Of a stretch of DNA of 64,000 nt, positions 1 through 64,000 are shown in pieces. This DNA comes from Stygiolobus caldivivus. Lineage in GTDB: Archaea; Thermoproteota; Thermoprotei_A; Sulfolobales; Sulfolobaceae. The position numbers and the translations under genes were made by a program. Within the stretch, counting starts at the first letter, position 1. The number at the start of each line of letters is the position of its first letter. The notes beneath the pieces were generated by a model, which saw only the letters and a list, made by a program, of their open reading frames with translations, did not search any database and was not told where the DNA came from. The stretch spans positions 1,860,001 to 1,924,000 of the forward strand of contig NZ_AP024597.1 in assembly GCF_019704315.1 (NCBI RefSeq). The letters are read 5' to 3'.

Positions 1-225
1 ACTCAATCCTATAATTTAAGGTTAGGATATGTTATCCTTAAAGATATAAAAATAGTAGGCCATGCGTCAGCAACCAAATACGATGCTGAACAGACTTTAA
101 AACTTGCTGCTGAAGATAAAATAAAACCGGTTATAGCTGGTACAGTATCTCTAGAAGAAATAGACAAAGGATATCAAATGATAAAAGATAAAAATAAGAT
201 AGGTAAGGTGTTAGTAAAACCATAA
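1..225 (+). CDS. C-terminal fragment of an MDR (zinc-type alcohol dehydrogenase-like) oxidoreductase
   Basis: Frame 1 is open from the first base to TAA at 223-225, giving the last 74 residues of a protein whose start lies outside the window. The piece contains the late 'GHASATKYDAEQTLKLAAE' segment and ends in 'KIGKVLVKP', the usual close of medium-chain NAD(P)-dependent dehydrogenases, where a final strand-helix unit precedes 'GK-vVl'. Substrate cannot be told from this piece; alcohol dehydrogenases and acrylyl-CoA/quinone reductases share this tail. The family assignment rests on this short tail only. Confidence 0.7.
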   Translation, partial: TQSYNLRLGYVILKDIKIVGHASATKYDAEQTLKLAAEDKIKPVIAGTVSLEEIDKGYQMIKDKNKIGKVLVKP

Positions 226-250
226 ATGGTATTATAAAATATAATTTACT

Positions 251-865
251 GTGAGAATAAAATTTACATCAATAAAAATTCCGTCTAGTCTAATTCCTCA
301 TAGTAAGAATGAATATGACCAAGTTAAAGAGGTTTCTGAGTATATATATGAGATTATCCAAGGATCAGATACTACGGATATAATTATCGATGATAAATTA
401 CTTTTTATATACTCTATGTTTACAAGCAAGTTATTAGAGAACGTGGTAGAGAATTCCTTTTTCTACGTTTATGGTCTTAAGGGCCATAAATATTTATCAG
501 GCGATATGACTACGGTTTTAAGTGAATTAATCACATACTCGACACTGTTTTCCCTCTACGAAGTGAAATTAAACAACATAATCCCGTTTAGAACCGTTAA
601 GTATCTCGGTACTATAGCAGACGCTGTTATAAACTTAGAGGAAGAAAGAAAGCTGGCTAAGGAATTAGAAACAGAAAATGGCCTATTATTCATAAATATA
701 AGAGCTTCTATGACTCATAGGTCTTATATTCTAGTAGATAAGATTTGGAAAACTTTACTTAACATTGAACTCGTTAGATACCCAGATAATTATGGATTAA
801 TTTCTATAATAACACGAGAAAAAGAAAGTATTAAGGAGGCATTTGTATTTATAACTCCCGAGTGA
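251..865 (+). CDS. hypothetical protein, 204 aa
   Basis: I do not recognise this protein. It starts at GTG 251 and is a soluble-looking alpha/beta sequence without signal peptide, membrane span, metal motif or Walker motif. Residues 30-110 contain alternating hydrophobic strands and helices; residues 125-145 are charged and could form a short coiled coil ('NLEEERKLAKELETENG'). Its stop overlaps the GTG of the next gene by 4 nt, so the two are very probably co-transcribed and translationally coupled. Codon use looks like that of its neighbours. A role together with the 862-1368 product is inferred from the overlap only. Confidence 0.65.
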   Translation: MRIKFTSIKIPSSLIPHSKNEYDQVKEVSEYIYEIIQGSDTTDIIIDDKLLFIYSMFTSKLLENVVENSFFYVYGLKGHKYLSGDMTTVLSELITYSTLFSLYEVKLNNIIPFRTVKYLGTIADAVINLEEERKLAKELETENGLLFINIRASMTHRSYILVDKIWKTLLNIELVRYPDNYGLISIITREKESIKEAFVFITPE

Positions 866-1368
866 GGATGATCCACTTGGATTGTAAAAACTTAACAAAA
901 TCTTTAGTAGAGCTATGGATAGGGAATTCTAAGGAGACAGAGAAATTATCAAAAGAGTGTATGGATTCCTTAAAGGATGAAATACATGAACTTAGAGAGA
1001 AAATAAAACAAATTAAAAGAGAAGTAGAAAGTAATTATTTACTCCCTGAGCTCCTTAGAGATAATGGGATAACGTCTCAAGATTTACTAAAATTAGCCTT
1101 ATATGAATTATCAAGAAGAATGTATATCTTTAGCGGTGCTAACATTAGCAAAGAAAGATCTAATCTAAAATATATGTGGGTAGACCTAGGATTTAAAAAA
1201 ATAATAAAGGCTTTCTGTGAAGATTGTTACGGATATTTATCCGTCCAACTTGACAACGGGTTTATAATAATGGTTGACGGTGTGATTTACGCAGAATTCT
1301 TTAAAACTGATGAAAATAACGCGGTAGACCTGATCTTAGATACTATTAAATCTCGTCGCGGAAAATAA
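862..1368 (+). CDS. hypothetical protein with N-terminal coiled coil, 168 aa
   Basis: Not recognised. The start is either GTG 862, in a GTGA overlap with the preceding stop, or ATG 868; both give the same protein apart from two residues. Residues about 18-55 are strongly heptad-like ('ETEKLSKECMDSLKDEIHEL'), predicting a coiled coil. The rest is a small globular domain with three cysteines at about 9, 31 and 118-121 that do not form an obvious zinc site. It is the second member of a two-gene unit with 251-865. No membrane or secretion signal is visible. Confidence 0.62.
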   Translation: MRMIHLDCKNLTKSLVELWIGNSKETEKLSKECMDSLKDEIHELREKIKQIKREVESNYLLPELLRDNGITSQDLLKLALYELSRRMYIFSGANISKERSNLKYMWVDLGFKKIIKAFCEDCYGYLSVQLDNGFIIMVDGVIYAEFFKTDENNAVDLILDTIKSRRGK

Positions 1369-1403
1369 GTGAGCGAATTTGCGTGGATCCAAGAGCGTTT
1401 ACT

Positions 1404-1535
<132 letters not shown>

Positions 1536-1536
<1 letters not shown>

Positions 1537-1766
1537 TATTTTCTACTTAAGATCATTATTATCCCCACATATGCTAAATATCCGAAAATGATCAATATTA
1601 TTCCAAAATTTATTACCTTTATAAAGATCGGAGATAAATTAATAGCACCTATATTTATTTTAAAATTAAAAAATATAATAAGAAACGAAAGATAAATTAC
1701 AGATATAGAACCTACCAATAAAAGTAAACCTAATAATTTGACTTTAAGCCCGTAGGTTATATCCAT
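1536..1766 (-). CDS. small two-span membrane protein, 76 aa
   Basis: The predicted protein is very hydrophobic, with spans at about residues 8-33 ('[20 protein letters not shown]') and 48-71, and a short basic tail 'LSRK'. Its N terminus overlaps the 3' end of the upstream epimerase gene by 23 nt in another frame, which is common for translationally coupled genes here. No family is recognised. It starts only 7 bases from the end of the tRNA-Lys(TTT) on the other strand. Being short and hydrophobic in AT-rich DNA, it could be spurious; the overlap with the epimerase and sensible ATG start argue for a real gene. Confidence 0.5.
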
Positions 1767-2673
1767 AAATTATATCCCTCGCTGCATATCTCACTGCTTG
1801 TGCGGATGAATATTTAGGAGCCCAGCCCAACCGTTTTATCTTTGTTACATCTAATAACATAAATCTAACATCCCCTTCCCAACCTCTACCATCTCCTCTA
1901 TCTACATACTCATGAACTGGAACTAGGCCCATTTCTTCCTCTATAATCTGAGCTATTTCATTCACTGTTATCCAATCTTCATTACCTATATTAAATGCAT
2001 CGTATGTTTTTTCGGACTTTTTTTCTAGTATCCTAAATGCACTAATTGTATCGGTTATGTATATATAACTTTTCCTTTGTTTACCGTTACCTAAAATTTC
2101 TAATTTATTAGGATTTTTACGTAATTTTTCAATAAAATCCTTTATCACTCCATGAGAAACCCTTCCACCTGTAACGTTCGCTAATCTAACTGATATACCT
2201 TTAATTCCATATATCCTCGAATAATACTCCACTAACTGTTCACCAACTAACTTGAAAATACCATAATTAGAAATCGGCTTTAACTCTGCGCTTTCAGGTG
2301 TTGGTATTTTATCTGTTTCTCCATAAACTGTTGAGGATGAGGCAAATATGAAAAGACTAACATCGTTACGTCTAGCTAGCTCTAACACATTAAAGGTAAC
2401 TTCAACATCCCTACTAAAATGTTCAAATGGATCAATCATTGAAGTTCTTACATCTGGATTAGCCGCTAAATGATACAATATACTTCCTTTAGGTATCCTC
2501 AAACTAAATGCGGATTTATCCCTTAAATCGATCTTAAGATATTTTGCCTGATTATTAATATAGTTACCATTGGAAAAGTCATCTATCACTATGACCTCGT
2601 TCTTCTCGCCTACCAGATGATCGACCAAGTGTCCACCAATATATCCTGCTCCTCCAGTAACTACGTAACTCAT
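1744..2673 (-). CDS. NAD-dependent nucleotide-sugar epimerase/dehydratase (extended SDR), 309 aa
   Basis: This is an extended short-chain dehydrogenase of the UDP-glucose 4-epimerase type. The NAD-binding Rossmann motif [10 protein letters not shown] lies at residues 7-16, the acidic residues after strand 2 are 'VIDDFS', and the catalytic Tyr-x3-Lys is in '[11 protein letters not shown]' with Ser-Ser-Thr upstream ('ASSSTVYGE'). The length of 309 fits archaeal GalE-like enzymes. It probably supplies activated sugars for N-glycans or glycolipids; the exact substrate cannot be read from sequence. It lies between two inverted tRNA-Lys genes and overlaps the small membrane-protein gene downstream. 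Confidence 0.88.
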
Positions 2674-3018
2674 TTACTAGTAAATTAGATATTTAATATT
2701 TTAAGCTAAGCTTTAGGGATAGCTCACGGTTCCACATTATGTATTGTAATATTCCTTATCAAATTAGAATAATTAAGTAGACAAATGATATAACTCGTGT
2801 AAATTTATTCTAGATAACATAAATTATAATGTCATTAATACGCGCTTTTATACACTGCCTTATGTTAATATTACTTAACTCATCATTAATAATTAAAACT
2901 ACATTTCTTTTAACGAGATAAATATAACTTATAAAGGAGACTTACATCGCCCTCAAGCTTCATAGAGCTACCACTTAATAAAATTAAGACTAGTACAACT
3001 ATTGAATTTATAATAGCG
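2674..3018. other. 345-bp spacer with no recognisable gene
   Basis: AT-rich sequence between the epimerase start and tRNA-Lys(CTT). I see no ORF of convincing codon use, no tRNA and no guide-RNA boxes. A TCATCAT near 2880 resembles a reversed C box but has no D box partner. The part next to 2673 must hold the epimerase promoter. Confidence 0.5.
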
Positions 3019-3149
3019 CGGGCCCGCCGGGATTTGAACCCGGGACCTACGGGTACCTCCTCTACCTGGCTCTATAAGTTAAGAGCCCGCCGCTCCACCT
3101 GGCTGAGCTACGGGCCCAGCAAAAAACAAACATAAAATAAAGTATAAAA
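3012..3149 (-). repeat. Right arm of the tRNA-Lys inverted repeat
   Basis: Reverse-complement counterpart of 1404-1536, comprising the 32-base promoter flank (3118-3149), the tRNA exons and a 7-base 3' flank. Recombination between the two arms would invert the intervening epimerase block. Confidence 0.85.
3019..3117 (-). tRNA. tRNA-Lys(CTT) with a 25-nt intron
   Basis: Read on the minus strand, acceptor GGGCCCG pairs with CGGGCCC and the discriminator is G. The anticodon loop is CTCTTAA, giving anticodon CTT. A 25-nt intron (3055-3079 in plus coordinates) follows position 37; its removal restores CTCTTA-ACCCGT and a 74-nt tRNA. The intron is unrelated in sequence to that of the tRNA-Lys(TTT) partner although the exons are almost identical. 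Confidence 0.95.
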
Positions 3150-3252
3150 GATTTACTAAATAAATTAAGGGAATGAGAGTACATCAAGATTATAAGCAAA
3201 AATATTTGTAAGTTTTACATTTAAAATTAATTTTATAATAAAATTAAGATAA

Positions 3253-3530
3253 TTATTTAAGTCGATTCAGCTCTTCGTTTATCATCTTAATAATCTTATA
3301 TTTACCATATTTCTTCTTAACTACGAGTAATCCGGCTATTCCTGTTGAAGGATGTATCTTGTCTTGGTATACTTCAGGTTCTAAACCTAATTCTGAAGTA
3401 ATTTTGAGTATTACATTAAAATCTATTTTTTTATTTTGAACTTTTTTTATTTTTCTACCCTTATTCCTACTAGGTGCCAAGAAGTAGGCTAACCATATAG
3501 CTATCTTTTCTCCCTTATAGTCTCTTAAAC

Positions 3531-3534
<4 letters not shown>
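3253..3534 (-). CDS. srp19: Signal recognition particle protein SRP19
   Basis: SRP19 binds the tips of helices 6 and 8 of 7S SRP RNA and prepares it for SRP54, for co-translational targeting of membrane proteins. The 93-residue basic protein begins with the family's early 'IAIWLAYFLAPSRNKGRKI' segment, then has 'VYQDKIHPST' and a C-terminal 'VVKKKYGKYKIIKMI'; these match archaeal SRP19, which is usually 85-100 residues. Its ATG overlaps the stop of the S8e gene by 4 nt, so it is translated from the same message. Confidence 0.9.
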
Positions 3535-3917
<383 letters not shown>

Positions 3918-3950
3918 ACGATGTAGTATTAAAGCCGTGAAATATAAAGT

Positions 3951-4739
3951 TTAGGCTCCGAAATTCCTTTTTCTTCTCTGATAGGATCTTATTGCACGCC
4001 ATAAATCTATTTTTCTAAAGTCGGGCCAATATGCTTCTACGAAGAATAATTCTGAGTATGCTATATGCCAGAGTAAGAAATTACTTATCCTAATTTCACC
4101 AGAAGATCTTATGACTAAATCAATATCGTCTAACTCACTATCATATAAGTATTTCTTAAAGGTTTCTTCATTTATTTGATCAGATGATATTTTCCCTAAC
4201 CTATTATCATCTAAGATTTTTCTCACAGCATCTAGAATTTCCTGTCTACCACCATAACATATAGCTAAAGTAAGCCTTCGTTTATTATAATTCTCTGTCC
4301 TTTTGCCAAGTTCATTGATCAGATCCATTACTTCTTGAGGAATTTTTTCTAGCTTACCTATGGCTCTGACTTTAACTTCATACTTATATATTATATCACC
4401 ATCTAATAGTTCCTCTAGCCCTGCTTTTATGTATTTAAAAATTGTCGATAATTCCATGTTTGTTCTTTTATCACAATTTTCTGTAGACAGTGCAAATACT
4501 GTAATATTTTTTACACCCATATCTAGGAGCCAAATGAGAACTTCTCTTAATTTTTTGTAACCATTTTCATAAGCATCTCTAATAGAGAGACTATTAGATC
4601 TCGCCCATCTTCTGTTCCCATCTGGTATAATACCAACATGTTGGGGAAAAGGTCCTTTTTTTATTTCTTCCCACAATATATGTTCATATATCTTGTAAAT
4701 TGGCGAAAGAATAAAATTTTTTAAGCTTTCTTTGAACAT
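3951..4739 (-). CDS. uppS: cis-prenyltransferase (undecaprenyl/polyprenyl diphosphate synthase family)
   Basis: It adds isopentenyl units in cis configuration to an allylic diphosphate, making the long polyprenyl carrier for N-glycosylation. The signature '[12 protein letters not shown]' (near residue 37) holds the catalytic Asp and substrate-binding Arg; 'CYGGRQEI' and '[16 protein letters not shown]' are the later conserved regions. In typical enzymes the latter reads R-T/S-GGE; here it is RSSGE, a small variation. The length of 262 is normal. Its start overlaps the end of lysK by 19 nt, so it appears to be read at the end of the lysine operon, although it has no role in lysine synthesis. 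Chain length cannot be predicted. Confidence 0.93.
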
Positions 4740-5764
4740 AATTCTTCTATCGCTGATACATACGTATTTATTGATATAAATATTTCTTCCAACGATATGT
4801 GTTCATAATCTGTATGTTCAAGTTTTGAATCCCCAGGTCCATAATTGACAATATCACTCGTTATTACGCTTAGTATATTCATATCACTAGTGCCATATTT
4901 TCTAGTTAGAGAAGGCTTAATACCCTGTTTTATTAACCCTCTCATTATAGATTTAACCAGGTTTGAATTAGTACTAACCTTTACGGGTGGGATGTCTTCC
5001 ACAATAACAATTTCACAGTCCTTGAATACGTCTCTGATCTTAAGTAATAGATCTTCCTTTGAAGATTTGACTGAATACCTTATATCAAAATGTACTACTC
5101 CGCTAGAAGGACTTTTATTAATATACTCTCCTGCATGAAATATTGTAGGAATTATTGATGGTATATCGTACGATTCAGGAAACTTGCTTACTCGAAGAAT
5201 TTTATCTGCTATGTTAACAATTAAATTTGAATTAGCTGATGAAGAATGCTGCGGCTTATCACTGCATTTAATATCTACATGCAAAACTCCTCTGTACTCT
5301 ACTACGATCCCTGAAGTATTAGAAGGTTCGCCCACTATTATGTACTTATACCTTTTACCGGTACTAACTAATTCCCTAGCTCCTTTACTCTTATTTTCTT
5401 CATCGGATAAGGCGGCAAAAGAAATAGAGTATCCTTTATCATTTAATATTGATGTCGCCATTAGCATTGCTATTAACGGACCTTTATCATCAACTGCTCC
5501 TCTTCCGTATATAATTCCGTTTTCATCTCTAGGCTCTATATAACCAGGCACAGTGTCGACGTGAGAGACTAACAGGATATCAGAATCCTTACCTAGATAG
5601 TAAGAATTAGATGAAGTAACTCTTAGTTCTAGGTTAAGCTCTTTTGAAACTTTTTCAAAAAACGATAATGCTTTATACTCCTCTCCTGATGGTGTATATA
5701 TTTTTAAAAGTTCAAGAAGTAACTCTTTGACTCTCGGTTTTAAGTAATCCTTCTCTAATCGCAT
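4721..5764 (-). CDS. lysK: [LysW]-lysine/ornithine hydrolase (M20 peptidase family)
   Basis: LysK is the last enzyme of the LysW-dependent lysine pathway, releasing lysine (and ornithine in Sulfolobales) from the carrier protein LysW. The M20 metallopeptidase motifs are visible: 'VSHVDTVPG' with a zinc-binding His-Asp, '[11 protein letters not shown]' with the bridging Asp, and 'DEENKSKGA' with the catalytic Glu. ATG 5764 is the only sensible start; it lies 53 nt inside the upstream lysJ gene, an unusually long same-strand overlap suggesting coupling. 347 residues is typical. Confidence 0.93.
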
Positions 5765-6875
5765 TTGCTGCTACCTCCATGTCATCTTGAGATATTACGT
5801 AGGGAGGCAATAATCTAATTACCGTAACCCCAGCTTTTAGTACAAGTACTCCATTATCTTGAGCAACTTTTAAAGTAGTTGCAGGAGGAAACCTAGAATC
5901 TATACCTATCATAAGTCCTTTACCCCTTATTTCTTTAACAGATTTCAGATCTGCTAATTTGTCCTTTAGTATCTTCATAAAGAGTTCGCCCTTATGGTAT
6001 GCTTGTTCTGGCACTTTATCGTCATATAATACCTTACATGCTGCAGTTACTGCAGCCATTGCTAATGGATTACCTCCAAAAGTACTACCGTGATCACCTT
6101 CTTCTAATTTGCCTGCAATCCAGTCAGGTAAAAATAACGCACTCACTGGAAATCCTCCGCCTATTGCCTTTCCAGCTGTAAGTAAATCTGGTACAATACC
6201 ATAATGTTGATATGCCCATACTTTGCCTGTTCTCCCAAAACCAGCTTGGACTTCGTCTACAATAAGTAAAGCCCCAACTTTTTCAGTAACTTCTCTCAAT
6301 GCTCTCATAAAATCTTGTTTGGCTGGAATAACTCCGCTTTCGCCTTGTATTGGTTCTACTATTACTGCTGCTGTCTGTTCATCTATTTTAGATAATTCAT
6401 TAATATCGTTAAAATTGAGGAATTCAACAGGTGAAACTAATGGTTCGAATGGTTCTCTGTACTTTTTATTCCAGGTGACCGAGAGAGATCCAGAAGTCCT
6501 TCCGTGAAATGCGTTTTTGAAAGCAATAATCTTTTTTCTACCCGTTATTTTTCTGGCCGTTTTAAGTGCCGCCTCAACGGCTTCCGTACCGCTATTAAGT
6601 AAGATGATATTATCCATATTATCTGGTTTTATTTTATCTACCATACTAACCATTTCATCCTTGATAGGCGTAGAAAAAGAATTGGAGAGAGTAATAATCT
6701 GATCCATCTGCCGCCGCAAATAATCAACTACTATCTTGTTCCTATGACCTAGAAAAGCTACACCTATTCCAGTATGCATATCAATGTATTTTTTACCGTT
6801 GATATCCCATACATATTGTCCCTCTCCTTTAACTATCTTTAGTCCTCTATCCCCATAAAGTTGGATTAGTTTCAT
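5712..6875 (-). CDS. lysJ: [LysW]-aminoadipate semialdehyde/glutamate semialdehyde transaminase
   Basis: A PLP enzyme of the class III (acetylornithine) aminotransferase family. It transfers an amino group to LysW-bound aminoadipate semialdehyde, giving LysW-lysine. The cofactor lysine is in '[14 protein letters not shown]', the aspartate that holds the pyridine ring in '[15 protein letters not shown]', and the phosphate-binding segment in '[17 protein letters not shown]'. It starts with ATGA overlapping the lysX stop, and its end overlaps lysK by 53 nt. 387 residues is typical. Confidence 0.95.
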
Positions 6876-7726
6876 TTTTTAACCCACTCCGCTATTTTTT
6901 TAACTAAAAACTGTGACACATTAAAGTTATTTACGCGAACGGTATTTTTATACTCAGGTACACCGTTAACCTCATTAACTATATATCCTCTTTCTTTATC
7001 TTCAAAAATATCTATTCCTAGAAAGAATCCGCCTATAACTTCCTTTACCTTTAGGGCTAAGTCTTCTAATTCATCATCAATCTTAAGGGGCTCTGCTCTG
7101 GCTCCTAACGCTGTGTTGGTTTTCCAGTTTCTCTCATTAACCCTATAAATTCCTACTGGTGCCTCATCTCCGATAACAAATATTCTTATATCTCTACTGG
7201 GCTTTTCTACGAACTCTTGTATAAAGTAAGCATACCTATACTGCGATGATGTATATTCTTGGTACTCAAGTAAGCTCATTAGTGTATCTTTATCGTTAGC
7301 CTTAGCTACCATTCTTCCCCAACTTCCCTCAATAGGCTTTACTACTACAGGGTAGCCTAATTTCTCTGTTGATTCTAAAGCTTTTTCTCTAGAAAAAGTG
7401 ATAAGTGTTACAGGTATTTTGATATTATGCTTGTTCAATAATGCTAATGTATAAAGCTTATTTTCACATTTATTTAACGTAGTAGAATCATTTATCACCT
7501 TATAGTTATATCCTTCAAATATTAGGGATGTTAATATAGCTCGAGCATGACTGGTATTTCTCTGAATGATAACATCTGCTTCCAGATTTAAATTAGAGCT
7601 ATCACCTAAGAAAGTATAAAAATCTTTAGTAAAAATTGGCACTACACTATGACCCAGCTTCTTGGCTTCTTCTATTAAATTTCTCTCCTCCCATCTTACT
7701 AGATCATATGATACCCCTAAAATCAC
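6872..7726 (-). CDS. lysX: Alpha-aminoadipate--LysW ligase (ATP-grasp)
   Basis: LysX joins alpha-aminoadipate through its amino group to the C-terminal glutamate of LysW, committing it to lysine synthesis. The protein is an ATP-grasp ligase with '[19 protein letters not shown]' (ATP loop), '[20 protein letters not shown]' and '[19 protein letters not shown]' (metal ligands). I place the start at GTG 7726, in a GTGA overlap with the lysW stop; TTG 7735 is the upstream alternative and adds three residues. The asparagine of the 'NEVNG' region is preserved, as in ligases of this family. Confidence 0.93.
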
Positions 7727-7893
7727 TCTCCCCAATCCTCTCCTACCTGCTCAGCTAATCTCACTGATAGGCGGCCATTATCGTTAAAAACTTCTAGTTG
7801 TGCGCCACATTCATGTTCAATTATTTCGCCAGGTAAGGCGTCATCTGGTATTTCTACCGGATTGCCACATATCGGACATTTTGCGGTTACCAT
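7723..7893 (-). CDS. lysW: LysW amino-group carrier protein, 56 aa
   Basis: A small acidic carrier protein that is ligated to aminoadipate (lysine route) or glutamate (arginine route in Sulfolobales) so that the intermediates stay protected and tethered. The sequence begins '[16 protein letters not shown]' with a CxxC zinc knuckle, has a second Cys in '[10 protein letters not shown]', and ends with 'EDWGE', the conserved tail whose last glutamate is the attachment site. It overlaps the lysX start by 4 nt. Confidence 0.96.
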
Positions 7894-7959
7894 TTGGGAT
7901 CAAGGTATTCCATATGAGTTTGTAGTTGATAAGTTTTTATGATAATCAGTGGTTTGAAA
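7894..7959 (-). promoter_or_regulatory. Probable lysW promoter/LysM operator region
   Basis: This 66-bp gap separates the lysM stop from the lysW start on the minus strand. Reading toward lysW, an A/T-rich CATAAAAACTTATC element lies about 30 bases upstream of the ATG and could be the TATA box. LysM of S. solfataricus is known to act at the promoter of the lysW operon; that this gap is its site here is inferred from gene order. Confidence 0.45.
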
Positions 7960-8382
7960 TTAAAACCATACACGTAATACAATTGTGCTAGTTGTACTTA
8001 TAACACCTTGTAAACTTCTTATCTCATCTATCGTTTTATTGATAGCAGCAATATTATTTCCTCTAACTAAAGCTAAAATATCATAGTCTCCAGTGGTTTC
8101 ATAAACAGTTTCAACGCCTGATATTTTTACAATTTTCTTAGATATTTCTGGTGTAGGAATTTGCGGTGCAGTTTTTACCATGACTATAGCCCTGATTTCA
8201 TTTTCTAGTTCATAGTCTATCGTAAATCTTTTTATGATCCCAGCCTTAATTAGCCTCTCTATTCGTTTTCTCGCAGCAGCTTCGCTTATTTTTAATTCCC
8301 GTGCAATGCTAGTATACGATGTCCTCGAATTTTTACGTAACATTTCTAATATTTTTATGTCATTTTGATCTATCTCTACCAT
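7960..8382 (-). CDS. lysM: Lrp/AsnC-family regulator LysM
   Basis: A feast/famine transcription regulator. Residues 1-60 form the HTH ('NSRTSYTSIARELKISEAAARKRIERL'-type; key residues S25-A26-I27 and the recognition helix RKRIERL), and residues 65-140 the RAM ligand-binding domain ('VETVYETTGDYDILALV'). In S. solfataricus LysM activates the lysine genes when lysine is low. Here it sits inside the lysine cluster: its ATG overlaps the lysZ stop by one base and it directly precedes lysW. 140 residues is the normal length. The name is based on homologous position plus family. Confidence 0.9.
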   Translation of the reverse strand: MVEIDQNDIKILEMLRKNSRTSYTSIARELKISEAAARKRIERLIKAGIIKRFTIDYELENEIRAIVMVKTAPQIPTPEISKKIVKISGVETVYETTGDYDILALVRGNNIAAINKTIDEIRSLQGVISTTSTIVLRVWF

Positions 8383-9182
8383 TACTCTATCACCGTACCA
8401 TTACCGTTTAAAGCGTTATTTATTGCATTTTTTACTAACCCGTTACTTATTATCACTCTTTTTACACCTCTTTCCACAGCTTCAGTGCTCATAAGAAGTT
8501 TCCTGTTCATTCCAGGGCCGACTTTTGCAACAAGTTCCTTAGCTTCACTTACCGTTAGATGATGAACAACATTATTGTCTATAATTACACCATCAACGTC
8601 TGTTAAAATAATTAAACTCTCAGCTTTTAATGAACTTGCTATGCTAAATGCCATCTGATCACCGTCAACGTTCAGTAGCGAATTTTCTTGCGGATCATAC
8701 GCTAAAGGAGAAAATATTATAACATTAAAAATGCTTAAAATTGAACTTAGTACTGTAGTATTAACTTCTTTAATTTTACCTGTATAACCACCTTCTATAA
8801 TTCTTTTTCTCCCCCTGTCATCTATTATTATTATTTTCTTTTTCCTCTCAGCTATTACCGTCTTACCGTCAGCTCCGGTTATAGCTATTGCAGGTGTATA
8901 GGAAGATATCTTTGAGAGGGCTTGTCTAGATATAAAGCTCATAGCCATGATAAAAACTTCTAGTTCTTCTTTCGTAGTATATCTACTTCTTATCCCTTCA
9001 GGTGAAGTTACAAATTTAGGCTCTATACCTAGTTTTTTAGAAAGTTCTGTTACTTGATCTCCCCCTCCGTGAACAAAAATTAATTTAGAATCCTGATTGG
9101 ATGTAATAAAGTTAACAATACTATTTATAAGACCTTCAAAATTATTTTTTATAACCCTTCCTCCAGCCTTTACCACTATCAT
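8382..9182 (-). CDS. lysZ: [LysW]-aminoadipate/glutamate kinase
   Basis: An amino-acid kinase of the acetylglutamate kinase type. It phosphorylates the side-chain carboxylate of LysW-bound aminoadipate (and glutamate). Seen are 'VVKAGGRVI' at the N terminus, 'FVHGGGDQV' substrate loop, 'LILTDVDGV' and 'GPGMNRKLLMSTEAVERGV' nucleotide-binding segments. The length of 266 is typical. It begins one base after the lysY stop and ends with a one-base overlap with lysM, consistent with a lysY-lysZ-lysM transcript. Confidence 0.95.
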   Translation of the reverse strand: MIVVKAGGRVIKNNFEGLINSIVNFITSNQDSKLIFVHGGGDQVTELSKKLGIEPKFVTSPEGIRSRYTTKEELEVFIMAMSFISRQALSKISSYTPAIAITGADGKTVIAERKKKIIIIDDRGRKRIIEGGYTGKIKEVNTTVLSSILSIFNVIIFSPLAYDPQENSLLNVDGDQMAFSIASSLKAESLIILTDVDGVIIDNNVVHHLTVSEAKELVAKVGPGMNRKLLMSTEAVERGVKRVIISNGLVKNAINNALNGNGTVIE

Positions 9183-9183
9183 A

Positions 9184-10233
9184 CTAAGCAGGCCTCAAAG
9201 GAGGAATTTTTAATCCTTCAGTCTCGTCAAACCCTTGAGAAACATTAAAAGCCTGAACTGCTTGTCCCGCAGCACCTTTCATAAGGTTATCTATAGCCGA
9301 AAACATCGTAATCCTACCCAGTCTGTCTTCTATTGCAAAACCAATATCGACATAATTACTTCCGATCACATATTTAGTATCAGGATATGGATGAATATTC
9401 CCTCTTATAACTCTAACAAATTTTCTATTCCTATAAAAGTCGACCACCTTTTTCCAGAATTCTATTTCGGTAATATTTTCGGACAACCAGCCATGAACTG
9501 ATGCTAAGGCCCCTCTTACACTGCTTACAGCATGAGGGATCAAACTTATTTTTACTTCTTTATTTGCTAAGAGGCTTAATTCCTGTTCTGCCTCGGCAGC
9601 ATGCCTATGGCCATCTGCGTCATAAGGCCTTATGGCATTCTGCCTCTCAGGATGGTGACTCCCTTCCGAAGGTTTAGCACCGCCTTCGCTGCTAGATACT
9701 TTTACATCACTTATTAATTTATAGACCTCTAATACTCCTGACTTAACTAGAGGAGCAGCGGCTAATATTGTAGCTGTAGCGTTACAGCCTGGCGAGGCTA
9801 TTAATTTTGATCCCTTGAGCTCATCATAATGAAGTTCTGGAATACCATATACCGATTTTTTAAGTAAGTCTGGATAGGGATGATCATATCCATACCACTG
9901 TTTATATTTTTCTGGGTCTTTTAATCTAAAGTCAGCACTCAGGTCTATTACTTGTAAATTCATCTCTAACAACTTAGGAACATAATCAATAGAAACTTTA
10001 TGGGGGAGCGCTAGAAATACGGTATCAGCTTTATCCCCTACTTTGTCCCATGAAAACTGAGAGAAATTAATAGAATAGAAACCTCTTAAATTTGGATGAA
10101 CTAGAGATAAAGGTTTTCCTGCATATTCCCTCGAGGTAACATAAGTGACTTCAACTTTTGGGTGAACTGCAAGTAGTCTTAATAGTTCACCGCCCGTATA
10201 ACCAGAGCCGCCTATAACTGCTACTCTTATCAT
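9184..10233 (-). CDS. lysY: [LysW]-aminoadipyl/glutamyl phosphate reductase
   Basis: NADPH-dependent reductase of the ArgC/Asd family, converting LysW-aminoadipyl phosphate to the semialdehyde. The Rossmann motif 'GGSGYTGGELLRLL' is at residues 8-21 and the catalytic cysteine in 'ASPGCNATATILAA'. The histidine partner occurs in 'ISLIPHAVSSVRG'. The 349-residue length is normal. It is the first gene of the lysine cluster and faces a divergent hypothetical gene with 19 bp between starts. Confidence 0.95.
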   Translation of the reverse strand: MIRVAVIGGSGYTGGELLRLLAVHPKVEVTYVTSREYAGKPLSLVHPNLRGFYSINFSQFSWDKVGDKADTVFLALPHKVSIDYVPKLLEMNLQVIDLSADFRLKDPEKYKQWYGYDHPYPDLLKKSVYGIPELHYDELKGSKLIASPGCNATATILAAAPLVKSGVLEVYKLISDVKVSSSEGGAKPSEGSHHPERQNAIRPYDADGHRHAAEAEQELSLLANKEVKISLIPHAVSSVRGALASVHGWLSENITEIEFWKKVVDFYRNRKFVRVIRGNIHPYPDTKYVIGSNYVDIGFAIEDRLGRITMFSAIDNLMKGAAGQAVQAFNVSQGFDETEGLKIPPLRPA

Positions 10234-10252
10234 CTACTAGTGAAAGAGTAGA

Positions 10253-10717
10253 ATGAATTATAAATATTTCGATTACGAAAATGAAATCGTGAGTACTAAT
10301 ACTGACGAACTTAAGAAATTTCTTGAGGCTAAAATTGCTGAACTTAAAAAGGAATTAGAGTACTACGAGTACTTATACAGTATTCTAGAGACGGAGGGTT
10401 ATAAGAATATTATTAAAGGAAATAAAGGAACCGCCGATGTAATTAAAAACAATAGGGGCGAAATAGTAGCTGAAATTTATTATACCCCACCGCTAATGAG
10501 AATCTTGTTCAGAGGAAAAATAAATATGAATAAAACTTATGCTAACGTGATAAACAAAATCTTAGAAATGGAAAAAAATAGAAGTAAAATTGAATACGAG
10601 GTATCCTTAGAAAAAGATGAATTACGTGAAATTATTATCGATAACGTTAAAGATGAGCTAACCTATAATAAGATAAAAGCAGGACTACAGTCTATACTAG
10701 AAAGATTAAGTTACTAA
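10253..10717 (+). CDS. hypothetical coiled-coil protein, 154 aa
   Basis: Not recognised as a named family. Residues 15-50 form a heptad-rich coiled coil ('TDELKKFLEAKIAELKKELE'), residues 60-90 a short globular core with 'ADVIKNNRGEIVAEIYYTPP', and the remainder is helical and highly charged. No catalytic motif is visible. It is transcribed away from lysY and its stop lies 13 bp from the cedB stop (convergent). A link with either the lysine genes or CedB is not shown by the sequence. Confidence 0.65.
   Translation: MNYKYFDYENEIVSTNTDELKKFLEAKIAELKKELEYYEYLYSILETEGYKNIIKGNKGTADVIKNNRGEIVAEIYYTPPLMRILFRGKINMNKTYANVINKILEMEKNRSKIEYEVSLEKDELREIIIDNVKDELTYNKIKAGLQSILERLSY
10256..10267 (-). promoter_or_regulatory. 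TATA box of the lysYZM transcript
   Basis: On the minus strand ATATTTATAATT lies 23-34 bases upstream of the lysY ATG, right for a leaderless or short-leader archaeal transcript. It overlaps the first codons of the divergent gene at 10253, so initiation in the two directions may interfere. Confidence 0.5.
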
Positions 10718-10730
10718 CTTGTTTTCTGAA

Positions 10731-12515
10731 TTATGCATTTGTAAGGGTATCTAATTTTATCACAAGTGATCGTGGATCTCCTATAAATCTGATTACTGCC
10801 TCACCGCGCCCTAGAAAAGTCAATTGACGATAGATCTCATCTTCACTGATATTAGCGAACCTTTTCATCTCTTCCCAAAACTTTTTATCACCATTATTCA
10901 TAAATAAAAGCAAACCACTATTCTCTAAAAATATATCTGAAAGTTCACCTAAATCGTAAATATTTTGAGTAGCCATCATTAACATTATTCCATATCCTCT
11001 ACCCCTCTTTATAATATCAGCCACCAAGGAATAGTTCTCGTTCTCGGACTTCAGAATAGTCCACGCCTCATCAATTACTAATGAAATTTTTAACTTATCA
11101 TCGGCTATATTATACTTATCCAATATCTTTATTAATATCGAGTATATTACGAATCTTCTCAACTCTTCTGATTTTATAAGAGATAAATCAATAACATATA
11201 TAGAGTCGTTTATCTTTTCTACTAAAGATGACCCTTTAGATTCTATGTCAATAGATTTTATCTTATTTATAATTTTAGCTAAATAGATTTTAAATTCGTC
11301 TGTTATATCTAGTTCATTTATTAGTTCGATTATGTTATCCCATGAAGGATGCTGATATTTATGTAATGCATCCAATATAACTTTATACAATATTGATGAG
11401 GAATACTTATCAAGCCTGAAAGAATTTGTAATTATATTCTCTATTTGAGATGCATATATACCGTAATTAGCCTTGTTTTCTGCGGACAGTAAGTCTAAGC
11501 TATAAAGTAAGGGATTTAGGACTATTGGTTTAATTCCATAATTTTTTAATCTAAGTTTTATATCATTTTTCACATCAAAAAATAGTACCGGAATTTGATA
11601 TAATGTATTTATTTTTACACCAGTTGAAATTAAAAACTCGGTTTTACCTGATCCAGTTGGACCAATAACTAGTGTATGAGGATTCATTGTTGTATTTAAG
11701 TTCCAAAAGATAGGTCGTGAAGATTCTATTTCTCTTCCTAGATATATTCCTTCTGAGATTAGCCTATAATTGGGAGATTTAGGAAACGAAAAGGTAGTTA
11801 AATAAGGAACCTGAGTTGGAAATCCAATCTTTTCCTTAGCTCTAATTACTCCGCGGTCTAGGTACTCTTCAATTTCATATCGACTAGCTAGCCTTGCCTT
11901 TATCCCTATACTTTCAAGCCCTTTTCTTAACAAGTTTGCTTCAGCTAGAGACTCTTCTCTACTTTCGGCGGTAATTATAAAATAAACTACGTATTGAAAT
12001 GGGGGTTCACCTTCGCTTATTCTCTTTATCATCTCTTGGACTAGAGATAATTCGTTTTTCGCTTTTTCATTAGATGGATCTGATTCTATTATAACCCTTA
12101 AATTCTGTGCCTTTCTGAATAAATTTTCTAAAAATTTATTCTTATCTAATCCCTTTTTCTGAAAAATTATATCAACGTTATTTACTATATCTAATACTTT
12201 ATGAAACGATACTATTTTAGACCTTAAACTCTCATTGGTGAAATCTCTATAATCAAATGGGATATCATCGACTATCAGAAAAGCCTTAAAGACACCATTA
12301 ATAGTAAGAATCCCGTTCTCGATTGAGTAGTTATTATTACTTTGTTTTTTGAATAAATTGAAAAAATTCAATTTACCTCTGAAAAGTTTCATTATTAAAT
12401 TAGGTTCTAATAATATTAATGAAACTAAAGCTAGAACCAAGAATATTAGATTCCTTGAAAAGATAGATAGAAAGAGTAACAATATAGGAACTATTATAAG
12501 ATGTTTATTTTCCAT
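10731..12515 (-). CDS. cedB: CedB-like VirB4/HerA-family ATPase (DNA import)
   Basis: CedB is the ATPase of the crenarchaeal Ced system, which takes up chromosomal DNA after UV-induced cell aggregation in Sulfolobus. The protein is 594 residues with one or two N-terminal membrane helices (about 5-38), a linker, and a RecA-like motor: Walker A GPTGSGKT at 284-291, Walker B 'LVIDEAW' near 480, and a downstream 'MATQN' sensor. This architecture (membrane anchor plus VirB4/HerA-like core) fits CedB rather than soluble HerA, and no nurA or mre11 neighbour is present. It stands alone between hexuloisomerase and the lysine genes; CedA components are not in this window. The exact name is inferred from domain layout and from gene order known in Sulfolobus. 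Confidence 0.82.
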   Translation of the reverse strand: MENKHLIIVPILLLFLSIFSRNLIFLVLALVSLILLEPNLIMKLFRGKLNFFNLFKKQSNNNYSIENGILTINGVFKAFLIVDDIPFDYRDFTNESLRSKIVSFHKVLDIVNNVDIIFQKKGLDKNKFLENLFRKAQNLRVIIESDPSNEKAKNELSLVQEMIKRISEGEPPFQYVVYFIITAESREESLAEANLLRKGLESIGIKARLASRYEIEEYLDRGVIRAKEKIGFPTQVPYLTTFSFPKSPNYRLISEGIYLGREIESSRPIFWNLNTTMNPHTLVIGPTGSGKTEFLISTGVKINTLYQIPVLFFDVKNDIKLRLKNYGIKPIVLNPLLYSLDLLSAENKANYGIYASQIENIITNSFRLDKYSSSILYKVILDALHKYQHPSWDNIIELINELDITDEFKIYLAKIINKIKSIDIESKGSSLVEKINDSIYVIDLSLIKSEELRRFVIYSILIKILDKYNIADDKLKISLVIDEAWTILKSENENYSLVADIIKRGRGYGIMLMMATQNIYDLGELSDIFLENSGLLLFMNNGDKKFWEEMKRFANISEDEIYRQLTFLGRGEAVIRFIGDPRSLVIKLDTLTNA

Positions 12516-12569
12516 AATATTATAGTTTTTATAAGATTAGACAGACACCAACGAAAGTATGATGAAATT

Positions 12570-13208
12570 TTAAAGTTCGATATTAGCATGAATTTGTCTC
12601 AGATCTTCTTCTGTTTTGCCTAATTTGACCATTAACTCGGCGACTATACCGTCTAAAAATATCTGTGTAGTATCCTCAAAAAGTGTACCTAAAGGGGCTA
12701 AAGGTTCTGTGATCCCTAAAATTTGTCTTGCAAAGTAGTCTTCATTAACAGAGTACTTAGTCCTACCAGGTACTTCAACTACTATATCCGAGAGTTTTGC
12801 TATAGGACTATCAGCATAGCTAGTAATGGTTATAAGTATCGCCTTTGCCTCTTTTGCAGCCTCAGCTGCTGTTAATATTAATTTAGTCCTACCTGAGCCA
12901 GAAATAGCAATAGCTATATCTTTCTCCCCTATAGCGGGTACTATAGTATCACCTAAAACATATGCGTTATAACCTAAATGAAGAAGCCTCATTGCAAAAG
13001 CTCTACCAACCAACCCACTTCTTCCTGCTCCCATTACAAGAATTTTACCGTTCTTCTTATTATGATACATGTCTACTAAAGCATCAATCATTTTTTCGAC
13101 TTGATCATGCTTTATCATATTTGCGGAACGTATTATAAATTCAGCTATATCGAACATAGTTTTTATACTCATGGGGGCTTGAAGAAGAGATGAGGAAGAT
13201 GAAGACAA
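12570..13208 (-). CDS. hxlB: 6-phospho-3-hexuloisomerase (SIS domain)
   Basis: PHI interconverts 3-hexulose-6-phosphate and fructose-6-phosphate; with hexulose-phosphate synthase it makes ribulose-5-phosphate by reverse RuMP cycling in archaea that lack the pentose phosphate route. The SIS domain is clear: '[20 protein letters not shown]', '[12 protein letters not shown]' and '[14 protein letters not shown]'. The listed TTG start gives a Ser-rich N terminus; ATG at 13172 (MSIKTMF) is the alternative. The synthase partner gene is not in the window. Confidence 0.9.
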
Positions 13209-13307
13209 ATTTTTTCTCCAAGTAGATTATATACACAATTGCTTTAAAACATTACTTCCGCTAAGTGACAGATATTATTTATTTGTAAATGTTAAAACTT
13301 ATTATAC

Positions 13308-13610
13308 ATGTCCACAACAAGATGGATTCCTAAATGGAAAATAATCCAAATAACTTCTGAAAATAAAAACGTAGAAGTATGCTTTGATGAAGTAAGCCAA
13401 TTGTATGCGTGTCCAATTTGTACACCCATATGTAAAAAAGGAGGAATACCTGATTACGGGGCATATTTTTTTACTATAGATGACCTTAAGGATCACCTAG
13501 AAGCTCATAAAGAATCATTATGGAACAAAAAGTCTAGAGAAGAGGAAGAGGAAGAAGATGAAAAAGTTAGGGTAGAAGAGGAAGAGGAAGAAGATGAAAG
13601 CCAAGAGTAA
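13308..13610 (+). CDS. C2H2-like zinc-finger protein with acidic tail, 100 aa
   Basis: Not a named family. Residues 35-67 form a single zinc-finger-like unit: CPIC (C35, C38), an extra C42, then H63 and H67 in 'LKDHLEAHKE'. Residues 77-100 are almost entirely Glu/Asp. The tail is encoded by a perfect 25-base direct repeat with a 36-base period. A TTAAAACTTAT element about 12-22 bases upstream is a weak TATA candidate. The last codons overlap the start of the PfkB-like gene by 17 nt, so the two form an operon. A nucleic-acid or basic-protein partner is plausible but unproven. Confidence 0.7.
   Translation: MSTTRWIPKWKIIQITSENKNVEVCFDEVSQLYACPICTPICKKGGIPDYGAYFFTIDDLKDHLEAHKESLWNKKSREEEEEEDEKVRVEEEEEEDESQE
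13539..13599 (+). repeat. Two perfect 25-base direct repeats (36-base period)
   Basis: A purine-only-except-one 25-mer (GAAGAGGAAGAGG... ending GATGAAA) occurs at 13539-13563 and again, identical, at 13575-13599. In frame it encodes EEEEEEDE-type acid blocks. The ATG inside the second copy (13594) is the start codon of the following gene. Confidence 0.9.
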
Positions 13611-14394
13611 AGTTATGATTATCGGGAACTTTACATTAGATCTAGGAATATCTGAAAAGGAGCAACTCGGCGGGCCTCCACTATATTCAGGATTCGCGAT
13701 CTATATGTTAGGAGGAGTACCCCTAATATATTCTTCAATAGAGAAGAGTCATTACCATTTAATTCCACATTTTTTGCAAAAAACAAAATTATTCTATTCG
13801 AACTCGATCCCCACTTTTGAGTTAATCTACACTAATAAAGGCAGGGTTTTGATACTGAGAAAAAAACCTGAAAAAGGAATTCCTATTAACAATATCGATT
13901 ATAAAGATCTAGATGGTGTACTGGTTAATCCAGTATGTGGCGAAGTAAACGAAATACCTTCTGTCAACAAACCTTTAGCTTTAGACCTTCAAGGTTTTGT
14001 ACGTTCATGCAGAGAAAACGAACAAGTTGAAATAAAACCTACTCAGTTTAACATTAGGGTTTCAAGTTCTTATAATCTCAGGATACTTCACGCTAATTAT
14101 GAAGAAATAGATAGTTCTAAGATAAGTATAGGTAAAGTTTTAGAGATGGGATTTAGAGAAGTTTTAGTATCTTATGATGAAGACGGATTTATAGTTTACT
14201 CTAAATCTGAAATCAATAAATATAGACCGTCTAGAATTGGAGATTACAAAGTAGGTACTGGTGACGTCCTTATTTCAAGTTACTTTCTATATAGATTAAA
14301 TAACTTCTCTATTTCTGAAGCCACACAGATGTCAGGGGAGTTTGTAGAATGGTTTAGCAATGAAGGACATCATCTATTGTTTCACAAATATTGA
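13594..14394 (+). CDS. PfkB-family sugar/nucleoside kinase-like protein, 266 aa
   Basis: The C-terminal 'YKVGTGDVLISSYFLY' corresponds to the PfkB anion-hole motif G-A/T-GD with the catalytic Asp, and the N-terminal 'VMIIGNFTLDLGI' plus 'QLGGPPLYSGFAIYMLGG' match the ribokinase-fold substrate region. It is short for the family (usually 290-320), so some elements are reduced. Substrate is unknown. The start ATG lies in the acidic-tail repeat of the preceding gene. Its 3' end overlaps the convergent FAD-protein gene by 41 bp. Confidence 0.75.
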   Translation: MKAKSKVMIIGNFTLDLGISEKEQLGGPPLYSGFAIYMLGGVPLIYSSIEKSHYHLIPHFLQKTKLFYSNSIPTFELIYTNKGRVLILRKKPEKGIPINNIDYKDLDGVLVNPVCGEVNEIPSVNKPLALDLQGFVRSCRENEQVEIKPTQFNIRVSSSYNLRILHANYEEIDSSKISIGKVLEMGFREVLVSYDEDGFIVYSKSEINKYRPSRIGDYKVGTGDVLISSYFLYRLNNFSISEATQMSGEFVEWFSNEGHHLLFHKY

Positions 14395-15223
14395 GGTTTT
14401 TCCATTTTCCCAACCTACCACAAAAATGTAATTTTTCTAGACTAGAGTCACTAAAATCTTCTTTATTACTATCCTCTAACACAGCATCCCTAATAACCCT
14501 GTATCTAAAACTCCTTATCTCCTCTTTCTTCAGCACTCCTCTTCTTTTCAGATCACCATATATTCTATCCCAAGAAGGAATCTGTGCAATAAAAGGAACA
14601 AGGATATAGTAAACATCAAAAAAATCACTAAGCCAATCAGCGATTATTACGTGAGAATATAGCACACCTTTATCGCCATCTATTATTACATTACTATCTC
14701 TCTTTGTTTTATTTGTAGTTAGAATAGCTTCGACGAAACCTATACTCCTTCCTTTCTTCAAACCTAATAGATAAGGAGGAACAGTAACGTAAACTTCTGA
14801 AGCCCTTATTACTTGTCCGTTGTTCAAAATAAACGTCTTATCCCCTTTGAAGTTAAACGTAGTAGATAATCTAACTTTAGCTTTTTTATATAATTGTTCT
14901 AGCACTTGTTTCATATTTTGTATAAAGTACACCTTACTGCCTTTGAATGTAAGCCAATCAGGGAGTCCCGAAACACCAAGCTTTTCTGTTAAATAATCCT
15001 CTTTTCTTGAGCTTACGCTGAGACTTACTTGTCTATGCTCTAAACCTTGGAATAGATTACATTCAGATTTAAGTAAAGGAGGATAAAGAGGAATGTCATA
15101 GCCTTCTATTTCTTCATAAGCTAAAATTCCGCCTATTTTATTTTGAGCTTCAACGAGAATGCTATCTTCTAACTTAGATGCTAAGAGGAGCCCAGCCAAG
15201 CCACCGCCTAAAATTAAGTTCAC
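14354..15223 (-). CDS. FAD/NAD(P)-binding amine-oxidase-like protein, 289 aa
   Basis: The N terminus 'MNLILGGGLAGLLLASKLED' carries the GxGxxG-type dinucleotide fold (GGGLAG at 6-11) followed by 'ILVEAQNKIGG', as in protoporphyrinogen oxidase, UDP-galactopyranose mutase and related flavin oxidoreductases. The C-terminal 'LHFCGRLGKWKNLNICETID' matches the second FAD contact. At 289 residues it is shorter than typical amine oxidases (400+). Function is not identifiable. It lies 4 nt after the 15228-15509 gene on the same strand, and its end overlaps the pfkB-like gene. Confidence 0.72.
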   Translation of the reverse strand: MNLILGGGLAGLLLASKLEDSILVEAQNKIGGILAYEEIEGYDIPLYPPLLKSECNLFQGLEHRQVSLSVSSRKEDYLTEKLGVSGLPDWLTFKGSKVYFIQNMKQVLEQLYKKAKVRLSTTFNFKGDKTFILNNGQVIRASEVYVTVPPYLLGLKKGRSIGFVEAILTTNKTKRDSNVIIDGDKGVLYSHVIIADWLSDFFDVYYILVPFIAQIPSWDRIYGDLKRRGVLKKEEIRSFRYRVIRDAVLEDSNKEDFSDSSLEKLHFCGRLGKWKNLNICETIDDVLHC

Positions 15224-15227
15224 ATTT

Positions 15228-15509
15228 TCATACTAATACACCAGACGATAAAATTCTATCCCATCTGCTATTGAAGACTCCTTCTACGTACTCATCTTTT
15301 ACTTGCCCACCATCTATTACTTTTTTAATTAAGTCATTTATATCTACACCTGGTGGGACCTTAACCCTTTTACCATTGTATTCTAGTTCTACATATTCAG
15401 CTAACAAATCGTTCTCGAACACAAAAAACACCTTATGCTCCCTTAAATAGTCAATTACTTCCTTACTAATGAGCACATCATCACTGTTATTAACTATAAT
15501 CTTCAACAT
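15228..15509 (-). CDS. hypothetical protein, 93 aa
   Basis: Not recognised. The sequence has an alternating strand/helix pattern ('MLKIIVNNSDDVLISKEVID') and no cysteines, membrane span or catalytic motif. It precedes the FAD-binding protein by 4 nt on the same strand, so both should share a transcript starting near 15510. Codon use matches neighbours. Confidence 0.6.
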   Translation of the reverse strand: MLKIIVNNSDDVLISKEVIDYLREHKVFFVFENDLLAEYVELEYNGKRVKVPPGVDINDLIKKVIDGGQVKDEYVEGVFNSRWDRILSSGVLV

Positions 15510-15567
15510 ATCACTTTTATCCTTACACCAAACTAGATTTATAAACCGTGTTGAAAAGTAATATCAA

Positions 15568-15795
15568 GTGAAATCCTTTTTAGGTTCAACAATTGCCCAG
15601 GGGAGTGGAATATTAGCCTATACATCAACTATTCAGGAAGCTGAGAGGTTAAAAGAAGAATTTAAAATTATATTTAGAGAATTTTCCATAAAAATTCTAA
15701 ATTTAAGCAGTATTGAAGAAAGATTAGTTGCAATTAACCTTGATCCTGATCTTGCGGATTTTAGAGAAGGCTACGTTATTGCGATAGGCATATAA
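15568..15795 (+). CDS. hypothetical protein, 75 aa
   Basis: Starts at GTG 15568. The sequence suggests a small alpha/beta fold ('ILAYTSTIQEAERLKEEFKI', then two strands). A distant similarity to the KEOPS subunit Pcc1 by size and layout crossed my mind but no diagnostic residue supports it. Its stop codon lies inside the ATATAAAG TATA box of the following tRNA-Val. Confidence 0.55.
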   Translation: MKSFLGSTIAQGSGILAYTSTIQEAERLKEEFKIIFREFSIKILNLSSIEERLVAINLDPDLADFREGYVIAIGI

Positions 15796-15798
15796 AGC
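15787..15798 (+). promoter_or_regulatory. TATA box of tRNA-Val
   Basis: GCATATAAAGCA lies 21-32 bases before the tRNA. The TAA inside it is also the stop codon of the preceding ORF. Confidence 0.6.
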
Positions 15799-15818
15799 AA
15801 AAAATCATAATTCTAAGT

Positions 15819-15908
15819 GGGCCCGTAGTCTAGCCTGGTTAGGACGCCGCCCTCACAAGTGAAAACTGAGTACGGCGGAGGTCCCGAGTTCAAATCTCGG
15901 CGGGCCCA
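15819..15908 (+). tRNA. tRNA-Val(CAC) with a 15-nt intron
   Basis: Acceptor GGGCCCG pairs with CGGGCCC, discriminator A15908. The anticodon stem CCGCC/GGCGG closes a loop with anticodon CAC; the 3' half is separated by an intron of about 15 nt (15858-15872) after position 37. Splicing gives a 75-nt tRNA with T-arm CCGAG-TTCAAAT-CTCGG. The exact intron edges could shift by a base. Confidence 0.93.
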
Positions 15909-16090
15909 TTGTAGGGGGACATCTCCTTACTACCCCCTAATACTTTTATCTTTCAATTTCTCGTAGATTTCAACGAAGTCAATTAAGGAACCAAGATGTA
16001 GAAGAAAAGTTAAAAAGTTTGAATAGTAAATAAAAATAATATTGATAGGAGTAATATACAAATAATATCTGGGAGTTAATAAAAATCTTT
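15909..16090. other. Spacer after tRNA-Val, no gene seen
   Basis: AT-rich sequence with no convincing ORF. The first 25 bases can form a short hairpin from GTAGGGGG and CCCCCTA just after the tRNA, which may help 3' end formation of the tRNA transcript. Confidence 0.4.
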
Positions 16091-16237
16091 TCACACAATC
16101 TTTTCCCTTAGTGTGCTAAGCTCGTTTTCAAACTTACTTACCCATTGTTTAGTATACTTGTTCACCAAGTTGTTCAGCAAGCAGATCTTGAAATAGTGTC
16201 CCTTAAACTTCCCGTTGCATATAAAGAGTATATCTGG
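16091..16237 (-). pseudogene. Remnant ORF, 48 codons, origin unknown
   Basis: On the minus strand an open stretch without a start codon runs from just after an in-frame TAA to a TGA at 16091-16093. It encodes a protein-like, lysine- and aromatic-rich tail ('KGHYFKICLLNNLVNKYTKQ', then 'WVSKFENELSTLREKIV'). The composition resembles the end of a real protein, such as a mobile-element protein, but I cannot name the family. It sits in an 800-bp gap between two tRNA genes, a typical place for decayed insertions. Confidence 0.35.
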
Positions 16238-16722
16238 TTAGGCGTAACGGTAAAGAGGCGTTAGTTAGTGAGTCACTCTTTAAGCCGCTATGAATCCTTA
16301 CCAGTAATGATAGTATCTGAAATTTATTTTTTGCAAAACGAAGGGATCTTTGCTGTCTTCTTTCAATTCAACATAATTTCACGGTAAAAATTAACAAGTT
16401 ACTAATACTTAGATAAGGCGTTTTAGTAACTATAATACGTGGCGTAAAGTGATAGAAAACAAGGCGCTATAAATATAGGGATATAATAAGGGAAAGGAAA
16501 GGTTGATATTATGTCTATAAATCGGAAATGGTGAATGGCGAGATAAGGGAAATTTACGTTTCATGAATAAAGGTTAATTTTTAGTTACATTTATTATGAA
16601 AAAGACTATAAAATTCTCTACTCAAGATACGATATTTTGATTAGAACGATTAAACTTAAGATGGAGAAAGTATATTTCTCCATATAATATTATCCTAGAA
16701 GAATCTTATAGATAATCAAATA
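16238..16722. other. 485-bp spacer, no gene; one hairpin-capable block
   Basis: No convincing ORF or RNA gene. At about 16252-16305 a block GGTAAAGAGG...AGTGAGTCACT...CTCTTT...TTACC has nested inverted repeats (GGTAA/TTACC, AAAGAG/CTCTTT, AGTGA/TCACT) and could fold into a long hairpin. It adjoins the ORF remnant and could be the end of the same decayed element. Confidence 0.4.
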
Positions 16723-16818
16723 CGCCGGGGGCGGGATTTGAACCCGCGCGTGGTTGCCCACACTGGCTAACTGACTGTGGCTCCAGGCCAGCCCCTTAGT
16801 CCGCTCGGGCACCCCGGC
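16723..16818 (-). tRNA. tRNA-Ser(GGA) with a 12-nt intron
   Basis: On the minus strand acceptor GCCGGGG pairs with CCCCGGC and discriminator G. The anticodon stem is CTGGC/GCCAG with loop CTGGAGA after removal of a 12-nt intron (16769-16780 in plus coordinates) following position 37; anticodon GGA. A long variable arm (GTGG-GCAA-CCAC) confirms a class II tRNA, mature length 84. A TTTTATATATGT element lies about 25-35 bases upstream. Confidence 0.94.
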
Positions 16819-16886
16819 ACGCCCATATATGTTATAATAAGGACATATATAAAATAATTTGTGCCTAATAAGAAATAGTGTTTCTT

Positions 16887-17195
16887 TTAAATAAGTTGAA
16901 TTTCAATGTATACGTCATCAGGTACTCTGACTCTCATCAACTGCCTCATAACTCTTTCATCAGCAGTTATATCAATTATTCTCTTATGTATTTTCATCTC
17001 CCAATGTTCCCATTTCTTCTTGCCTTCGCCATGAGGTAATCTCATTATAGGTACTTCCATTCTAGATGTGGGCAAAGGTATCGGACCGCTCATCTGTATT
17101 CCGGTTTTTTGAGCCATAGTTTTTATTTGATTAACTACAAAGTTCAAATTATCTATGTTAGTACTCCATAATCTAATCCGAGCTTTTGAAGGCAT
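16887..17195 (-). CDS. rps10: 30S ribosomal protein S10
   Basis: Small-subunit protein of 102 residues. The sequence '[20 protein letters not shown]', '[20 protein letters not shown]' and the C-terminal '[13 protein letters not shown]' are diagnostic. It lies 25 bp downstream of the EF-1alpha gene, the classic archaeal str-operon order S7-EF1A-S10. Its product ends the transcription block just before tRNA-Ser. Confidence 0.98.
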
Positions 17196-17220
17196 AAAAA
17201 TTCACCAAAATTAAAAAACT

Positions 17221-18528
17221 TTACTTAATATCGATCTTTTTAGGCTTTACATCTGTTATTACTCCTACTCCTACCGTCTTACCCATATCTCTCATTGCAA
17301 ATCTCCCTAGAGCTGGGAATTCTCTAAATTTCTCCACACATAAGTCCTTTATTGGAGTAAACTTAACTATCGCAGAATCACCAGCTTTTACGAATTGCGG
17401 ATTTTTCTCCGCCTCTTTGCCAGTCTTCGGATCAATTCTTGATGTTATTTCGCTAATTCTACATGCAACGCTCGCTGTATGTACATGTAGAACTGGAGTA
17501 TATCCTACACTAACTGCAGTAGGATGCCATATAACAATTATCTGCGCAGTGAACTCCTCTGCAACTGTTGGTGGGTTTTGTACATTACCAACTACATCTC
17601 CTCTCTTTATGTCCTTCTTTTCTACGCCTCTAACGTTAAATCCAATATTGTCACCAGGCTCGGCTTTCTCTATTTTAGTATGATGCGTCTCAATTGACCT
17701 GACTTCTCCCACTTTCCCTGCGGGCATGAATACTACCTTATCGCCTACTTTAAGTACTCCACTCTCTACTCTTCCTACTGGCACTACACCGACTCCTGAA
17801 ATCGAGTAAACCTCTTGTATCGGAATCCTTAAAGGCTTATCAACGGGCTTTGGTGGTACCTCAAGCTGATCTAATAACTCTTCGAGTGTTGGACCATTAT
17901 ACCATGGCATATGAGTTGCTTTCTGTGTTACATTTTCTCCCGCTGGTGCTACTACTGGAACAAACTTAACCTTAGACATATCAAAACCAAAGCTCTTCAT
18001 GAATTTAGTTACAGTATCTACTACCTCTTTATACCTCTTTTCATCATAAGGCGGATCTGTTAAATCCATTTTATTTACAGCTACAATCATCTGATTTATT
18101 CCCATCGTCTTTGCTAGAATTATATGTTCTCTAGTCTGTCCTTCTGCACTCATTCCAGCCTCAAATTCACCTTTTTTGGCTGATATTACGATTATAGCAG
18201 CATCAGCTTGGCTAGCACCAGTAATCATATTCTTTACGAAATCTCTATGACCAGGAGCATCAATAACAGTGAAGAAGTATTTCCTGGTCTCGAACTTCAT
18301 AAATGTTAGGTTAATTGTTACACCTCTTTCTCTCTCTTCTTTTAGTCTATCTAAAAGGAATGCGTATTTTTCTGACTCCTTACCTAATTTTTTAGCTGCT
18401 TCTTCAGCTTCTTTTACTGTCTTTTCGTCAATAAAACCTCTATCCATTAAAAGCCTTCCTATTAATGTGCTCTTTCCGTGGTCTACGTGGCCTATGACGA
18501 TTAAATTAAGGTGGGGCTTTTGTGACAT
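17221..18528 (-). CDS. tuf: Translation elongation factor 1-alpha (aEF1A)
   Basis: GTPase that brings aminoacyl-tRNA to the ribosome. G1 GHVDHGKST (residues 12-20), G3 'DAPGHRDFVKNM' and G4 'NKMD' are present, followed by domains 2 and 3. 435 residues is the normal Sulfolobales length. It lies between rps7 and rps10 on the minus strand. ATG is preceded by the purine-rich AGGTAAAGGAC. Confidence 0.99.
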   Translation of the reverse strand: MSQKPHLNLIVIGHVDHGKSTLIGRLLMDRGFIDEKTVKEAEEAAKKLGKESEKYAFLLDRLKEERERGVTINLTFMKFETRKYFFTVIDAPGHRDFVKNMITGASQADAAIIVISAKKGEFEAGMSAEGQTREHIILAKTMGINQMIVAVNKMDLTDPPYDEKRYKEVVDTVTKFMKSFGFDMSKVKFVPVVAPAGENVTQKATHMPWYNGPTLEELLDQLEVPPKPVDKPLRIPIQEVYSISGVGVVPVGRVESGVLKVGDKVVFMPAGKVGEVRSIETHHTKIEKAEPGDNIGFNVRGVEKKDIKRGDVVGNVQNPPTVAEEFTAQIIVIWHPTAVSVGYTPVLHVHTASVACRISEITSRIDPKTGKEAEKNPQFVKAGDSAIVKFTPIKDLCVEKFREFPALGRFAMRDMGKTVGVGVITDVKPKKIDIK

Positions 18529-18585
18529 GTCCTTTACCTCTTACACATTAATACCAGAGTGAACATTAAAAATTTAGCTATATTA

Positions 18586-19170
18586 TTACCTTGAGCTTAA
18601 CGCGATTCTCTCTATCTCTTCCTTTTTCCTTACTGCGAAACTCTTAGGATCATTATTGGCCGCAGCTATAATTTCCTCAGCCAATGCTTCTTCTATTGGC
18701 TTTGGATTATTAAATGAAGCATCCTTAGCACCCATAACCAGATGCCTTAATGCTAAGTCTACTCTCCTCTGTGGAGCTACGTCTACGGCAACGTAGTAAA
18801 CAATACCACCATACATTATACGTGTAACTTCTTCTCTAGGTGCTGAGTTTTCGATAGCCCTAACAAGCACCTGCAGGGGATTTTGCCCAGTCTTAACAGC
18901 AATAATATCAAGTGTAGTTTTTACTATATTATAAGCTAACATTTTCTTTCCTTTATTCCTACCTGGTCTCATTATATTATTAATTAGCCTCTCGACAATA
19001 GGTACCTTAGCTTTACCAAATCTCCTATGTTCGTGCCTACCTCCAGTATGAGGCAGATAAAATGGCATTAAGTTAATATACTTCTTTAAACTAGGGTCTC
19101 TGACCTCTACTTTAGTGTCCCACTTGCCAAAAACCTTTACATCTAAATTTGAAATTTCGTATGACGACAT
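18586..19170 (-). CDS. rps7: 30S ribosomal protein S7
   Basis: Primary rRNA-binding protein that nucleates assembly of the small-subunit head. '[20 protein letters not shown]', '[17 protein letters not shown]' and '[14 protein letters not shown]' are diagnostic. At 194 residues it has the archaeal N-terminal extension. Between this gene and rps12, the normal partner upstream, an oppositely oriented BFN-type gene has been inserted. Confidence 0.98.
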
Positions 19171-19254
19171 TTTTCCTCTCCTTGCACTTATTTCCTATTT
19201 CCTCAAATATATTTATGAAGGGTTTAATAGAGTTTGTGTATCTATTATTTATTA

Positions 19255-19752
19255 ATGCAGACAGATATTGATGAGAACTTAATAAGAGTAAAAAGAGTAG
19301 ATGCCTTCTTTTATCCTCTTCATGCAATCCCAACTATGGTATTATACCTTGAGGATAGCAGAGAATTTAAAATGTTCTATATACCCCCAGAGATTGTAAT
19401 ACTAGTAAATAAACTACAAGGTAAAAACGAGTATGAGCAAATCGTAGCAAGCGATAACAGAGAAAGTATATACGACGTCCTTTACGATATACTTTCATTT
19501 TCATCAGACGTAAAGGAGTATCTAAAGAAAATAGTAAACAGAGTAATAATTGATGATATAGTGAGAGAGAGCGGAGTATACGTAGCTACTGTTGAGTTTA
19601 AGTTTGATGGAGTAATAATTGAAAAGAAGCTAATACCAAGTCATGCAGTACTATTAGCATTATTATGTGATAAGCCAATTTACGTAAAAAAACAGTTAGT
19701 AGAAGAACAAGAAGATGAAGAGAAAAAGAGAGGTTCAGGTAATGAATTATAG
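19255..19752 (+). CDS. Bifunctional-nuclease (BFN/DUF151) domain protein, 165 aa
   Basis: The order of conserved pieces matches DUF151: an N-terminal 'VDAFFYPLHAIPTMVLYLED', a central helical stretch with 'ESIYDVLYDILSF', strand 'VYVATVEFKFDGVIIEK' and the terminal 'PSHAVLLALLCDKPIYV'. Homologues bind or cleave nucleic acids in plants and bacteria, but archaeal roles are not established. I choose ATG 19255; an upstream TTG at 19234 adds seven unlikely hydrophobic residues. A TTTAATA about 29 bases upstream fits a leaderless start. The acidic/basic tail (EEQEDEEKKR) is extra. It stands opposite to rps7/rps12 and interrupts the str operon. Confidence 0.78.
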   Translation: MQTDIDENLIRVKRVDAFFYPLHAIPTMVLYLEDSREFKMFYIPPEIVILVNKLQGKNEYEQIVASDNRESIYDVLYDILSFSSDVKEYLKKIVNRVIIDDIVRESGVYVATVEFKFDGVIIEKKLIPSHAVLLALLCDKPIYVKKQLVEEQEDEEKKRGSGNEL

Positions 19753-19850
19753 ATTCAAACGGTTAATTCAAAATAATTCAAAAATTTCTTGTTCTAGCTC
19801 TAATTGGCTCTAATTACCTTACACTCTAAAATAATTTTCTAATTGACCAT

Positions 19851-20303
19851 TTATCTAACTGGTTTTTGTTTTTTCCCTTTATATAATGCGTCTAATGAAA
19901 CACCATTAACCATCACAACCTTATACCTTACACCAGGTAGGTCACCCATAGATCTTCCTAGAGTCCCACCTATACCAGCAATAACAACTTCGTCGTGCTC
20001 ATCGATAAAATTAACACCACCGTCACCAGGGACGAAAGCAGTAACTATTCTTCCGTTCTTAACTAGCTGAACCCTAACTGCTTTTCTTACGGCCGAATTA
20101 GGCTGCCTTGATTCAATGCCTACTTTTTCGAGTACTATGCCCCTAGCCATAGGAGCACCTTCAAGTGGATCATACTTCTCCTTTAATTTTAACATTCTTC
20201 TTTTGAAAGACCTTTGATGCCACCTGAACTTAAGCCTTTTTAACTTGAGCTTTCTAGCGGCAAATAGTCCTTTTGGAGATTTACTTCCCGCCACATTTTT
20301 CAC
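19851..20303 (-). CDS. rps12: 30S ribosomal protein S12
   Basis: Decoding-centre protein. '[20 protein letters not shown]' and '[20 protein letters not shown]' are the universal S12 core. The 150-residue length is archaeal. It begins one base after the nusA stop, so it is part of the RNA-polymerase transcript. Confidence 0.98.
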
Positions 20304-20304
20304 C

Positions 20305-20736
20305 TTATACTACAACAACTGAATCAATATCCATATACCTTTTTAATATTAACTTAGCCCTTTCAACATTTCTTCCGCTCTTTCCTATTGCCAAGCCCTT
20401 ATCTTGTGCTTCAACGGTAATATACACTGTCTTTTTCGAATTAGATTCGACTAATTTAATTGTCTTTACTCGAGCTGGTGCCATAAGATTTCTTATTAAA
20501 TCTTCTAAGTTTTCACTATACGCCACAATTTCTACTGATTTACCTAGTAATTTTTCTAATTTTCTAACATTACCTCCACTTTTACCAATTGCAATACCCA
20601 TATTTTCCGGGTTTATTAAGAATATAATTCTATTATTCTTATCATCAATTATACAATCCCTAGCAGTAACTTTAGTTATATCCTGAAAAAGTGACATGTA
20701 TCTTAATTCTTCTGATGTTAACTTTATTTCAGGCAC
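20305..20736 (-). CDS. nusA: NusA-like transcription factor (two KH domains)
   Basis: Archaeal NusA consists only of the tandem KH domains of bacterial NusA and binds RNA. The two KH GxxG loops are '[18 protein letters not shown]' and '[18 protein letters not shown]'. The 143-residue length and location between rpl30e and rps12 are the standard archaeal arrangement. Confidence 0.97.
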
Positions 20737-20751
20737 TATTTAATTCACCTC

Positions 20752-21057
20752 TTACTTAAGCTCTAGAAGCTTCGATTCTCCTTCATCTACGACACCTATA
20801 GTAGATACAATAAATGGTTTACCGCATAAAGTACCTAGCTCTACCGCACTACCTTTATACTCGTAGTAAGGAATTCCTGAAAGTTTAGCATAATGAATTA
20901 TATCATCTTTTAGATCTTGTCTTAATGTACTAGCAATTACTACTCCCTTAACTTTACCTATCTTCAACATCTTTAACGTTTTTCTCGTCCCCAAAACTAC
21001 CTTTCCAGTTCTTAGAAGAGTCCTGAGCTCTCCTTCAAAACTTACACTTTCAGACAT
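20752..21057 (-). CDS. rpl30e: 50S ribosomal protein L30e
   Basis: L7Ae/L30e-family RNA-binding protein of 101 residues. 'GKVVLGTRKTLKMLKIGKVK' and 'IPYYEYKGSAVELGTLCGKP' are diagnostic of the kink-turn-binding fold. It lies 5 bp after rpoA2 and 15 bp before nusA in the RNA polymerase operon. Confidence 0.97.
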   Translation of the reverse strand: MSESVSFEGELRTLLRTGKVVLGTRKTLKMLKIGKVKGVVIASTLRQDLKDDIIHYAKLSGIPYYEYKGSAVELGTLCGKPFIVSTIGVVDEGESKLLELK

Positions 21058-21062
21058 CTATA

Positions 21063-24881
<3,819 letters not shown>

Positions 24882-24889
<8 letters not shown>

Positions 24890-27800
24890 TGGAACCACCT
24901 ATAGCTATTTTATCTCCTAATATAAGTTTTGGAGCTATAACCATACTCATAAGCTCTTGAAGCAATAATTTAAAGGCATATGAAACCGTCACTGGATGTA
25001 ATGTACCCTTATCACCGTGAACTGGACATACGTACCTATTCTTATTTCTATCATACCATCCAATATATCCACACTGATCGCATACATAAATAGTGACTTT
25101 ATCCGAGTTATCAAGCAACCTATCCTTAATAAGCATAGCAGTTCCGAACCCTATTAAACAGTCTCTTTCCATTTCTCCAAATCTAAGTCCTCCTTCTCTC
25201 GCCCTCCCTTCAGTCGGTTGTCTTGTTAGAATCTGTACCGGCCCTCTAGCCCTTGCGTGCATTTTGTCGGCTACCATGTGGTGTAATTTTTGATAATAAA
25301 CAATACCAAACAATACTCTGTTCTTTACCTTTTGCCCTGTTCTACCGTCATAGACAACTTCAGTACCGTCTGGTAAGAAACCAGCCTCTAGCATTCCTCT
25401 TCTAATCTCTTCAATTTTAGGAGTTTCGATAAAAGGTGTTGCATCGGCAATCTTACCTGATAATGCAGCATATTTACCAGCTAAGGCCTCCATTATTTGC
25501 CCTATTGTCATTCTCGAGGGCAAAGCGTGTGGATTGAGAATTACATCAGGTACAACTCCTTTAGGAGTATAAGGCATATCAGCTTGGCTTATTAACATTC
25601 CTACTACTCCCTTCTGTCCGTGCCTAGTAGCAAATTTATCCCCTATTTCTGGAATTCGTAGATCCCTAACCCTTACTTTCACTAACTTATTACCTTCAGA
25701 TGTTTCCGTAACTAATACAAGATCAACCGTACCCATTTCACCATGTCTAGTAACTATAGATGTATCCCTCCTTGCTTGTTCTGGCGCTAATTCTTTAAAC
25801 TCTTGCAAGAACCTCGGGGGGCTTACTTTGCCTATTAATACATCTCCTCCTTTAACGTCCACTTCTGGAGATACTATCCCATTATCTTCTAGTAATCTGT
25901 AATAATCTTTACCTTTATATCCTTTAGTGCCAGCCTCTGGAATCATAATCTTATCTTCTTGTCCACCTGGATACTTAACCTCTTCTGTAACATATAATCT
26001 AAAGAACGTAGATCTATACATTCCTCTTTCTACCGACGATCTGTTCATTATTATTGCATCTTCCATATTATAGCCGGTAAACGACATTACGGCTAAAATT
26101 GCGTTGTTGCCAGCAGGACGGTCGTTATAACCAATAACATCCAGCATTCTTGTCTTAACTAAGGGTTTTTGTGGATAGTGAAGTAAATGAGCCCTTGTAT
26201 CGGTTCTTAACTGATAGTTAGCAGCATAAAGTCCTAGTGCTTGCTTAGCCATAGCTGATTGGTAGGTATTTCTTGGAGATTGATTATGCTCGGGATAGGG
26301 TATAATTGAAGCCGTAATACCCAAAATTGCTGGAGGCCATATTTCTAGGTGCGTATGTTCTTTTGTTAGATCTTCAGGATTTAATGCTATATAGGTATTT
26401 TCTTCTTCTTCTGCGTCAAGAAACTCAATCTTACCTTCTTTTACTAAATCATCAAACGTAAGTTCTCCCTTAGAAATTTTTTCTATGTCCTGCTCAGTTA
26501 CCAGAGGCTTACCATCTTTAACTATAATTAATGGCCTCCTAACTCTCCCAGAATCGCAGTTAATCCTAACTTCATTTATATACTCAGTTACAATGTGAGA
26601 TACGTTAACTTCATCGCTTAACTTGTTTCCTCTTCTAGCCTCTCTTATTTTTTCGGCTAGCTCTTTACCATCTGGATAATATCCTATTAGCCTTCCGTTA
26701 ATATATACCTTACTCCAATTGAGGTACTTTTCTACATCTTCTCCTTCTTCAGTCACTTTAGCTATAACATCTTCTACCCGTAATACGCCTTGATCATAAA
26801 CAAATTTCTCGACAGTAGCTTCATTTATTCCTACTGAAATTTGTGCAAGTAAAGCTAAGTTTTTAACTAAACCACTATTAGGACCTTCTGGTGTTTCGAA
26901 CGGACACATCCTACCCCATTGTGTACCATGTAAGTCTCTCGCCTCAAAATTAGGTTGGCCCCTAGCTAATGAAGAAACAACTCTTCTCAAATGGCTTAAC
27001 ATAGATAGCCAGTTAGTTCTGTCTAAAAGCTGGCTTACACCAGTTCTTCCTCCTACCCAGTTCCCAGTAGCTAATGCGTGCCTTACCCTTTCCGTTACTA
27101 TGTCAGCTCTAACAAGAGCTGCTAATGAGAGCCTTCTACCTCTAACCTTTGATTTTTCTAGCTGATATACTAGGTCTTTTACAAAGGCCTTAAACGCTAC
27201 TCTGAATAGGCTCGTAAACAAATCTCCTGCCAACCTAACCCTTTTATTGGCATAATGATCTTTATCATCAGGCTCTCTTCTACCTAGATAAAGTTCTAAT
27301 AATTTGTTTACAGCGCTGGCTAGATAATACCCTTTCTTTTTCCTATCTTCTGGAGATGTACCTAAATGAGGTAGGAAATATTTGTCTATTACTTGCTCTG
27401 CTTTTTGTATTCTATTTTCTCTCTTCTGACCAACAGCTACTCTGTTTCCTATAAAATCTAACGCATCTTCTACTGTAGTTATAGAGCTAGCTTGTTCTAA
27501 GGATGGTAGTAGTTCATTCTGAATCTCAGGATCTAATGATACAGCGTAAACTATGTCACGATCAGTTGTAAATCCTAACGCTCTCATAAGAATTACAAAC
27601 GGGATTTTACCTGGAACTGTAGCAAAAGAGACTTGAATGGTACTATCTTTTAATCTTTCTATAACAACTTGTACTCTATACCCTGCTGCTGCTGAAGTTA
27701 CTTTAGCAACATGAGTAATGTTACTTCCCGATTTTCCATAATCCACTAGAACTCTATTAGTAGCTAAATCCTCTTGTGCTACTATAACTTTTTCTGTACC

Positions 27801-28259
27801 ATTTACTATAAAATATCCTCCAGGGTCCTTAGGATCCTCTCCTATTTCAATTAATTTTTCAGGAGTTAAGTTTGAAGTAGGATCTGCAATAGATTTAAGC
27901 ATTATCGGTAAATCTCCTATATATACCTCAACAGGCTCTCCTTCTATATTATTTTCTATAGGAATCATGGTTAGATATAGCGGTACTGAATAAGTCAAAT
28001 TCCTGAGTCTTGCTTCCATAGGTGTGATATCCCTTAGAGGACCCCTATCAGTTTCTCTGATTCCAGGCTTATCAAACCTAATTTTTCCTAGTTTTATTTT
28101 TAAGCCAGGTATTTCTGTAGTTATCTCCCCTTGTTCATCTATTACTTCCTGAAGTTTATTACGCAAGAAATCGTTGAATGAATCCAAATGTTGCCTGACT
28201 AATCCTCTAACTTTAAAGAAAGATTCAGTTATAAGCCATCTCTGTTCTGTATTTAACAA
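24882..28259 (-). CDS. rpoB: DNA-directed RNA polymerase subunit B (Rpo2)
   Basis: Second-largest subunit, 1125 residues and undivided as in Sulfolobales. '[17 protein letters not shown]' is the signature; the C-terminal zinc site is '[11 protein letters not shown]...YVCPVHG'. It follows rpoH by 6 bp and overlaps rpoA1 slightly. All catalytic-core elements look intact, with no intein. Confidence 0.99.
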
Positions 28260-28265
28260 TTTTTA

Positions 28266-28520
28266 TCACCCACTTATCACATATCTATAACTAATACTTT
28301 CGCCGGTGAAGGGGCTTTTCCTTGTTATCTTTATTATATCTCCAGGTTTTGCTCCTATAGCCCTAGCTACGGGATCTGAAGCCCTTATCCAAGGTAACTG
28401 TTCTGGTTTAACACCGAGATCTTTAAGGATTTTATAAGCCTCTTCTAGGGGTAGTACCTCGTGTTTTGGAACAAGATTGTATTGAAGGGGGTCAACTTTC
28501 TTTTTAGATGAAGAACGCAT
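28266..28520 (-). CDS. rpoH: DNA-directed RNA polymerase subunit H (Rpo5)
   Basis: Small subunit homologous to the C-terminal domain of eukaryotic RPB5. '[20 protein letters not shown]' and '[20 protein letters not shown]' are diagnostic. Start chosen at ATG 28520 ([10 protein letters not shown]), giving 84 residues; the longer frame to 28556 adds a hydrophobic leader that homologues lack. It is the first gene of the RNA polymerase operon, 61 bp from the malic enzyme stop. Confidence 0.97.
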
Positions 28521-28581
28521 TTTAACTTTCACCACTAAAATTACGTGTATTAACACAATACTAGCTGCTAATTTAAAAAAA

Positions 28582-29862
28582 TTACGTTACTGACATAAGA
28601 AGCTTTCTCGATTGTTCTATCATAGTCCTAGCAGATTGGTATAGCTCATCATAAGATAACCTAAATCTTGCTACTCCTTGTTGTATTGCCTTAATACCGA
28701 CAGCCGCCGCAACTTTAGGATATACCTCCCATTCTGTCATTTTAGGAATAATATAATCTTCATTAGCACCTTTTTGCCTAACGAATGAGGCTAATTCCCT
28801 AGATGCCTCTATTACCATTTCATCAGTAATTGTCTTTGCTCTAACATCTAAAGCACCTCTGAATACAGCCGGGAAAATTAAAGAATTATTCACTTGGTTT
28901 GGTAGATCACTTCTTCCGGTTGCTACTATTTTAGCTCCAGCCTTTTTAGCCTCTTCTGGCCAAATTTCTGGAGTTGGATTAGCTAGGGCAAAGACTATAG
29001 AATCTTTATTCATAGACCTTATCCATTCAGACTTAATAACACCGGGTCCAGGTTTTGATGCAGCAATCAGCACATCAGCACCTTTGAAAGCATCTTCAAG
29101 TTTTGCTACTTTATCCTTATTAGTTTTCTCAAGAAGCTCGTACTTCCACGGATTCTCTAGTCTCATTTCTTCTTCATCTTCTCTCCCTTTATATAGAGGA
29201 CCACGAGAATCTATAACTATCATATTTTCGTACGGAATACCATATTTATTTAATAAGCGTGCAGTGGCAATATTTGCTGCACCTGCTCCATATAATACTA
29301 CTCTTGTGTTACTCGGTTCTCTTCCAGTAAGCTCTAAGGCTATTATTAAACCTGCTAATGTAGCCCCGGCAGTCCCTTGTTGATCATCATGCCATACTGG
29401 GATTTCCAATTTCTCTCTAAGTTTTTCTAGTATATAGAAACACTTTGGCGATTCTATATCTTCTAAGTTAACTCCACCAAATGCAGGTTGAAGAATACTA
29501 ACAACCTCTATTATCTTGTCAGGGTCTTTAGTACCTACTGTAAGAGGAATAGCGTCTACTCCTCCTAGATATTTGAATAATAACGCTTTACCTTCCATTA
29601 CGGGCATAGCTGCCTCAGGACCAATATCACCTAAACCTAATACTCTTGTACCATCAGTTACAATAGCAATAGAATTCCACCTATATGTGTATTGAAAAGA
29701 CAAGTCCTTATTCTTAGCAATTTCTCTTGATACTGCGGCAACGCCAGGAGTATATAAAATTGAAAAATCGTCTAAGGATTTTATAGGTATTTTAGGTAAA
29801 ATCTGAATTTTTCCTCTATATTTCGATGAAACTTCTATAGCTCGCTTATCCAGTTCACTCAA
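28582..29862 (-). CDS. maeB: NAD(P)-dependent malic enzyme (malate oxidoreductase, decarboxylating)
   Basis: Converts malate to pyruvate and CO2. '[15 protein letters not shown]' is the malic enzyme start motif, '[24 protein letters not shown]' (two parts) holds the substrate region, '[16 protein letters not shown]' the metal-binding residues, and '[17 protein letters not shown]' the Rossmann cofactor motif. 426 residues, lacking the phosphotransacetylase domain of the long bacterial form. It starts with TTG at 29862 and faces infB across a 109-bp divergent region. Confidence 0.95.
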
Positions 29863-29971
29863 ACGACTAGCCCCATTATCATAATTTTAAAAAGGATTAA
29901 ATTTTTTCGAGCTATGGTTACCGCTACTTTAATTAGCTAATAGAAGGTTAAACCAATAAAGGTGAGTAAAA

Positions 29972-31777
29972 ATTACTCAACAATTACAAAAGAAATTAAG
30001 ACAGCCTATAGTAGTAGTCCTTGGACACGTAGACCATGGTAAAACAACTTTACTTGATAAAATAAGAGGAACTGCTGTAGTAAAAAAAGAACCAGGTGAA
30101 ATGACTCAAGAAGTAGGAGCAAGCTTTGTCCCCACAAGTGTAATAGAAAAATTAGCAGAACCTCTGAAAAAAATATTCCCAATCAAGCTAGAAATACCAG
30201 GTCTATTATTTATAGATACACCTGGACATGAACTATTCAGTAACCTCAGAAAAAGAGGCGGTAGCGTAGCCGATATTGCAATTTTAGTGGTAGATATAAC
30301 GGAAGGATTCCAGAAACAAACTATTGAATCCATAGAAATTTTAAAAAGTAGAAAAGTACCCTTCCTAGTAGCTGCAAATAAAATAGATAAAATACCGGGC
30401 TGGAAAGTCCAAAACACATTTTCTTTCCTAGAGAGTTTTTCTAAACAGAGAGAAGATGTAAAAAATTACCTTGATGGATTAGTTTATAATTTAGTGGCAC
30501 AGTTGGCTGAACAAGGATTTAATTCTGAGAGATTCGATAGAATAAAAGACTTTACCAAGAACGTAGCTATCGTACCAGTCTCAGGCAAAACTGGTGAGGG
30601 AATAGCGGAATTATTGGCACTATTAGCAGGACTTACACAAAACTATATGAAAAATAAGCTCAGATTTGCAGAGGGACCAGCAAAAGGTGTGATATTAGAA
30701 GTAAAAGAAATTCAAGGTTTAGGTCATACAATAGATGTTATAATTTACGATGGTATTTTGAAGAAGAATGATATTATTGTTCTAGGAGGTATTAACGGAC
30801 CCATTATTACTAAGGTTCGTTCAATCCTAGTACCTAAGCCGCTTCAAGATATTAAATTAGTTAAAACGGACTTAGTACCGATAGACGAGGTTTATGCAGC
30901 AGCTGGAATTAAGATATACGCACCGGATCTAGAATACGCCCTCGCAGGTTCTCCTTTATTTGTAGCTGAAGACGAAAACAAAATTGATGAATATAAGAAG
31001 ATTATTCAAGAAGAAATATCCAGTGTAAGGTATTATAATGCAAGTATAGCCGGAGTTGTAGTTAAAGCGGATAGTTTAGGAAGTTTAGAAGCTATAATAA
31101 CAGCACTGCAGCAGAAGAAGATACCTATAAGACTAGCTGATATAGGCCCTATTACTAAGAGGGACATTACAGAAGCCGAGTTAACAAGCCAAGAAGCTAA
31201 AGAATATGGACTAATAGCAGCGTTTAGAGTTAAGCCGTTACAAGGTATAGAAATACCTAATAAAATAAAGATAGTCTATGACGAGATAATTTATCAACTA
31301 ATAGATGATATAGAGAAGTATATTAATGAAGTAAGAGAAAGCGAAAAGCGCAGAACACTGGACTCCTTAATCTTACCAGGGAAGTTTAGAATATTGCCCG
31401 GATATGTATTTAGGAGAAGCGATCCAGCAATTGTAGGAGTAGAAGTATTAGGAGGAATTATTAGACCTAAATTCCCATTAATCAAGAAAGACGGTAAAAA
31501 AGTAGGAGAGATTCAACAAATTCAAGATAATAAAAAGACAGTAGATAAGGCTACAAAGGGTATGGAAGTTGCTGTATCGATAAAAGGGAACATTATGGTA
31601 GGAAGGCAGATAGAAGAAGGTGACATTATTTATACTGACGTCCCAAAAGAAGATCTAGAAATACTTCTCACTAAATACAAAGAATCAGTAACAGATGACA
31701 TGAAGGAAGTAATTAAAGAAATTATTAATATTAAAAAGGGATCAGATCCAACTTACGGTCTTGGCCTTACACTATAA
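29972..31777 (+). CDS. infB: Translation initiation factor aIF5B/IF2; start codon non-standard or frameshifted
   Basis: GTPase that promotes subunit joining. G1 [14 protein letters not shown]3 'DTPGHELF' and G4 'NKIDKI' are present, with domains II-IV to the end (about 601 residues, normal). The frame is closed by TGA at 29963-29965 and contains no ATG, GTG or TTG before ATG 30101, which is beyond the G1 motif, so translation must start earlier. Candidate: ATT 29972, 5 bases after GGTGAG. Alternatively GTG 29962 (MSK...) is the start and an A5 run at 29968-29972 carries one extra base; removing one A gives [15 protein letters not shown], a sensible N terminus. The gene itself is certain, the start is not. 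Confidence 0.93.
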
Positions 31778-32189
31778 TAAGTTCTTTTTCAGCAAAGAAT
31801 ATACCCATCTCCCTTTTAGCTTTCTCCTCACTATCAGAAGCATGGATTACATTTTCAGACTTAGACAAAGCAAAATCTCCCCTAATGGTGCCTGGAGGTG
31901 CATCCTTAGGATCCGTATTCCCTATCATTTTTCTTACCACACTTACAGCCTCATCTCCTTCAATTACCATACAAACTACCGGACCAGAAGTAATATAATT
32001 GATTAGCTCTTCATAAAACGATTTACCTCTATGTTCTTCATACAGCCTTTCAGCTGTCGCCCTATCCATGTGAATCAACTTCATTGCTACGATATTAAAT
32101 CCTCTTTTCTCAAATCTGGATATTATCTCACCTATAAGCCTCCTTTTCACGCCGTCCGGCTTAATCATTACAAACGTCCTTTGTTTCAC
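31767..32189 (-). CDS. ndk: Nucleoside diphosphate kinase
   Basis: Balances nucleoside triphosphate pools by a phospho-histidine mechanism. The active site is '[19 protein letters not shown]' with the catalytic His; '[15 protein letters not shown]' is the conserved N terminus. 140 residues. It overlaps rpl24e by 4 nt upstream and its 3' end overlaps infB on the other strand by 11 bp. The order S28e-L24e-NDK-IF2 common in archaea is rearranged here because S28e and IF2 are on the plus strand. Confidence 0.97.
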
Positions 32190-32374
32190 TTAGTCCCACC
32201 CATATAAGCTTTTGTCCATTTTAGTTTTTTAGGATCTCTATGCAACTTTAACATAGATTTCTTGCATTTATTAGAACAGAACCATAATATTGAACCATCG
32301 TTTTTAACGTACATTAGCCCAGTCCCTGGCAAGATATCTTTGCCACAGAAATTACACTGCCTTATTGAAACCAT
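32186..32374 (-). CDS. rpl24e: 50S ribosomal protein L24e
   Basis: Zinc-binding ribosomal protein of 62 residues. '[20 protein letters not shown]' holds the first CxxC and '[20 protein letters not shown]' the second, as in archaeal L24e. ATG 32374 is the right start; a longer frame adds an unlikely leader. It overlaps ndk by 4 nt and is divergent from rps28e. Confidence 0.96.
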
Positions 32375-32438
32375 GAATGATAATACACATAGTGAAGTAT
32401 TTAAGTGAATTGGTATTGTGATCATTTGGGTAATAGGA

Positions 32439-33345
<907 letters not shown>

Positions 33346-33383
33346 GATAAAGTATAAATGGAGATTTTAATAACGTATTAGCT

Positions 33384-34811
33384 ATGGTAAAAATAGGCTT
33401 AGAAGTTCACGTTCATCTAACAGCATTAAAAACTAAACTATTTTGCTCTTGCCCTACAGATTACACAGATAAGGAACCAAACACTATTATATGCCCAGTA
33501 TGTTTAGGACTGCCTGGTTCTATTCCAGTAATTAATGAAAATGCACTCAAGTATGCTATAATGGTAGCTATAGCGCTTAATGGCGAAGTTGCCGATAGGT
33601 TAGCAATGGTAAGAAAACACTACTTCTATCCAGATATGGCAAAAAATTATCAGATATCACAATACGATGGACCAGGTAGTATAGCAATAAGTAAGGGAGG
33701 GTTTGTAAAACTAAGAGATGGTAAAATTATAAGAATAAGGAGAATAAACATAGAGGAAGATCCGGCAAAAATAGTCTATCCTACTGGATCAATGTTAACT
33801 AGCAAATACACACTATTAGATTATAATAGATCAGGCATGGCTTTACTAGAGATTGTTACCGAGCCTGATATGACGGAACCTAAAGAAGCTAGAGAATTTC
33901 TTGAAAAACTACGATCTATCTTAGAACACTTGGGCGTTTGCAATTGTGATCTAGAAGGTGCTATGAGAGCTGACGCTAATGTATCGGTAGAAGGAGGAGA
34001 AAGAGTAGAAGTAAAGAATATAGGCTCTCCTAGGGAAGTTGAAGAAGCCATTAAATATGAGATAGCTAGGCAAAGAGCTGCAATAAGCCAAGGACTAAAA
34101 GTAGAAAGAGAGACAAGGCATTGGGATGAACAGAGAAAAGTTACGGTACCTACTAGAACTAAGGAACAAGAAGAAGATTACAGGTATTTCCCTGACCCTG
34201 ATTTACCTCCCTATTTTATAAATAAAGAACTGATAGAAGAAATAAGAAAGACTTTACCTGAACTACCTGATATTAGAATTCAAAGACTTGTAAAACAATA
34301 TGGAATAACGGAGTATGACGCTACAGTGCTAGTAATAGATAAAGCATTAGCAGATCTGTTTGAAGAAACAGCTAAAAATTATACAAATTATAAAAAACTC
34401 GTAAATTTACTAATTAATGATTATCTTAGATGGCTTAACGATAAGAATTTAAGGCCCTCTCAATCTAGGGCTACTCCATTACATTTAGCAGAATTACTTA
34501 AGATGCTTGATGACGGTACAATCACTATAAAAATAGCAAAGGAGATCTTGCCAGAAGTCGTTTTACAAGGGAAATTACCAAGTCAGATTATTAAAGAAAG
34601 AGGGTTAACTGCTGTTAGGGATCAAGAGTTTCTGATCCAAGTAATAAAAGAGGTGATAAAAGAAGAACCAGAGGCAGTTGAAAAAGCTAAGAAAGATCCT
34701 AAGGTCGTTAACTATTTAGTAGGTAAAGTAATGAAGAAAACTGGAAAAAGAGCCGATCCTCAACTTACTAATGAATTGATAAGAAAACTCATCCTAGAGA
34801 AATCAGAATAA
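33384..34811 (+). CDS. gatB: Asp-tRNA(Asn)/Glu-tRNA(Gln) amidotransferase subunit B
   Basis: With GatA and GatC it makes Asn-tRNA or Gln-tRNA by transamidation; the kinase step that activates the acyl carboxylate lies in GatB. 'GLEVHVHLTALKTKLFC' opens the cradle domain, zinc ligands are in 'FCSCPTDY...ICPVCLGLPG', 'ISQYDGPGSIAI' is the substrate part, and the C-terminal YqeY/tail domain follows. 475 residues. gatA and gatC are not in the window. Confidence 0.96.
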   Translation: MVKIGLEVHVHLTALKTKLFCSCPTDYTDKEPNTIICPVCLGLPGSIPVINENALKYAIMVAIALNGEVADRLAMVRKHYFYPDMAKNYQISQYDGPGSIAISKGGFVKLRDGKIIRIRRINIEEDPAKIVYPTGSMLTSKYTLLDYNRSGMALLEIVTEPDMTEPKEAREFLEKLRSILEHLGVCNCDLEGAMRADANVSVEGGERVEVKNIGSPREVEEAIKYEIARQRAAISQGLKVERETRHWDEQRKVTVPTRTKEQEEDYRYFPDPDLPPYFINKELIEEIRKTLPELPDIRIQRLVKQYGITEYDATVLVIDKALADLFEETAKNYTNYKKLVNLLINDYLRWLNDKNLRPSQSRATPLHLAELLKMLDDGTITIKIAKEILPEVVLQGKLPSQIIKERGLTAVRDQEFLIQVIKEVIKEEPEAVEKAKKDPKVVNYLVGKVMKKTGKRADPQLTNELIRKLILEKSE

Positions 34812-34862
34812 TCACGGCGTGGGTTTATCGTCACCTTTCAGTTCTTAAGACCCCGATCATCC
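34812..34862 (-). ncRNA. Candidate C/D-box guide RNA, antisense spacer between gatB and the PRTase gene
   Basis: On the minus strand the order is ATGATCG (C-like, two mismatches to RTGATGA), a 12-nt spacer, CTGA (perfect D'), AAG, GTGACGA (C', one mismatch), another 12-nt spacer, then GTGA (D-like, one mismatch). Two exact 12-nt guide spacers match archaeal C/D sRNA geometry. The imperfect C and D boxes keep this tentative. Confidence 0.32.
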
Positions 34863-34879
34863 AAATAGTATAAAATAGG

Positions 34880-35608
34880 GTGGTGATATTTATTTCCGCC
34901 TATTCGAAAGATAAAGAATTAAGAATCAGGCTTTTAGCAGTAGATTTACTAAAAGAACTTAAGAACTCTTATACTTATAAAGAATTATCTAAGCTACTTA
35001 ACATTCAAGAAAGTTTACTGTGCAGATACGTCAACGGAAATACTATTCCAAGTGAAGTCCATTCAAAAGAAATACTTGATAAAATTAGAAATGAAGAATT
35101 CCTAATAAAGTTCTTTTACAACAAAATATCGTTTCGCGAAGACGGTTACATTGATACGTCTTCACTCTTGTTTTATCCTAATATGTTAAAAATGTTAATA
35201 GAAATATATTATCAAAAATACTTAGGAAGAAAAGAAATAAGTAAAATAGCAACTATTGCCGTTAACGGAATACCTTTTGCTACCCTAACAGCGGAAGCGT
35301 TAGCCAAGCCATTAATAATAATGAAAAAACATAAAGATTCAATACACCTAGAATATCTTGACGAAAATCTTAAAGAGTCGGAAGGGATAGTAACATCTAT
35401 TTATTTAAGGAAAGATTATATAAATAGAGATGATAAAGTATTACTAATAGACGACGTAATAAGAACCGGCACGACAATTCACGTTGCGTATAAATTACTT
35501 AGTAAAGGCGGTGCCGATGTAGTAGGGGCTATTACAATAGCTGCTGTAGGTAAAGAATGGATCAAACACGCTAACACTATAAATATCTACCCTATTTTTA
35601 GGCTATGA
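34880..35608 (+). CDS. GfcR-like HTH plus phosphoribosyltransferase-fold regulator, 242 aa
   Basis: An N-terminal helix-turn-helix (about 33-57, 'ELSKLLNIQESLLCRYVNG') is fused to a PRTase fold with the PRPP loop 'VLLIDDVIRTGTT'. This layout is shared with archaeal regulators of the PyrE-like family such as GfcR of haloarchaea, which control sugar genes. The PRPP-binding motif is intact. Here it begins a tightly packed unit of four genes ending with a riboflavin reductase: the next gene overlaps by 4 nt. GTG 34880 or GTG 34883 are equivalent starts. Confidence 0.82.
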   Translation: MVIFISAYSKDKELRIRLLAVDLLKELKNSYTYKELSKLLNIQESLLCRYVNGNTIPSEVHSKEILDKIRNEEFLIKFFYNKISFREDGYIDTSSLLFYPNMLKMLIEIYYQKYLGRKEISKIATIAVNGIPFATLTAEALAKPLIIMKKHKDSIHLEYLDENLKESEGIVTSIYLRKDYINRDDKVLLIDDVIRTGTTIHVAYKLLSKGGADVVGAITIAAVGKEWIKHANTINIYPIFRL

Positions 35609-36147
35609 TAAGCAAACTCTTATCTAACACATATGTCATAAGGGGAAATTTTCTAGTTTATCTGATAGAGATTGATGATGGGTTAGTCGTTATCGACGCT
35701 AGTGATGGGTCTGATTTATCTATAGTCATAGATGGTATATATGAAATATCTGAAAAAATTTCAAAAAAACCCAAGTTATTAATACTAACTAGTTATTTGC
35801 GAGAAGTTGCAGGTGGTGCAAATTTTTTATCTCGATTTTTCTCAATACCCGTAATTTCAAGTAAAGAAATAGCACCAGTATTAAGAAAAGGTGGAAATCC
35901 AGAGAATTCTTATGAACCAATAAATATTAGTATAGAAGTAAAGAATAAAAGTAAAGTGTTTTTAAATGATATCCTAGACTTAAATTGCTCAAGTTTAATA
36001 GAGATTATAAAGTCTAATACACCGGTTATAGGTTCTATTTTTATAAAGTATAATTCTTTATTATTTACAGGCAGTAGCGGGGTCAGTGGACTAAAAAACA
36101 AGATCAGTTATATATGTAATGCATATAACTTTGAAAAAGTGAGTTAA
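35605..36147 (+). CDS. MBL-fold-like protein lacking the metal site, 180 aa
   Basis: The N-terminal 'YLIEIDDGLVVIDASDG' fits the first beta-hairpin of metallo-beta-lactamases, and 'KLLILTSYLREVAGGANFLS' sits where the family has T-H-x-H-x-D-H. The histidines and aspartate of that motif are replaced by S-Y-L-R-E-V, and no histidine-rich replacement is visible, so it is probably a non-metal, non-catalytic derivative. It is short (180). ATG overlaps the previous stop (ATGA). Its length suggests the C-terminal half of the fold is reduced. Function unknown. Confidence 0.7.
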   Translation: MISKLLSNTYVIRGNFLVYLIEIDDGLVVIDASDGSDLSIVIDGIYEISEKISKKPKLLILTSYLREVAGGANFLSRFFSIPVISSKEIAPVLRKGGNPENSYEPINISIEVKNKSKVFLNDILDLNCSSLIEIIKSNTPVIGSIFIKYNSLLFTGSSGVSGLKNKISYICNAYNFEKVS

Positions 36148-36148
36148 A

Positions 36149-36328
36149 ATGGTATTTGAAGATAAGTGTGATAATTGTGGCAGATTTCTCCAAATAAGAT
36201 ATTGTAGCATCAGAAAAATAAACGTGTGTGTAGATTGTTGCTTAGTTTGCAATCAAAGGTCTGCATGTAAAATTAGAGTTTGGGCGTATAATTTATTACC
36301 TAAGAAACAGTCCGTGAGGCTTACATGA
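36149..36328 (+). CDS. Cys-rich mini-protein, 59 aa
   Basis: A small ORF starting ATG 36149 directly after the MBL-like gene. Cysteines are at 7, 10, 19, 27, 30, 31, 34 and 40, giving CxxC pairs 'CDNC' and 'CVDC-CLVC', the pattern of a double zinc ribbon. Its stop overlaps the ATG of the riboflavin reductase gene (ATGA at 36325-36328). Codon use looks normal and the close packing supports a real gene. Confidence 0.75.
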
Positions 36329-36978
36329 AGAATAGACCTTATATAATAATCTTTGCTACAATTACTATCGATGGAAGATTAGCTTCAAAAGATAAGTTTA
36401 GCCAGCTAAGTTGTCCTTCTGATAAGAGGAGGCAACACATACTAAGGAGTGAGGTTGATGCAATACTAGTAGGAGCAGAGACTGTAAGAGTAGATAACCC
36501 TAAGTTAACAGTGAAATATGCTAAAGGAAAAAACCCAATTAGAGTAATTATCTCAAAAAGCTTAAACCTCAATCTTGATAGCAATTTATTTAACGTACCG
36601 CCTCCTACGATAATTTATACGTCCAGAAGTAATTTGAAAGAACCTGAAAAGAAAAAGGTGATAGACGCTATAAATACTAGGGGAGTAGAAATCAGGTACT
36701 TAGATGAACTATTAATGTGCAACATTATGACAGATATCTATCTTAATAAAGGGGTAAAGAAAATTATGGTGGAAGGGGGAGGCACTACAATTTGGAACCT
36801 TATAAAGGAAAGCTGCTACGATGAAATTAGAGTTACAATTTCTCCTAGAATTTTTGGTAATGGGATCTCTTTTGCTAATGGAGAAGGGTTTATGGGAATA
36901 GACGCGCCTAAATTAAAATTAATAGACGCAAAATTGTGTGAATGTGGAGAAGAAGTCCATTTAATTTATAAAAAATAA
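36325..36978 (+). CDS. arfC: 2,5-diamino-6-ribosylaminopyrimidinone 5'-phosphate reductase (riboflavin synthesis)
   Basis: The RibD C-terminal-type reductase. It reduces the ribosylamino pyrimidine intermediate in the archaeal order of riboflavin synthesis (reduction before deamination). '[18 protein letters not shown]', '[20 protein letters not shown]' and '[18 protein letters not shown]' are the standard motifs. 217 residues. It is the last gene of the PRTase/MBL/Cys-rich unit. Confidence 0.9.
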
Positions 36979-37012
36979 AATAATTTATAAAAAATAAAAA
37001 GTAGTTAAAAAA

Positions 37013-38764
37013 TTATTGTGCCATAAACGGCCTATATGTTACTTTATAAATTTCTCCTTCTTCTAATCTACTCGCTATTCTTCTATATTTCATCTTATCT
37101 CCTATACTATCTTCCCCATGCACTTTTTTCCATTCTTCTATAGGTATTTGGTATTCCTTAAGCACCTTATCCCTATATAAATCATTTAGCACGTTATATG
37201 TACAGAAGGGTATTACCCTCCCGTCCGGTGTCGTATAATGAATATCACATCTCATTACTCTTTCTACGTCATAATTATAAAGATCCATAAAGTGCATTGT
37301 ACCTAAGAATAGGGTTCTATAATGCCATTCGCCTAGCGCTTCGTAATTATGATTAACTATGACATTACGTAACATTGCATATACATCAAAATCTTTAGGT
37401 CCTTTTTCTTTGTCTATGAATTTCCTTAAGTTGTAGAGTAGTTTCACTCCAATCCATACTTTGTTACCTCCTTCTTTTAGTTCCTCAGTTTTTTCTCTTA
37501 GGTATTCTAATAGTCCCTCTAAATCTATAAACTTAGATAATGGAATGAAATGAGGCTCACCATTCCTCCATTCTACAAATACGTAAGATCCTGCACCGCA
37601 ACTAGGATGATTAGCCATCTCAAACTGCTCCTTTCCAGTTAAGGCTTCAATTAATTTAGAAAAGACTACCGATGTTCCAATTGGATACCAACTATCTCTA
37701 GTTATTTCACCGTCAGTCTGTTCTTCTATAGCTTTCAGTACCTCGGGTATTGTAATCCTAAACTTATTTCTCATATTACGCTTCATCATACCAGTTAGGC
37801 TAACGGGCTGGAAATTAACTGCCCTAACTACATCCATGTTGTAAGCTGCAAACTTTACAATATTACCTAAATCTTGATCATTAACCGTTTTAATAACTGT
37901 AGGTACTAATACCACGCTAGTCATACCAGATTTTCTGAATACCTCTAACGTATAGGGGACTTCCCAATGGTTCTTAGTATTAGTTCTCCTATTTACGCCG
38001 TCAAAGCTCATATAAATTGTGTTTACACCAGCCTCTCTTAATTCACGTGCGTACTTGATTGCGTATTCAGGATCTTCAAGGTACATCTTTGCAAAGGTGC
38101 CGCCCCATGTATTTAACTGAATATGCTTTACACCATTTTCTCTCATTATCCTCACAATTTCTATAAGATCTTCGCGTAATGTTGGTTCCCCTCCGGTTAT
38201 CTGGATAACTAAAGTTACGTCTTGCCTCTTTAATTGATCTACCATGAACTTTATCTGTTCTCTACTGGGTTCATAGACATAGCCTGCTTTTTCGGCAAAG
38301 AAGAAACAATACCAACATGATAAATCACACCTATTAGTAATTACCATGTTTACTAATGCGGAGTGTTGATGATGCATCGGACATAGTCCACAGTTAAATG
38401 GACATGGAGACTTTAAATCAACATAAGGAACCTTAGGGCCCTTACCTTCATACTCCCAATAATCAAACTTATAATATAGATTAACATCCCCGTAATATAG
38501 GTCCTCGAATTCTCCGTGATCTGGGCACATTTTTCTTATATATAATTTATCCTCTTTCTCAAATATAACAGCAGGTAGTAGCCTATAACATGCAGGACAC
38601 AAAGAGCTTGTTACTCTTACCAATTTTTCATTTTCTGCAAGTTTAGGTAACGGACCTCCAATTTTAATTTCTCTATCTCCGAATTTTACTACTCCGCTCT
38701 CAAACTTTGAGGGAGCAGGCAACAGTCTAAATCTTTCCTCACTTTTTTGAACCGTTTCTGTCAT
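37013..38764 (-). CDS. tes: Tetraether lipid synthase (radical SAM), Tes-like
   Basis: Tes joins two archaeol-type diethers by C-C bond formation between the phytanyl tips, giving GDGT tetraethers. The radical SAM motif is Cx3Cx2C (C146-DLS-C150-WY-C153), followed by '[16 protein letters not shown]'. Extra cysteine groups at 56-59/80 (CPAC...C) and 121/125/128 (CPFNCGLC) would hold additional Fe-S clusters, as expected for Tes. The C-terminal part also has cysteines (CDIHY...FCTYN). 583 residues. The name rests on motif layout and on the known Sulfolobus homologue; a related radical SAM enzyme is possible. Confidence 0.88.
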
Positions 38765-38833
38765 ATTTTATCTTCATAAAGCATATAACTCACCTATTTA
38801 TAAGCTCTTTCACCTTTATATCCGAGTATTTGG

Positions 38834-39784
38834 TTAAAACCAGCCTATAAAATTATCCCATCCCGTTTTCTCTACTATTCTACCTTTATAAAATAGATAT
38901 TTTTTATTATTAGTAGACAAACCATCTTGTTTCACTACTTTACCTATGATCATAGGGTTTAAGCCAAACCTCTTCATCTCATTAGCTATCTCATTAGCTT
39001 TATCTTTACTAACAACTAGTAATGTTTCAAATTCTTCTCCTGAATACTTTAAGAGTTGATTATCGTCCACACTATTACGAGCAGCTATATATTCCACTTC
39101 ATCATCAAAAGGAAGAATATCCAGCTCGATAGATACATTCTTCCTCTCTATAATATTATATAGTGAAATAACAAGACCGTCACTAATATCTGTAGAATAA
39201 GATATATCACTACAGTATTTATTGATAATTTTTACTATGTTTTTATTGACTATTGGATGTCGAATTTTATTGAGAAATTTATTGGATAATGTAATATTCC
39301 ATGAATGTAAATAAGATATAAACACAATCGATGTATAACCTATAGGATTAGAAATGATTATGTAATCTTGACTAGAAATTTTCCTACTAAAATCGCAAGA
39401 AACTTTCCCTATTCCTACTACGTCAACCCATCCGCTTCCATCGCTAGAATTTAGGTCACCACCTACATATTTACCCCCATAATATTTTATCGCGTCCGAT
39501 ATACCTTCAATTAATTCTTCTAATTCATTTATTTTCACTTTAGGTATCCCTATTGAAGCTAAAAATATATCTGGAATGCCGCCTTTAGCTATTATATCAC
39601 TTACAGTTGAAGTTACCGCCTTCCAACCTAGATCATAACTACGCATGAAAGGAAAACTGTACGATAACTGAAAACCGTCTATCTTATAAATAGACTTGCC
39701 ATCTATATATACATCATCCATAACAGAATAGGAAGATGTGTACTTAGATAAGATCTTATTTATAAAATCATGTTCGGAGTCCAA
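38834..39784 (-). CDS. thiL: Thiamine-monophosphate kinase
   Basis: Phosphorylates TMP to TDP. 'DGFQLSYSFPFMRSYDLGWK' has the ThiL N-terminal layout, 'DIIAKGGIPDIFLASIGIPK' the first metal/ATP region, 'GGDLNSS' the P-loop-like part, 'YSTDISDGLVISLYNII' the D-x-SDGL motif, and 'TGWDNF' the terminal GWDxF-type ending. It starts with TTG at 39784, 12 bp from the tRNA-Thr 3' end. 316 residues is normal. Confidence 0.92.
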   Translation of the reverse strand: MDSEHDFINKILSKYTSSYSVMDDVYIDGKSIYKIDGFQLSYSFPFMRSYDLGWKAVTSTVSDIIAKGGIPDIFLASIGIPKVKINELEELIEGISDAIKYYGGKYVGGDLNSSDGSGWVDVVGIGKVSCDFSRKISSQDYIIISNPIGYTSIVFISYLHSWNITLSNKFLNKIRHPIVNKNIVKIINKYCSDISYSTDISDGLVISLYNIIERKNVSIELDILPFDDEVEYIAARNSVDDNQLLKYSGEEFETLLVVSKDKANEIANEMKRFGLNPMIIGKVVKQDGLSTNNKKYLFYKGRIVEKTGWDNFIGWF

Positions 39785-39796
39785 CTATAATCACCG

Positions 39797-39895
39797 AGCC
39801 GCCGCGGGGACTTGAACCCCGGACCACCGGCTGTACCGGGTCCTTACCAATTTGCCTTACGAGGCCGGCGCTCTACCAGTCTGAGCTACGGCGGC
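39797..39895 (-). tRNA. tRNA-Thr(CGT) with a 25-nt intron
   Basis: On the minus strand acceptor GCCGCCG pairs with CGGCGGC; discriminator T73 is usual for archaeal tRNA-Thr. Anticodon stem CCGGC/GCCGG, anticodon CGT. The 25-nt intron (39833-39857 in plus coordinates) lies after position 37; mature length 74. An AATTTTATAAGC element is 25-35 bases upstream. Confidence 0.95.
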
Positions 39896-39927
39896 AATAT
39901 ATGTATTTGTGCGTTAGCTTATAAAAT

Positions 39928-41277
39928 TTAAACACATGATGAAATCACTTTAGTAACATAGTCTTTAGTCCTTTCTATTAGTTGGCTATAAGATCCCAAA
40001 TATTTTCCAGGATTCAATATATCTTTTAATTCTTCAGTGTTGAAATATTGTTTGACGATATTATTCTCAACTGCCATGTCATAGAAAGCCTTATTTTTAG
40101 CCTCAGCTTCTCTAGCTATAGCCATCGATAGTTCATGAGCTTTATGCCTTGGCATGCCCTTTAAAGTTAGGTTTACCATAAGGCTCTCAGCCATTATTAA
40201 TCCTCTAGTTAAATTCAAGTTTTTTTCCATATTTTCAGGGAATATTTTTAGAGTTTTTAGTAACCTTATAGTACTATCTAACATTTCGTCTATTGTTAGC
40301 AACGAGTGAGAAATAACTATTCGTTCAGAAGAACTATTAGTCAAATCCCTCTCATGCCATAAAGGAATATTTTCAAGCTCGGTTATAACGAATCCCCTAA
40401 GTACCTTAGCTAAACCGCTAATTTTTTCTGCTGTTACTGGGTTTTCTTTATGGGGCATAGTACTACTCCCTACTCTTTCTACTGCTTCTCCTTCAGCAAG
40501 TTCTAAAATTTCTGGTCTCATTAACTCGCGAATTTCTAAGGCTAATCTGTCAAGCTGTGAACCTAATATAGCTAAATCCGACACTAACTCGGCAAATCCA
40601 TCCCTAGGAGCTACCTGAGTAGAAATAACGTGGGGTGGAATATTTAACTTTTCAGATGTATATTTCTCGATCTCTAGCCCTTTATCTTGCCATGCTGCCA
40701 TAGTACCCACAGCACCTGCCATCTTTATTCTTACCAACCTCTTTTCTAATTCACACAATCTTTCATATGACCTAGAAAATTCATATGCATAATTAGCTAA
40801 TTTAAAGCCTAAAGTAATAGGGAGTGCGTGTTGCCCATGGGTTCTACCTATCATGACTAAATCCTTATAATTTAATGAATAACTTATTAACAATTCTAGT
40901 ATAGTTTTCAGTTTTTGCTTTGTCAGTTTCAGTGCTTTAGAGAAAAGTATAGCGTATGCAGTATCAATAATGTCATAACTGGTAGCACCATAATGTATAT
41001 ATTTAGCCCCTGAGAGCTCGGCTAGATGAACAGTTAGTGCCATTACGTCGTGACCCAGTTTTTTCTCTAATTCATTAACTTGTTCCACGTCTATCTTATC
41101 TATTATTTGTTCTACTTTTTTAGCTTCATTTTCAGTACAGATCCCTACCTTGGCTAATCCATACAGTAGGGCTACCTCTACTTCTGCCATCGTTCTTAAT
41201 ATGTTTTTTCTCGAAAATAATTCTCTCATTTCTCTACTTCCATATCTCCATTCAAAGACACATATTTCATTACTCAT
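39928..41277 (-). CDS. purB: Adenylosuccinate lyase
   Basis: Acts twice in purine synthesis, releasing fumarate from SAICAR and adenylosuccinate. '[19 protein letters not shown]' is the family signature with catalytic Ser region; '[14 protein letters not shown]' carries a conserved His. 449 residues. It faces purP1 with 46 bp between starts, so purine genes are divided between both strands here. Confidence 0.96.
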
Positions 41278-41287
41278 GATTTAAGAA

Positions 41288-41298
41288 GAAATTTATTA
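41288..41298 (+). promoter_or_regulatory. TATA box of the purP operon
   Basis: GAAATTTATTA lies 26-36 bases before the ATG of purP1, consistent with a leaderless or very short leader transcript. It overlaps nothing coding and shares the 46-bp divergent gap with the purB promoter. Confidence 0.45.
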
Positions 41299-41323
41299 CC
41301 GTATTAAGCCTTCGTATATTGAA

Positions 41324-42331
41324 ATGGACACAATTTTAACAATTGGGAGCCATTCTTCATTACAGATTCTCCACGGGGCTAAGAAAGAAGGGTTTAAGTC
41401 AATACAAATTACACCAGAAAACAGAGTTAAATTTTATTCACAGTTCCCCTTTATTGATAAGGTAATTGGTTATAACAATGAAGATGAAGCAGTTAATTTA
41501 ATTAATAATTACGTAGAAAATGGTATCCTTATACCTCACGGTAGCCTGGTGGAGTATATAGGGAGTGAAAGGGTAAAGAAAATTAAGACAAAAATCTTTG
41601 GGAATAGGAACTTGTTTGAATGGGAAGCTAACCAAAAAAAGAAAATGAGCTTACTAAAAATGTCTAACATTCCTACACCTATGGATTTTGAGAATCCAGA
41701 GGACGTAGATCGAATGGTTATCGTTAAGCTACCTGGTGCAAAAGGAGGAAAAGGTTATTTTATAGCAAGAAATAAGGCCGAAGTTAAAGAAGGATTAAAG
41801 AAATTAGTATCTACTAAGATAATTGACAACGAGGAAGACGTAATAATACAAGAATATGTCATAGGAGTTCCTATGTATTTCCAATTTTTCTATAGCCCGA
41901 TAATGGACAGACTCGAGATAACTGGAATTGATATAAGATACGAAACTAACGTTGATGGACTAAAGCGTATTCCATTTACCGATCTCGAAGTCGAACCAAC
42001 TTTTGTCGTAGTGGGAAATTTACCAGCAGTAGCGAGAGAGAGCCTACTGCCTAAAGTATTTGATTACGCTATGTCTTTCGTAAATACCGTCAAGGAGAAA
42101 GTCCCACCAGGGATGATTGGGCCCTTTTGTTTAGAGTCAGTAGTTAAAGATAGTGGCGAAATCTCCGTTTTCGAGTTCTCGGGGAGAATAGTCGCCGGAA
42201 CAAATCTATATATATATGGTAGCCCTTATAGTTGGCTCTATTGGGATGAACCAATGAGCGTAGGACGTAGAATAAGTAGAGAGATCAAAATTGCTATTAA
42301 TGAAGGGAAATTAAACGAGGTGCTAACGTAA
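41324..42331 (+). CDS. purP: Formate-dependent AICAR ligase PurP
   Basis: PurP makes FAICAR from AICAR, formate and ATP without folate, in the archaeal purine pathway. ATP-grasp fold with '[20 protein letters not shown]' (glycine-rich loop), '[12 protein letters not shown]'-type region near residue 185, and the C-terminal '[20 protein letters not shown]'. 335 residues. The following purP-like gene starts on the last base of this gene's stop codon. Confidence 0.94.
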
Positions 42332-43374
42332 TGAAAATAGCGGCACTAGCAAGTCATTCGGCATTAGACGTATTTGACGGAGCTAAAGACGAAGGGTTTG
42401 AAACGATCGCGTTATGTAAAAAAGGGAGAGAAAGACCTTACAAGGAATTTAAAAGAATAGTAGATAAGTGCATAATACTTGATGATTTTAAGGAAATAGC
42501 CTCAGATAAAATTGATTCAATGCTTACTAATGAAAACGCGATTATCGTTCCTAATAGAAGTTTAGCTGTTTACGTAGGGTATGATAATCTAGAAAACATG
42601 AAGACTAAATTTTTTGGAAATAGAAAAATGCTGAGGTGGGAGGAAAGAAGTGGAGAAAAGAATTATTATAAATTGCTAGACGAGGCTAAGATTAAAAGAC
42701 CTGGAATTTTAAGACCCGATAACATAGATAGGCCCGTACTGGTCAAACTACCAGAAGCTAAAAGACGTGTAGAAAGAGGATTTTTCATAGCTGTAAACCA
42801 AGAGGATTTTGATAATAAAATCCTAGAATTAAGAAAAAGAGGGATAATAGACGATGAAAGCATTAAGTCAATGATTATTGAAGAGTACGTGCTTGGAGCT
42901 CATTTTAATATTAACTATTTCTATTCGCCTATTTATAATAGAGTAGAACTCCTTAGCATAGATCGTAGGATTCAGAGCGACTGGGACTCGTTCTACCGTC
43001 TGCCAGCAGATATACAGATTAAGTTAAATAAGTTACCACGCTTTATAGAAGTAGGTCATGAGCCAGCTACTATTAGAGAGAGTTTACTAGAAAAGATCTT
43101 CGAAATAGGCTACTCTTTCGTGGGAGCGTCAGAGAAATTAGAACCGCCCGGTATTATAGGGCCTTTTACATTACAGCTAATGGTTACTCCAGAACTAGAT
43201 TTAGTGGTATTTGATGTAGCCCCAAGGATTGGTGGAGGGACTAACGCACATATGGGCATAGGAAGTCAATATTCTAAATTATATTTTGGTAAACCATTAA
43301 GCTTGGGTAGAAGAATAGCTCTTGAGATAAAAGAGGCTACTACAAAGAACCTCCTTGGTTTAATTACCACATAA
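42331..43374 (+). CDS. purP2: Second PurP-family ATP-grasp protein
   Basis: Tandem paralogue of the preceding purP; starts at ATG 42331 overlapping the TAA by one base. The overall layout, '[20 protein letters not shown]' and '[20 protein letters not shown]' match PurP. The ATP loop differs: the GG-rich 'GAKGGKGYF' of PurP1 is replaced by '[11 protein letters not shown]'. The two copies may form a hetero-oligomer or have divided functions. Sulfolobales are known to carry more than one PurP-type gene; which is catalytic here is not shown. Confidence 0.85.
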
Positions 43375-43510
43375 CATAAGCTTATTTTATAATTATAGAT
43401 TCACGCTATACTTATTTTTAAACTCGATGATTAGGGACAGAATTATAATTATAGATATACGTGGGAAATATTTAAATATTATATAACGACATTTATCAAA
43501 ACGGTGTTTA

Positions 43511-44524
43511 ATGTTAACTATTCTGGTAGGAGGATTTTTTGGGGATGAAGGAAAAGGGAAGATCTGTGCATATTTAGGTTTAAAGGATTCACCGCAATTA
43601 GCTGTTAGAACTGGATCAATAAATGCGGGCCATACTGTAACATATATGGGGAAGCAATGGAAAGTTAGGATTATCCCATCTGCATTTGTAAACAAATCTA
43701 CTAAACTTGCGCTAGCACCAGGTGCCCTTACCTCAGTTGACCTCCTTTTAAATGAAGCTAAAGAGACCGAAAGTCTAGAAAGGCTCTTAATAGATGAACA
43801 CGTAGGTATTATTACACAAAACGAAATAGAGGACGAAAGAAAGGATGAATATTTGATGAAGGTAATAGGAAGCACCGGACAAGGTGTCGGATATGCTGAA
43901 GCAAAAAGAATTCTAAGGAAATTAAGACTAGCTAAAGACTTTATAGAACTAAGACCTTATCTAAGTCGAATTCCTGATCTGGTTCTAGATAAACTCGAGA
44001 AAGATGAAACTGTTCTAGTAGAGGGGACTCAAGGCCATTATCTAAGTTTATATCACGGTGAATACCCTTACGTTACTAGTAGGAATACTACATCTTCTGG
44101 AGTTTTAAGTGAGTTAGGAATAGGTCCTAAATATGTAGACGATATATTAATTGTATTTAAGTCATACGTAACAAGAGTAGGAGAGGGTCCATTAGAGGGA
44201 GAAATAACATGGGAAGAAGCTGAAAAAATGGGTATTTCTGAGACTGCTACTGTAACTGGGAGAAAGAGGAGAAGTGCACCTTTTAATGTTAAATTAGCAA
44301 AAGAAGCTATAAGGATCAGCTCTGCGACACAAGTTGCTATAACTAAAATTGATGCATTATTTAAAGGAGCTAAAGGAGTTCGTGAGTATGAAAAATTACC
44401 TAGAGAAGCAAAGAATTGGATTGATCAAATAGAGGCGGAGTTAAAAACACCTGTAACTCTGATTGGGACGGGTGAAGATGCTCTAGATACTATAGATATG
44501 AGAAATGAAAAGATAGGTAGGTGA
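43511..44524 (+). CDS. purA: Adenylosuccinate synthetase
   Basis: GTP-dependent condensation of IMP and aspartate. '[20 protein letters not shown]' is the P-loop-like signature; '[20 protein letters not shown]' the IMP/aspartate region. At 337 residues it is the short archaeal form (bacterial enzymes are about 430). A TATA-like AATATTTAAATATT is 33-46 bases upstream. It ends 6 bp before the next gene. Confidence 0.96.
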
Positions 44525-44530
44525 ACGTAG

Positions 44531-45940
44531 TTGATTTATGATGTAGTTATAGTAGGGGCAGGACCAGCGGGTTTATTTGCAGCGTATGAATTAGCTAATC
44601 TGAAGACCTCTGAGAGTGCTAAAGACCTAAAAGTTCTCCTGATAGATAAAGGCACAAGACCTTTAAAAAGGACCTGTCCTCTTTTGACTCCAAAAGAGAA
44701 ATGTACGTTTTGTGAACCATGTAACATTACGTATGGAATTGGTGGTGCAGGAACCTATAGCAGCGGGATAATCAATCTTAGGCCAGATATTGGCGGAGAG
44801 TTACATGAAATATTAAGGAGCTGGGATAAGGCACAAGAGCTAATAGATTATGTTGACGAGGTACTAGTAAAATTCGGTGCCCCTAAAGATAGGTTCTTTG
44901 AACCAAACATGGAAAAAGTAAAAGAAATTCAGAGAAGGGCAGCAAAGGTAGGAGCAGAATTTATACCTATAAGACAAAGGCATATAGGTACAGATAAGAC
45001 CCCCTTAGTAATAGAAAATATATTGAATTATATAGAGAAAAATAGTGTGAAAATAGAAGAACTAACCGAGGTCATAGAAATTCAAAAGAGAGCGGATCAT
45101 TTCGTACTTAAGACAAATAAGAAGAATGAAATTGAAACAAAAACATTACTTGTTGCCCCCGGTAGAGCAGGTGCAAAATGGTTCTTAGAACAAGCTAGAA
45201 ACCTAGGCGTTGATATGGTACCTGGGCCTTTAGATATCGGAGTTAGGGTAGAAGTTGAAGCATTCGTGATGGAGGATCTGACCTCAGCCGTTTGGGATCC
45301 TAAAGTAGTACTGTATTCTAAAAAGTACGATGATAAGGTCAGGACTTTCTGTGTCAATCCAAGAGGATATATTATGAAAGAAGTATATGATGATGGCACT
45401 ATAGGAGTAAACGGGCAAACTTTTGCTGATAGAAAGAGCAATAATACGAATTTTGCCTTTTTAACTACTATAAAATTATCAGATCCGTTAGAAGATACGA
45501 TAGAATACGGAAAAAGTATAGCTAAATTAATGACTAGATTGGGTGGTGAGAAGCCAATAATCCAGAGATTAATAGATTTTGAAAAAGGCAGGAGAAGTAC
45601 TTGGGAGAGAATTAATAGATCTACTGTTAAACCAACGCTGAAAGACGTTACTCCAGGTGATATTAGTATGGGACTTCCTTACAGAGTAGTAAGTAATCTA
45701 ATTGAAGGACTGGAGAGATTAGACAACATTGCACCTGGTCTATATTCGTCTAACACACTTCTGTATGCTCCTGAAATTAAATATTATAGTATGAAAGCAG
45801 TAGTAGATAGTAACATGGAGACAGTAGTAGACAACCTATTTGTAGCTGGAGATGGAGTAGGATTATCAAGAGGGATCAATATAGCTGCTGCAACGGGTAT
45901 TTTAGCAGCAAAAGGAATAGCGAGAAAGTTAGGTCTTTAA
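44531..45940 (+). CDS. FAD-dependent dehydrogenase (COG2509-type), 469 aa
   Basis: The N-terminal '[20 protein letters not shown]' is a Rossmann FAD site and the C-terminal '[20 protein letters not shown]' the second FAD contact. A cysteine cluster '[20 protein letters not shown]' near residues 57-72 resembles an extra metal or disulfide site. This family is conserved in archaea and bacteria, but its substrate is not known. It starts with TTG 6 bp after purA, so is probably in its operon. Confidence 0.85.
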
Positions 45941-45993
45941 ATTAGAATTTTTATAATAAGTGTGTGCCTTTATTAAATTTAAAAATAGTAAAA

Positions 45994-46006
45994 TGGTTTT
46001 TTATAT
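45994..46006 (+). promoter_or_regulatory. TATA box of the siroheme decarboxylase-like gene
   Basis: TTTTTTATATCTT lies 24-36 bases upstream of the ATG at 46030, consistent with a leaderless transcript. Confidence 0.5.
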
Positions 46007-46029
46007 CTTAATCAGTATTATAATGTTGT

Positions 46030-46998
46030 ATGACCACACTAAGCGAAAATGCTTATAAAATTATTATGGAACTAGAGTATAATTTCCCGTTTGACGAAAG
46101 ACCTTTCAGAGTAATTGGAGAGAGGCTAGGAATTAATGAAAATGATGTGGTAAACACTGTCAAAGAATTAGTTGATAAAGAGGTAATTAAGAGAATTGGG
46201 ATGTACGTAAGCTTTAGAGCTAAGGGGATGGAAAGTGCTCTTATAGCTTCGGATATTCCTCCAGAAAACCTAGAAAAATTTAGAAAGATAGCGCTTGGAA
46301 TAAAAGATTTAACACATAATTTCATAAGAAATCACCCTAAGTATAACGTATGGTATGTACTTAAGGCTGAAAATAGAGAACTGTTGAATAGGAAAATTGC
46401 GGAGTTAATGGCAGAGGTGGGATGTAAAGATTATGTAATATTATACTCTAAAAAATCATTAAAACTAAGTGTTAAATATGACGTAATTCGTGGAGTATCA
46501 TATGCAGAAAATCAACCAATTCATGAGAAAATACCTACAGCGGAAGAATTAGGAATTCAAAAGGAGCTCTTAAGAGAGCTTTCTTATCCACTACCGATAA
46601 TTGAAAGACCGTTTCAAAAAATCTCTGAAAAATTTAATCTGAAGGAGAGCGAACTTGTAGAGCTTATAAAAGAATTGTATGATAAAGGGGTAATCAAAGA
46701 CTATGGAGCCACAATAAACGGAGAAAAAGTAGGAATAACAGAGAACGCAATGATGCTAATAAATTCTGAAGATCTAGAATCATCATGTTATAACATTGCA
46801 TCTAAGTTGAGAGAAGCAACACATGTGGTCTTAAGGGAATCTAATACTAGTTGGGATTATTTATGTTACGCAATGATCCACGCTAGAAACAAAGAAATTA
46901 TTTCAGAAGTGGCTAGAAAAGCGCTATCTATAACTAATGCAAAAAGTTATATGTTACTATTCAGCTTAGAAAATCTAAAGCCTGGAATTGTAATTTAA
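46030..46998 (+). CDS. Siroheme decarboxylase-like protein, fused AhbA/AhbB repeats
   Basis: AhbA and AhbB decarboxylate siroheme in the alternative heme pathway and look like Lrp/AsnC proteins. This 322-residue protein has two such units in tandem: residues 1-160, with '[19 protein letters not shown]' and '[17 protein letters not shown]', and residues 175-315, with '[19 protein letters not shown]' and '[19 protein letters not shown]'. Usually the two subunits are separate genes. The heme-pathway role is inferred from family; a transcription regulator is an alternative reading. The 3' end overlaps pheA (opposite strand) by 38 bp. Confidence 0.78.
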
Positions 46999-47797
46999 AG
47001 TAAGAACCTTTAACTTTAATATTAGTAACAACATTTCTTAGTTCTTCTATTAAATTTTTGATCCTAATATCATTTAGTTCTCCTTCAAATTCTATGTAAA
47101 AGTAATATTGCCAAGGTATAACTTTAAGAGGCCTTGAATATATCATTGTCAAATTAACGTTATATTTGTAGAATTTTTCTAATGCTTTATACAATGAACC
47201 AGGCTTGTGGGGTACGTTAAAAAATATCATTGTCCTATCTCCGTTAATAGTAATTTTCTTTGATATTATTATAAATCTAGTAATATTTAAGTTATCTTGA
47301 ATATTATTCATTAAAATCCTTAATCCGTATAGAGAAGCAGCATATTGAGAACATATAGCAGCGGCTTCTCTATCCTTAGACGCATATAGGGCTGCTGCTG
47401 ATGTACTCTCTACTGGGATAATATTCATAAGATTTAATCTTTGCAATGCAGCTTTGGCCTCTTGAAGTGCATGATTATGGGAGTAAACTCTTTTTATATC
47501 CTCTATCTTATTTATAGAATTATTCACAGCTAGGACTAGTTTAATCTCTTTCTCTACATAGGAGTTAACATAAATTTTATCGTATTTATATAAGTTATCT
47601 AATGTCTCGTGAACAGGGCCTTCTAAGCTATTTTCTATTGGTACTATACCTATTACATTATCTTCATTTTCCACTTTTTGAAATATCTCCGAGATTGTTT
47701 TTAACGGAACTTTGTTACCTTCTAACATATCCGCTACTTCGTTTGAAAAACTACCTTTAGGACCTAGGAAGTAAATTCCATTTGGATCATTACTCAT
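46961..47797 (-). CDS. pheA: Prephenate dehydratase with ACT domain
   Basis: Converts prephenate to phenylpyruvate for phenylalanine synthesis. '[18 protein letters not shown]' opens the PBP-like catalytic domain, '[16 protein letters not shown]' and the essential 'ITRFIIISK' Thr-Arg-Phe are present. The C-terminal ACT domain '[18 protein letters not shown]' should give phenylalanine feedback. 278 residues, normal. The final 38 bp overlap the convergent gene. Confidence 0.95.
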
Positions 47798-47904
47798 TCA
47801 TTAAATCCCTCTTAAAAAGTTAAAGCTAACCTTATCGGGTAGATATAGTTAGAACTTTCTTAAATGTTTAACAAAATATTTACAGTTATCTATTTTAGTA
47901 GTTT

Positions 47905-49116
47905 TTATTCGACTAACTTAGCTTCTATACCGTCTAAAGCTAAGCTATACAAAAAATCTGATAGAGCATCGCCAGAAGGTATTTCAAACATAACGTAAAT
48001 CTTTGTATATCCAGGCTTCACATCACTACTAATTCTATCGTGAATAACATCAATTACATTTCCTCTTATTTGAGCTATTCTACTTAATACTTTATTTAAG
48101 TAGCCCGGTTTATCAGGTACTAGAACTTTTACTTTTACTATTCTTTTAGATTTATACAGCATTTTATCTATTATTCTAGCTAATAGTGATAAATCTATGT
48201 TTCCTCCACTTATTACCGCCACCATCTTCTTTCCTTTTCCGTCTATCTTTCCCGAAAGCAACGCAGCTACTGTAGACGCTCCAGCTCCTTCCGCTATTGT
48301 CTTGTTCCTTTCAAGGAGGAACATGATTGCATTCGCTATTTCTTCATCATCAACCAATACTATATCATCAACTAGCTCCTTAACTATTTCATAAGTTAAT
48401 TTAGAGGGAGATTTAACTAATATCCCGTCCGCTATTGAAAAAGAAGGTTCTATTTCTACTAATCTACCTAAATCCTTTGATACTTTTAATGAGGGAGAGG
48501 CCGAAGATTGAACTCCTATGATTTTCACGCTTGGTAGTTTAGATTTAATCGCAATTGAAACCCCTGAGATAAGCCCTCCTCCACCTATAGGGACGATCAC
48601 TATGTCCGGTTTTAAATCTAGTAGCTCTAATCCTAGCGTCCCTTGCCCTAATATCACATTTAAATCACCATAAGGATGAACCATTATGGCCCCAGTTTCT
48701 CTAATAATTTCCTCAGCTTTTTTCATTCCTTCATGAAGAAATTTCCCATACAATACGACATTAGCACCATACGATTTAGTTGCTAGATATTTAGAAATTG
48801 GAGCAGTTTCGGGCATCACAATAGTCGCCTTAATTCCAAGTGCTTTCGCAGCATAAGCTACGCCTTGCGCGTGATTCCCAGCGGATACTGCTATAACTCC
48901 CCTAGCTTTTTCTTCATTAGATAACCTTATTAGCTTGGAAAAAGCTCCCCTAACTTTAAACGAACCGGTCTTCTGTAGATTTTCCATCTTAAGATATACT
49001 TTAGCACTTAAAAGATTAGATAAAGTAGATGAATAGTCCAGCGGAGTCTCATGAATATAGTCTTTTATTAACTCCTTAGTCTTAATTATTTCATTATAGT
49101 AATTTAACCATGACAT
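47905..49116 (-). CDS. ilvA: Threonine dehydratase (PLP) with C-terminal ACT domain
   Basis: Deaminates threonine to 2-oxobutyrate for isoleucine synthesis or catabolism. PLP lysine in '[13 protein letters not shown]', substrate loop '[13 protein letters not shown]', PLP phosphate loop 'GGGGLISGV', and an ACT domain from about 325 ('[20 protein letters not shown]'). 403 residues. Its leader contains a C/D-box RNA on the same strand whose D box touches the ATG. Confidence 0.94.
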
Positions 49117-49166
49117 TCAGGGAAACCCTGCCATCATCATTGTTCAGAGATCGAAGGCCTCATCCT
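49117..49166 (-). ncRNA. C/D-box guide RNA overlapping the HIT stop and ilvA leader
   Basis: Reading the minus strand, in order: AGGATGA (C box, one mismatch to RTGATGA), 12-nt guide, CTGA (D'), ACA, ATGATGA (perfect C'), 13-nt guide, CTGA (perfect D). This is the full four-box geometry of archaeal C/D sRNAs with correct guide spacing. The C box and first guide lie in the last codons of the HIT gene, the D' TGA is its stop codon, and the D box ends on the base before the ilvA ATG. It would guide 2'-O-methylation; targets not determined here. Ends are box limits and the real RNA extends a few bases each side. Confidence 0.7.
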
Positions 49167-49653
49167 TACTATTAAATTCAACATATAACTTATTATACGT
49201 ATCTTCTAAGAGTTCAGGAAGTACTTTTATGTTACCTATAACCGGCATAAAATTAGCGTCTCCATTCCATCTAGGAACTATATGCACATGTACGTGTTGA
49301 TCAATACCAGCACCCGCTACTCTGCCTATGTTAGCCCCTATGTTAAACCCATCTGGTGAATATACTTTTCTTAACACTTTTAATGATCTCTTTATTATAA
49401 AAAACATCTCAGATGACTCTTCTTCTGATAATAGTTCTAAACTACTCACATGCCTATACGGAACTACCATTATATGCCCTGGGTTATATGGATATGCGTT
49501 AAGTATTACAAAATTATACTTAGCCCTAAATACAATTAAATGCCCTTTATCATTATTAGATTTAGGAAATTCGCAGAAAATACAAGTATCGTCCTTCTTT
49601 TTAGAAGCTTCTAAAATATATTTTGACCTCCAAGGAGCCCACAATACGTCCAT
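49144..49653 (-). CDS. HIT-family (Ap4A-hydrolase-like) protein
   Basis: A histidine-triad hydrolase of nucleotide phosphoramidates or diadenosine polyphosphates. The triad is '[10 protein letters not shown]' (H-x-H-x-H), with '[20 protein letters not shown]' upstream. An N-terminal CxxC zinc-type pair ('TCIFCEF') is also seen. 169 residues. Its last codons and stop form part of the embedded C/D-box RNA. Confidence 0.92.
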
Positions 49654-49705
49654 AATTACCTAACTAATAAGAACATAGAATAAAATTAAATCTCTTTTTA
49701 CTTTA

Positions 49706-50677
49706 TCACTCTTCGGCATCCCTTACGCCTTCTTCTGTTATCGCAAACACTACCTCTCCTTCTGGCAAGTGCGGAGCGTCTACAACCCTCGCGATTCTCT
49801 TATTCCCCCTACTTTTCTTAATCTGAATTCTTATGCCCGGGACGTGATAAAGTGTATGGCCACCTACAGCTACTGTTGGATCTCCGTAAAACATATCAGG
49901 TCTTGCCATTACTTGGTTAGTTATTATAGTAGCTAAATCATACATTTCAGCTAACCTGACCAATTGATGCAAGTGCTTGTTCATTTTCTGTTGTCTAACT
50001 GCTAAGTTCTCTCTGCCAGGGTATTCAGCCCTAAAATGAGACGTAACTGAGTCCACTATTACTAGTTTGATCGCTGGATCCTTTACAATCAACTCTTGTA
50101 AATCCTCAACTATCGCCATCTGGTGATCGGAGTTTATAGCCCTCATATAGTAAATGTTATTCATAGCAGTGTCTGGATCAAGACCTACTGATTTTGACAT
50201 AGCTTCAATTCTTTCCCATCTAAATGTACCTTCAGTATCAATATAAACAGCTTTACCATTCAAACCACCTTTTTCTGGCGGAAGCTGTACATTAACACTT
50301 AACTGGTGGCATAACTGGGTTTTACCTGAACCGAATTCACCAAAAAATTCTGTCATTGTTCTTGTTTCTATTCCTCCTCCCAATAATCCATCTAGAGCCT
50401 GACTACTTGTAGTAATTTTCTTTGTATTCATTCTCTCCTTTTTAACTTCTAGTGCAGTCTTGAACCTAATGTCAAGCGCATCTCTTGCTTCTTTTATTAT
50501 TCTTTGTGCAGTAGTTTGAGGTATGCCCGCAGCTACGCTTAGATCTTGTGGAGATGCTACGGCTACCGATTCTAGAGTAGAATACCCAGCTTCAACTAGT
50601 TTATTAAGAATACTTTGCCCTACTCCAGGTAAGTCTGAAAGGCTCTTTACCTTCTTTCCATCACCATTCGTTGACAT
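49706..50677 (-). CDS. radA: DNA repair and recombination protein RadA
   Basis: Archaeal RecA/Rad51 recombinase for strand exchange. The N-terminal helix-hairpin-helix domain ('[19 protein letters not shown]') binds DNA, Walker A is 'GEFGSGKTQ', Walker B '[17 protein letters not shown]', and '[10 protein letters not shown]'-type motif '[16 protein letters not shown]' follows. 323 residues is normal. It stands alone with its own promoter region of 60 bp on the 5' side. Confidence 0.98.
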
Positions 50678-50737
50678 ATATTACACCACCGAAATGTAAA
50701 ATCTAAACTATACACTTCTAACTGATACTAATAAACA

Positions 50738-51292
50738 TTATTTCCCCTCTCTTAAATACCATCCTATATCTAAATCAGGTATTATCTCTACACGTTCGTT
50801 CTTTAATTTAATCATTGAAAAGCATATGAAAATATCGTCAATATCATATATTAAATATTTGCCTTTATCTATTAATTTTTCTGAGGCTAGAATATCGTTA
50901 ATACCTAAGGTAGCATTTTTTCCATAAGTTAATTTCTCTATTACTTTTCTATCTTTTAGATAAATTTTATTTTTACAAGCTAATCTAAGGTAATCCGCTA
51001 TAGGTAATAAAGGATAGACCTTACCTTTTTTAATTTTTATTATAGGCTCCCCAATAGAATAAGGATATAAGTTGATCTGCTTTAATTTATTTAGAATCTC
51101 ATCAACCTTACTATTTTTATCTATAACTTCAATTTGAATAAAGGCAGAAATAAATTCAAATAATAATTTATCCTGAAATAAATAAGAAAAAATGTCCTCG
51201 ATACAGTTATATTCTTTTAATAGCGATGAAACGATATGAAGGAACTCGTTAAGTGAAATTTTCTTATATTCTATTTTTTTCTTAGTTTGCAA
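50738..51292 (-). CDS. PUA-domain-like RNA-binding protein, 184 aa
   Basis: The C-terminal 70 residues ('[19 protein letters not shown]', then '[20 protein letters not shown]' and 'WYLREGK') resemble the PUA fold of NIP7 and related proteins, which bind RNA. The N-terminal part is a separate alpha-rich domain. It starts with an ATG overlapping the end of the upstream RNA m5C methyltransferase gene by 22 nt, suggesting a shared role in rRNA/tRNA modification. Exact family not certain. Confidence 0.65.
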
Positions 51293-52275
51293 ACGAAAAA
51301 TCCCTCAGTATATGACTTGTGAGGATAAAATCTTATGCATTTCTTAACTTCAGGATTAAACTTCACCTGCATAAATTCTTCTATTCCGTCATCAGCAGGA
51401 TAACCTTCTATCTTCTCTACTTCCATTCCTAGTTCCTCTATTGCAAAATTAACTACAGCTTCGTCTTCTTCTGGTGCAATACTACAAGTAGAGTACACTA
51501 AAGTGCCTCCATCGTCCAAGAGTTGATAAGCCGAATTAACCATTAGTAGCTGCTCTACAAAGAATCTCCTTAAATCTGATATAGTAGTTTTTGTTTTCCT
51601 ACTGGGATCTTCAGGTATCAGGCCTTCTCCACTACAAGGAGCATCTAACAAGATCTTAGAAAATTTTAGCGAAGAATTAACTAAATTCTTTGAGTCTGTC
51701 CTAAGTAATATTACATTTTTTGCCTTCATTCTATTAATGTTGGACAACAAGGTTTTAATCCTCTCCCTAGATTTTTCTACAGCTAAGATTAGACCTTTAT
51801 TTCCCATTAGTTGTGATATCTGAGTAGTTTTACTCCCCGGTGAAGCAGCCATATCTAAGACTACATCATTCTCGTTAGGTGATAACACATACGGAGGAAC
51901 CATCGAGGCTAATCCCTGAATATAATAAAACCCTGATAAATACTCTAATGTAGCCCCTAAAGATGGAGACTTAGGAACAGTTACCACTCGATAACCATGG
52001 AGTAACCAGTCCACTTTTTGCAATTCGAAACCTTTATTTCGCATCCTTTCTGTCAATTTTTCACAGTTAATTAACAGGTCATTACATCGTATACTTTTCA
52101 CTAAAGGAATACTGCAATGATATAAAAAGTCCTCTAGTTCTCCCTGAAACATATGGATATATCTTTCTATCATATAGTCTAGAAAATTATATTTTTCGGC
52201 AAATTGCTTAGCCTTAAAAGAAGGTGAGACATCAAAAAGTCTATCATACTTTTTAATATACTCCTCTACATTCAT
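51271..52275 (-). CDS. RNA (cytosine-5-)-methyltransferase, NOL1/NOP2/sun family
   Basis: SAM-dependent m5C methyltransferase acting on rRNA or tRNA. '[20 protein letters not shown]' is the SAM motif I, '[20 protein letters not shown]' holds the PC catalytic motif IV and '[17 protein letters not shown]' the TC motif VI (second cysteine). 334 residues from ATG 52275; ATG 52290 would add five. A TTTTATTTTTAC element about 30 bases upstream on the minus strand favours the shorter start. It faces the CYTH gene with 6 bp between starts. Confidence 0.92.
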
Positions 52276-52281
52276 TTCCTG

Positions 52282-52836
52282 ATGACACACATAGAAAGGG
52301 AAGTAAAAATAAAATTATTTAGTCCGTCGTTAGAAACACTTTTAACGGAATTTAAAAGCAAGTATACATTTATTAATGAAGAGAATCAAAAAGATATATA
52401 CTATAATAGCCCAGTTAGAGATTTCAGATTTACTGATGAAGCCTTGAGGATAAGGAAAAATAACAATAGAATAGAGCTTACATATAAAGGACCTAAACTC
52501 TCGTCCCAAAGTAAATCAAGACTTGAGATAAATGTTCAGGTCTCCAGTTTAGAAGATATGGACACAATATTACAAAAATTAGGATTCAAAAAAGTAATAG
52601 AATTAGAAAAAACTAGGTGGAATTTCAAAGTAAGCTCTTATACTATATCCTTGGATAATGTCAAAGGTTTAGGCAACTTCTTAGAAATAGAAGGAATTGA
52701 CGTAGACGAGAAAGAACTGTTAGACTTTGTATCGTCATTTATTAGAGAAAACCAAATAAAAGGAGAACAAACTCTGAAATCATACTTAGAACTATTGGTG
52801 GAGAAAAATGAGAAAGCAGATAGCAATCCTAACTGA
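52282..52836 (+). CDS. CYTH-domain protein (class IV adenylate cyclase/triphosphatase type), 184 aa
   Basis: CYTH enzymes hydrolyse or cyclise triphosphates with the ExExK motif, here 'EREVKIKL' at residues 5-12. '[20 protein letters not shown]' and '[14 protein letters not shown]' complete the eight-stranded tunnel. Its substrate (tripolyphosphate, thiamine triphosphate, ATP) is unknown. A CTTTTTAATATAC element 22-34 bases upstream suits a leaderless start. Its end overlaps the SAM hydrolase gene by 29 nt. Confidence 0.88.
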
Positions 52837-53635
52837 CTTTGGTATATCCGATAACTATAACGGAGTAATGGAAGCCGTAATAAAACGAAATAACCCGGAA
52901 GTAGAGATAACGTATATAACACCTAACGCTAGAGAATTTAGTATATACGGTGGGGCTTATCTCCTATATACTTCGTATAGATACTTTAAGAAAGGAACGA
53001 TATTCCTCACAGTAATAGACCCCGGTGTAGGTACATCCAGAAAACCTATAATTATTAAGACTAATAATTACTTCTTTGTGGGACCTGATAATGGAGTTTT
53101 GTACCCGGCATCTAACGAAGACGGAATAAAGGAAATAATAGCAATTACTAATCCTAGAGTATACTTATCTAAGAAGATATCAAATACTTTTCACGGTAGA
53201 GATATTTTTGCAATTAGTGCTACACTGCTTTCCTTAAATGTAGACCTAGAAACATTTGGGGAGAAAATTACAGATTTAGTAAAGCTTTCATTTGACTATA
53301 GCTTGGAGGAATTATCAGACGATAAAATTAAAGCCTGCGGTAAAGTCATTTATGTAGATCATTTCGGGAACATAGCCACATCAATAAGAATAGATAACGA
53401 CTTGTCTTTAGGCAAGAGGGGTAAACTGCTATTTAAAGGAAAAGAAATAGACGTGCACCAGGTTAGGACATTTGGGGAAAGTAAATCACAGGAAATACTA
53501 GTATATAAAAACGGTTACTCGTTTATTGAGATCGGTATTAATAAGGGGAGTGCATTTAATATTCTCGGATTGAGAGAAGGTGATGAGATCTGCGTAGAGG
53601 TCTCTATCCAGGCAGATTCCAACCATTCCATCTAG
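52808..53635 (+). CDS. SAM hydrolase (adenosine-forming; DUF62)
   Basis: Hydrolyses S-adenosylmethionine to adenosine and methionine. '[19 protein letters not shown]', '[18 protein letters not shown]' and '[18 protein letters not shown]' are the family motifs, with the water-activating Asp and Arg/His. 275 residues. Starts inside the CYTH gene (29-nt overlap) and ends 46 nt into nadM, so three genes are strung in overlapping frames. Confidence 0.93.
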
Positions 53636-54108
53636 GTCATTTCCAGGTTATTAAATGGGCGTTGGAAAGAGTAGATGAATTAATCATCGTTATAGGAAGC
53701 GCTCAAGAAAGCCACACTCTTTCAAACCCGTTTACTGCTGGAGAAAGGATAGAAATGATAAGAAGGACGTTAGAAGGTAATAATATTGACCTATCTACCA
53801 TCTATTTTATACCTATACCCGATATTCTGATGAATAGCGTCTGGGTATACCATGTTAAATCCTTTTCTCCCAATTTTGATCTAATAATCAGCAGAAATCC
53901 TCTCGTATTAAGGTTGTTTAAAGAAGCTAAATATGAAATATTAGAACCCCCACCCTATGATAGAAAAATTTACAATTCTACCTATATAAGAAGATTGATG
54001 ATAGAGAATAATAATGAGTGGGAAAAACTAGTACCTACTGAGGTTTCAAATTATATACATGAAATTAAGGGTGATGAAAGACTCAGGTCTATCGCTGGCT
54101 TATCTTAA
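53590..54108 (+). CDS. nadM: Nicotinamide-nucleotide adenylyltransferase NadM; CTG start likely
   Basis: Makes NAD from NMN and ATP. The essential nucleotidyltransferase motif [10 protein letters not shown] lies in the frame after TGA 53584-53586, before any ATG/GTG/TTG; the first such codon (TTG 53662) would delete it. The upstream codons are GAT CTG CGT AGA GGT, so the likely start is CTG 53590, preceded by AAGGTGATGAG as ribosome-binding site, giving [10 protein letters not shown] and 172 residues, the usual length. The second motif 'YNSTYIRRL' matches ISSTxIR. Gene identity is secure; the start is inferred. Confidence 0.9.
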
Positions 54109-54151
54109 TCCTTAAATATATAGGCTACAGTAAGAATTTGGGGTACGTAAT

Positions 54152-55075
54152 ATGTATAGGCTTGAAACCTATTATAATGTTTTCCCGTGGCATGCTAATC
54201 ATTTTGGAAGTTTACACGGCGGAATATATATGAATTGGTTAATCGATACTAGTGGGCTCTTAATGTCTAATGTAAGTCGCGGAAATTATTTATTAGCATC
54301 GGTAGATTATCTATATTTATTCAAACCCGCTAGAGTAGGTGATGTAGTAAGAGTAGTCGCTGAGGTAACTGCAGGGTGGGAAAGTTCAGTAGAAATTAAA
54401 GTGAAAGCGTGTATAAAAAGAGAGGATAAAGAAGAACTAGGTGCACTAGGATTAACCACTTACGTAGCAGTAGATGAAAATGGAAGACCTAGAAAATTAC
54501 CCGTAAAGATAGGTTCCGATGATGAAGCTAATAAAAGAAGAGAAAAAAGGATAGAAAAGAAGAGAAAAGATATGTTAGACCAAGAAGACCTCTTACCAAA
54601 TATGTCATTTGGGAGGAGTTACATAAGGACTATATACCCTGAACATGGATTCGGAAATGGTATTCTATACGCAGGTAAAATGTACACAATGCTAGACGAG
54701 GCCTTAGCTATAGTAGCAAAACTATATAGCAAAGGTAATGTGTTCACTGGAAGTGCTGGTGCTGCAAACTTCTTATCTCCAGTTAGAATAGGTGATATTT
54801 TAGAAATTCAAGGTGCAATTGAGTATACTGGGACTACTTCTCTTGATGTAGGTGCTAAGGTCTTTGCAATAAACCATTATACAGGTGAAAAGAGGTTAGT
54901 CACGAGAACCGTATTTTCTTTCGTAGCAATTGATGAGAACGCTAAACCTAAGCCTATTCAAAAAATAACACCTGCTACTGATAAAGAAAAAATGATATTC
55001 GAAGAGAGACTAAAAGAAAGAGAGGAAAGAATAAAACTGTCCAAAACATTACAAGAAACTGAGTTATGTCAATAG
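54152..55075 (+). CDS. Double-hotdog acyl-CoA thioesterase, 307 aa
   Basis: Two hotdog domains: residues 1-130 with '[20 protein letters not shown]' and 150-290 with '[20 protein letters not shown]'. This is the pattern of acyl-CoA hydrolases of the BACH/ACOT7 type. The catalytic Asp/Glu region is in the 'HGG..NW.D' and 'GNGILY' helices. Physiological acyl chain unknown, possibly fatty-acid turnover. The 3' end overlaps the convergent DUF99 gene by 12 bp. Confidence 0.87.
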
Positions 55076-55639
55076 CTTTTTATTTATGAGAAATCTTGAT
55101 AGACTGCTTGCTATTATGTGAGCTGACCTTAAAGGCTCAGGTTGCTTTGCATAGAATTGATAGTAGCTAACCACCTTAATTACGTCACTTTCAGGTATAT
55201 TTGCCTTAACATACACTTCTCCTTTCTTTGTAGGTAGTTTTACCAAGTTCCTCATTACTTGCAAGATTATATTTACCCTCTTCTCGTCATCACTGAAATA
55301 TTTAGTTAAAGCCCTTTCTACTTCATTAATCTCAGGTATTTGAGAATAAAATATGATATAGTGAATACCGTTAGTCTGTAATTCTTGCGGATCTATGTAA
55401 TTAAATCCACCGAACGTGACTCCATCAGTTAAGACAATATCACATTCATCCACTATTCGAAGTATTATTGCTGTGGCATCATTACCATCTACCAAGATTC
55501 TGTCAAAATTAACGGAACTAAGTTTAGACTTATTGTATTTAGCTGATAACAAAATTGTACTTCCTTTCTTACCCTTGAAAGCTAACGGAAAATACCCGTC
55601 ATCAATTCCACATACTAGCAATTCTTTCATCACTTTCAA
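55064..55639 (-). CDS. DUF99 protein (endonuclease V-related), 191 aa
   Basis: Archaeal DUF99 has the endonuclease V/RNase H-type fold. '[18 protein letters not shown]', '[20 protein letters not shown]' and '[16 protein letters not shown]' are diagnostic. Biochemical function is unclear. The 5' end overlaps the orc1-1 3' end by 38 nt, so it is co-expressed with the replication initiator; a repair or nucleic-acid role would fit but is inferred. ATG 55639 or 55630 can be the start. Confidence 0.82.
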
Positions 55640-56792
55640 CTATAGCTTTAAGAATTATATCTTCACTAACGGCAAGACTGATCTCTTTAGTCTTACCGTA
55701 TCTCCCCCTATTTACTACTTTAGCAGTTATAATCCCGACCATATCAAGTTCATTTAAAATATCGCTCACTCTACGTTGAGTAACACTTTCAACACCCATT
55801 TTATTAGCAAGCTTCAAGTATGCCTCATACACCTCGCCAGTCGTTAATGTGGACTTATCCCTTAAACCCTTTAAAATAGCAATTAAAACTAGCTTCGAAT
55901 GAAATGGGAGAGTTGACAAAATTTCATAAACCCTGTCTCTTTCTATTTCGACTCTAGCCTTCTCTACATCCGAAGTAGTTATCTGATCTTTCCCTTCTCG
56001 TTCAGCTATCTCTCCCGCTACCCTTAATAAATCCAGAGCCCTTCTAGCGTCCCCATGATCCCTGGCAGCTAAAGCTGCACATAGCTTTATTACATCATCC
56101 TTAATCGCATTCTCATTAAGGGCTAACTTAGCTCTCTGTTTTAATATATCCTCTAGTTCTTCTGCGTTGTAAGGAGGAAAAACTATTTCTTCCTCTCCTA
56201 AACTGCTCTTAACTCTTGGATCTAACGTTTCAACAAATTTAACATCGTTTGTGATTCCGATTAGTGATATTTTACTCTTATTTAATTCATTATTAGCCCT
56301 AGTAAATCTATATAGTATATCATCACCATGTTTTTTTACCATTGCGTCTATTTCGTCCAAGACTATTATAACAATTGGATTAACCTCGTTTAATTTTCTT
56401 ATTAACCGTCTGAATAATTCAGCTGTAGATAAGCCTGTAAAAGGAACCTTACTGTTTAAACTTTCTAATATGTCAGCTAGTATCCTATATGGGGTATCAC
56501 TTTGCCTAGTATTGACATAAATATAAATAAAATTAGATGAGAACCTCTTATACAGGTTTTTTAGGACAAACTTAGTTACAGCAGTTTTACCTGTACCCGT
56601 TAACCCATAAATAAATATATTACTCGGTTTTTCCGACCTGGCTAAAGGAGCTAATATCTCGACTATTTTACGTATTTGATTTTCTCTATGTGGTAACGTT
56701 TCCGGGACGTAATCAGGTAATAACAGTTCCCGTGCCCTAAAGATCTTACCTCGTCCTAGTGTCGATAAGACCTCATCGATAATGTCGCTCAT
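55602..56792 (-). CDS. orc1-1: Replication initiator Orc1-1/Cdc6-1
   Basis: AAA+ initiator that binds ORB elements at oriC1. Walker A GLTGTGKT (63-70), Walker B 'IVLDEID' near 146, sensor I 'ISLIGITND', and a C-terminal winged helix ('[20 protein letters not shown]') that contacts ORBs. The N terminus '[18 protein letters not shown]' and the length of 396 fit Orc1-1 of Sulfolobales rather than Orc1-2 or Orc1-3. It starts beside the probable origin, as expected. Confidence 0.96.
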
Positions 56793-56845
56793 TTAATTTT
56801 TCATATTCACAAAAACATCTTTTAACCTTTGACTCCCCAGTTTAA

Positions 56846-56869
56846 CACCCCTCTATTTCCACTGGAAAC
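56846..56869 (-). repeat. ORB element 1
   Basis: Minus-strand core TTTCCAGTGGAAATAGAGGG with G-string; dyad TTTCCA-TGGAAA. Nearest ORB to orc1-1. Confidence 0.88.
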
Positions 56870-56892
56870 TCAGTGTATTATGAATATTGCCT

Positions 56893-56915
56893 CCCCCTCT
56901 ATTTCCACTGGAAAT
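56893..56915 (-). repeat. ORB element 2
   Basis: Minus-strand core ATTTCCAGTGGAAATAGAGG, same orientation as ORB1, about 47 bp away, next to the AT-rich block. Confidence 0.88.
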
Positions 56916-57031
56916 ATGAAGACCAATTAATACAGGTTATCATTTGACTTGTACTTGTCCTTAAAATTACCTTTTGTATAATTATAATTTATTTTACTAA
57001 TTTTGTCCTAATTTAATAAAGTATAAGTTGT

Positions 57032-57053
57032 GTCCAGTGGAAACAGAGGGGTG
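57032..57053 (+). repeat. ORB element 3
   Basis: Plus-strand core GTCCAGTGGAAACAGAGGGG, inverted relative to ORB1 and ORB2, on the far side of the AT-rich block. Confidence 0.88.
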
Positions 57054-57142
57054 CCTGTGATGATATACATAAAAGTTTCAGTCAAGAATACACGGATAAA
57101 GGAAAGAAAGTTTTAATTATTGTTTTTTGTTATCTACATAAT

Positions 57143-57230
<88 letters not shown>

Positions 57231-57318
57231 CTTTATTCTCCTTACGCAGAGAATTAAAAGGTGTGGATTAAGATAGTTTATATGTTTATATATTTATACT
57301 GGGATAGTATTTCATAAC

Positions 57319-57687
57319 GTGAGCTATTTTACTATTAAAGCTAAGGAGGCAGCTTTAGTAGAGAATAGGATAATCCGAGTTATACTATCAGATTCTACTT
57401 TTAGTATATATGTATTTCTAGGTAAAAACAAGGATTATATAATGTCAGAAAACTATTGCTCATGTCCGGATTTTTATTATAGAGTGCTTCTACGACCCAA
57501 GAAACGTAATATAGATCGTTTAACTAGACCTACTTCAAGGTGTTATCATCTACAAGCATTACAATTAGCATTAGCTAAAGATAAAATTAGAAACATAGTG
57601 GTGGATTTTACAACACTTAGGGAGCTGATATTTGAGATCTATACTATGGATAAGTCATTTATACTAAGAAAACTAGTTACTAAATGA
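57319..57687 (+). CDS. SWIM zinc-finger protein, 122 aa
   Basis: The SWIM motif CxC...CxH is complete: C47-S-C49 and C75-Y-H77, separated by a basic 25-residue insertion ('RPKKRNIDRLTRPTSR'). SWIM domains bind DNA or mediate protein contacts; in eukaryotes SWS1-type proteins work with Rad51 paralogues. The region outside the motif has no known domain. Starts GTG 57319. Position just beyond oriC1 and tRNA-Ala is suggestive only. Confidence 0.78.
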   Translation: MSYFTIKAKEAALVENRIIRVILSDSTFSIYVFLGKNKDYIMSENYCSCPDFYYRVLLRPKKRNIDRLTRPTSRCYHLQALQLALAKDKIRNIVVDFTTLRELIFEIYTMDKSFILRKLVTK

Positions 57688-57698
57688 GGTTTTAAGTC

Positions 57699-57890
57699 TT
57701 GGCTATATCATCGTTAGAGGTAGCGTATTTAGGAGTGCTAGGTACTTTAATTGCGGGTATAATATATGTTACTTTTGTAGAAGTATTTAATACTGGAATT
57801 AGGATAAGAATAGGTGGTGAGAGTAAGAGTGGGAGGAAGAAGGAAAAAAAGAAAGCTACTGCTTCAAAGGCCAAAACCAAAAATACCTGA
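57699..57890 (+). CDS. Single-span membrane mini-protein with basic tail, 63 aa
   Basis: Residues 8-30 ('VAYLGVLGTLIAGIIYVTFV') form one membrane helix; residues 40-63 are rich in Lys ('[19 protein letters not shown]'). Starts TTG 57699, 12 bp after the SWIM gene, and its end overlaps the Elf1-like gene by 62 nt in another frame. No family recognised. Because of the overlap it could be a conserved leader or a spurious frame, but the membrane span plus spacing look genuine. Confidence 0.5.
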   Translation: MAISSLEVAYLGVLGTLIAGIIYVTFVEVFNTGIRIRIGGESKSGRKKEKKKATASKAKTKNT

Positions 57891-58137
57891 TATATTTGAA
57901 TGTCCTAGATGTGGAAAGGTTGCACTTAGTATTACGATTAAGGATGGAAAAGCTAAAGTTAGGTGTGGTAGTTGCGGTCTACAAGCTGAATTTGAAGTTC
58001 CGCCTGTCTATGACCAAGCAAATGCGTATGGTAAATTCATAGATTTATATTATGAGGGAAAGATTGAAATCTCAACAAGTAATAATGAGGAGAAGAAAGA
58101 AGATGAGAATGAAGGGGAAAGTGAAGAATTACATTAG
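57829..58137 (+). CDS. Elf1-like transcription elongation factor, 102 aa
   Basis: The zinc ribbon '[15 protein letters not shown]' with '[15 protein letters not shown]' (CPRC...CGSC) and basic N terminus (MGGRRKKRK) fit archaeal Elf1, an RNA polymerase-associated factor that binds near the DNA entry. '[20 protein letters not shown]' is the family's conserved C-terminal part. GTG 57829 gives the expected MGGRRKK start; GTG 57814 is an alternative. The tail is acidic. Overlaps the GGGPS gene by 29 nt. Confidence 0.85.
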
Positions 58138-58858
58138 GGAATTAGTTGATGAAGGTAAAGTTATACATCTTTCATTATTTGACCCAGATAAGGTTGATGA
58201 AAGTCAGGTCTATACTATAGGGAAGAAACTGGTTGAGGCTGGGACCGACGGGTTTTTGATAGGAGGTACTCTAGGAGTATCTCAAGAAAAATTGGATAGG
58301 ATTATATCTACTTTGGAAGAATTCGGATTGCCAACTATTATTTTTCCCAGTAACGTGAACTTAATTTCTAGTAAAGCAGATGCTATTTTGTTTATGTCAT
58401 TATTAAATTCAGACGATTTATATTATGTTGTCGGTGCACAATTAGTAGCAGCTCCTATAATAAAGAAATTAGGCTTAGAAGTTTTACCTACAGCCTATCT
58501 GATAATAGGGCACGGGGGTACAGCTGCACATGTTGGGAAGGCTAGGGTAATACCTTATGATAACGTAGAGTTAATACTAGCTTATTCTCTTATGGCACGG
58601 TATATGGGTATGGAGTATATTTATTTAGAAGCTGGTTCAGGAGCTCCAAAAACAGTAGACCCTATAGCAGTTAAAGTAGTCAAGAATAATGTTAATGGTG
58701 CTATAGTTATTGTAGGCGGAGGAATAAGAGATGAAGAAAGCGGTAAATTACTAGCTAATGCCGGTGCTGACATAATAGTTACTGGAAATATAATTGAACA
58801 AGACTCTGAGAAAGCCTTAAAAATTATAAAAGGGATTAAGAGTATGAGGAGAAGCTAA
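58109..58858 (+). CDS. Geranylgeranylglyceryl phosphate synthase
   Basis: Makes the first ether bond of archaeal lipids from glycerol-1-phosphate and GGPP. TIM-barrel with '[19 protein letters not shown]' (metal/phosphate), '[18 protein letters not shown]', '[14 protein letters not shown]' and '[16 protein letters not shown]' phosphate loops. 249 residues from ATG 58109; ATG 58103 would add two. It is 1 bp from the Sec61beta gene. Confidence 0.95.
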
Positions 58859-58859
58859 T

Positions 58860-59042
58860 ATGCCTTCCAGTAAGAAAAGAAAGAAAGAAACTGTGCCTTT
58901 AGTGTCCATGGCCGGTCTAATTAGGTATTATGAAGAGGAGAAAGAGAAAGTAAAAGTATCCCCAACTGTATTGATTATTATATCTATTGTGATAATAGCT
59001 GGGGTCATATTAGCATCAGTTTTAATTCCCCCACCTGTATAA
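58860..59042 (+). CDS. secG: Preprotein translocase subunit Sec61beta/SecG
   Basis: Small tail-anchored subunit of the SecYEG/Sec61 channel. 'VPLVSMAGLIRYYEEE' is the Sec61beta motif and residues 38-57 the single membrane span, with a basic cytoplasmic N terminus. 60 residues. It is followed 8 bp later by RNase P RNA. Confidence 0.95.
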   Translation: MPSSKKRKKETVPLVSMAGLIRYYEEEKEKVKVSPTVLIIISIVIIAGVILASVLIPPPV

Positions 59043-59049
59043 CTTGATC

Positions 59050-59362
59050 GGGAGCCTACCAGGGGGATACGGGGTAATATACCCTGAGGAAACTCCGGCC
59101 TCCCGATCCCTAAAGGAGTCGTATAAGACAAGGGTAGTGCCCTTGGCAACAGAACAGAAACGGACCAGCATAATGGAAAATGAAAATGAGCCAAACCTTA
59201 ATCTGGGAGACTGGGTTAAGGTGGCGAGATCCATTATGCTGGTTGAAACGGCTGACCTCCTTGGAGCAAGTAGAGGAGGAGATGAGTAGGGGATCTAATC
59301 CTCCTCTTGACGCTAAGTCAGATTCCCTCTATGTACAGAAGCCGGGTTATTGGTAGGCTCCC
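59050..59362 (+). ncRNA. rnpB: RNase P RNA
   Basis: Catalytic RNA of RNase P, which removes 5' leaders of tRNA. The terminal helix is GGGAGCCTACCA with TGGTAGGCTCCC at the ends. CR-I GAGGAAACTCCGGCC, an ACAGAA motif in the middle and the CR-V-like ACAGAAGCCGGGTTAT near the 3' end are all present. About 313 nt, normal for Sulfolobales. The 3' 50 nt overlap the 3' end of tsr3 on the opposite strand. Confidence 0.96.
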
Positions 59363-59852
59363 TTAGAATTTTATCTAATATTTCTTTCTCTATTTCAAGT
59401 ATCTCTTTTTCCTTCTTACCTCTATATGACTCTAAAAGTTCTCTGTTCAGTTCTAAGAAAGTATGTCCCCATTTTATGGTATTCAGTAATTTTATAGCTT
59501 CCTTAACCTCGTCTAAGATATATAATGATGCAGCAAGAGCCTCAAGTGTAGAAAGTTTATATGCTATAGCATAATGCGTTGGATTTCCAGCAAACAAAAT
59601 TGGTAACCTTCTATGGTTATTCCTTTTTGCCAAGGAATTTTGTGAAATAATATTCCAAGATGCGTCAATAGCCGTAATACCGTTTCTCAAGGCTATTTCC
59701 TTATCATCTATTGAGAGAGTAATATTGGAATAAGGGTTCAGCACTATCCCTTTTTCCGTTCTAGTTAACTTAGCTAAACCTAAGCGTATTAATTTTTTAC
59801 CTGTGCATTTCTTAGGGTCATCTTGGTTATAATCTATAATGAATATGTTCAT
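59313..59852 (-). CDS. tsr3: rRNA aminocarboxypropyltransferase Tsr3
   Basis: Tsr3 transfers the 3-amino-3-carboxypropyl group of SAM to a hypermodified pseudouridine in small-subunit rRNA. '[17 protein letters not shown]' (N-terminal DPKKCTG), 'AIDASWN', '[20 protein letters not shown]' and '[15 protein letters not shown]' are family motifs. 179 residues. The last 17 codons are antisense to the 3' end of RNase P RNA. Confidence 0.92.
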
Positions 59853-59908
59853 TAATTGTCATAAAGTTATTATAACTTTATTTCTAATAAACCTTCTTGG
59901 GTTTAAAA

Positions 59909-60160
59909 TTGGCATCTGCGATAGTTCTCATTAACACAGACGCCGGAGGAGAAGAAGAAGTATTTGATAAATTAAAAAATATGAAAGAAATAACAGAAGT
60001 TCATGTGGTCTACGGGGTATATGATATTGTAGCCAAAGTAGAAGCTGACTCGTTAGATAAATTAAAAGATTTTGTTACTAACACCGTAAGAAAACTTCCT
60101 AAGGTGAGATCGACATTAACGATGATAGTAGTAGAAGGGAAGAGTATAGTGAAGAAATAA
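59909..60160 (+). CDS. Stand-alone Lrp/AsnC ligand-binding (RAM) domain protein
   Basis: About 83 residues carrying only the RAM/ACT-like domain: 'IVLINTDAGGEEEVFDKLKN', 'VYGVYDIVAKVEADSLDKLK' and 'VRSTLTMIVVEG'. No HTH is present, so it would bind an amino acid or partner regulator. TTG 59909 (MASAIVLI) is preferred over TTG 59897. Its TAA overlaps the start region of tiaS. Confidence 0.82.
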   Translation: MASAIVLINTDAGGEEEVFDKLKNMKEITEVHVVYGVYDIVAKVEADSLDKLKDFVTNTVRKLPKVRSTLTMIVVEGKSIVKK

Positions 60161-61452
60161 TAATAGGCATTGATGATCATGACTCTCCTATTGCTGGATG
60201 CACTACTCATTTTTCCGTTCTTCTAATGAGATATTTAAAAGAAAAATATAACGTTGTTTTTACGGATTTTCCCTATCTTGTTAGGTTAAACCCCAATATC
60301 CCTTGGAAAACTAGAGGAAATGCTAGCGTTAGGTTAACAATAAGGGCTAATATAGAGATATCAGAATTAGCTGAAATAGTATGGCAGAAGTCACTTGAAT
60401 ACGTAGAATATGTATCTAATTATACTAAGTTTAACAGAAAACCTGGAATAGCGATAACCTATTTAAGTAATTTATCAAAGCTTGAAAGTTTCTATGAGAA
60501 GGCAGTAAGAGACATAATCCCGTTAGATTTAGCTAAAAAAGTTTCCGAGAAATACGGGATAATTACAAGGGGAGAACGAGGGATAATAGGTAGTATAGCG
60601 TCTTTAGGATTTAATCCAGATAAAAAAGGGTTTACTTATGAATTGCTTACATATAAGAATGATAGTGAATCTAGACAAGTTGATGAGGAAACAGTAATTA
60701 AGTTCGATGAACGGCACTTTCCGTATGTGTTTTCGAATTATGACTATGTGAAAAAGGAAGTTCAAATTATATCCCATGGAAACGACCCTGTACTATACGG
60801 AGTTAGAGGTACGGATCCTTACGTCCTTGCATCAGCATTAGAGGAAATTAAGGTTCTGAACAGAATTAACGGAGCTATGATATTCAAAACAAACCAAGGT
60901 ACAGATGACCATATTATAGGCGAAAAAGGCACGTACTATCAGACGTTCAGATCCTTGATTAAGGTGGCAACTGTAAAAATCCTACGTGGAGGTGATGTGG
61001 TCGTGATCAGCGAAGATCAGGAAGCAATAATCTTCTACAAGGAAACCGGGGAGTTAAATGAAGCGTCTAAATTGTTGAAGCAAGGGGATGAAATTATCGT
61101 TACCGGTTCTTTAAAACCTTCCTCGATATATGGAAGGATACTAGAGGCAGAGAATATGACTATATTAAGTTTAGATGCCTATACTTTTTCTAATCCTAGA
61201 TGTCCAAAGTGTAATGGTTCTACGGAATCTATAGGTAGAGATAAAGGTTTTAGGTGTAAAAAATGTGGATATAAGTTTCACGGGGAAAAACAGAAGAAAG
61301 AAATAACTAGAGGATTAATTACAAATATTCAATATCAATCTAGAAAGTATAGACATCTCACAAAGCCTATATTTTTAGAATATAATAGAGATAACTTAGA
61401 TGTATTAGCTAAGCAGAAGCTTGTCCATTATTTACTTTATTATCAAAAATAA
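60157..61452 (+). CDS. tiaS: tRNA(Ile2) 2-agmatinylcytidine synthetase TiaS; ATA start likely
   Basis: TiaS attaches agmatine to C34 of tRNA-Ile(CAU) so it reads AUA. The family N terminus is IGIDDHDSP with GCTTHF; it lies upstream of the first ATG (60226). The frame has no ATG/GTG/TTG between a stop near 60100 and this motif; three consecutive ATA codons (60157-60165) precede GGC ATT GAT. ATA 60157 overlaps the preceding TAA by four bases (ATAA), like the usual ATGA. The C-terminal zinc ribbon 'CPKCNGSTESIGRDKGFRC' then 'KKCGY' is present. About 431 residues. A sequencing error is the alternative. Confidence 0.9.
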   Translation: MIIGIDDHDSPIAGCTTHFSVLLMRYLKEKYNVVFTDFPYLVRLNPNIPWKTRGNASVRLTIRANIEISELAEIVWQKSLEYVEYVSNYTKFNRKPGIAITYLSNLSKLESFYEKAVRDIIPLDLAKKVSEKYGIITRGERGIIGSIASLGFNPDKKGFTYELLTYKNDSESRQVDEETVIKFDERHFPYVFSNYDYVKKEVQIISHGNDPVLYGVRGTDPYVLASALEEIKVLNRINGAMIFKTNQGTDDHIIGEKGTYYQTFRSLIKVATVKILRGGDVVVISEDQEAIIFYKETGELNEASKLLKQGDEIIVTGSLKPSSIYGRILEAENMTILSLDAYTFSNPRCPKCNGSTESIGRDKGFRCKKCGYKFHGEKQKKEITRGLITNIQYQSRKYRHLTKPIFLEYNRDNLDVLAKQKLVHYLLYYQK

Positions 61453-61540
61453 CGGGCCCGCCGGGATTTGAACCCGGGACCTCTGGCTTTCTCTATCAGA
61501 TCCGGAGGCCAGCGCTCTATCCTGGCTAAGCTACGGGCCC
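61453..61540 (-). tRNA. tRNA-Arg(CCG) with a 13-nt intron
   Basis: On the minus strand acceptor GGGCCCG pairs with CGGGCCC, discriminator G. Stem CTGGC/GCCAG, anticodon CCG, 13-nt intron (61489-61501 in plus coordinates) after position 37; mature 75 nt. Its 3' end is one base after the tiaS stop on the other strand. Confidence 0.93.
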
Positions 61541-61941
61541 AGATAGTATTATTAAGATGAAGTTAATAAGTTGAAGCGGAGTACATACTAACCTTCTTCA
61601 CAATAGAATTTACAATAGCTGATAACATGTAAACTTGGTGTCGCTCATATGCTCATTACGAATTATAATATCATTTCCTGAATTAGGATGACCATGTGTA
61701 TAAATAACTTAGTGCATGTAAAGTATTCTACATGGTTGAAATTATCTCCTTATTATCCTTCCTGCTCACTTTTTCATAAATTAATATTACTCAAGTTTAT
61801 AATTAAACCGTTAAGTTATCATTTTATTGAAACAAAAGGCAATCGAAAAGGCGTTTAGTAATAAACTTGTATAAGATACTTGAATCACTCCGCTCTTGAA
61901 GCAAATAGGTAATTTTTTAAGGGTATTGTAAGTCTGATGAT
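61541..61941. other. 401-bp spacer without gene
   Basis: No ORF of convincing size or codon use, no tRNA, no clear guide-RNA boxes. The part next to 61540 must hold the tRNA-Arg promoter (AACTTATTAACTT on the minus strand), the right end the promoter of the acidic mini-gene. Confidence 0.5.
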
Positions 61942-62049
61942 TTGGTGAATAGATTGGTATTTGAAGAGGATTGGGAGGAAGATTTTGACGAATTTGATGA
62001 GGAAGAGGATTGGGAGGAAGAGGAAGACTGGGAAGAGGAAGAGTGGTAA
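61942..62049 (+). CDS. Very acidic repeat mini-protein, 35 aa
   Basis: A short ORF, TTG or GTG start at 61942/61945, encoding a protein almost entirely Glu, Asp and Trp with repeats of 'EDWEEDF' and 'EEDWEEEEDW'. Direct DNA repeats of 20 bases occur at 61963-61982 and 62002-62021. It lies 36 bp upstream of ABCE1 on the same strand and might be co-transcribed. No family recognised. Its acidity and length make structure uncertain; the repeated Trp suggests a binding peptide. It could be a simple-sequence artefact. Confidence 0.5.
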   Translation: MVNRLVFEEDWEEDFDEFDEEEDWEEEEDWEEEEW

Positions 62050-62085
62050 GATTTTCATAATTTTTTATTGTTCTAATCTAAGTTT

Positions 62086-63915
62086 ATGCGGGGAACTTCT
62101 TTGCGAGTAGCTGTTTTAAATTATGATTACTGTAAGCCCGATAAATGTAATATAGAATGCGTGGCATTTTGTCCAATAAATAAATCAGGAAGCAAAGCCA
62201 TAGAGCTATCGGATATAGTAAAAGGAAAACCAGTTATTTACGAGGAAACATGTATCGGATGCGGAATATGTATTAAAAAGTGTCCTTTTGGAGCTATAGA
62301 TATAGTTAATTTACCAGATGAATTCGGAGAAGAAGAAATCCATAGATATAAGGTTAATGGTTTTAAATTGTTTGGAATAATTACTCCTAAAAGAGGATAT
62401 GTAATCGGCCTTTTGGGAAAAAATAGTACAGGTAAATCTACAATACTACGTATTTTAAGCGGAGAGCTCGTGCCTAATTTTGGTGATCCACAAGCTAAAC
62501 TAACAAAAGAACAAGTACTAGATCGATTTAAGGGTAAAGAGCTGTATGATTACTTTAGTTTATTATACAGTGGGAAGTTAAAAATTATTCATAAAATTCA
62601 GTACGTTGAATATGCTAGTAAATTCCTAAAAGGAACGGTAAACGAGCTATTAACTAAGGTAGACGATAGGGGTAAAATAGACGAGGTTAAATCCTTATTA
62701 AATCTTTCTCCTATGTGGACAAAAGATGTCAGATATTTGAGTGGAGGAGAATTACAAAAACTTCTAGTTGCGGCTGCACTCCTCAGAGAAGCAGACGTTT
62801 ATCTATTCGATGAACCTTCATCATATCTAGATATTAGGGAAAGGATAAATATGGCTAATTCTATAAGAGAACTAACTAAAGGGAAATACGTCGTTGTGGT
62901 TGAGCATGATTTAATTGTATTAGATTATCTCACCGACTTAATAAATATAATTTATGGTAAGAGTTCTGTTTATGGACGTGTATCAAAAACGTATACTAGT
63001 AGGGTTGGTATTAATAACTTTCTCAAGGGATATTTACCCGCTGAAAATATGCAAATTAGATCAGATGAGATTAAGTTTAATTTAAAAGAACTTACAGATC
63101 TTGATTTAACGGCCAATGCTCAACCTAAGGTTATATGGACCGGACTCTCTAAGAAATTAGATGGATTTAGCCTAGAAGTTGAAGAGGGTTATGCTAGAGA
63201 AGGAGAAGTAATTGGTATTGTAGGGCCTAACGGAATAGGAAAAACAACATTTATGAGAATTTTAGTCTCGGAAATAAAACCTGATGAGGGGCAGGTTTTG
63301 ACAGAAGGTTTATCCCTATCATATAAGCCTCAAAGAATAGCACCTAATTATGATGGGACAGTCCAAGAGTTCCTAGAAAGCGTAAGGAAGGACGTTTTAT
63401 CGAGCTCTAATTGGTTTTTTGAAGAAGTTGTAAAAAGACTTAATTTACATAGAATTTTAGAGTCTAAAGTAATAGACTTAAGCGGAGGAGAATTACAAAA
63501 ATTATACGTCACTGCATCATTAGCGAAAGAAGCAGACGTATATGTTATAGACGAACCTTCATCGTATTTAGATGTAGAAGAACGTTATATCGTGGCAAAA
63601 GCGATAAAGAGGGTAACTAGAGAGAGAAAGAGTGTAACATTTATGGTAGATCATGATTTAGCTTTACACGATTATATTGCAGATAGAGTAATGGTTTTCA
63701 CTGGTGCCCCTGGGTTAAAGGGCTATGCTAAGAAACCTCAAAGTTTAAGTTCAGGAATGAACGAGTTTCTTAAGGAATTAGGAATAACGTTCAGAAGAGA
63801 TATGGATAGCGGGAGGCCAAGGGTGAATAAGCCTGGGAGTTATTTAGATAGAATTCAGAAAGAAAATAATGAATATTATTCTATGAAAATAGTTAGAGAG
63901 GAAAGTAATACGTAA
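62086..63915 (+). CDS. abce1: ABCE1/RLI ribosome recycling factor
   Basis: Splits ribosomes after termination. The N-terminal Fe-S domain has 'CKPDKCNIECVAFCP' and 'CIGCGICIKKCPFGAID', then two ATPase domains with Walker A 'GLLGKNSTGKST' and 'GIVGPNGIGKTT', two 'LSGGELQKL' signatures, and a hinge. 609 residues from ATG 62086, but the family start MRVAVLN suggests TTG 62101 (604 residues). Preceded by the small acidic ORF. Confidence 0.98.
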   Translation: MRGTSLRVAVLNYDYCKPDKCNIECVAFCPINKSGSKAIELSDIVKGKPVIYEETCIGCGICIKKCPFGAIDIVNLPDEFGEEEIHRYKVNGFKLFGIITPKRGYVIGLLGKNSTGKSTILRILSGELVPNFGDPQAKLTKEQVLDRFKGKELYDYFSLLYSGKLKIIHKIQYVEYASKFLKGTVNELLTKVDDRGKIDEVKSLLNLSPMWTKDVRYLSGGELQKLLVAAALLREADVYLFDEPSSYLDIRERINMANSIRELTKGKYVVVVEHDLIVLDYLTDLINIIYGKSSVYGRVSKTYTSRVGINNFLKGYLPAENMQIRSDEIKFNLKELTDLDLTANAQPKVIWTGLSKKLDGFSLEVEEGYAREGEVIGIVGPNGIGKTTFMRILVSEIKPDEGQVLTEGLSLSYKPQRIAPNYDGTVQEFLESVRKDVLSSSNWFFEEVVKRLNLHRILESKVIDLSGGELQKLYVTASLAKEADVYVIDEPSSYLDVEERYIVAKAIKRVTRERKSVTFMVDHDLALHDYIADRVMVFTGAPGLKGYAKKPQSLSSGMNEFLKELGITFRRDMDSGRPRVNKPGSYLDRIQKENNEYYSMKIVREESNT

Positions 63916-63919
63916 AATT

Positions 63920-63927
63920 TTTTATAT
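63920..63927 (+). promoter_or_regulatory. TATA box of the FBP aldolase/phosphatase gene
   Basis: TTTATATT lies 21-28 bases upstream of the ATG at 63948, in line with a leaderless transcript. Confidence 0.45.
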
Positions 63928-63947
63928 TGTTTAAGTATTTAGGCTTG

Positions 63948-64000
<53 letters not shown>

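Follow-up and report, generated by a model that had tools for sequence, protein, structure and literature searches.

A compact gene set of Sulfolobaceae encoding a probable PRPP-responsive regulator, an MBL-fold protein devoid of metal ligands and a cysteine-rich mini-protein

Background

PurR of Bacillus subtilis associates an N-terminal HTH with a PRTase domain carrying a PRPP-binding loop, and the HTH of Bacillus PurR is a winged helix. In archaea, the idea of an HTH-PRTase regulator was put forward for GfcR, a PRTase-like activator of haloarchaea (accessible text of PMC11519228). The fold of metallo-beta-lactamases (MBLs) is shared by subclass B3 enzymes (GOB-18, BJP-1, HARLDQ proteins) and by PqsE of Pseudomonas aeruginosa. 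The latter retains its metal site. According to the accessible text of PMC9715718, PqsE forms a 2:2 complex with RhlR, keeps RhlR soluble and behaves as a chaperone-like partner. Among archaeal mini-proteins, TIP of Thermococcales is a PCNA-binding protein of 64 aa (accessible text of PMC4929162).

The present analysis deals with four neighbouring genes, here named A to D, of an archaeal genome of 2.96 Mb. They lie in the window, a stretch of 64,000 nucleotides from Stygiolobus caldivivus (Sulfolobaceae, a family of thermoacidophiles) to whose numbering all positions refer. Metallosphaera, Sulfolobus sp. UBA167 and Candidatus Aramenus are among the organisms with related loci. An original prediction had interpreted them as a PRPP/flavin-linked regulatory or sensing module. 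Literature searches, in which some of the locus tags used were guesses, retrieved no paper describing the A-B-C-D set. The original observation and the oddness of its parts held on analysis, whereas the flavin interpretation did not.

Organization, conservation and origin of the locus

The genes are found in the order infB-like, ndk, rpl24e, rps28e, upp, gatB, A, B, C and D, with tes, a thiL-like gene and purB on the opposite strand. The tes call is based on a radical-SAM match in the window and on comparison with Saci_0703, given as Tes in the accessible text of PMC8941075. The four reading frames are packed as had been described, A and B overlapping by 4 nt, B and C being separated by a 1-nt gap, and C and D overlapping at an ATGA. 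Overlapping genes indicate co-translation, not interaction.

Conservation of this arrangement was evaluated over 30 Sulfolobaceae loci (the window and L061-L089). Genome G179, which is 79% complete and has neither B nor C, was excluded from adjacency counts, and the contig of G183 contains no A. The A-B overlap amounted to exactly 4 nt in 26 of the 29 genomes showing both genes, the exceptions being G090, where a 355-aa reading frame lies between them, G066 (88 nt) and G167 (41 nt). Since B-C spacing was moreover confined to between -64 and +18 nt in all 28 genomes with C, the unit can hardly result from chance. Linkage of A-B-C, as expected from the original proposal, was thus found in all 28 genomes with C, with the exception of G183 (A off the contig) and G090 (insert between A and B), but it did not extend to D, which was beside C in 18 of 30 genomes. 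The coupling of A-B-C was also far tighter than that of gatB and A, of which the spacing varied from 1 to 85 nt. Two S. acidocaldarius-like genomes (genus g4) have retained A-B while C and D are gone from the locus, and no C was detected by profile anywhere else in these two genomes. A-B is the tightest pair of the set.

Ratios of dN/dS ranged from 0.00 to 0.11 for A, 0.06 to 0.22 for B (nine informative pairs), 0.00 to 0.12 for C and 0.04 to 0.09 for D, two pairs being set aside, G146/G155 as almost identical (dS no higher than 0.05; A 0.51, B 0.41, C 0) and G000/G108 as saturated. B was the fastest-evolving gene in most pairs and is, as judged from these ratios, under purifying selection.

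Family A was matched in 201 of the 250 genomes of the phylum (E <= 1e-15), 148 of them above the cut-off, a distribution indicating that it is ancient; next to it, B appears as a newcomer. B was matched in only 37 of the 197 genomes of the order although many have A, and the number of A-bearing genomes showing no detectable B counts against reading A and B as parts of one regulator. C was matched in 83 of these 197 genomes. In other families of the order, A, a Mrp-type ATPase, an AbrB/ACT protein, B, a DUF72 protein, C and PCNA were clustered in varying subsets. From the 55 C-bearing genomes outside Sulfolobaceae, 26 C-centred loci were fetched, and the 22 remaining after removal of four without C in the ORF call were used: AbrB/ACT occurred in 11 of them, A and DUF72 in 10 each, and B in 4. 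The A-B-C unit looks like a compact Sulfolobaceae operon core derived from this older gene string of the order, the inner genes having been removed. Because it resembles such a compacted remnant, adjacency in itself says little about a shared function, and the 4-nt coupling of A and B is the evidence in which we place most trust. The comparison with relatives indicates how the set came about and suggests, short of proof, a function for it.

The interpretation that we tentatively prefer, at somewhat less than an even chance, is that A is a PRPP-responsive regulator, B a non-catalytic partner, C a zinc mini-protein adaptor and D a passenger, the A-B-C core stemming from the older string. By analogy with Bacillus PurR, PRPP would bind the PRTase pocket of A and change its DNA binding. 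B, translated in a coupled manner from the same mRNA, would have given up catalysis and bind A instead, steadying or modulating this regulator as PqsE does for RhlR. C would bind two structural zincs, probably in a treble-clef-like manner, and act as an adaptor, perhaps with a partner of its own, possibly PCNA. D would contribute a flavin precursor without any necessary tie to A-B-C. Of the new findings, the strongest are the stepwise disappearance of metal ligands from B, the decayed PRPP loop in relatives of A that retain the HTH, and the PCNA leads for C.

The cysteine-rich mini-protein C

Gene C (36149..36328, plus strand) codes for a protein of 59 aa with the eight cysteines announced earlier (positions 7, 10, 19, 27, 30, 31, 34 and 40), six of which are arranged in the CxxC knuckles C7xxC10, C27xxC30 and C31xxC34. 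Residues C7, C10, C19, C27, C31, C34, C40, R37 and W45 were invariant in an alignment of 28 members, and C30 was conserved in at least 90%. By profile, C was found in 30 of the 250 genomes of the phylum, all within the order of the window. Pfam gave no match for the window copy; over the 28 members it returned eight families, each in at most two members (best E 0.011) and none credible, and a profile search of the PDB gave 0 matches up to E 1. Assignment of C to a known zinc family was dropped for these reasons. At the sequence level, C is a conserved Cys8 protein forming an order-wide family with no described relative in Pfam or PDB. Its structure model was poor (pLDDT 57.4), with a knuckle, a hairpin and a helix visible. 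A Foldseek search with this poor model found nothing below E 1 (best E 1.2, non-significant), and many treble-clef and RING entries figured in the non-significant list.

A first alternative is that C is a PCNA-binding zinc mini-protein, ancestrally located beside PCNA and left stranded behind A-B once DUF72 and PCNA had gone. We regard it as rather unlikely, but two observations hint at it. PCNA directly followed C in 21 of the 22 non-Sulfolobaceae loci with C called. Furthermore, 10 of 27 Sulfolobaceae C proteins, from three genera (g5, g8 and g10), end in L[DE]x[FY][FLI] (e.g. STLDSFLK, TTLEKYF), a motif found in the last 8 residues of 0 of the 318 other proteins (>=100 aa) of these loci. 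These tails resemble the archaeal PIP peptide KTTQSTLDSFFK given in the accessible text of PMC4929162. On the other hand, the window's C has neither a PIP-like tail nor a QxxhxxAA-like terminal motif, and the tail is missing from four other genera, so that it is a lead on the C family and not a result on the window's protein. In 20 of those 21 loci, moreover, PCNA is convergent with C, and conservation extends to the neighbouring block (HerA-like ATPase, f16); slow rearrangement may therefore explain the adjacency. Finally, C is absent from both g4 genomes.

The HTH-PRTase protein A

In the preferred interpretation, A is the regulator of the set. Gene A (34880..35608, plus strand) has an uncertain GTG start, since the start codons of its relatives differ around the same place. 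Its product belongs to the PRK08558/NF006328 family and consists of an XRE-like HTH and a type I PRTase domain. The HTH (residues 31-58, YTYKELSKLLNIQESLLCRYVNGNTIPS; 34970..35053, plus strand) includes four of the five residues that are invariant over the order, and the PRPP-binding loop corresponds to residues 187-199 (VLLIDDVIRTGTT; 35438..35476, plus strand). The window copy matched Pfam Pribosyltran at 49.7 bits, and its HTH match as a single sequence was below the Pfam cut-off (HTH_23, 16.2 versus 24.6 bits). Over the order, 27 proteins were aligned (17 from Sulfolobaceae and 10 others); HTH_3 was recognized in 9 of the 27 (best E 5.8e-8) and the PRTase domain in 22. The invariant columns were R17, Y33, R49, Y50 and P57, all within the N-terminal 58 residues and, from Y33 onwards, within the HTH.

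The first gene had been presented as an HTH-PRTase protein with a PRPP loop; this was confirmed, the loop being intact in all 29 Sulfolobaceae copies, none of which deviates at D191, D192, G197 or T199. Elsewhere, it was lost or damaged in 8 of 10 copies, in which the HTH has been retained: one of the acidic residues is lost in L101-L104 and both are lost in L095, L097, L107 and L110, both being present only in L105 and L106. PRPP sensing is thus not the general role of the family, which tells against the preferred interpretation. Within the alignment, the DNA-binding half of A is the part conserved across the order, with the PRPP loop intact in Sulfolobaceae. From the N-terminal invariants and the pattern of loop loss, we infer that the lasting function of A is DNA binding and that ligand sensing by the PRTase pocket depends on the lineage. 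On the strength of the same two observations, A, although annotated as an adenine PRTase, is probably a regulator instead, and the window copy a probable PRPP-responsive DNA-binding regulator.

The best sequence match among solved structures was Bacillus PurR (1p4a, E 5.6e-9), and A scored below the cut-offs of the B. subtilis PurR equivalog TIGR01743 (51.2 versus 258.7 bits) and of PRK02277 (40.4 versus 115 bits), which we take to be the family model of GfcR. The window copy just passes NF006328, an NCBIfam equivalog named adenine phosphoribosyltransferase (186.0 versus a cut-off of 184 bits), and this counts against the regulator reading. It is also an argument for a second alternative, in which A would be a salvage enzyme (adenine PRTase) that additionally carries a DNA-binding domain, and upp-gatB-A-B-C-ribD-like-tes, accompanied by purB and often by purP, would be loosely strung housekeeping genes sharing no function. 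The DD-GxT loop intact in 29 of 29 copies and the presence of upp, purB and a purP-like gene as neighbours would fit this view. We nevertheless hold it to be unlikely, and slightly more so than a role of C on PCNA: A is conserved over the order in its HTH, which persists in copies with a destroyed PRPP loop, its closest solved relative is a repressor, and the neighbouring genes are coupled far more loosely than A-B-C, as the gatB-A spacing illustrates.

A regulator acting on its own promoter, as had been proposed for A, would be expected to have an operator upstream. A conserved 50-nt block does lie upstream of A, in the gatB-A spacer (34812..34861). On the minus strand, however, it reads as a C box, a guide, a D' box (CTGA), a C' box, a second guide and a degenerate D box. 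The strict C/D-box pattern was recovered in 12 loci, 11 from Sulfolobaceae (L136 belonging to the same genome as L087) and one, L101, from another family, and looser forms were seen by eye in other genera. Under the fifth-nucleotide rule for C/D-box guides, the D' guide matches 8 nt in the anticodon loop of tRNA-Leu(UAA), which puts U34 five positions ahead of the box. The D guide fits the T arm of tRNA-Leu(UAA) over 9 nt, with a GCGTGGG core common to Leu tRNAs in L205, L208 and L211. The block gave no match in Rfam; judged by its boxes and guides, it is probably a C/D-box sRNA with two guides, encoded on the strand opposite to A.

Other readings of the block were dropped. A plus-strand hairpin seen by eye (GGGUUU with AAACCC) was abandoned, genus g3 having retained the boxes and not the pairing partner. 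So was rRNA as the guide target, only two 9-nt matches occurring in 7.5 kb around the 23S gene and neither being placed as the guide rule requires; a search of the window's own genome with the SSU rRNA family found nothing. An operator of A in its own promoter was discarded as well, as the spacer block better fits the opposite-strand sRNA, and the obvious operator candidate is thereby removed. In the 7 genomes of genus g5, only 1-20 nt separate gatB from the start of A, which leaves no room for a promoter. Both observations make it doubtful that A targets its own promoter.

The MBL-fold protein B

Gene B (35605..36147, plus strand), starting at an ATGA within the 4-nt overlap with A, codes for a protein of 180 aa. 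It matched Lactamase_B at 21.0 bits, just below the cut-off of 22.7, and gave a profile match to 5k0w (E 5.5e-14). The best of five AlphaFold models, built on a 7-row alignment, had a pLDDT of 89.2 and a pTM of 0.88, the five spanning 89.2 to 51.6. With this model, Foldseek returned B3 MBLs first (7luu, E 3.0e-10), and VIA-align superposed 6dr8 and 6dqh with a Z of 20.3 (rmsd 2.2, 171 residues aligned) and PqsE chains with a Z of 19.3 (rmsd 2.7, 173 aligned). The model lets us assign the MBL alpha-beta/beta-alpha fold to B with confidence. PqsE is only one among many MBL-fold proteins at the same Z, which counts against the PqsE analogy, as does the metal that PqsE retains.

The absence of HxHxDH from B, on which the original prediction insisted, was borne out: this position reads SYLREV (S63-Y-L-R-E67-V68, residues 63-68; 35791..35808, plus strand). 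A complete metal site was found in 0 of 30 Sulfolobaceae members, the ligands retained being H116 in 0, H118 in 1, D120 in 7, H121 in 0, H196 in 0, D221 in 2 and H263 in 0 of them. Canonical MBLs of the order (n=4) each have 7 of 7 ligands. Syntenic B proteins of other families (n=6) display H116, H118, H196 and D221 in five cases and D120, H121 and H263 in none; in the remaining one (L118), all seven ligands are missing through an independent loss. Since these syntenic relatives keep the zinc-1 ligands and not those of zinc-2, the zinc-2 site was lost first and the zinc-1 site later. Going by these alignments, intermediates deprived of only the zinc-2 ligands exist at the matching gene-string position in neighbouring families.

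A third alternative, which we consider improbable, is that B is not dead and has another active site, e.g. with conserved Cys and Glu/Asp residues (TSC..E, RxGxC, C-terminal CxxxxxC), making it a new type of MBL-fold enzyme or one with other metal ligands. LTSC, RKGxC and YICxxxxC segments are kept in many Sulfolobaceae, and the dN/dS range of B is that of a maintained protein. Yet the 27-row alignment of B contains no invariant column, and the window's B displays Y64, G97-N98 and just one C-terminal cysteine.

The reductase D

Preference remains with a non-catalytic B acting on the regulator A, D being a passenger. Gene D (36325..36978, plus strand), the start of which overlaps C, codes for an archaeal 2,5-diamino-6-(ribosylamino)-4(3H)-pyrimidinone 5'-phosphate reductase; the riboflavin reductase initially predicted was recovered with TIGR01508 (218.6 versus a cut-off of 186.45 bits), a model matched by a single copy in 30 of 31 family genomes. 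It is an ordinary enzyme and a variable member of the unit, adjoining C in g1, g3, g6, g7, g8 and g10. Its stand-alone copies (11 loci fetched) had mixed neighbours and no obvious rib genes. Outside Sulfolobaceae, D was near C in 0 of the 22 C-bearing loci (stretches of roughly 12 kb). In the D tree (29 of 30 copies, the stand-alone D of G155 being absent), stand-alone copies of g2, g4 and g5 formed one clade (99/98) and the g9 copy fell outside, while the Tes tree separates these genera, placing g2 with g3 and g4 with g1. The simplest reading of these trees is that D stood ancestrally at the locus and that several genera subsequently acquired a transferred copy in its place. Being loose and showing signs of replacement through transfer, D does not need A-B-C, nor A-B-C D, and the flavin link is weak; it was abandoned as main idea after the census, neighbours and tree of D. 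A PRPP/flavin module for regulation or sensing, made up of all four genes, is very unlikely: D does occur at the locus in 18 of 30 genomes from six genera, probably its ancestral place in the family, but it lies elsewhere in 12 of 30 with no rib neighbours, seems to have been replaced by the transferred clade in g2, g4 and g5, and was not seen near C in the 22 loci outside the family.

Significance and comparison with described systems

For A, the present data argue that an archaeal family annotated as adenine PRTase mainly comprises DNA-binding regulators. For B, they provide a dated series, at one matching genomic position, from a canonical MBL through a zinc-2-less form to a ligand-free one; how catalysis was abandoned and a different role acquired can therefore be tested in Sulfolobus and Saccharolobus strains, which are convenient in the laboratory. 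A bolder proposal, which must be seen as a long shot, would have A-B-C link nucleotide supply to replication, A reading PRPP and controlling transcription, the pseudo-MBL B serving as its allosteric partner and C docking on PCNA. If true, the operon would serve crenarchaea as a means of coupling precursor level to clamp traffic, and B would clearly exemplify the conversion of an MBL enzyme to a regulatory subunit via a traceable one-zinc intermediate.

With TIP, some relatives of C share the status of lineage-restricted archaeal mini-protein and a putative PIP motif; this motif is N-terminal in TIP, for which the accessible text of PMC4929162 describes no cysteine cluster. With subclass B3 metallo-beta-lactamases, B has the fold, a profile match and a Z of about 20 in common, and differs from them, in the window, by the loss of every metal ligand. 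PqsE has the same fold and acts on a transcription factor by binding (accessible text of PMC9715718), but its gene context is not that of B and identity is 10% over 173 residues. With GfcR, A shares the principle of an archaeal HTH-PRTase regulator, and it is set apart by its low PRK02277 score. B. subtilis PurR resembles A in its N-terminal HTH and its PRTase domain with a PRPP loop; unlike PurR, A would bind DNA through an XRE-like HTH (HTH_3) and has B and C as partners in its operon.

A probable sRNA, a tRNA gene and the start of the first gene

The spacer between gatB and the gene of the HTH-PRTase protein (34880-35608, plus strand) probably encodes, on the minus strand (34812-34861), a C/D-box sRNA with two guides. 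Both guides match tRNA-Leu: one is placed on U34 in the UAA isoacceptor, the other on the T arm. The block is kept across several Sulfolobaceae genera and is also present at a locus of another family (L101); it had no match in Rfam. Rfam did detect a tRNA gene at 39797-39895 on the minus strand (58.2 bits), probably intron-containing and missing from the ARAGORN listing for the window.

The annotated GTG start of the HTH-PRTase gene is tentative: a ribosome-binding-like stretch, GGTGAT (within 34860-34900), overlies it, and the gene's relatives start at TTG or another codon shortly 3' of this position.

Variation among related loci

Eight relatives of this protein in neighbouring families (L095, L097, L101-L104, L107 and L110) have a decayed PRPP loop and a retained HTH and are putative pseudo-PRTase regulators. 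Regarding the MBL-fold protein (35605-36147, plus strand), a syntenic homolog of another family (L118:5781-6365, plus strand) has lost all seven metal ligands (H116, H118, D120, H121, H196, D221 and H263), independently of the loss in Sulfolobaceae. A 355-aa ORF inserted between these two genes in genome G090 (L073) was the sole such break among the Sulfolobaceae loci compared.

PIP-box-like C-terminal tails, absent from the window's own eight-cysteine mini-protein (36149-36328, plus strand), were found on its counterparts in three genera (L068-L072, L075, L078, L080, L086 and L088).

Finally, the riboflavin reductase (36325-36978, plus strand) was compared with stand-alone copies (L146-L156). 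Those of genera g2, g4 and g5 formed a single clade conflicting with the Tes comparison tree, suggesting replacement of the gene through transfer in these genera.

Follow-up and report, generated by a model that had tools for sequence, protein, structure and literature searches.

Can a 50-nt segment that runs through the end of one gene and up to the start of the next be an RNA gene in its own right, and is it maintained for these genes or for a target of its own? The question is raised by minus-strand positions 49166–49117 of the window (the whole 64-kb stretch of crenarchaeal DNA analysed here), which, read directly, give AGGATGA-GGCCTTCGATCT-CTGA-ACA-ATGATGA-TGGCAGGGTTTCC-CTGA. The C box AGGATGA (49160–49166) carries one mismatch to RTGATGA and is followed by the 12-nt D' guide GGCCTTCGATCT (49148–49159), a perfect D' box CTGA (49144–49147), the 3-nt D'-C' spacer ACA (49141–49143), a perfect C' box ATGATGA (49134–49140; sequence and alignment of relatives), the 13-nt D guide TGGCAGGGTTTCC (49121–49133) and a perfect D box CTGA (49117–49120). 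The box order C, D', C', D with guides of about 10–15 nt is that of an archaeal C/D box sRNA, apart from the single mismatch in C, and the original prediction, which had described four boxes in order on the minus strand, one mismatch in C and guides of 12 and 13 nt, is exact to the base. A terminal stem flanking C and D is not clear by eye in the window copy; in certain relatives, G134 and G207 among them, it is.

When both strands of the window are scanned for the C-D'-C'-D shape, allowing one mismatch in C and C' and requiring exact D and D', only 49166–49117 matches, with a chance expectation of 0.017 matches per window in order-1 Markov simulated windows. No Rfam family exceeds its gathering threshold for the 50-nt element. 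The sole family listed, snoPyro_CD (RF00095), scores 23.9 bits (E = 0.0037), short of its gathering score of 45 and so below what membership takes; its box register is the same across the whole model, and its guides are unrelated to those of the element. The box motif by itself is only suggestive. The identification becomes secure because conservation in relatives and pairing with 16S rRNA are added to it, and the three lines agree, as had been proposed, on a genuine archaeal C/D box sRNA gene.

The element is tightly interwoven with its neighbors. On the minus strand, RadA (50677–49706), a HIT-domain protein gene (49144–49653) and ilvA (47905–49116), encoding threonine ammonia-lyase (TIGR01127, 479 bits with a cut-off of 379; PF00291), follow in succession. 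The last codons of HIT are made up of the C box and the D' guide, and its stop codon TGA (49146–49144) forms the last three bases of the D' box, the source that had been predicted for it. Simultaneously, the ilvA ATG (49116–49114) lies directly past the D box, which likewise confirms the predicted abutment. No TATA-like hexamer occurs within 52 nt of the ilvA ATG in the window sequence, and an AT-rich stretch is situated upstream of HIT, so that a shared transcript fits. The original prediction held that the sRNA must be processed from, or compete with, the HIT-ilvA message; the missing TATA-like hexamer makes this a fair reading of the locus.

Within the Sulfolobaceae (f1, a name we infer from neighbors including Sulfolobales archaeon Acd1), boxes and guides persist while the codons of HIT and ilvA on either side drift, as was expected of a real guide RNA gene. 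Across 19 family-level loci, the RNA block has a mean pairwise identity of 0.78; the 50-nt segment of HIT that precedes it has 0.59, and the opening 50 nt of ilvA have 0.56. HIT farther upstream reaches 0.74–0.77, close to the RNA block, so the contrast holds against the immediate flanks. The D' box is identical in 19/19 aligned distinct sequences, and the C box appears in relatives as GTGAAGA, ATGAAGA or ATGAGGA with the register unchanged. The D'-C' spacer shows the lowest mean pairwise identity of all parts (0.36); it is short (k-loop) in the window and longer in L022 and G060. The examined Sulfolobaceae loci that have the RNA also preserve the way it overlaps the HIT stop and the ilvA start, either as in the window or slightly shifted, and in most relatives the D box overlaps the ATG (CTGATG, CAGATG, CGGATG). 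Acd1 (L053), with a match the same as that of L022, is the only RNA carrier among the checked loci of a contig scan that otherwise gave mostly distant HIT homologs. In several loci (L010, L011, L014, L016–L018 of g6, L027, L024 and L028) the D box is CAGA or CGGA in place of CTGA; in f1 loci these variants share their A with the ilvA ATG, and the k-turn retains its GA.

Both guides match one part of 16S rRNA, UUAAACCCUGCCG and, 19 nt on, GGAUCGAGGGCUG, in line with the proposal that their complements be sought in rRNA; pairing was scored on the 16S rRNA of relatives. The D' guide forms 12 bp, three of them G-U, with GGAUCGAGGGCU, and the D guide, which in the window pairs only from nt 3, pairs through nt 3–13 from the D box with AAACCCUGCCG, including one G-U. 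In the relatives' 16S rRNA the N+5 nucleotide is base paired for both guides and, aligned to E. coli rrsH, falls at A1289 and U1308 (C in archaea), positions which we take to lie around helices 41–42 of the small-subunit head. This complementarity predicts that the cytidine at E. coli 1308 is 2'-O-methylated through the D' guide, and the adenosine at E. coli 1289 through the D guide. Only 1/2000 shuffled guide pairs reached the joint score of the window guides against the rRNA of G008. When relatives' guides were shuffled against their own rRNA, the counts were 0/500 for G011, 6/500 for G006 and 55/500, not significant, for G008, in which an additional G is present in the D guide.

The variation of the guides is for the most part compatible with wobble pairing. 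Among 23 sequences, D' guide changes are mostly compatible with pairing, including an A/G alternation opposite U; the exceptions are nt 2–3 from the D' box in g6 and nt 1, which is often unpaired. In G038 and G192 the 16S site is GAGGAC instead of GAGGGC, and the guide places a T opposite the A. In G124 the target CCCCGC faces the guide GCGGGG, whereas G049 and G108 retain a mismatch although their target is also CCCCGC, and some genomes have a mismatch in the middle of the helix. G003 and G012 (g3) retain an unaltered 16S target, although these genomes show no credible copy of the RNA. In L004, L006, L024 and L028, the D guide contains one extra G (GCAGGGG); the duplex would then bulge, or methylation would move to another base.

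The RNA extends well beyond the Sulfolobaceae. A sequence-only model matches at E ≤ 0.01 in 121/214 genomes of the order, almost always as one copy, the matches near this limit being partly half-matches; outside the order, five genomes of three families match at E ≤ 0.001. The genomic setting changes from family to family. It is HIT-RNA-ilvA in f1 and HIT-RNA with ilvA absent in f4 and most of f10, and in the loci read from f2, f5, f11 and f13 the RNA stands alone, with neither HIT nor ilvA within about 1.5 kb. In L025 the RNA block comes after the HIT stop. In the genus g3 (L021, L023, L029), HIT and ilvA lie 5–12 nt apart and the RNA is absent; a relaxed-filter search for a hidden copy in the genera without the RNA at HIT (g3, g5, g7, g2) found nothing better than E = 0.03. 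The RNA occurs without these genes, and in g3 HIT-ilvA occurs without the RNA, so the conservation of the RNA is explained by neither gene. The RNA gene is very old and can be traced in most of the order's families. Where it overlaps the HIT stop and the ilvA start, this is a local arrangement of the Sulfolobaceae, not the cause of its conservation.

Taken as a whole, the locus is very probably, judging from sequence, a double-guide C/D sRNA, most likely derived from the HIT-ilvA message, that would guide methylation of 16S rRNA at 1308 and 1289, with an overlap local to the Sulfolobaceae. The sRNA would most likely be transcribed as part of this message; L7Ae, Nop5 and fibrillarin would bind the C/D k-turn and the C'/D' k-loop, and the message would be trimmed to the mature sRNA after protein binding. 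The D' guide would then produce Cm at 1308 and the D guide Am at 1289, and by holding both 16S sites, 19 nt apart, together, the RNA may also aid local folding.

Since part of the block lies within coding sequence, its conservation might instead be due to the HIT C-terminus or the ilvA translation start, with the boxes a coincidence. Such an origin is highly improbable. HIT proteins of loci without the RNA (L021, L023, L029) end before the tail, the block occurs away from both genes in f2, f5, f11 and f13 and past the HIT stop in L025, and residues vary where pairing is kept: positions 3–5 from the 5' end of the D' guide are always C or T where the target has G (or A), even though A/V and F/L changes occur in HIT. 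Coincidence with a coding constraint was rejected on the copies away from HIT and ilvA and on this wobble-compatible variation. The dependence probably runs the other way: because HIT proteins without the RNA stop earlier, the last HIT residues are likely a by-product of the RNA constraint, a point that bears on how the end of this protein is annotated. A less drastic departure keeps the C/D sRNA, with the D guide serving mainly as a chaperone contact or decaying in some lineages, where only the D' site would be methylated. The D guide is indeed replaced or lost in G038, G192, G046 and G036, where the D' guide stays, and an extra G forces a bulge in g8 (G008, G016) and f4. However, nt 3–11 of the D guide pair uninterrupted in most Sulfolobaceae sequences, the window included, and we regard this variant as a minority possibility, at roughly one chance in four.

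The remaining alternative gives the overlap a function. The original prediction had suggested that the overlap could tie threonine dehydratase translation to guide-RNA maturation; in an extended form, L7Ae binding or sRNA maturation would hide or remove the ilvA start, and ilvA output would report the demand for guide RNA or L7Ae. In nearly all examined Sulfolobaceae loci having the RNA, the D box adjoins the ilvA start or overlaps it, and no TATA-like site lies close upstream of ilvA. Furthermore, the L7Ae of S. acidocaldarius represses its own mRNA about 1.6-fold through a 5'-UTR k-turn (PMC5539422), and 5' overlaps of C/D genes reduced downstream reporter expression in the account of Tripp et al. 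2017 given in a review (PMC7994747). The l7ae case shows that a k-turn beside a start codon can repress translation; here the k-turn belongs to a guide RNA, and its repression of ilvA is hypothetical. Against such control, the RNA is conserved and equally recognizable without an adjacent ilvA or HIT, and HIT-ilvA persists in g3 without it. A regulatory 5' leader would be kept with ilvA and lost without it, and the RNA is found without ilvA and ilvA without the RNA. In addition, a passive cost to ilvA would give the identical picture. With overlaps of ORF ends being common as well, a tie to threonine dehydratase as the purpose of the overlap is not supported, and its extended form appears unlikely. 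Because the start codon is shared with, or directly follows, the D box, a single transcript could yield the mature guide or IlvA, not both; that k-turn protein binding or excision from the HIT-ilvA transcript thereby controls ilvA translation in the Sulfolobaceae, coupling isoleucine synthesis to ribosome biogenesis, is equally doubtful, and if true it would be a new link. Some coupling to ilvA is possible, either as a cost or, by analogy, via L7Ae as on its own mRNA.

The double-guide sRNA preferred here shares its box order, guide lengths and N+5 geometry with known archaeal C/D box sRNAs, including the Sulfolobus sR series (PMC4644070, PMC7994747). Two guides directed to nearby rRNA sites and genes overlapping ORF ends are also described there, and no fundamental difference exists. 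As the review (PMC7994747) summarizes Tripp et al. 2017, about 25% of C/D sRNA genes in archaea run into the 3' end of an ORF and contain its stop codon, about 7% overlap an ORF 5' end, and the internal boxes suffice for maturation. In its account the stop of 3'-overlapping genes is commonest in the C box, whereas here it lies in D', with a downstream start abutting D as well. ORF overlaps are thus already documented in archaea, and the element is a further archaeal C/D sRNA of that sort. A literature search did not find the exact sequence, and neither an ortholog of the RNA nor the 16S sites 1289/1308 were found in the main text of the archaeal C/D sRNA papers examined; the RNA has perhaps already been catalogued in a Sulfolobus model.

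More unusual than the overlap is the swapped order of the guides. In g55 of f10 and in f3 (g13, g60, g61), both guides, or recognizable forms of them, are reversed within one C/D unit, the GCAGGGTTT-type guide coming first and the CCCTCGATC guide second (L178, L191, L193–L199, L201 and L176). This order would fit, at the sequence level, a circularly permuted gene. Family f8 retains the second guide together with an unrelated first one. Dennis et al. report one circularly rearranged paralog in Methanopyrus, Mka sR88 (PMC4644070), so this type of event is already known. Two guides trade places in Mka sR88 as in some relatives of the present RNA; Mka sR88, however, is a diverged paralog in one genome, whereas here an apparent ortholog keeps both guides in several genera. 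A single pair of guides with its 16S site can be tracked across a stand-alone gene, an overlap of ORF ends, partial loss and an order swap, which makes the RNA a good case for how guide RNA genes move. Archaeal C/D guides are described as fast-evolving, whereas this RNA is traceable in most families of the order.

Elsewhere in the window, an archaeal RNase P RNA gene is located on the plus strand at 59050–59362 (159 bits). Six Rfam tRNA genes of 88–99 nt are also found (1436–1529, 3019–3117, 15819–15908, 39797–39895, 57143–57230 and 61453–61540); they are long for the model, and some of them likely contain introns.
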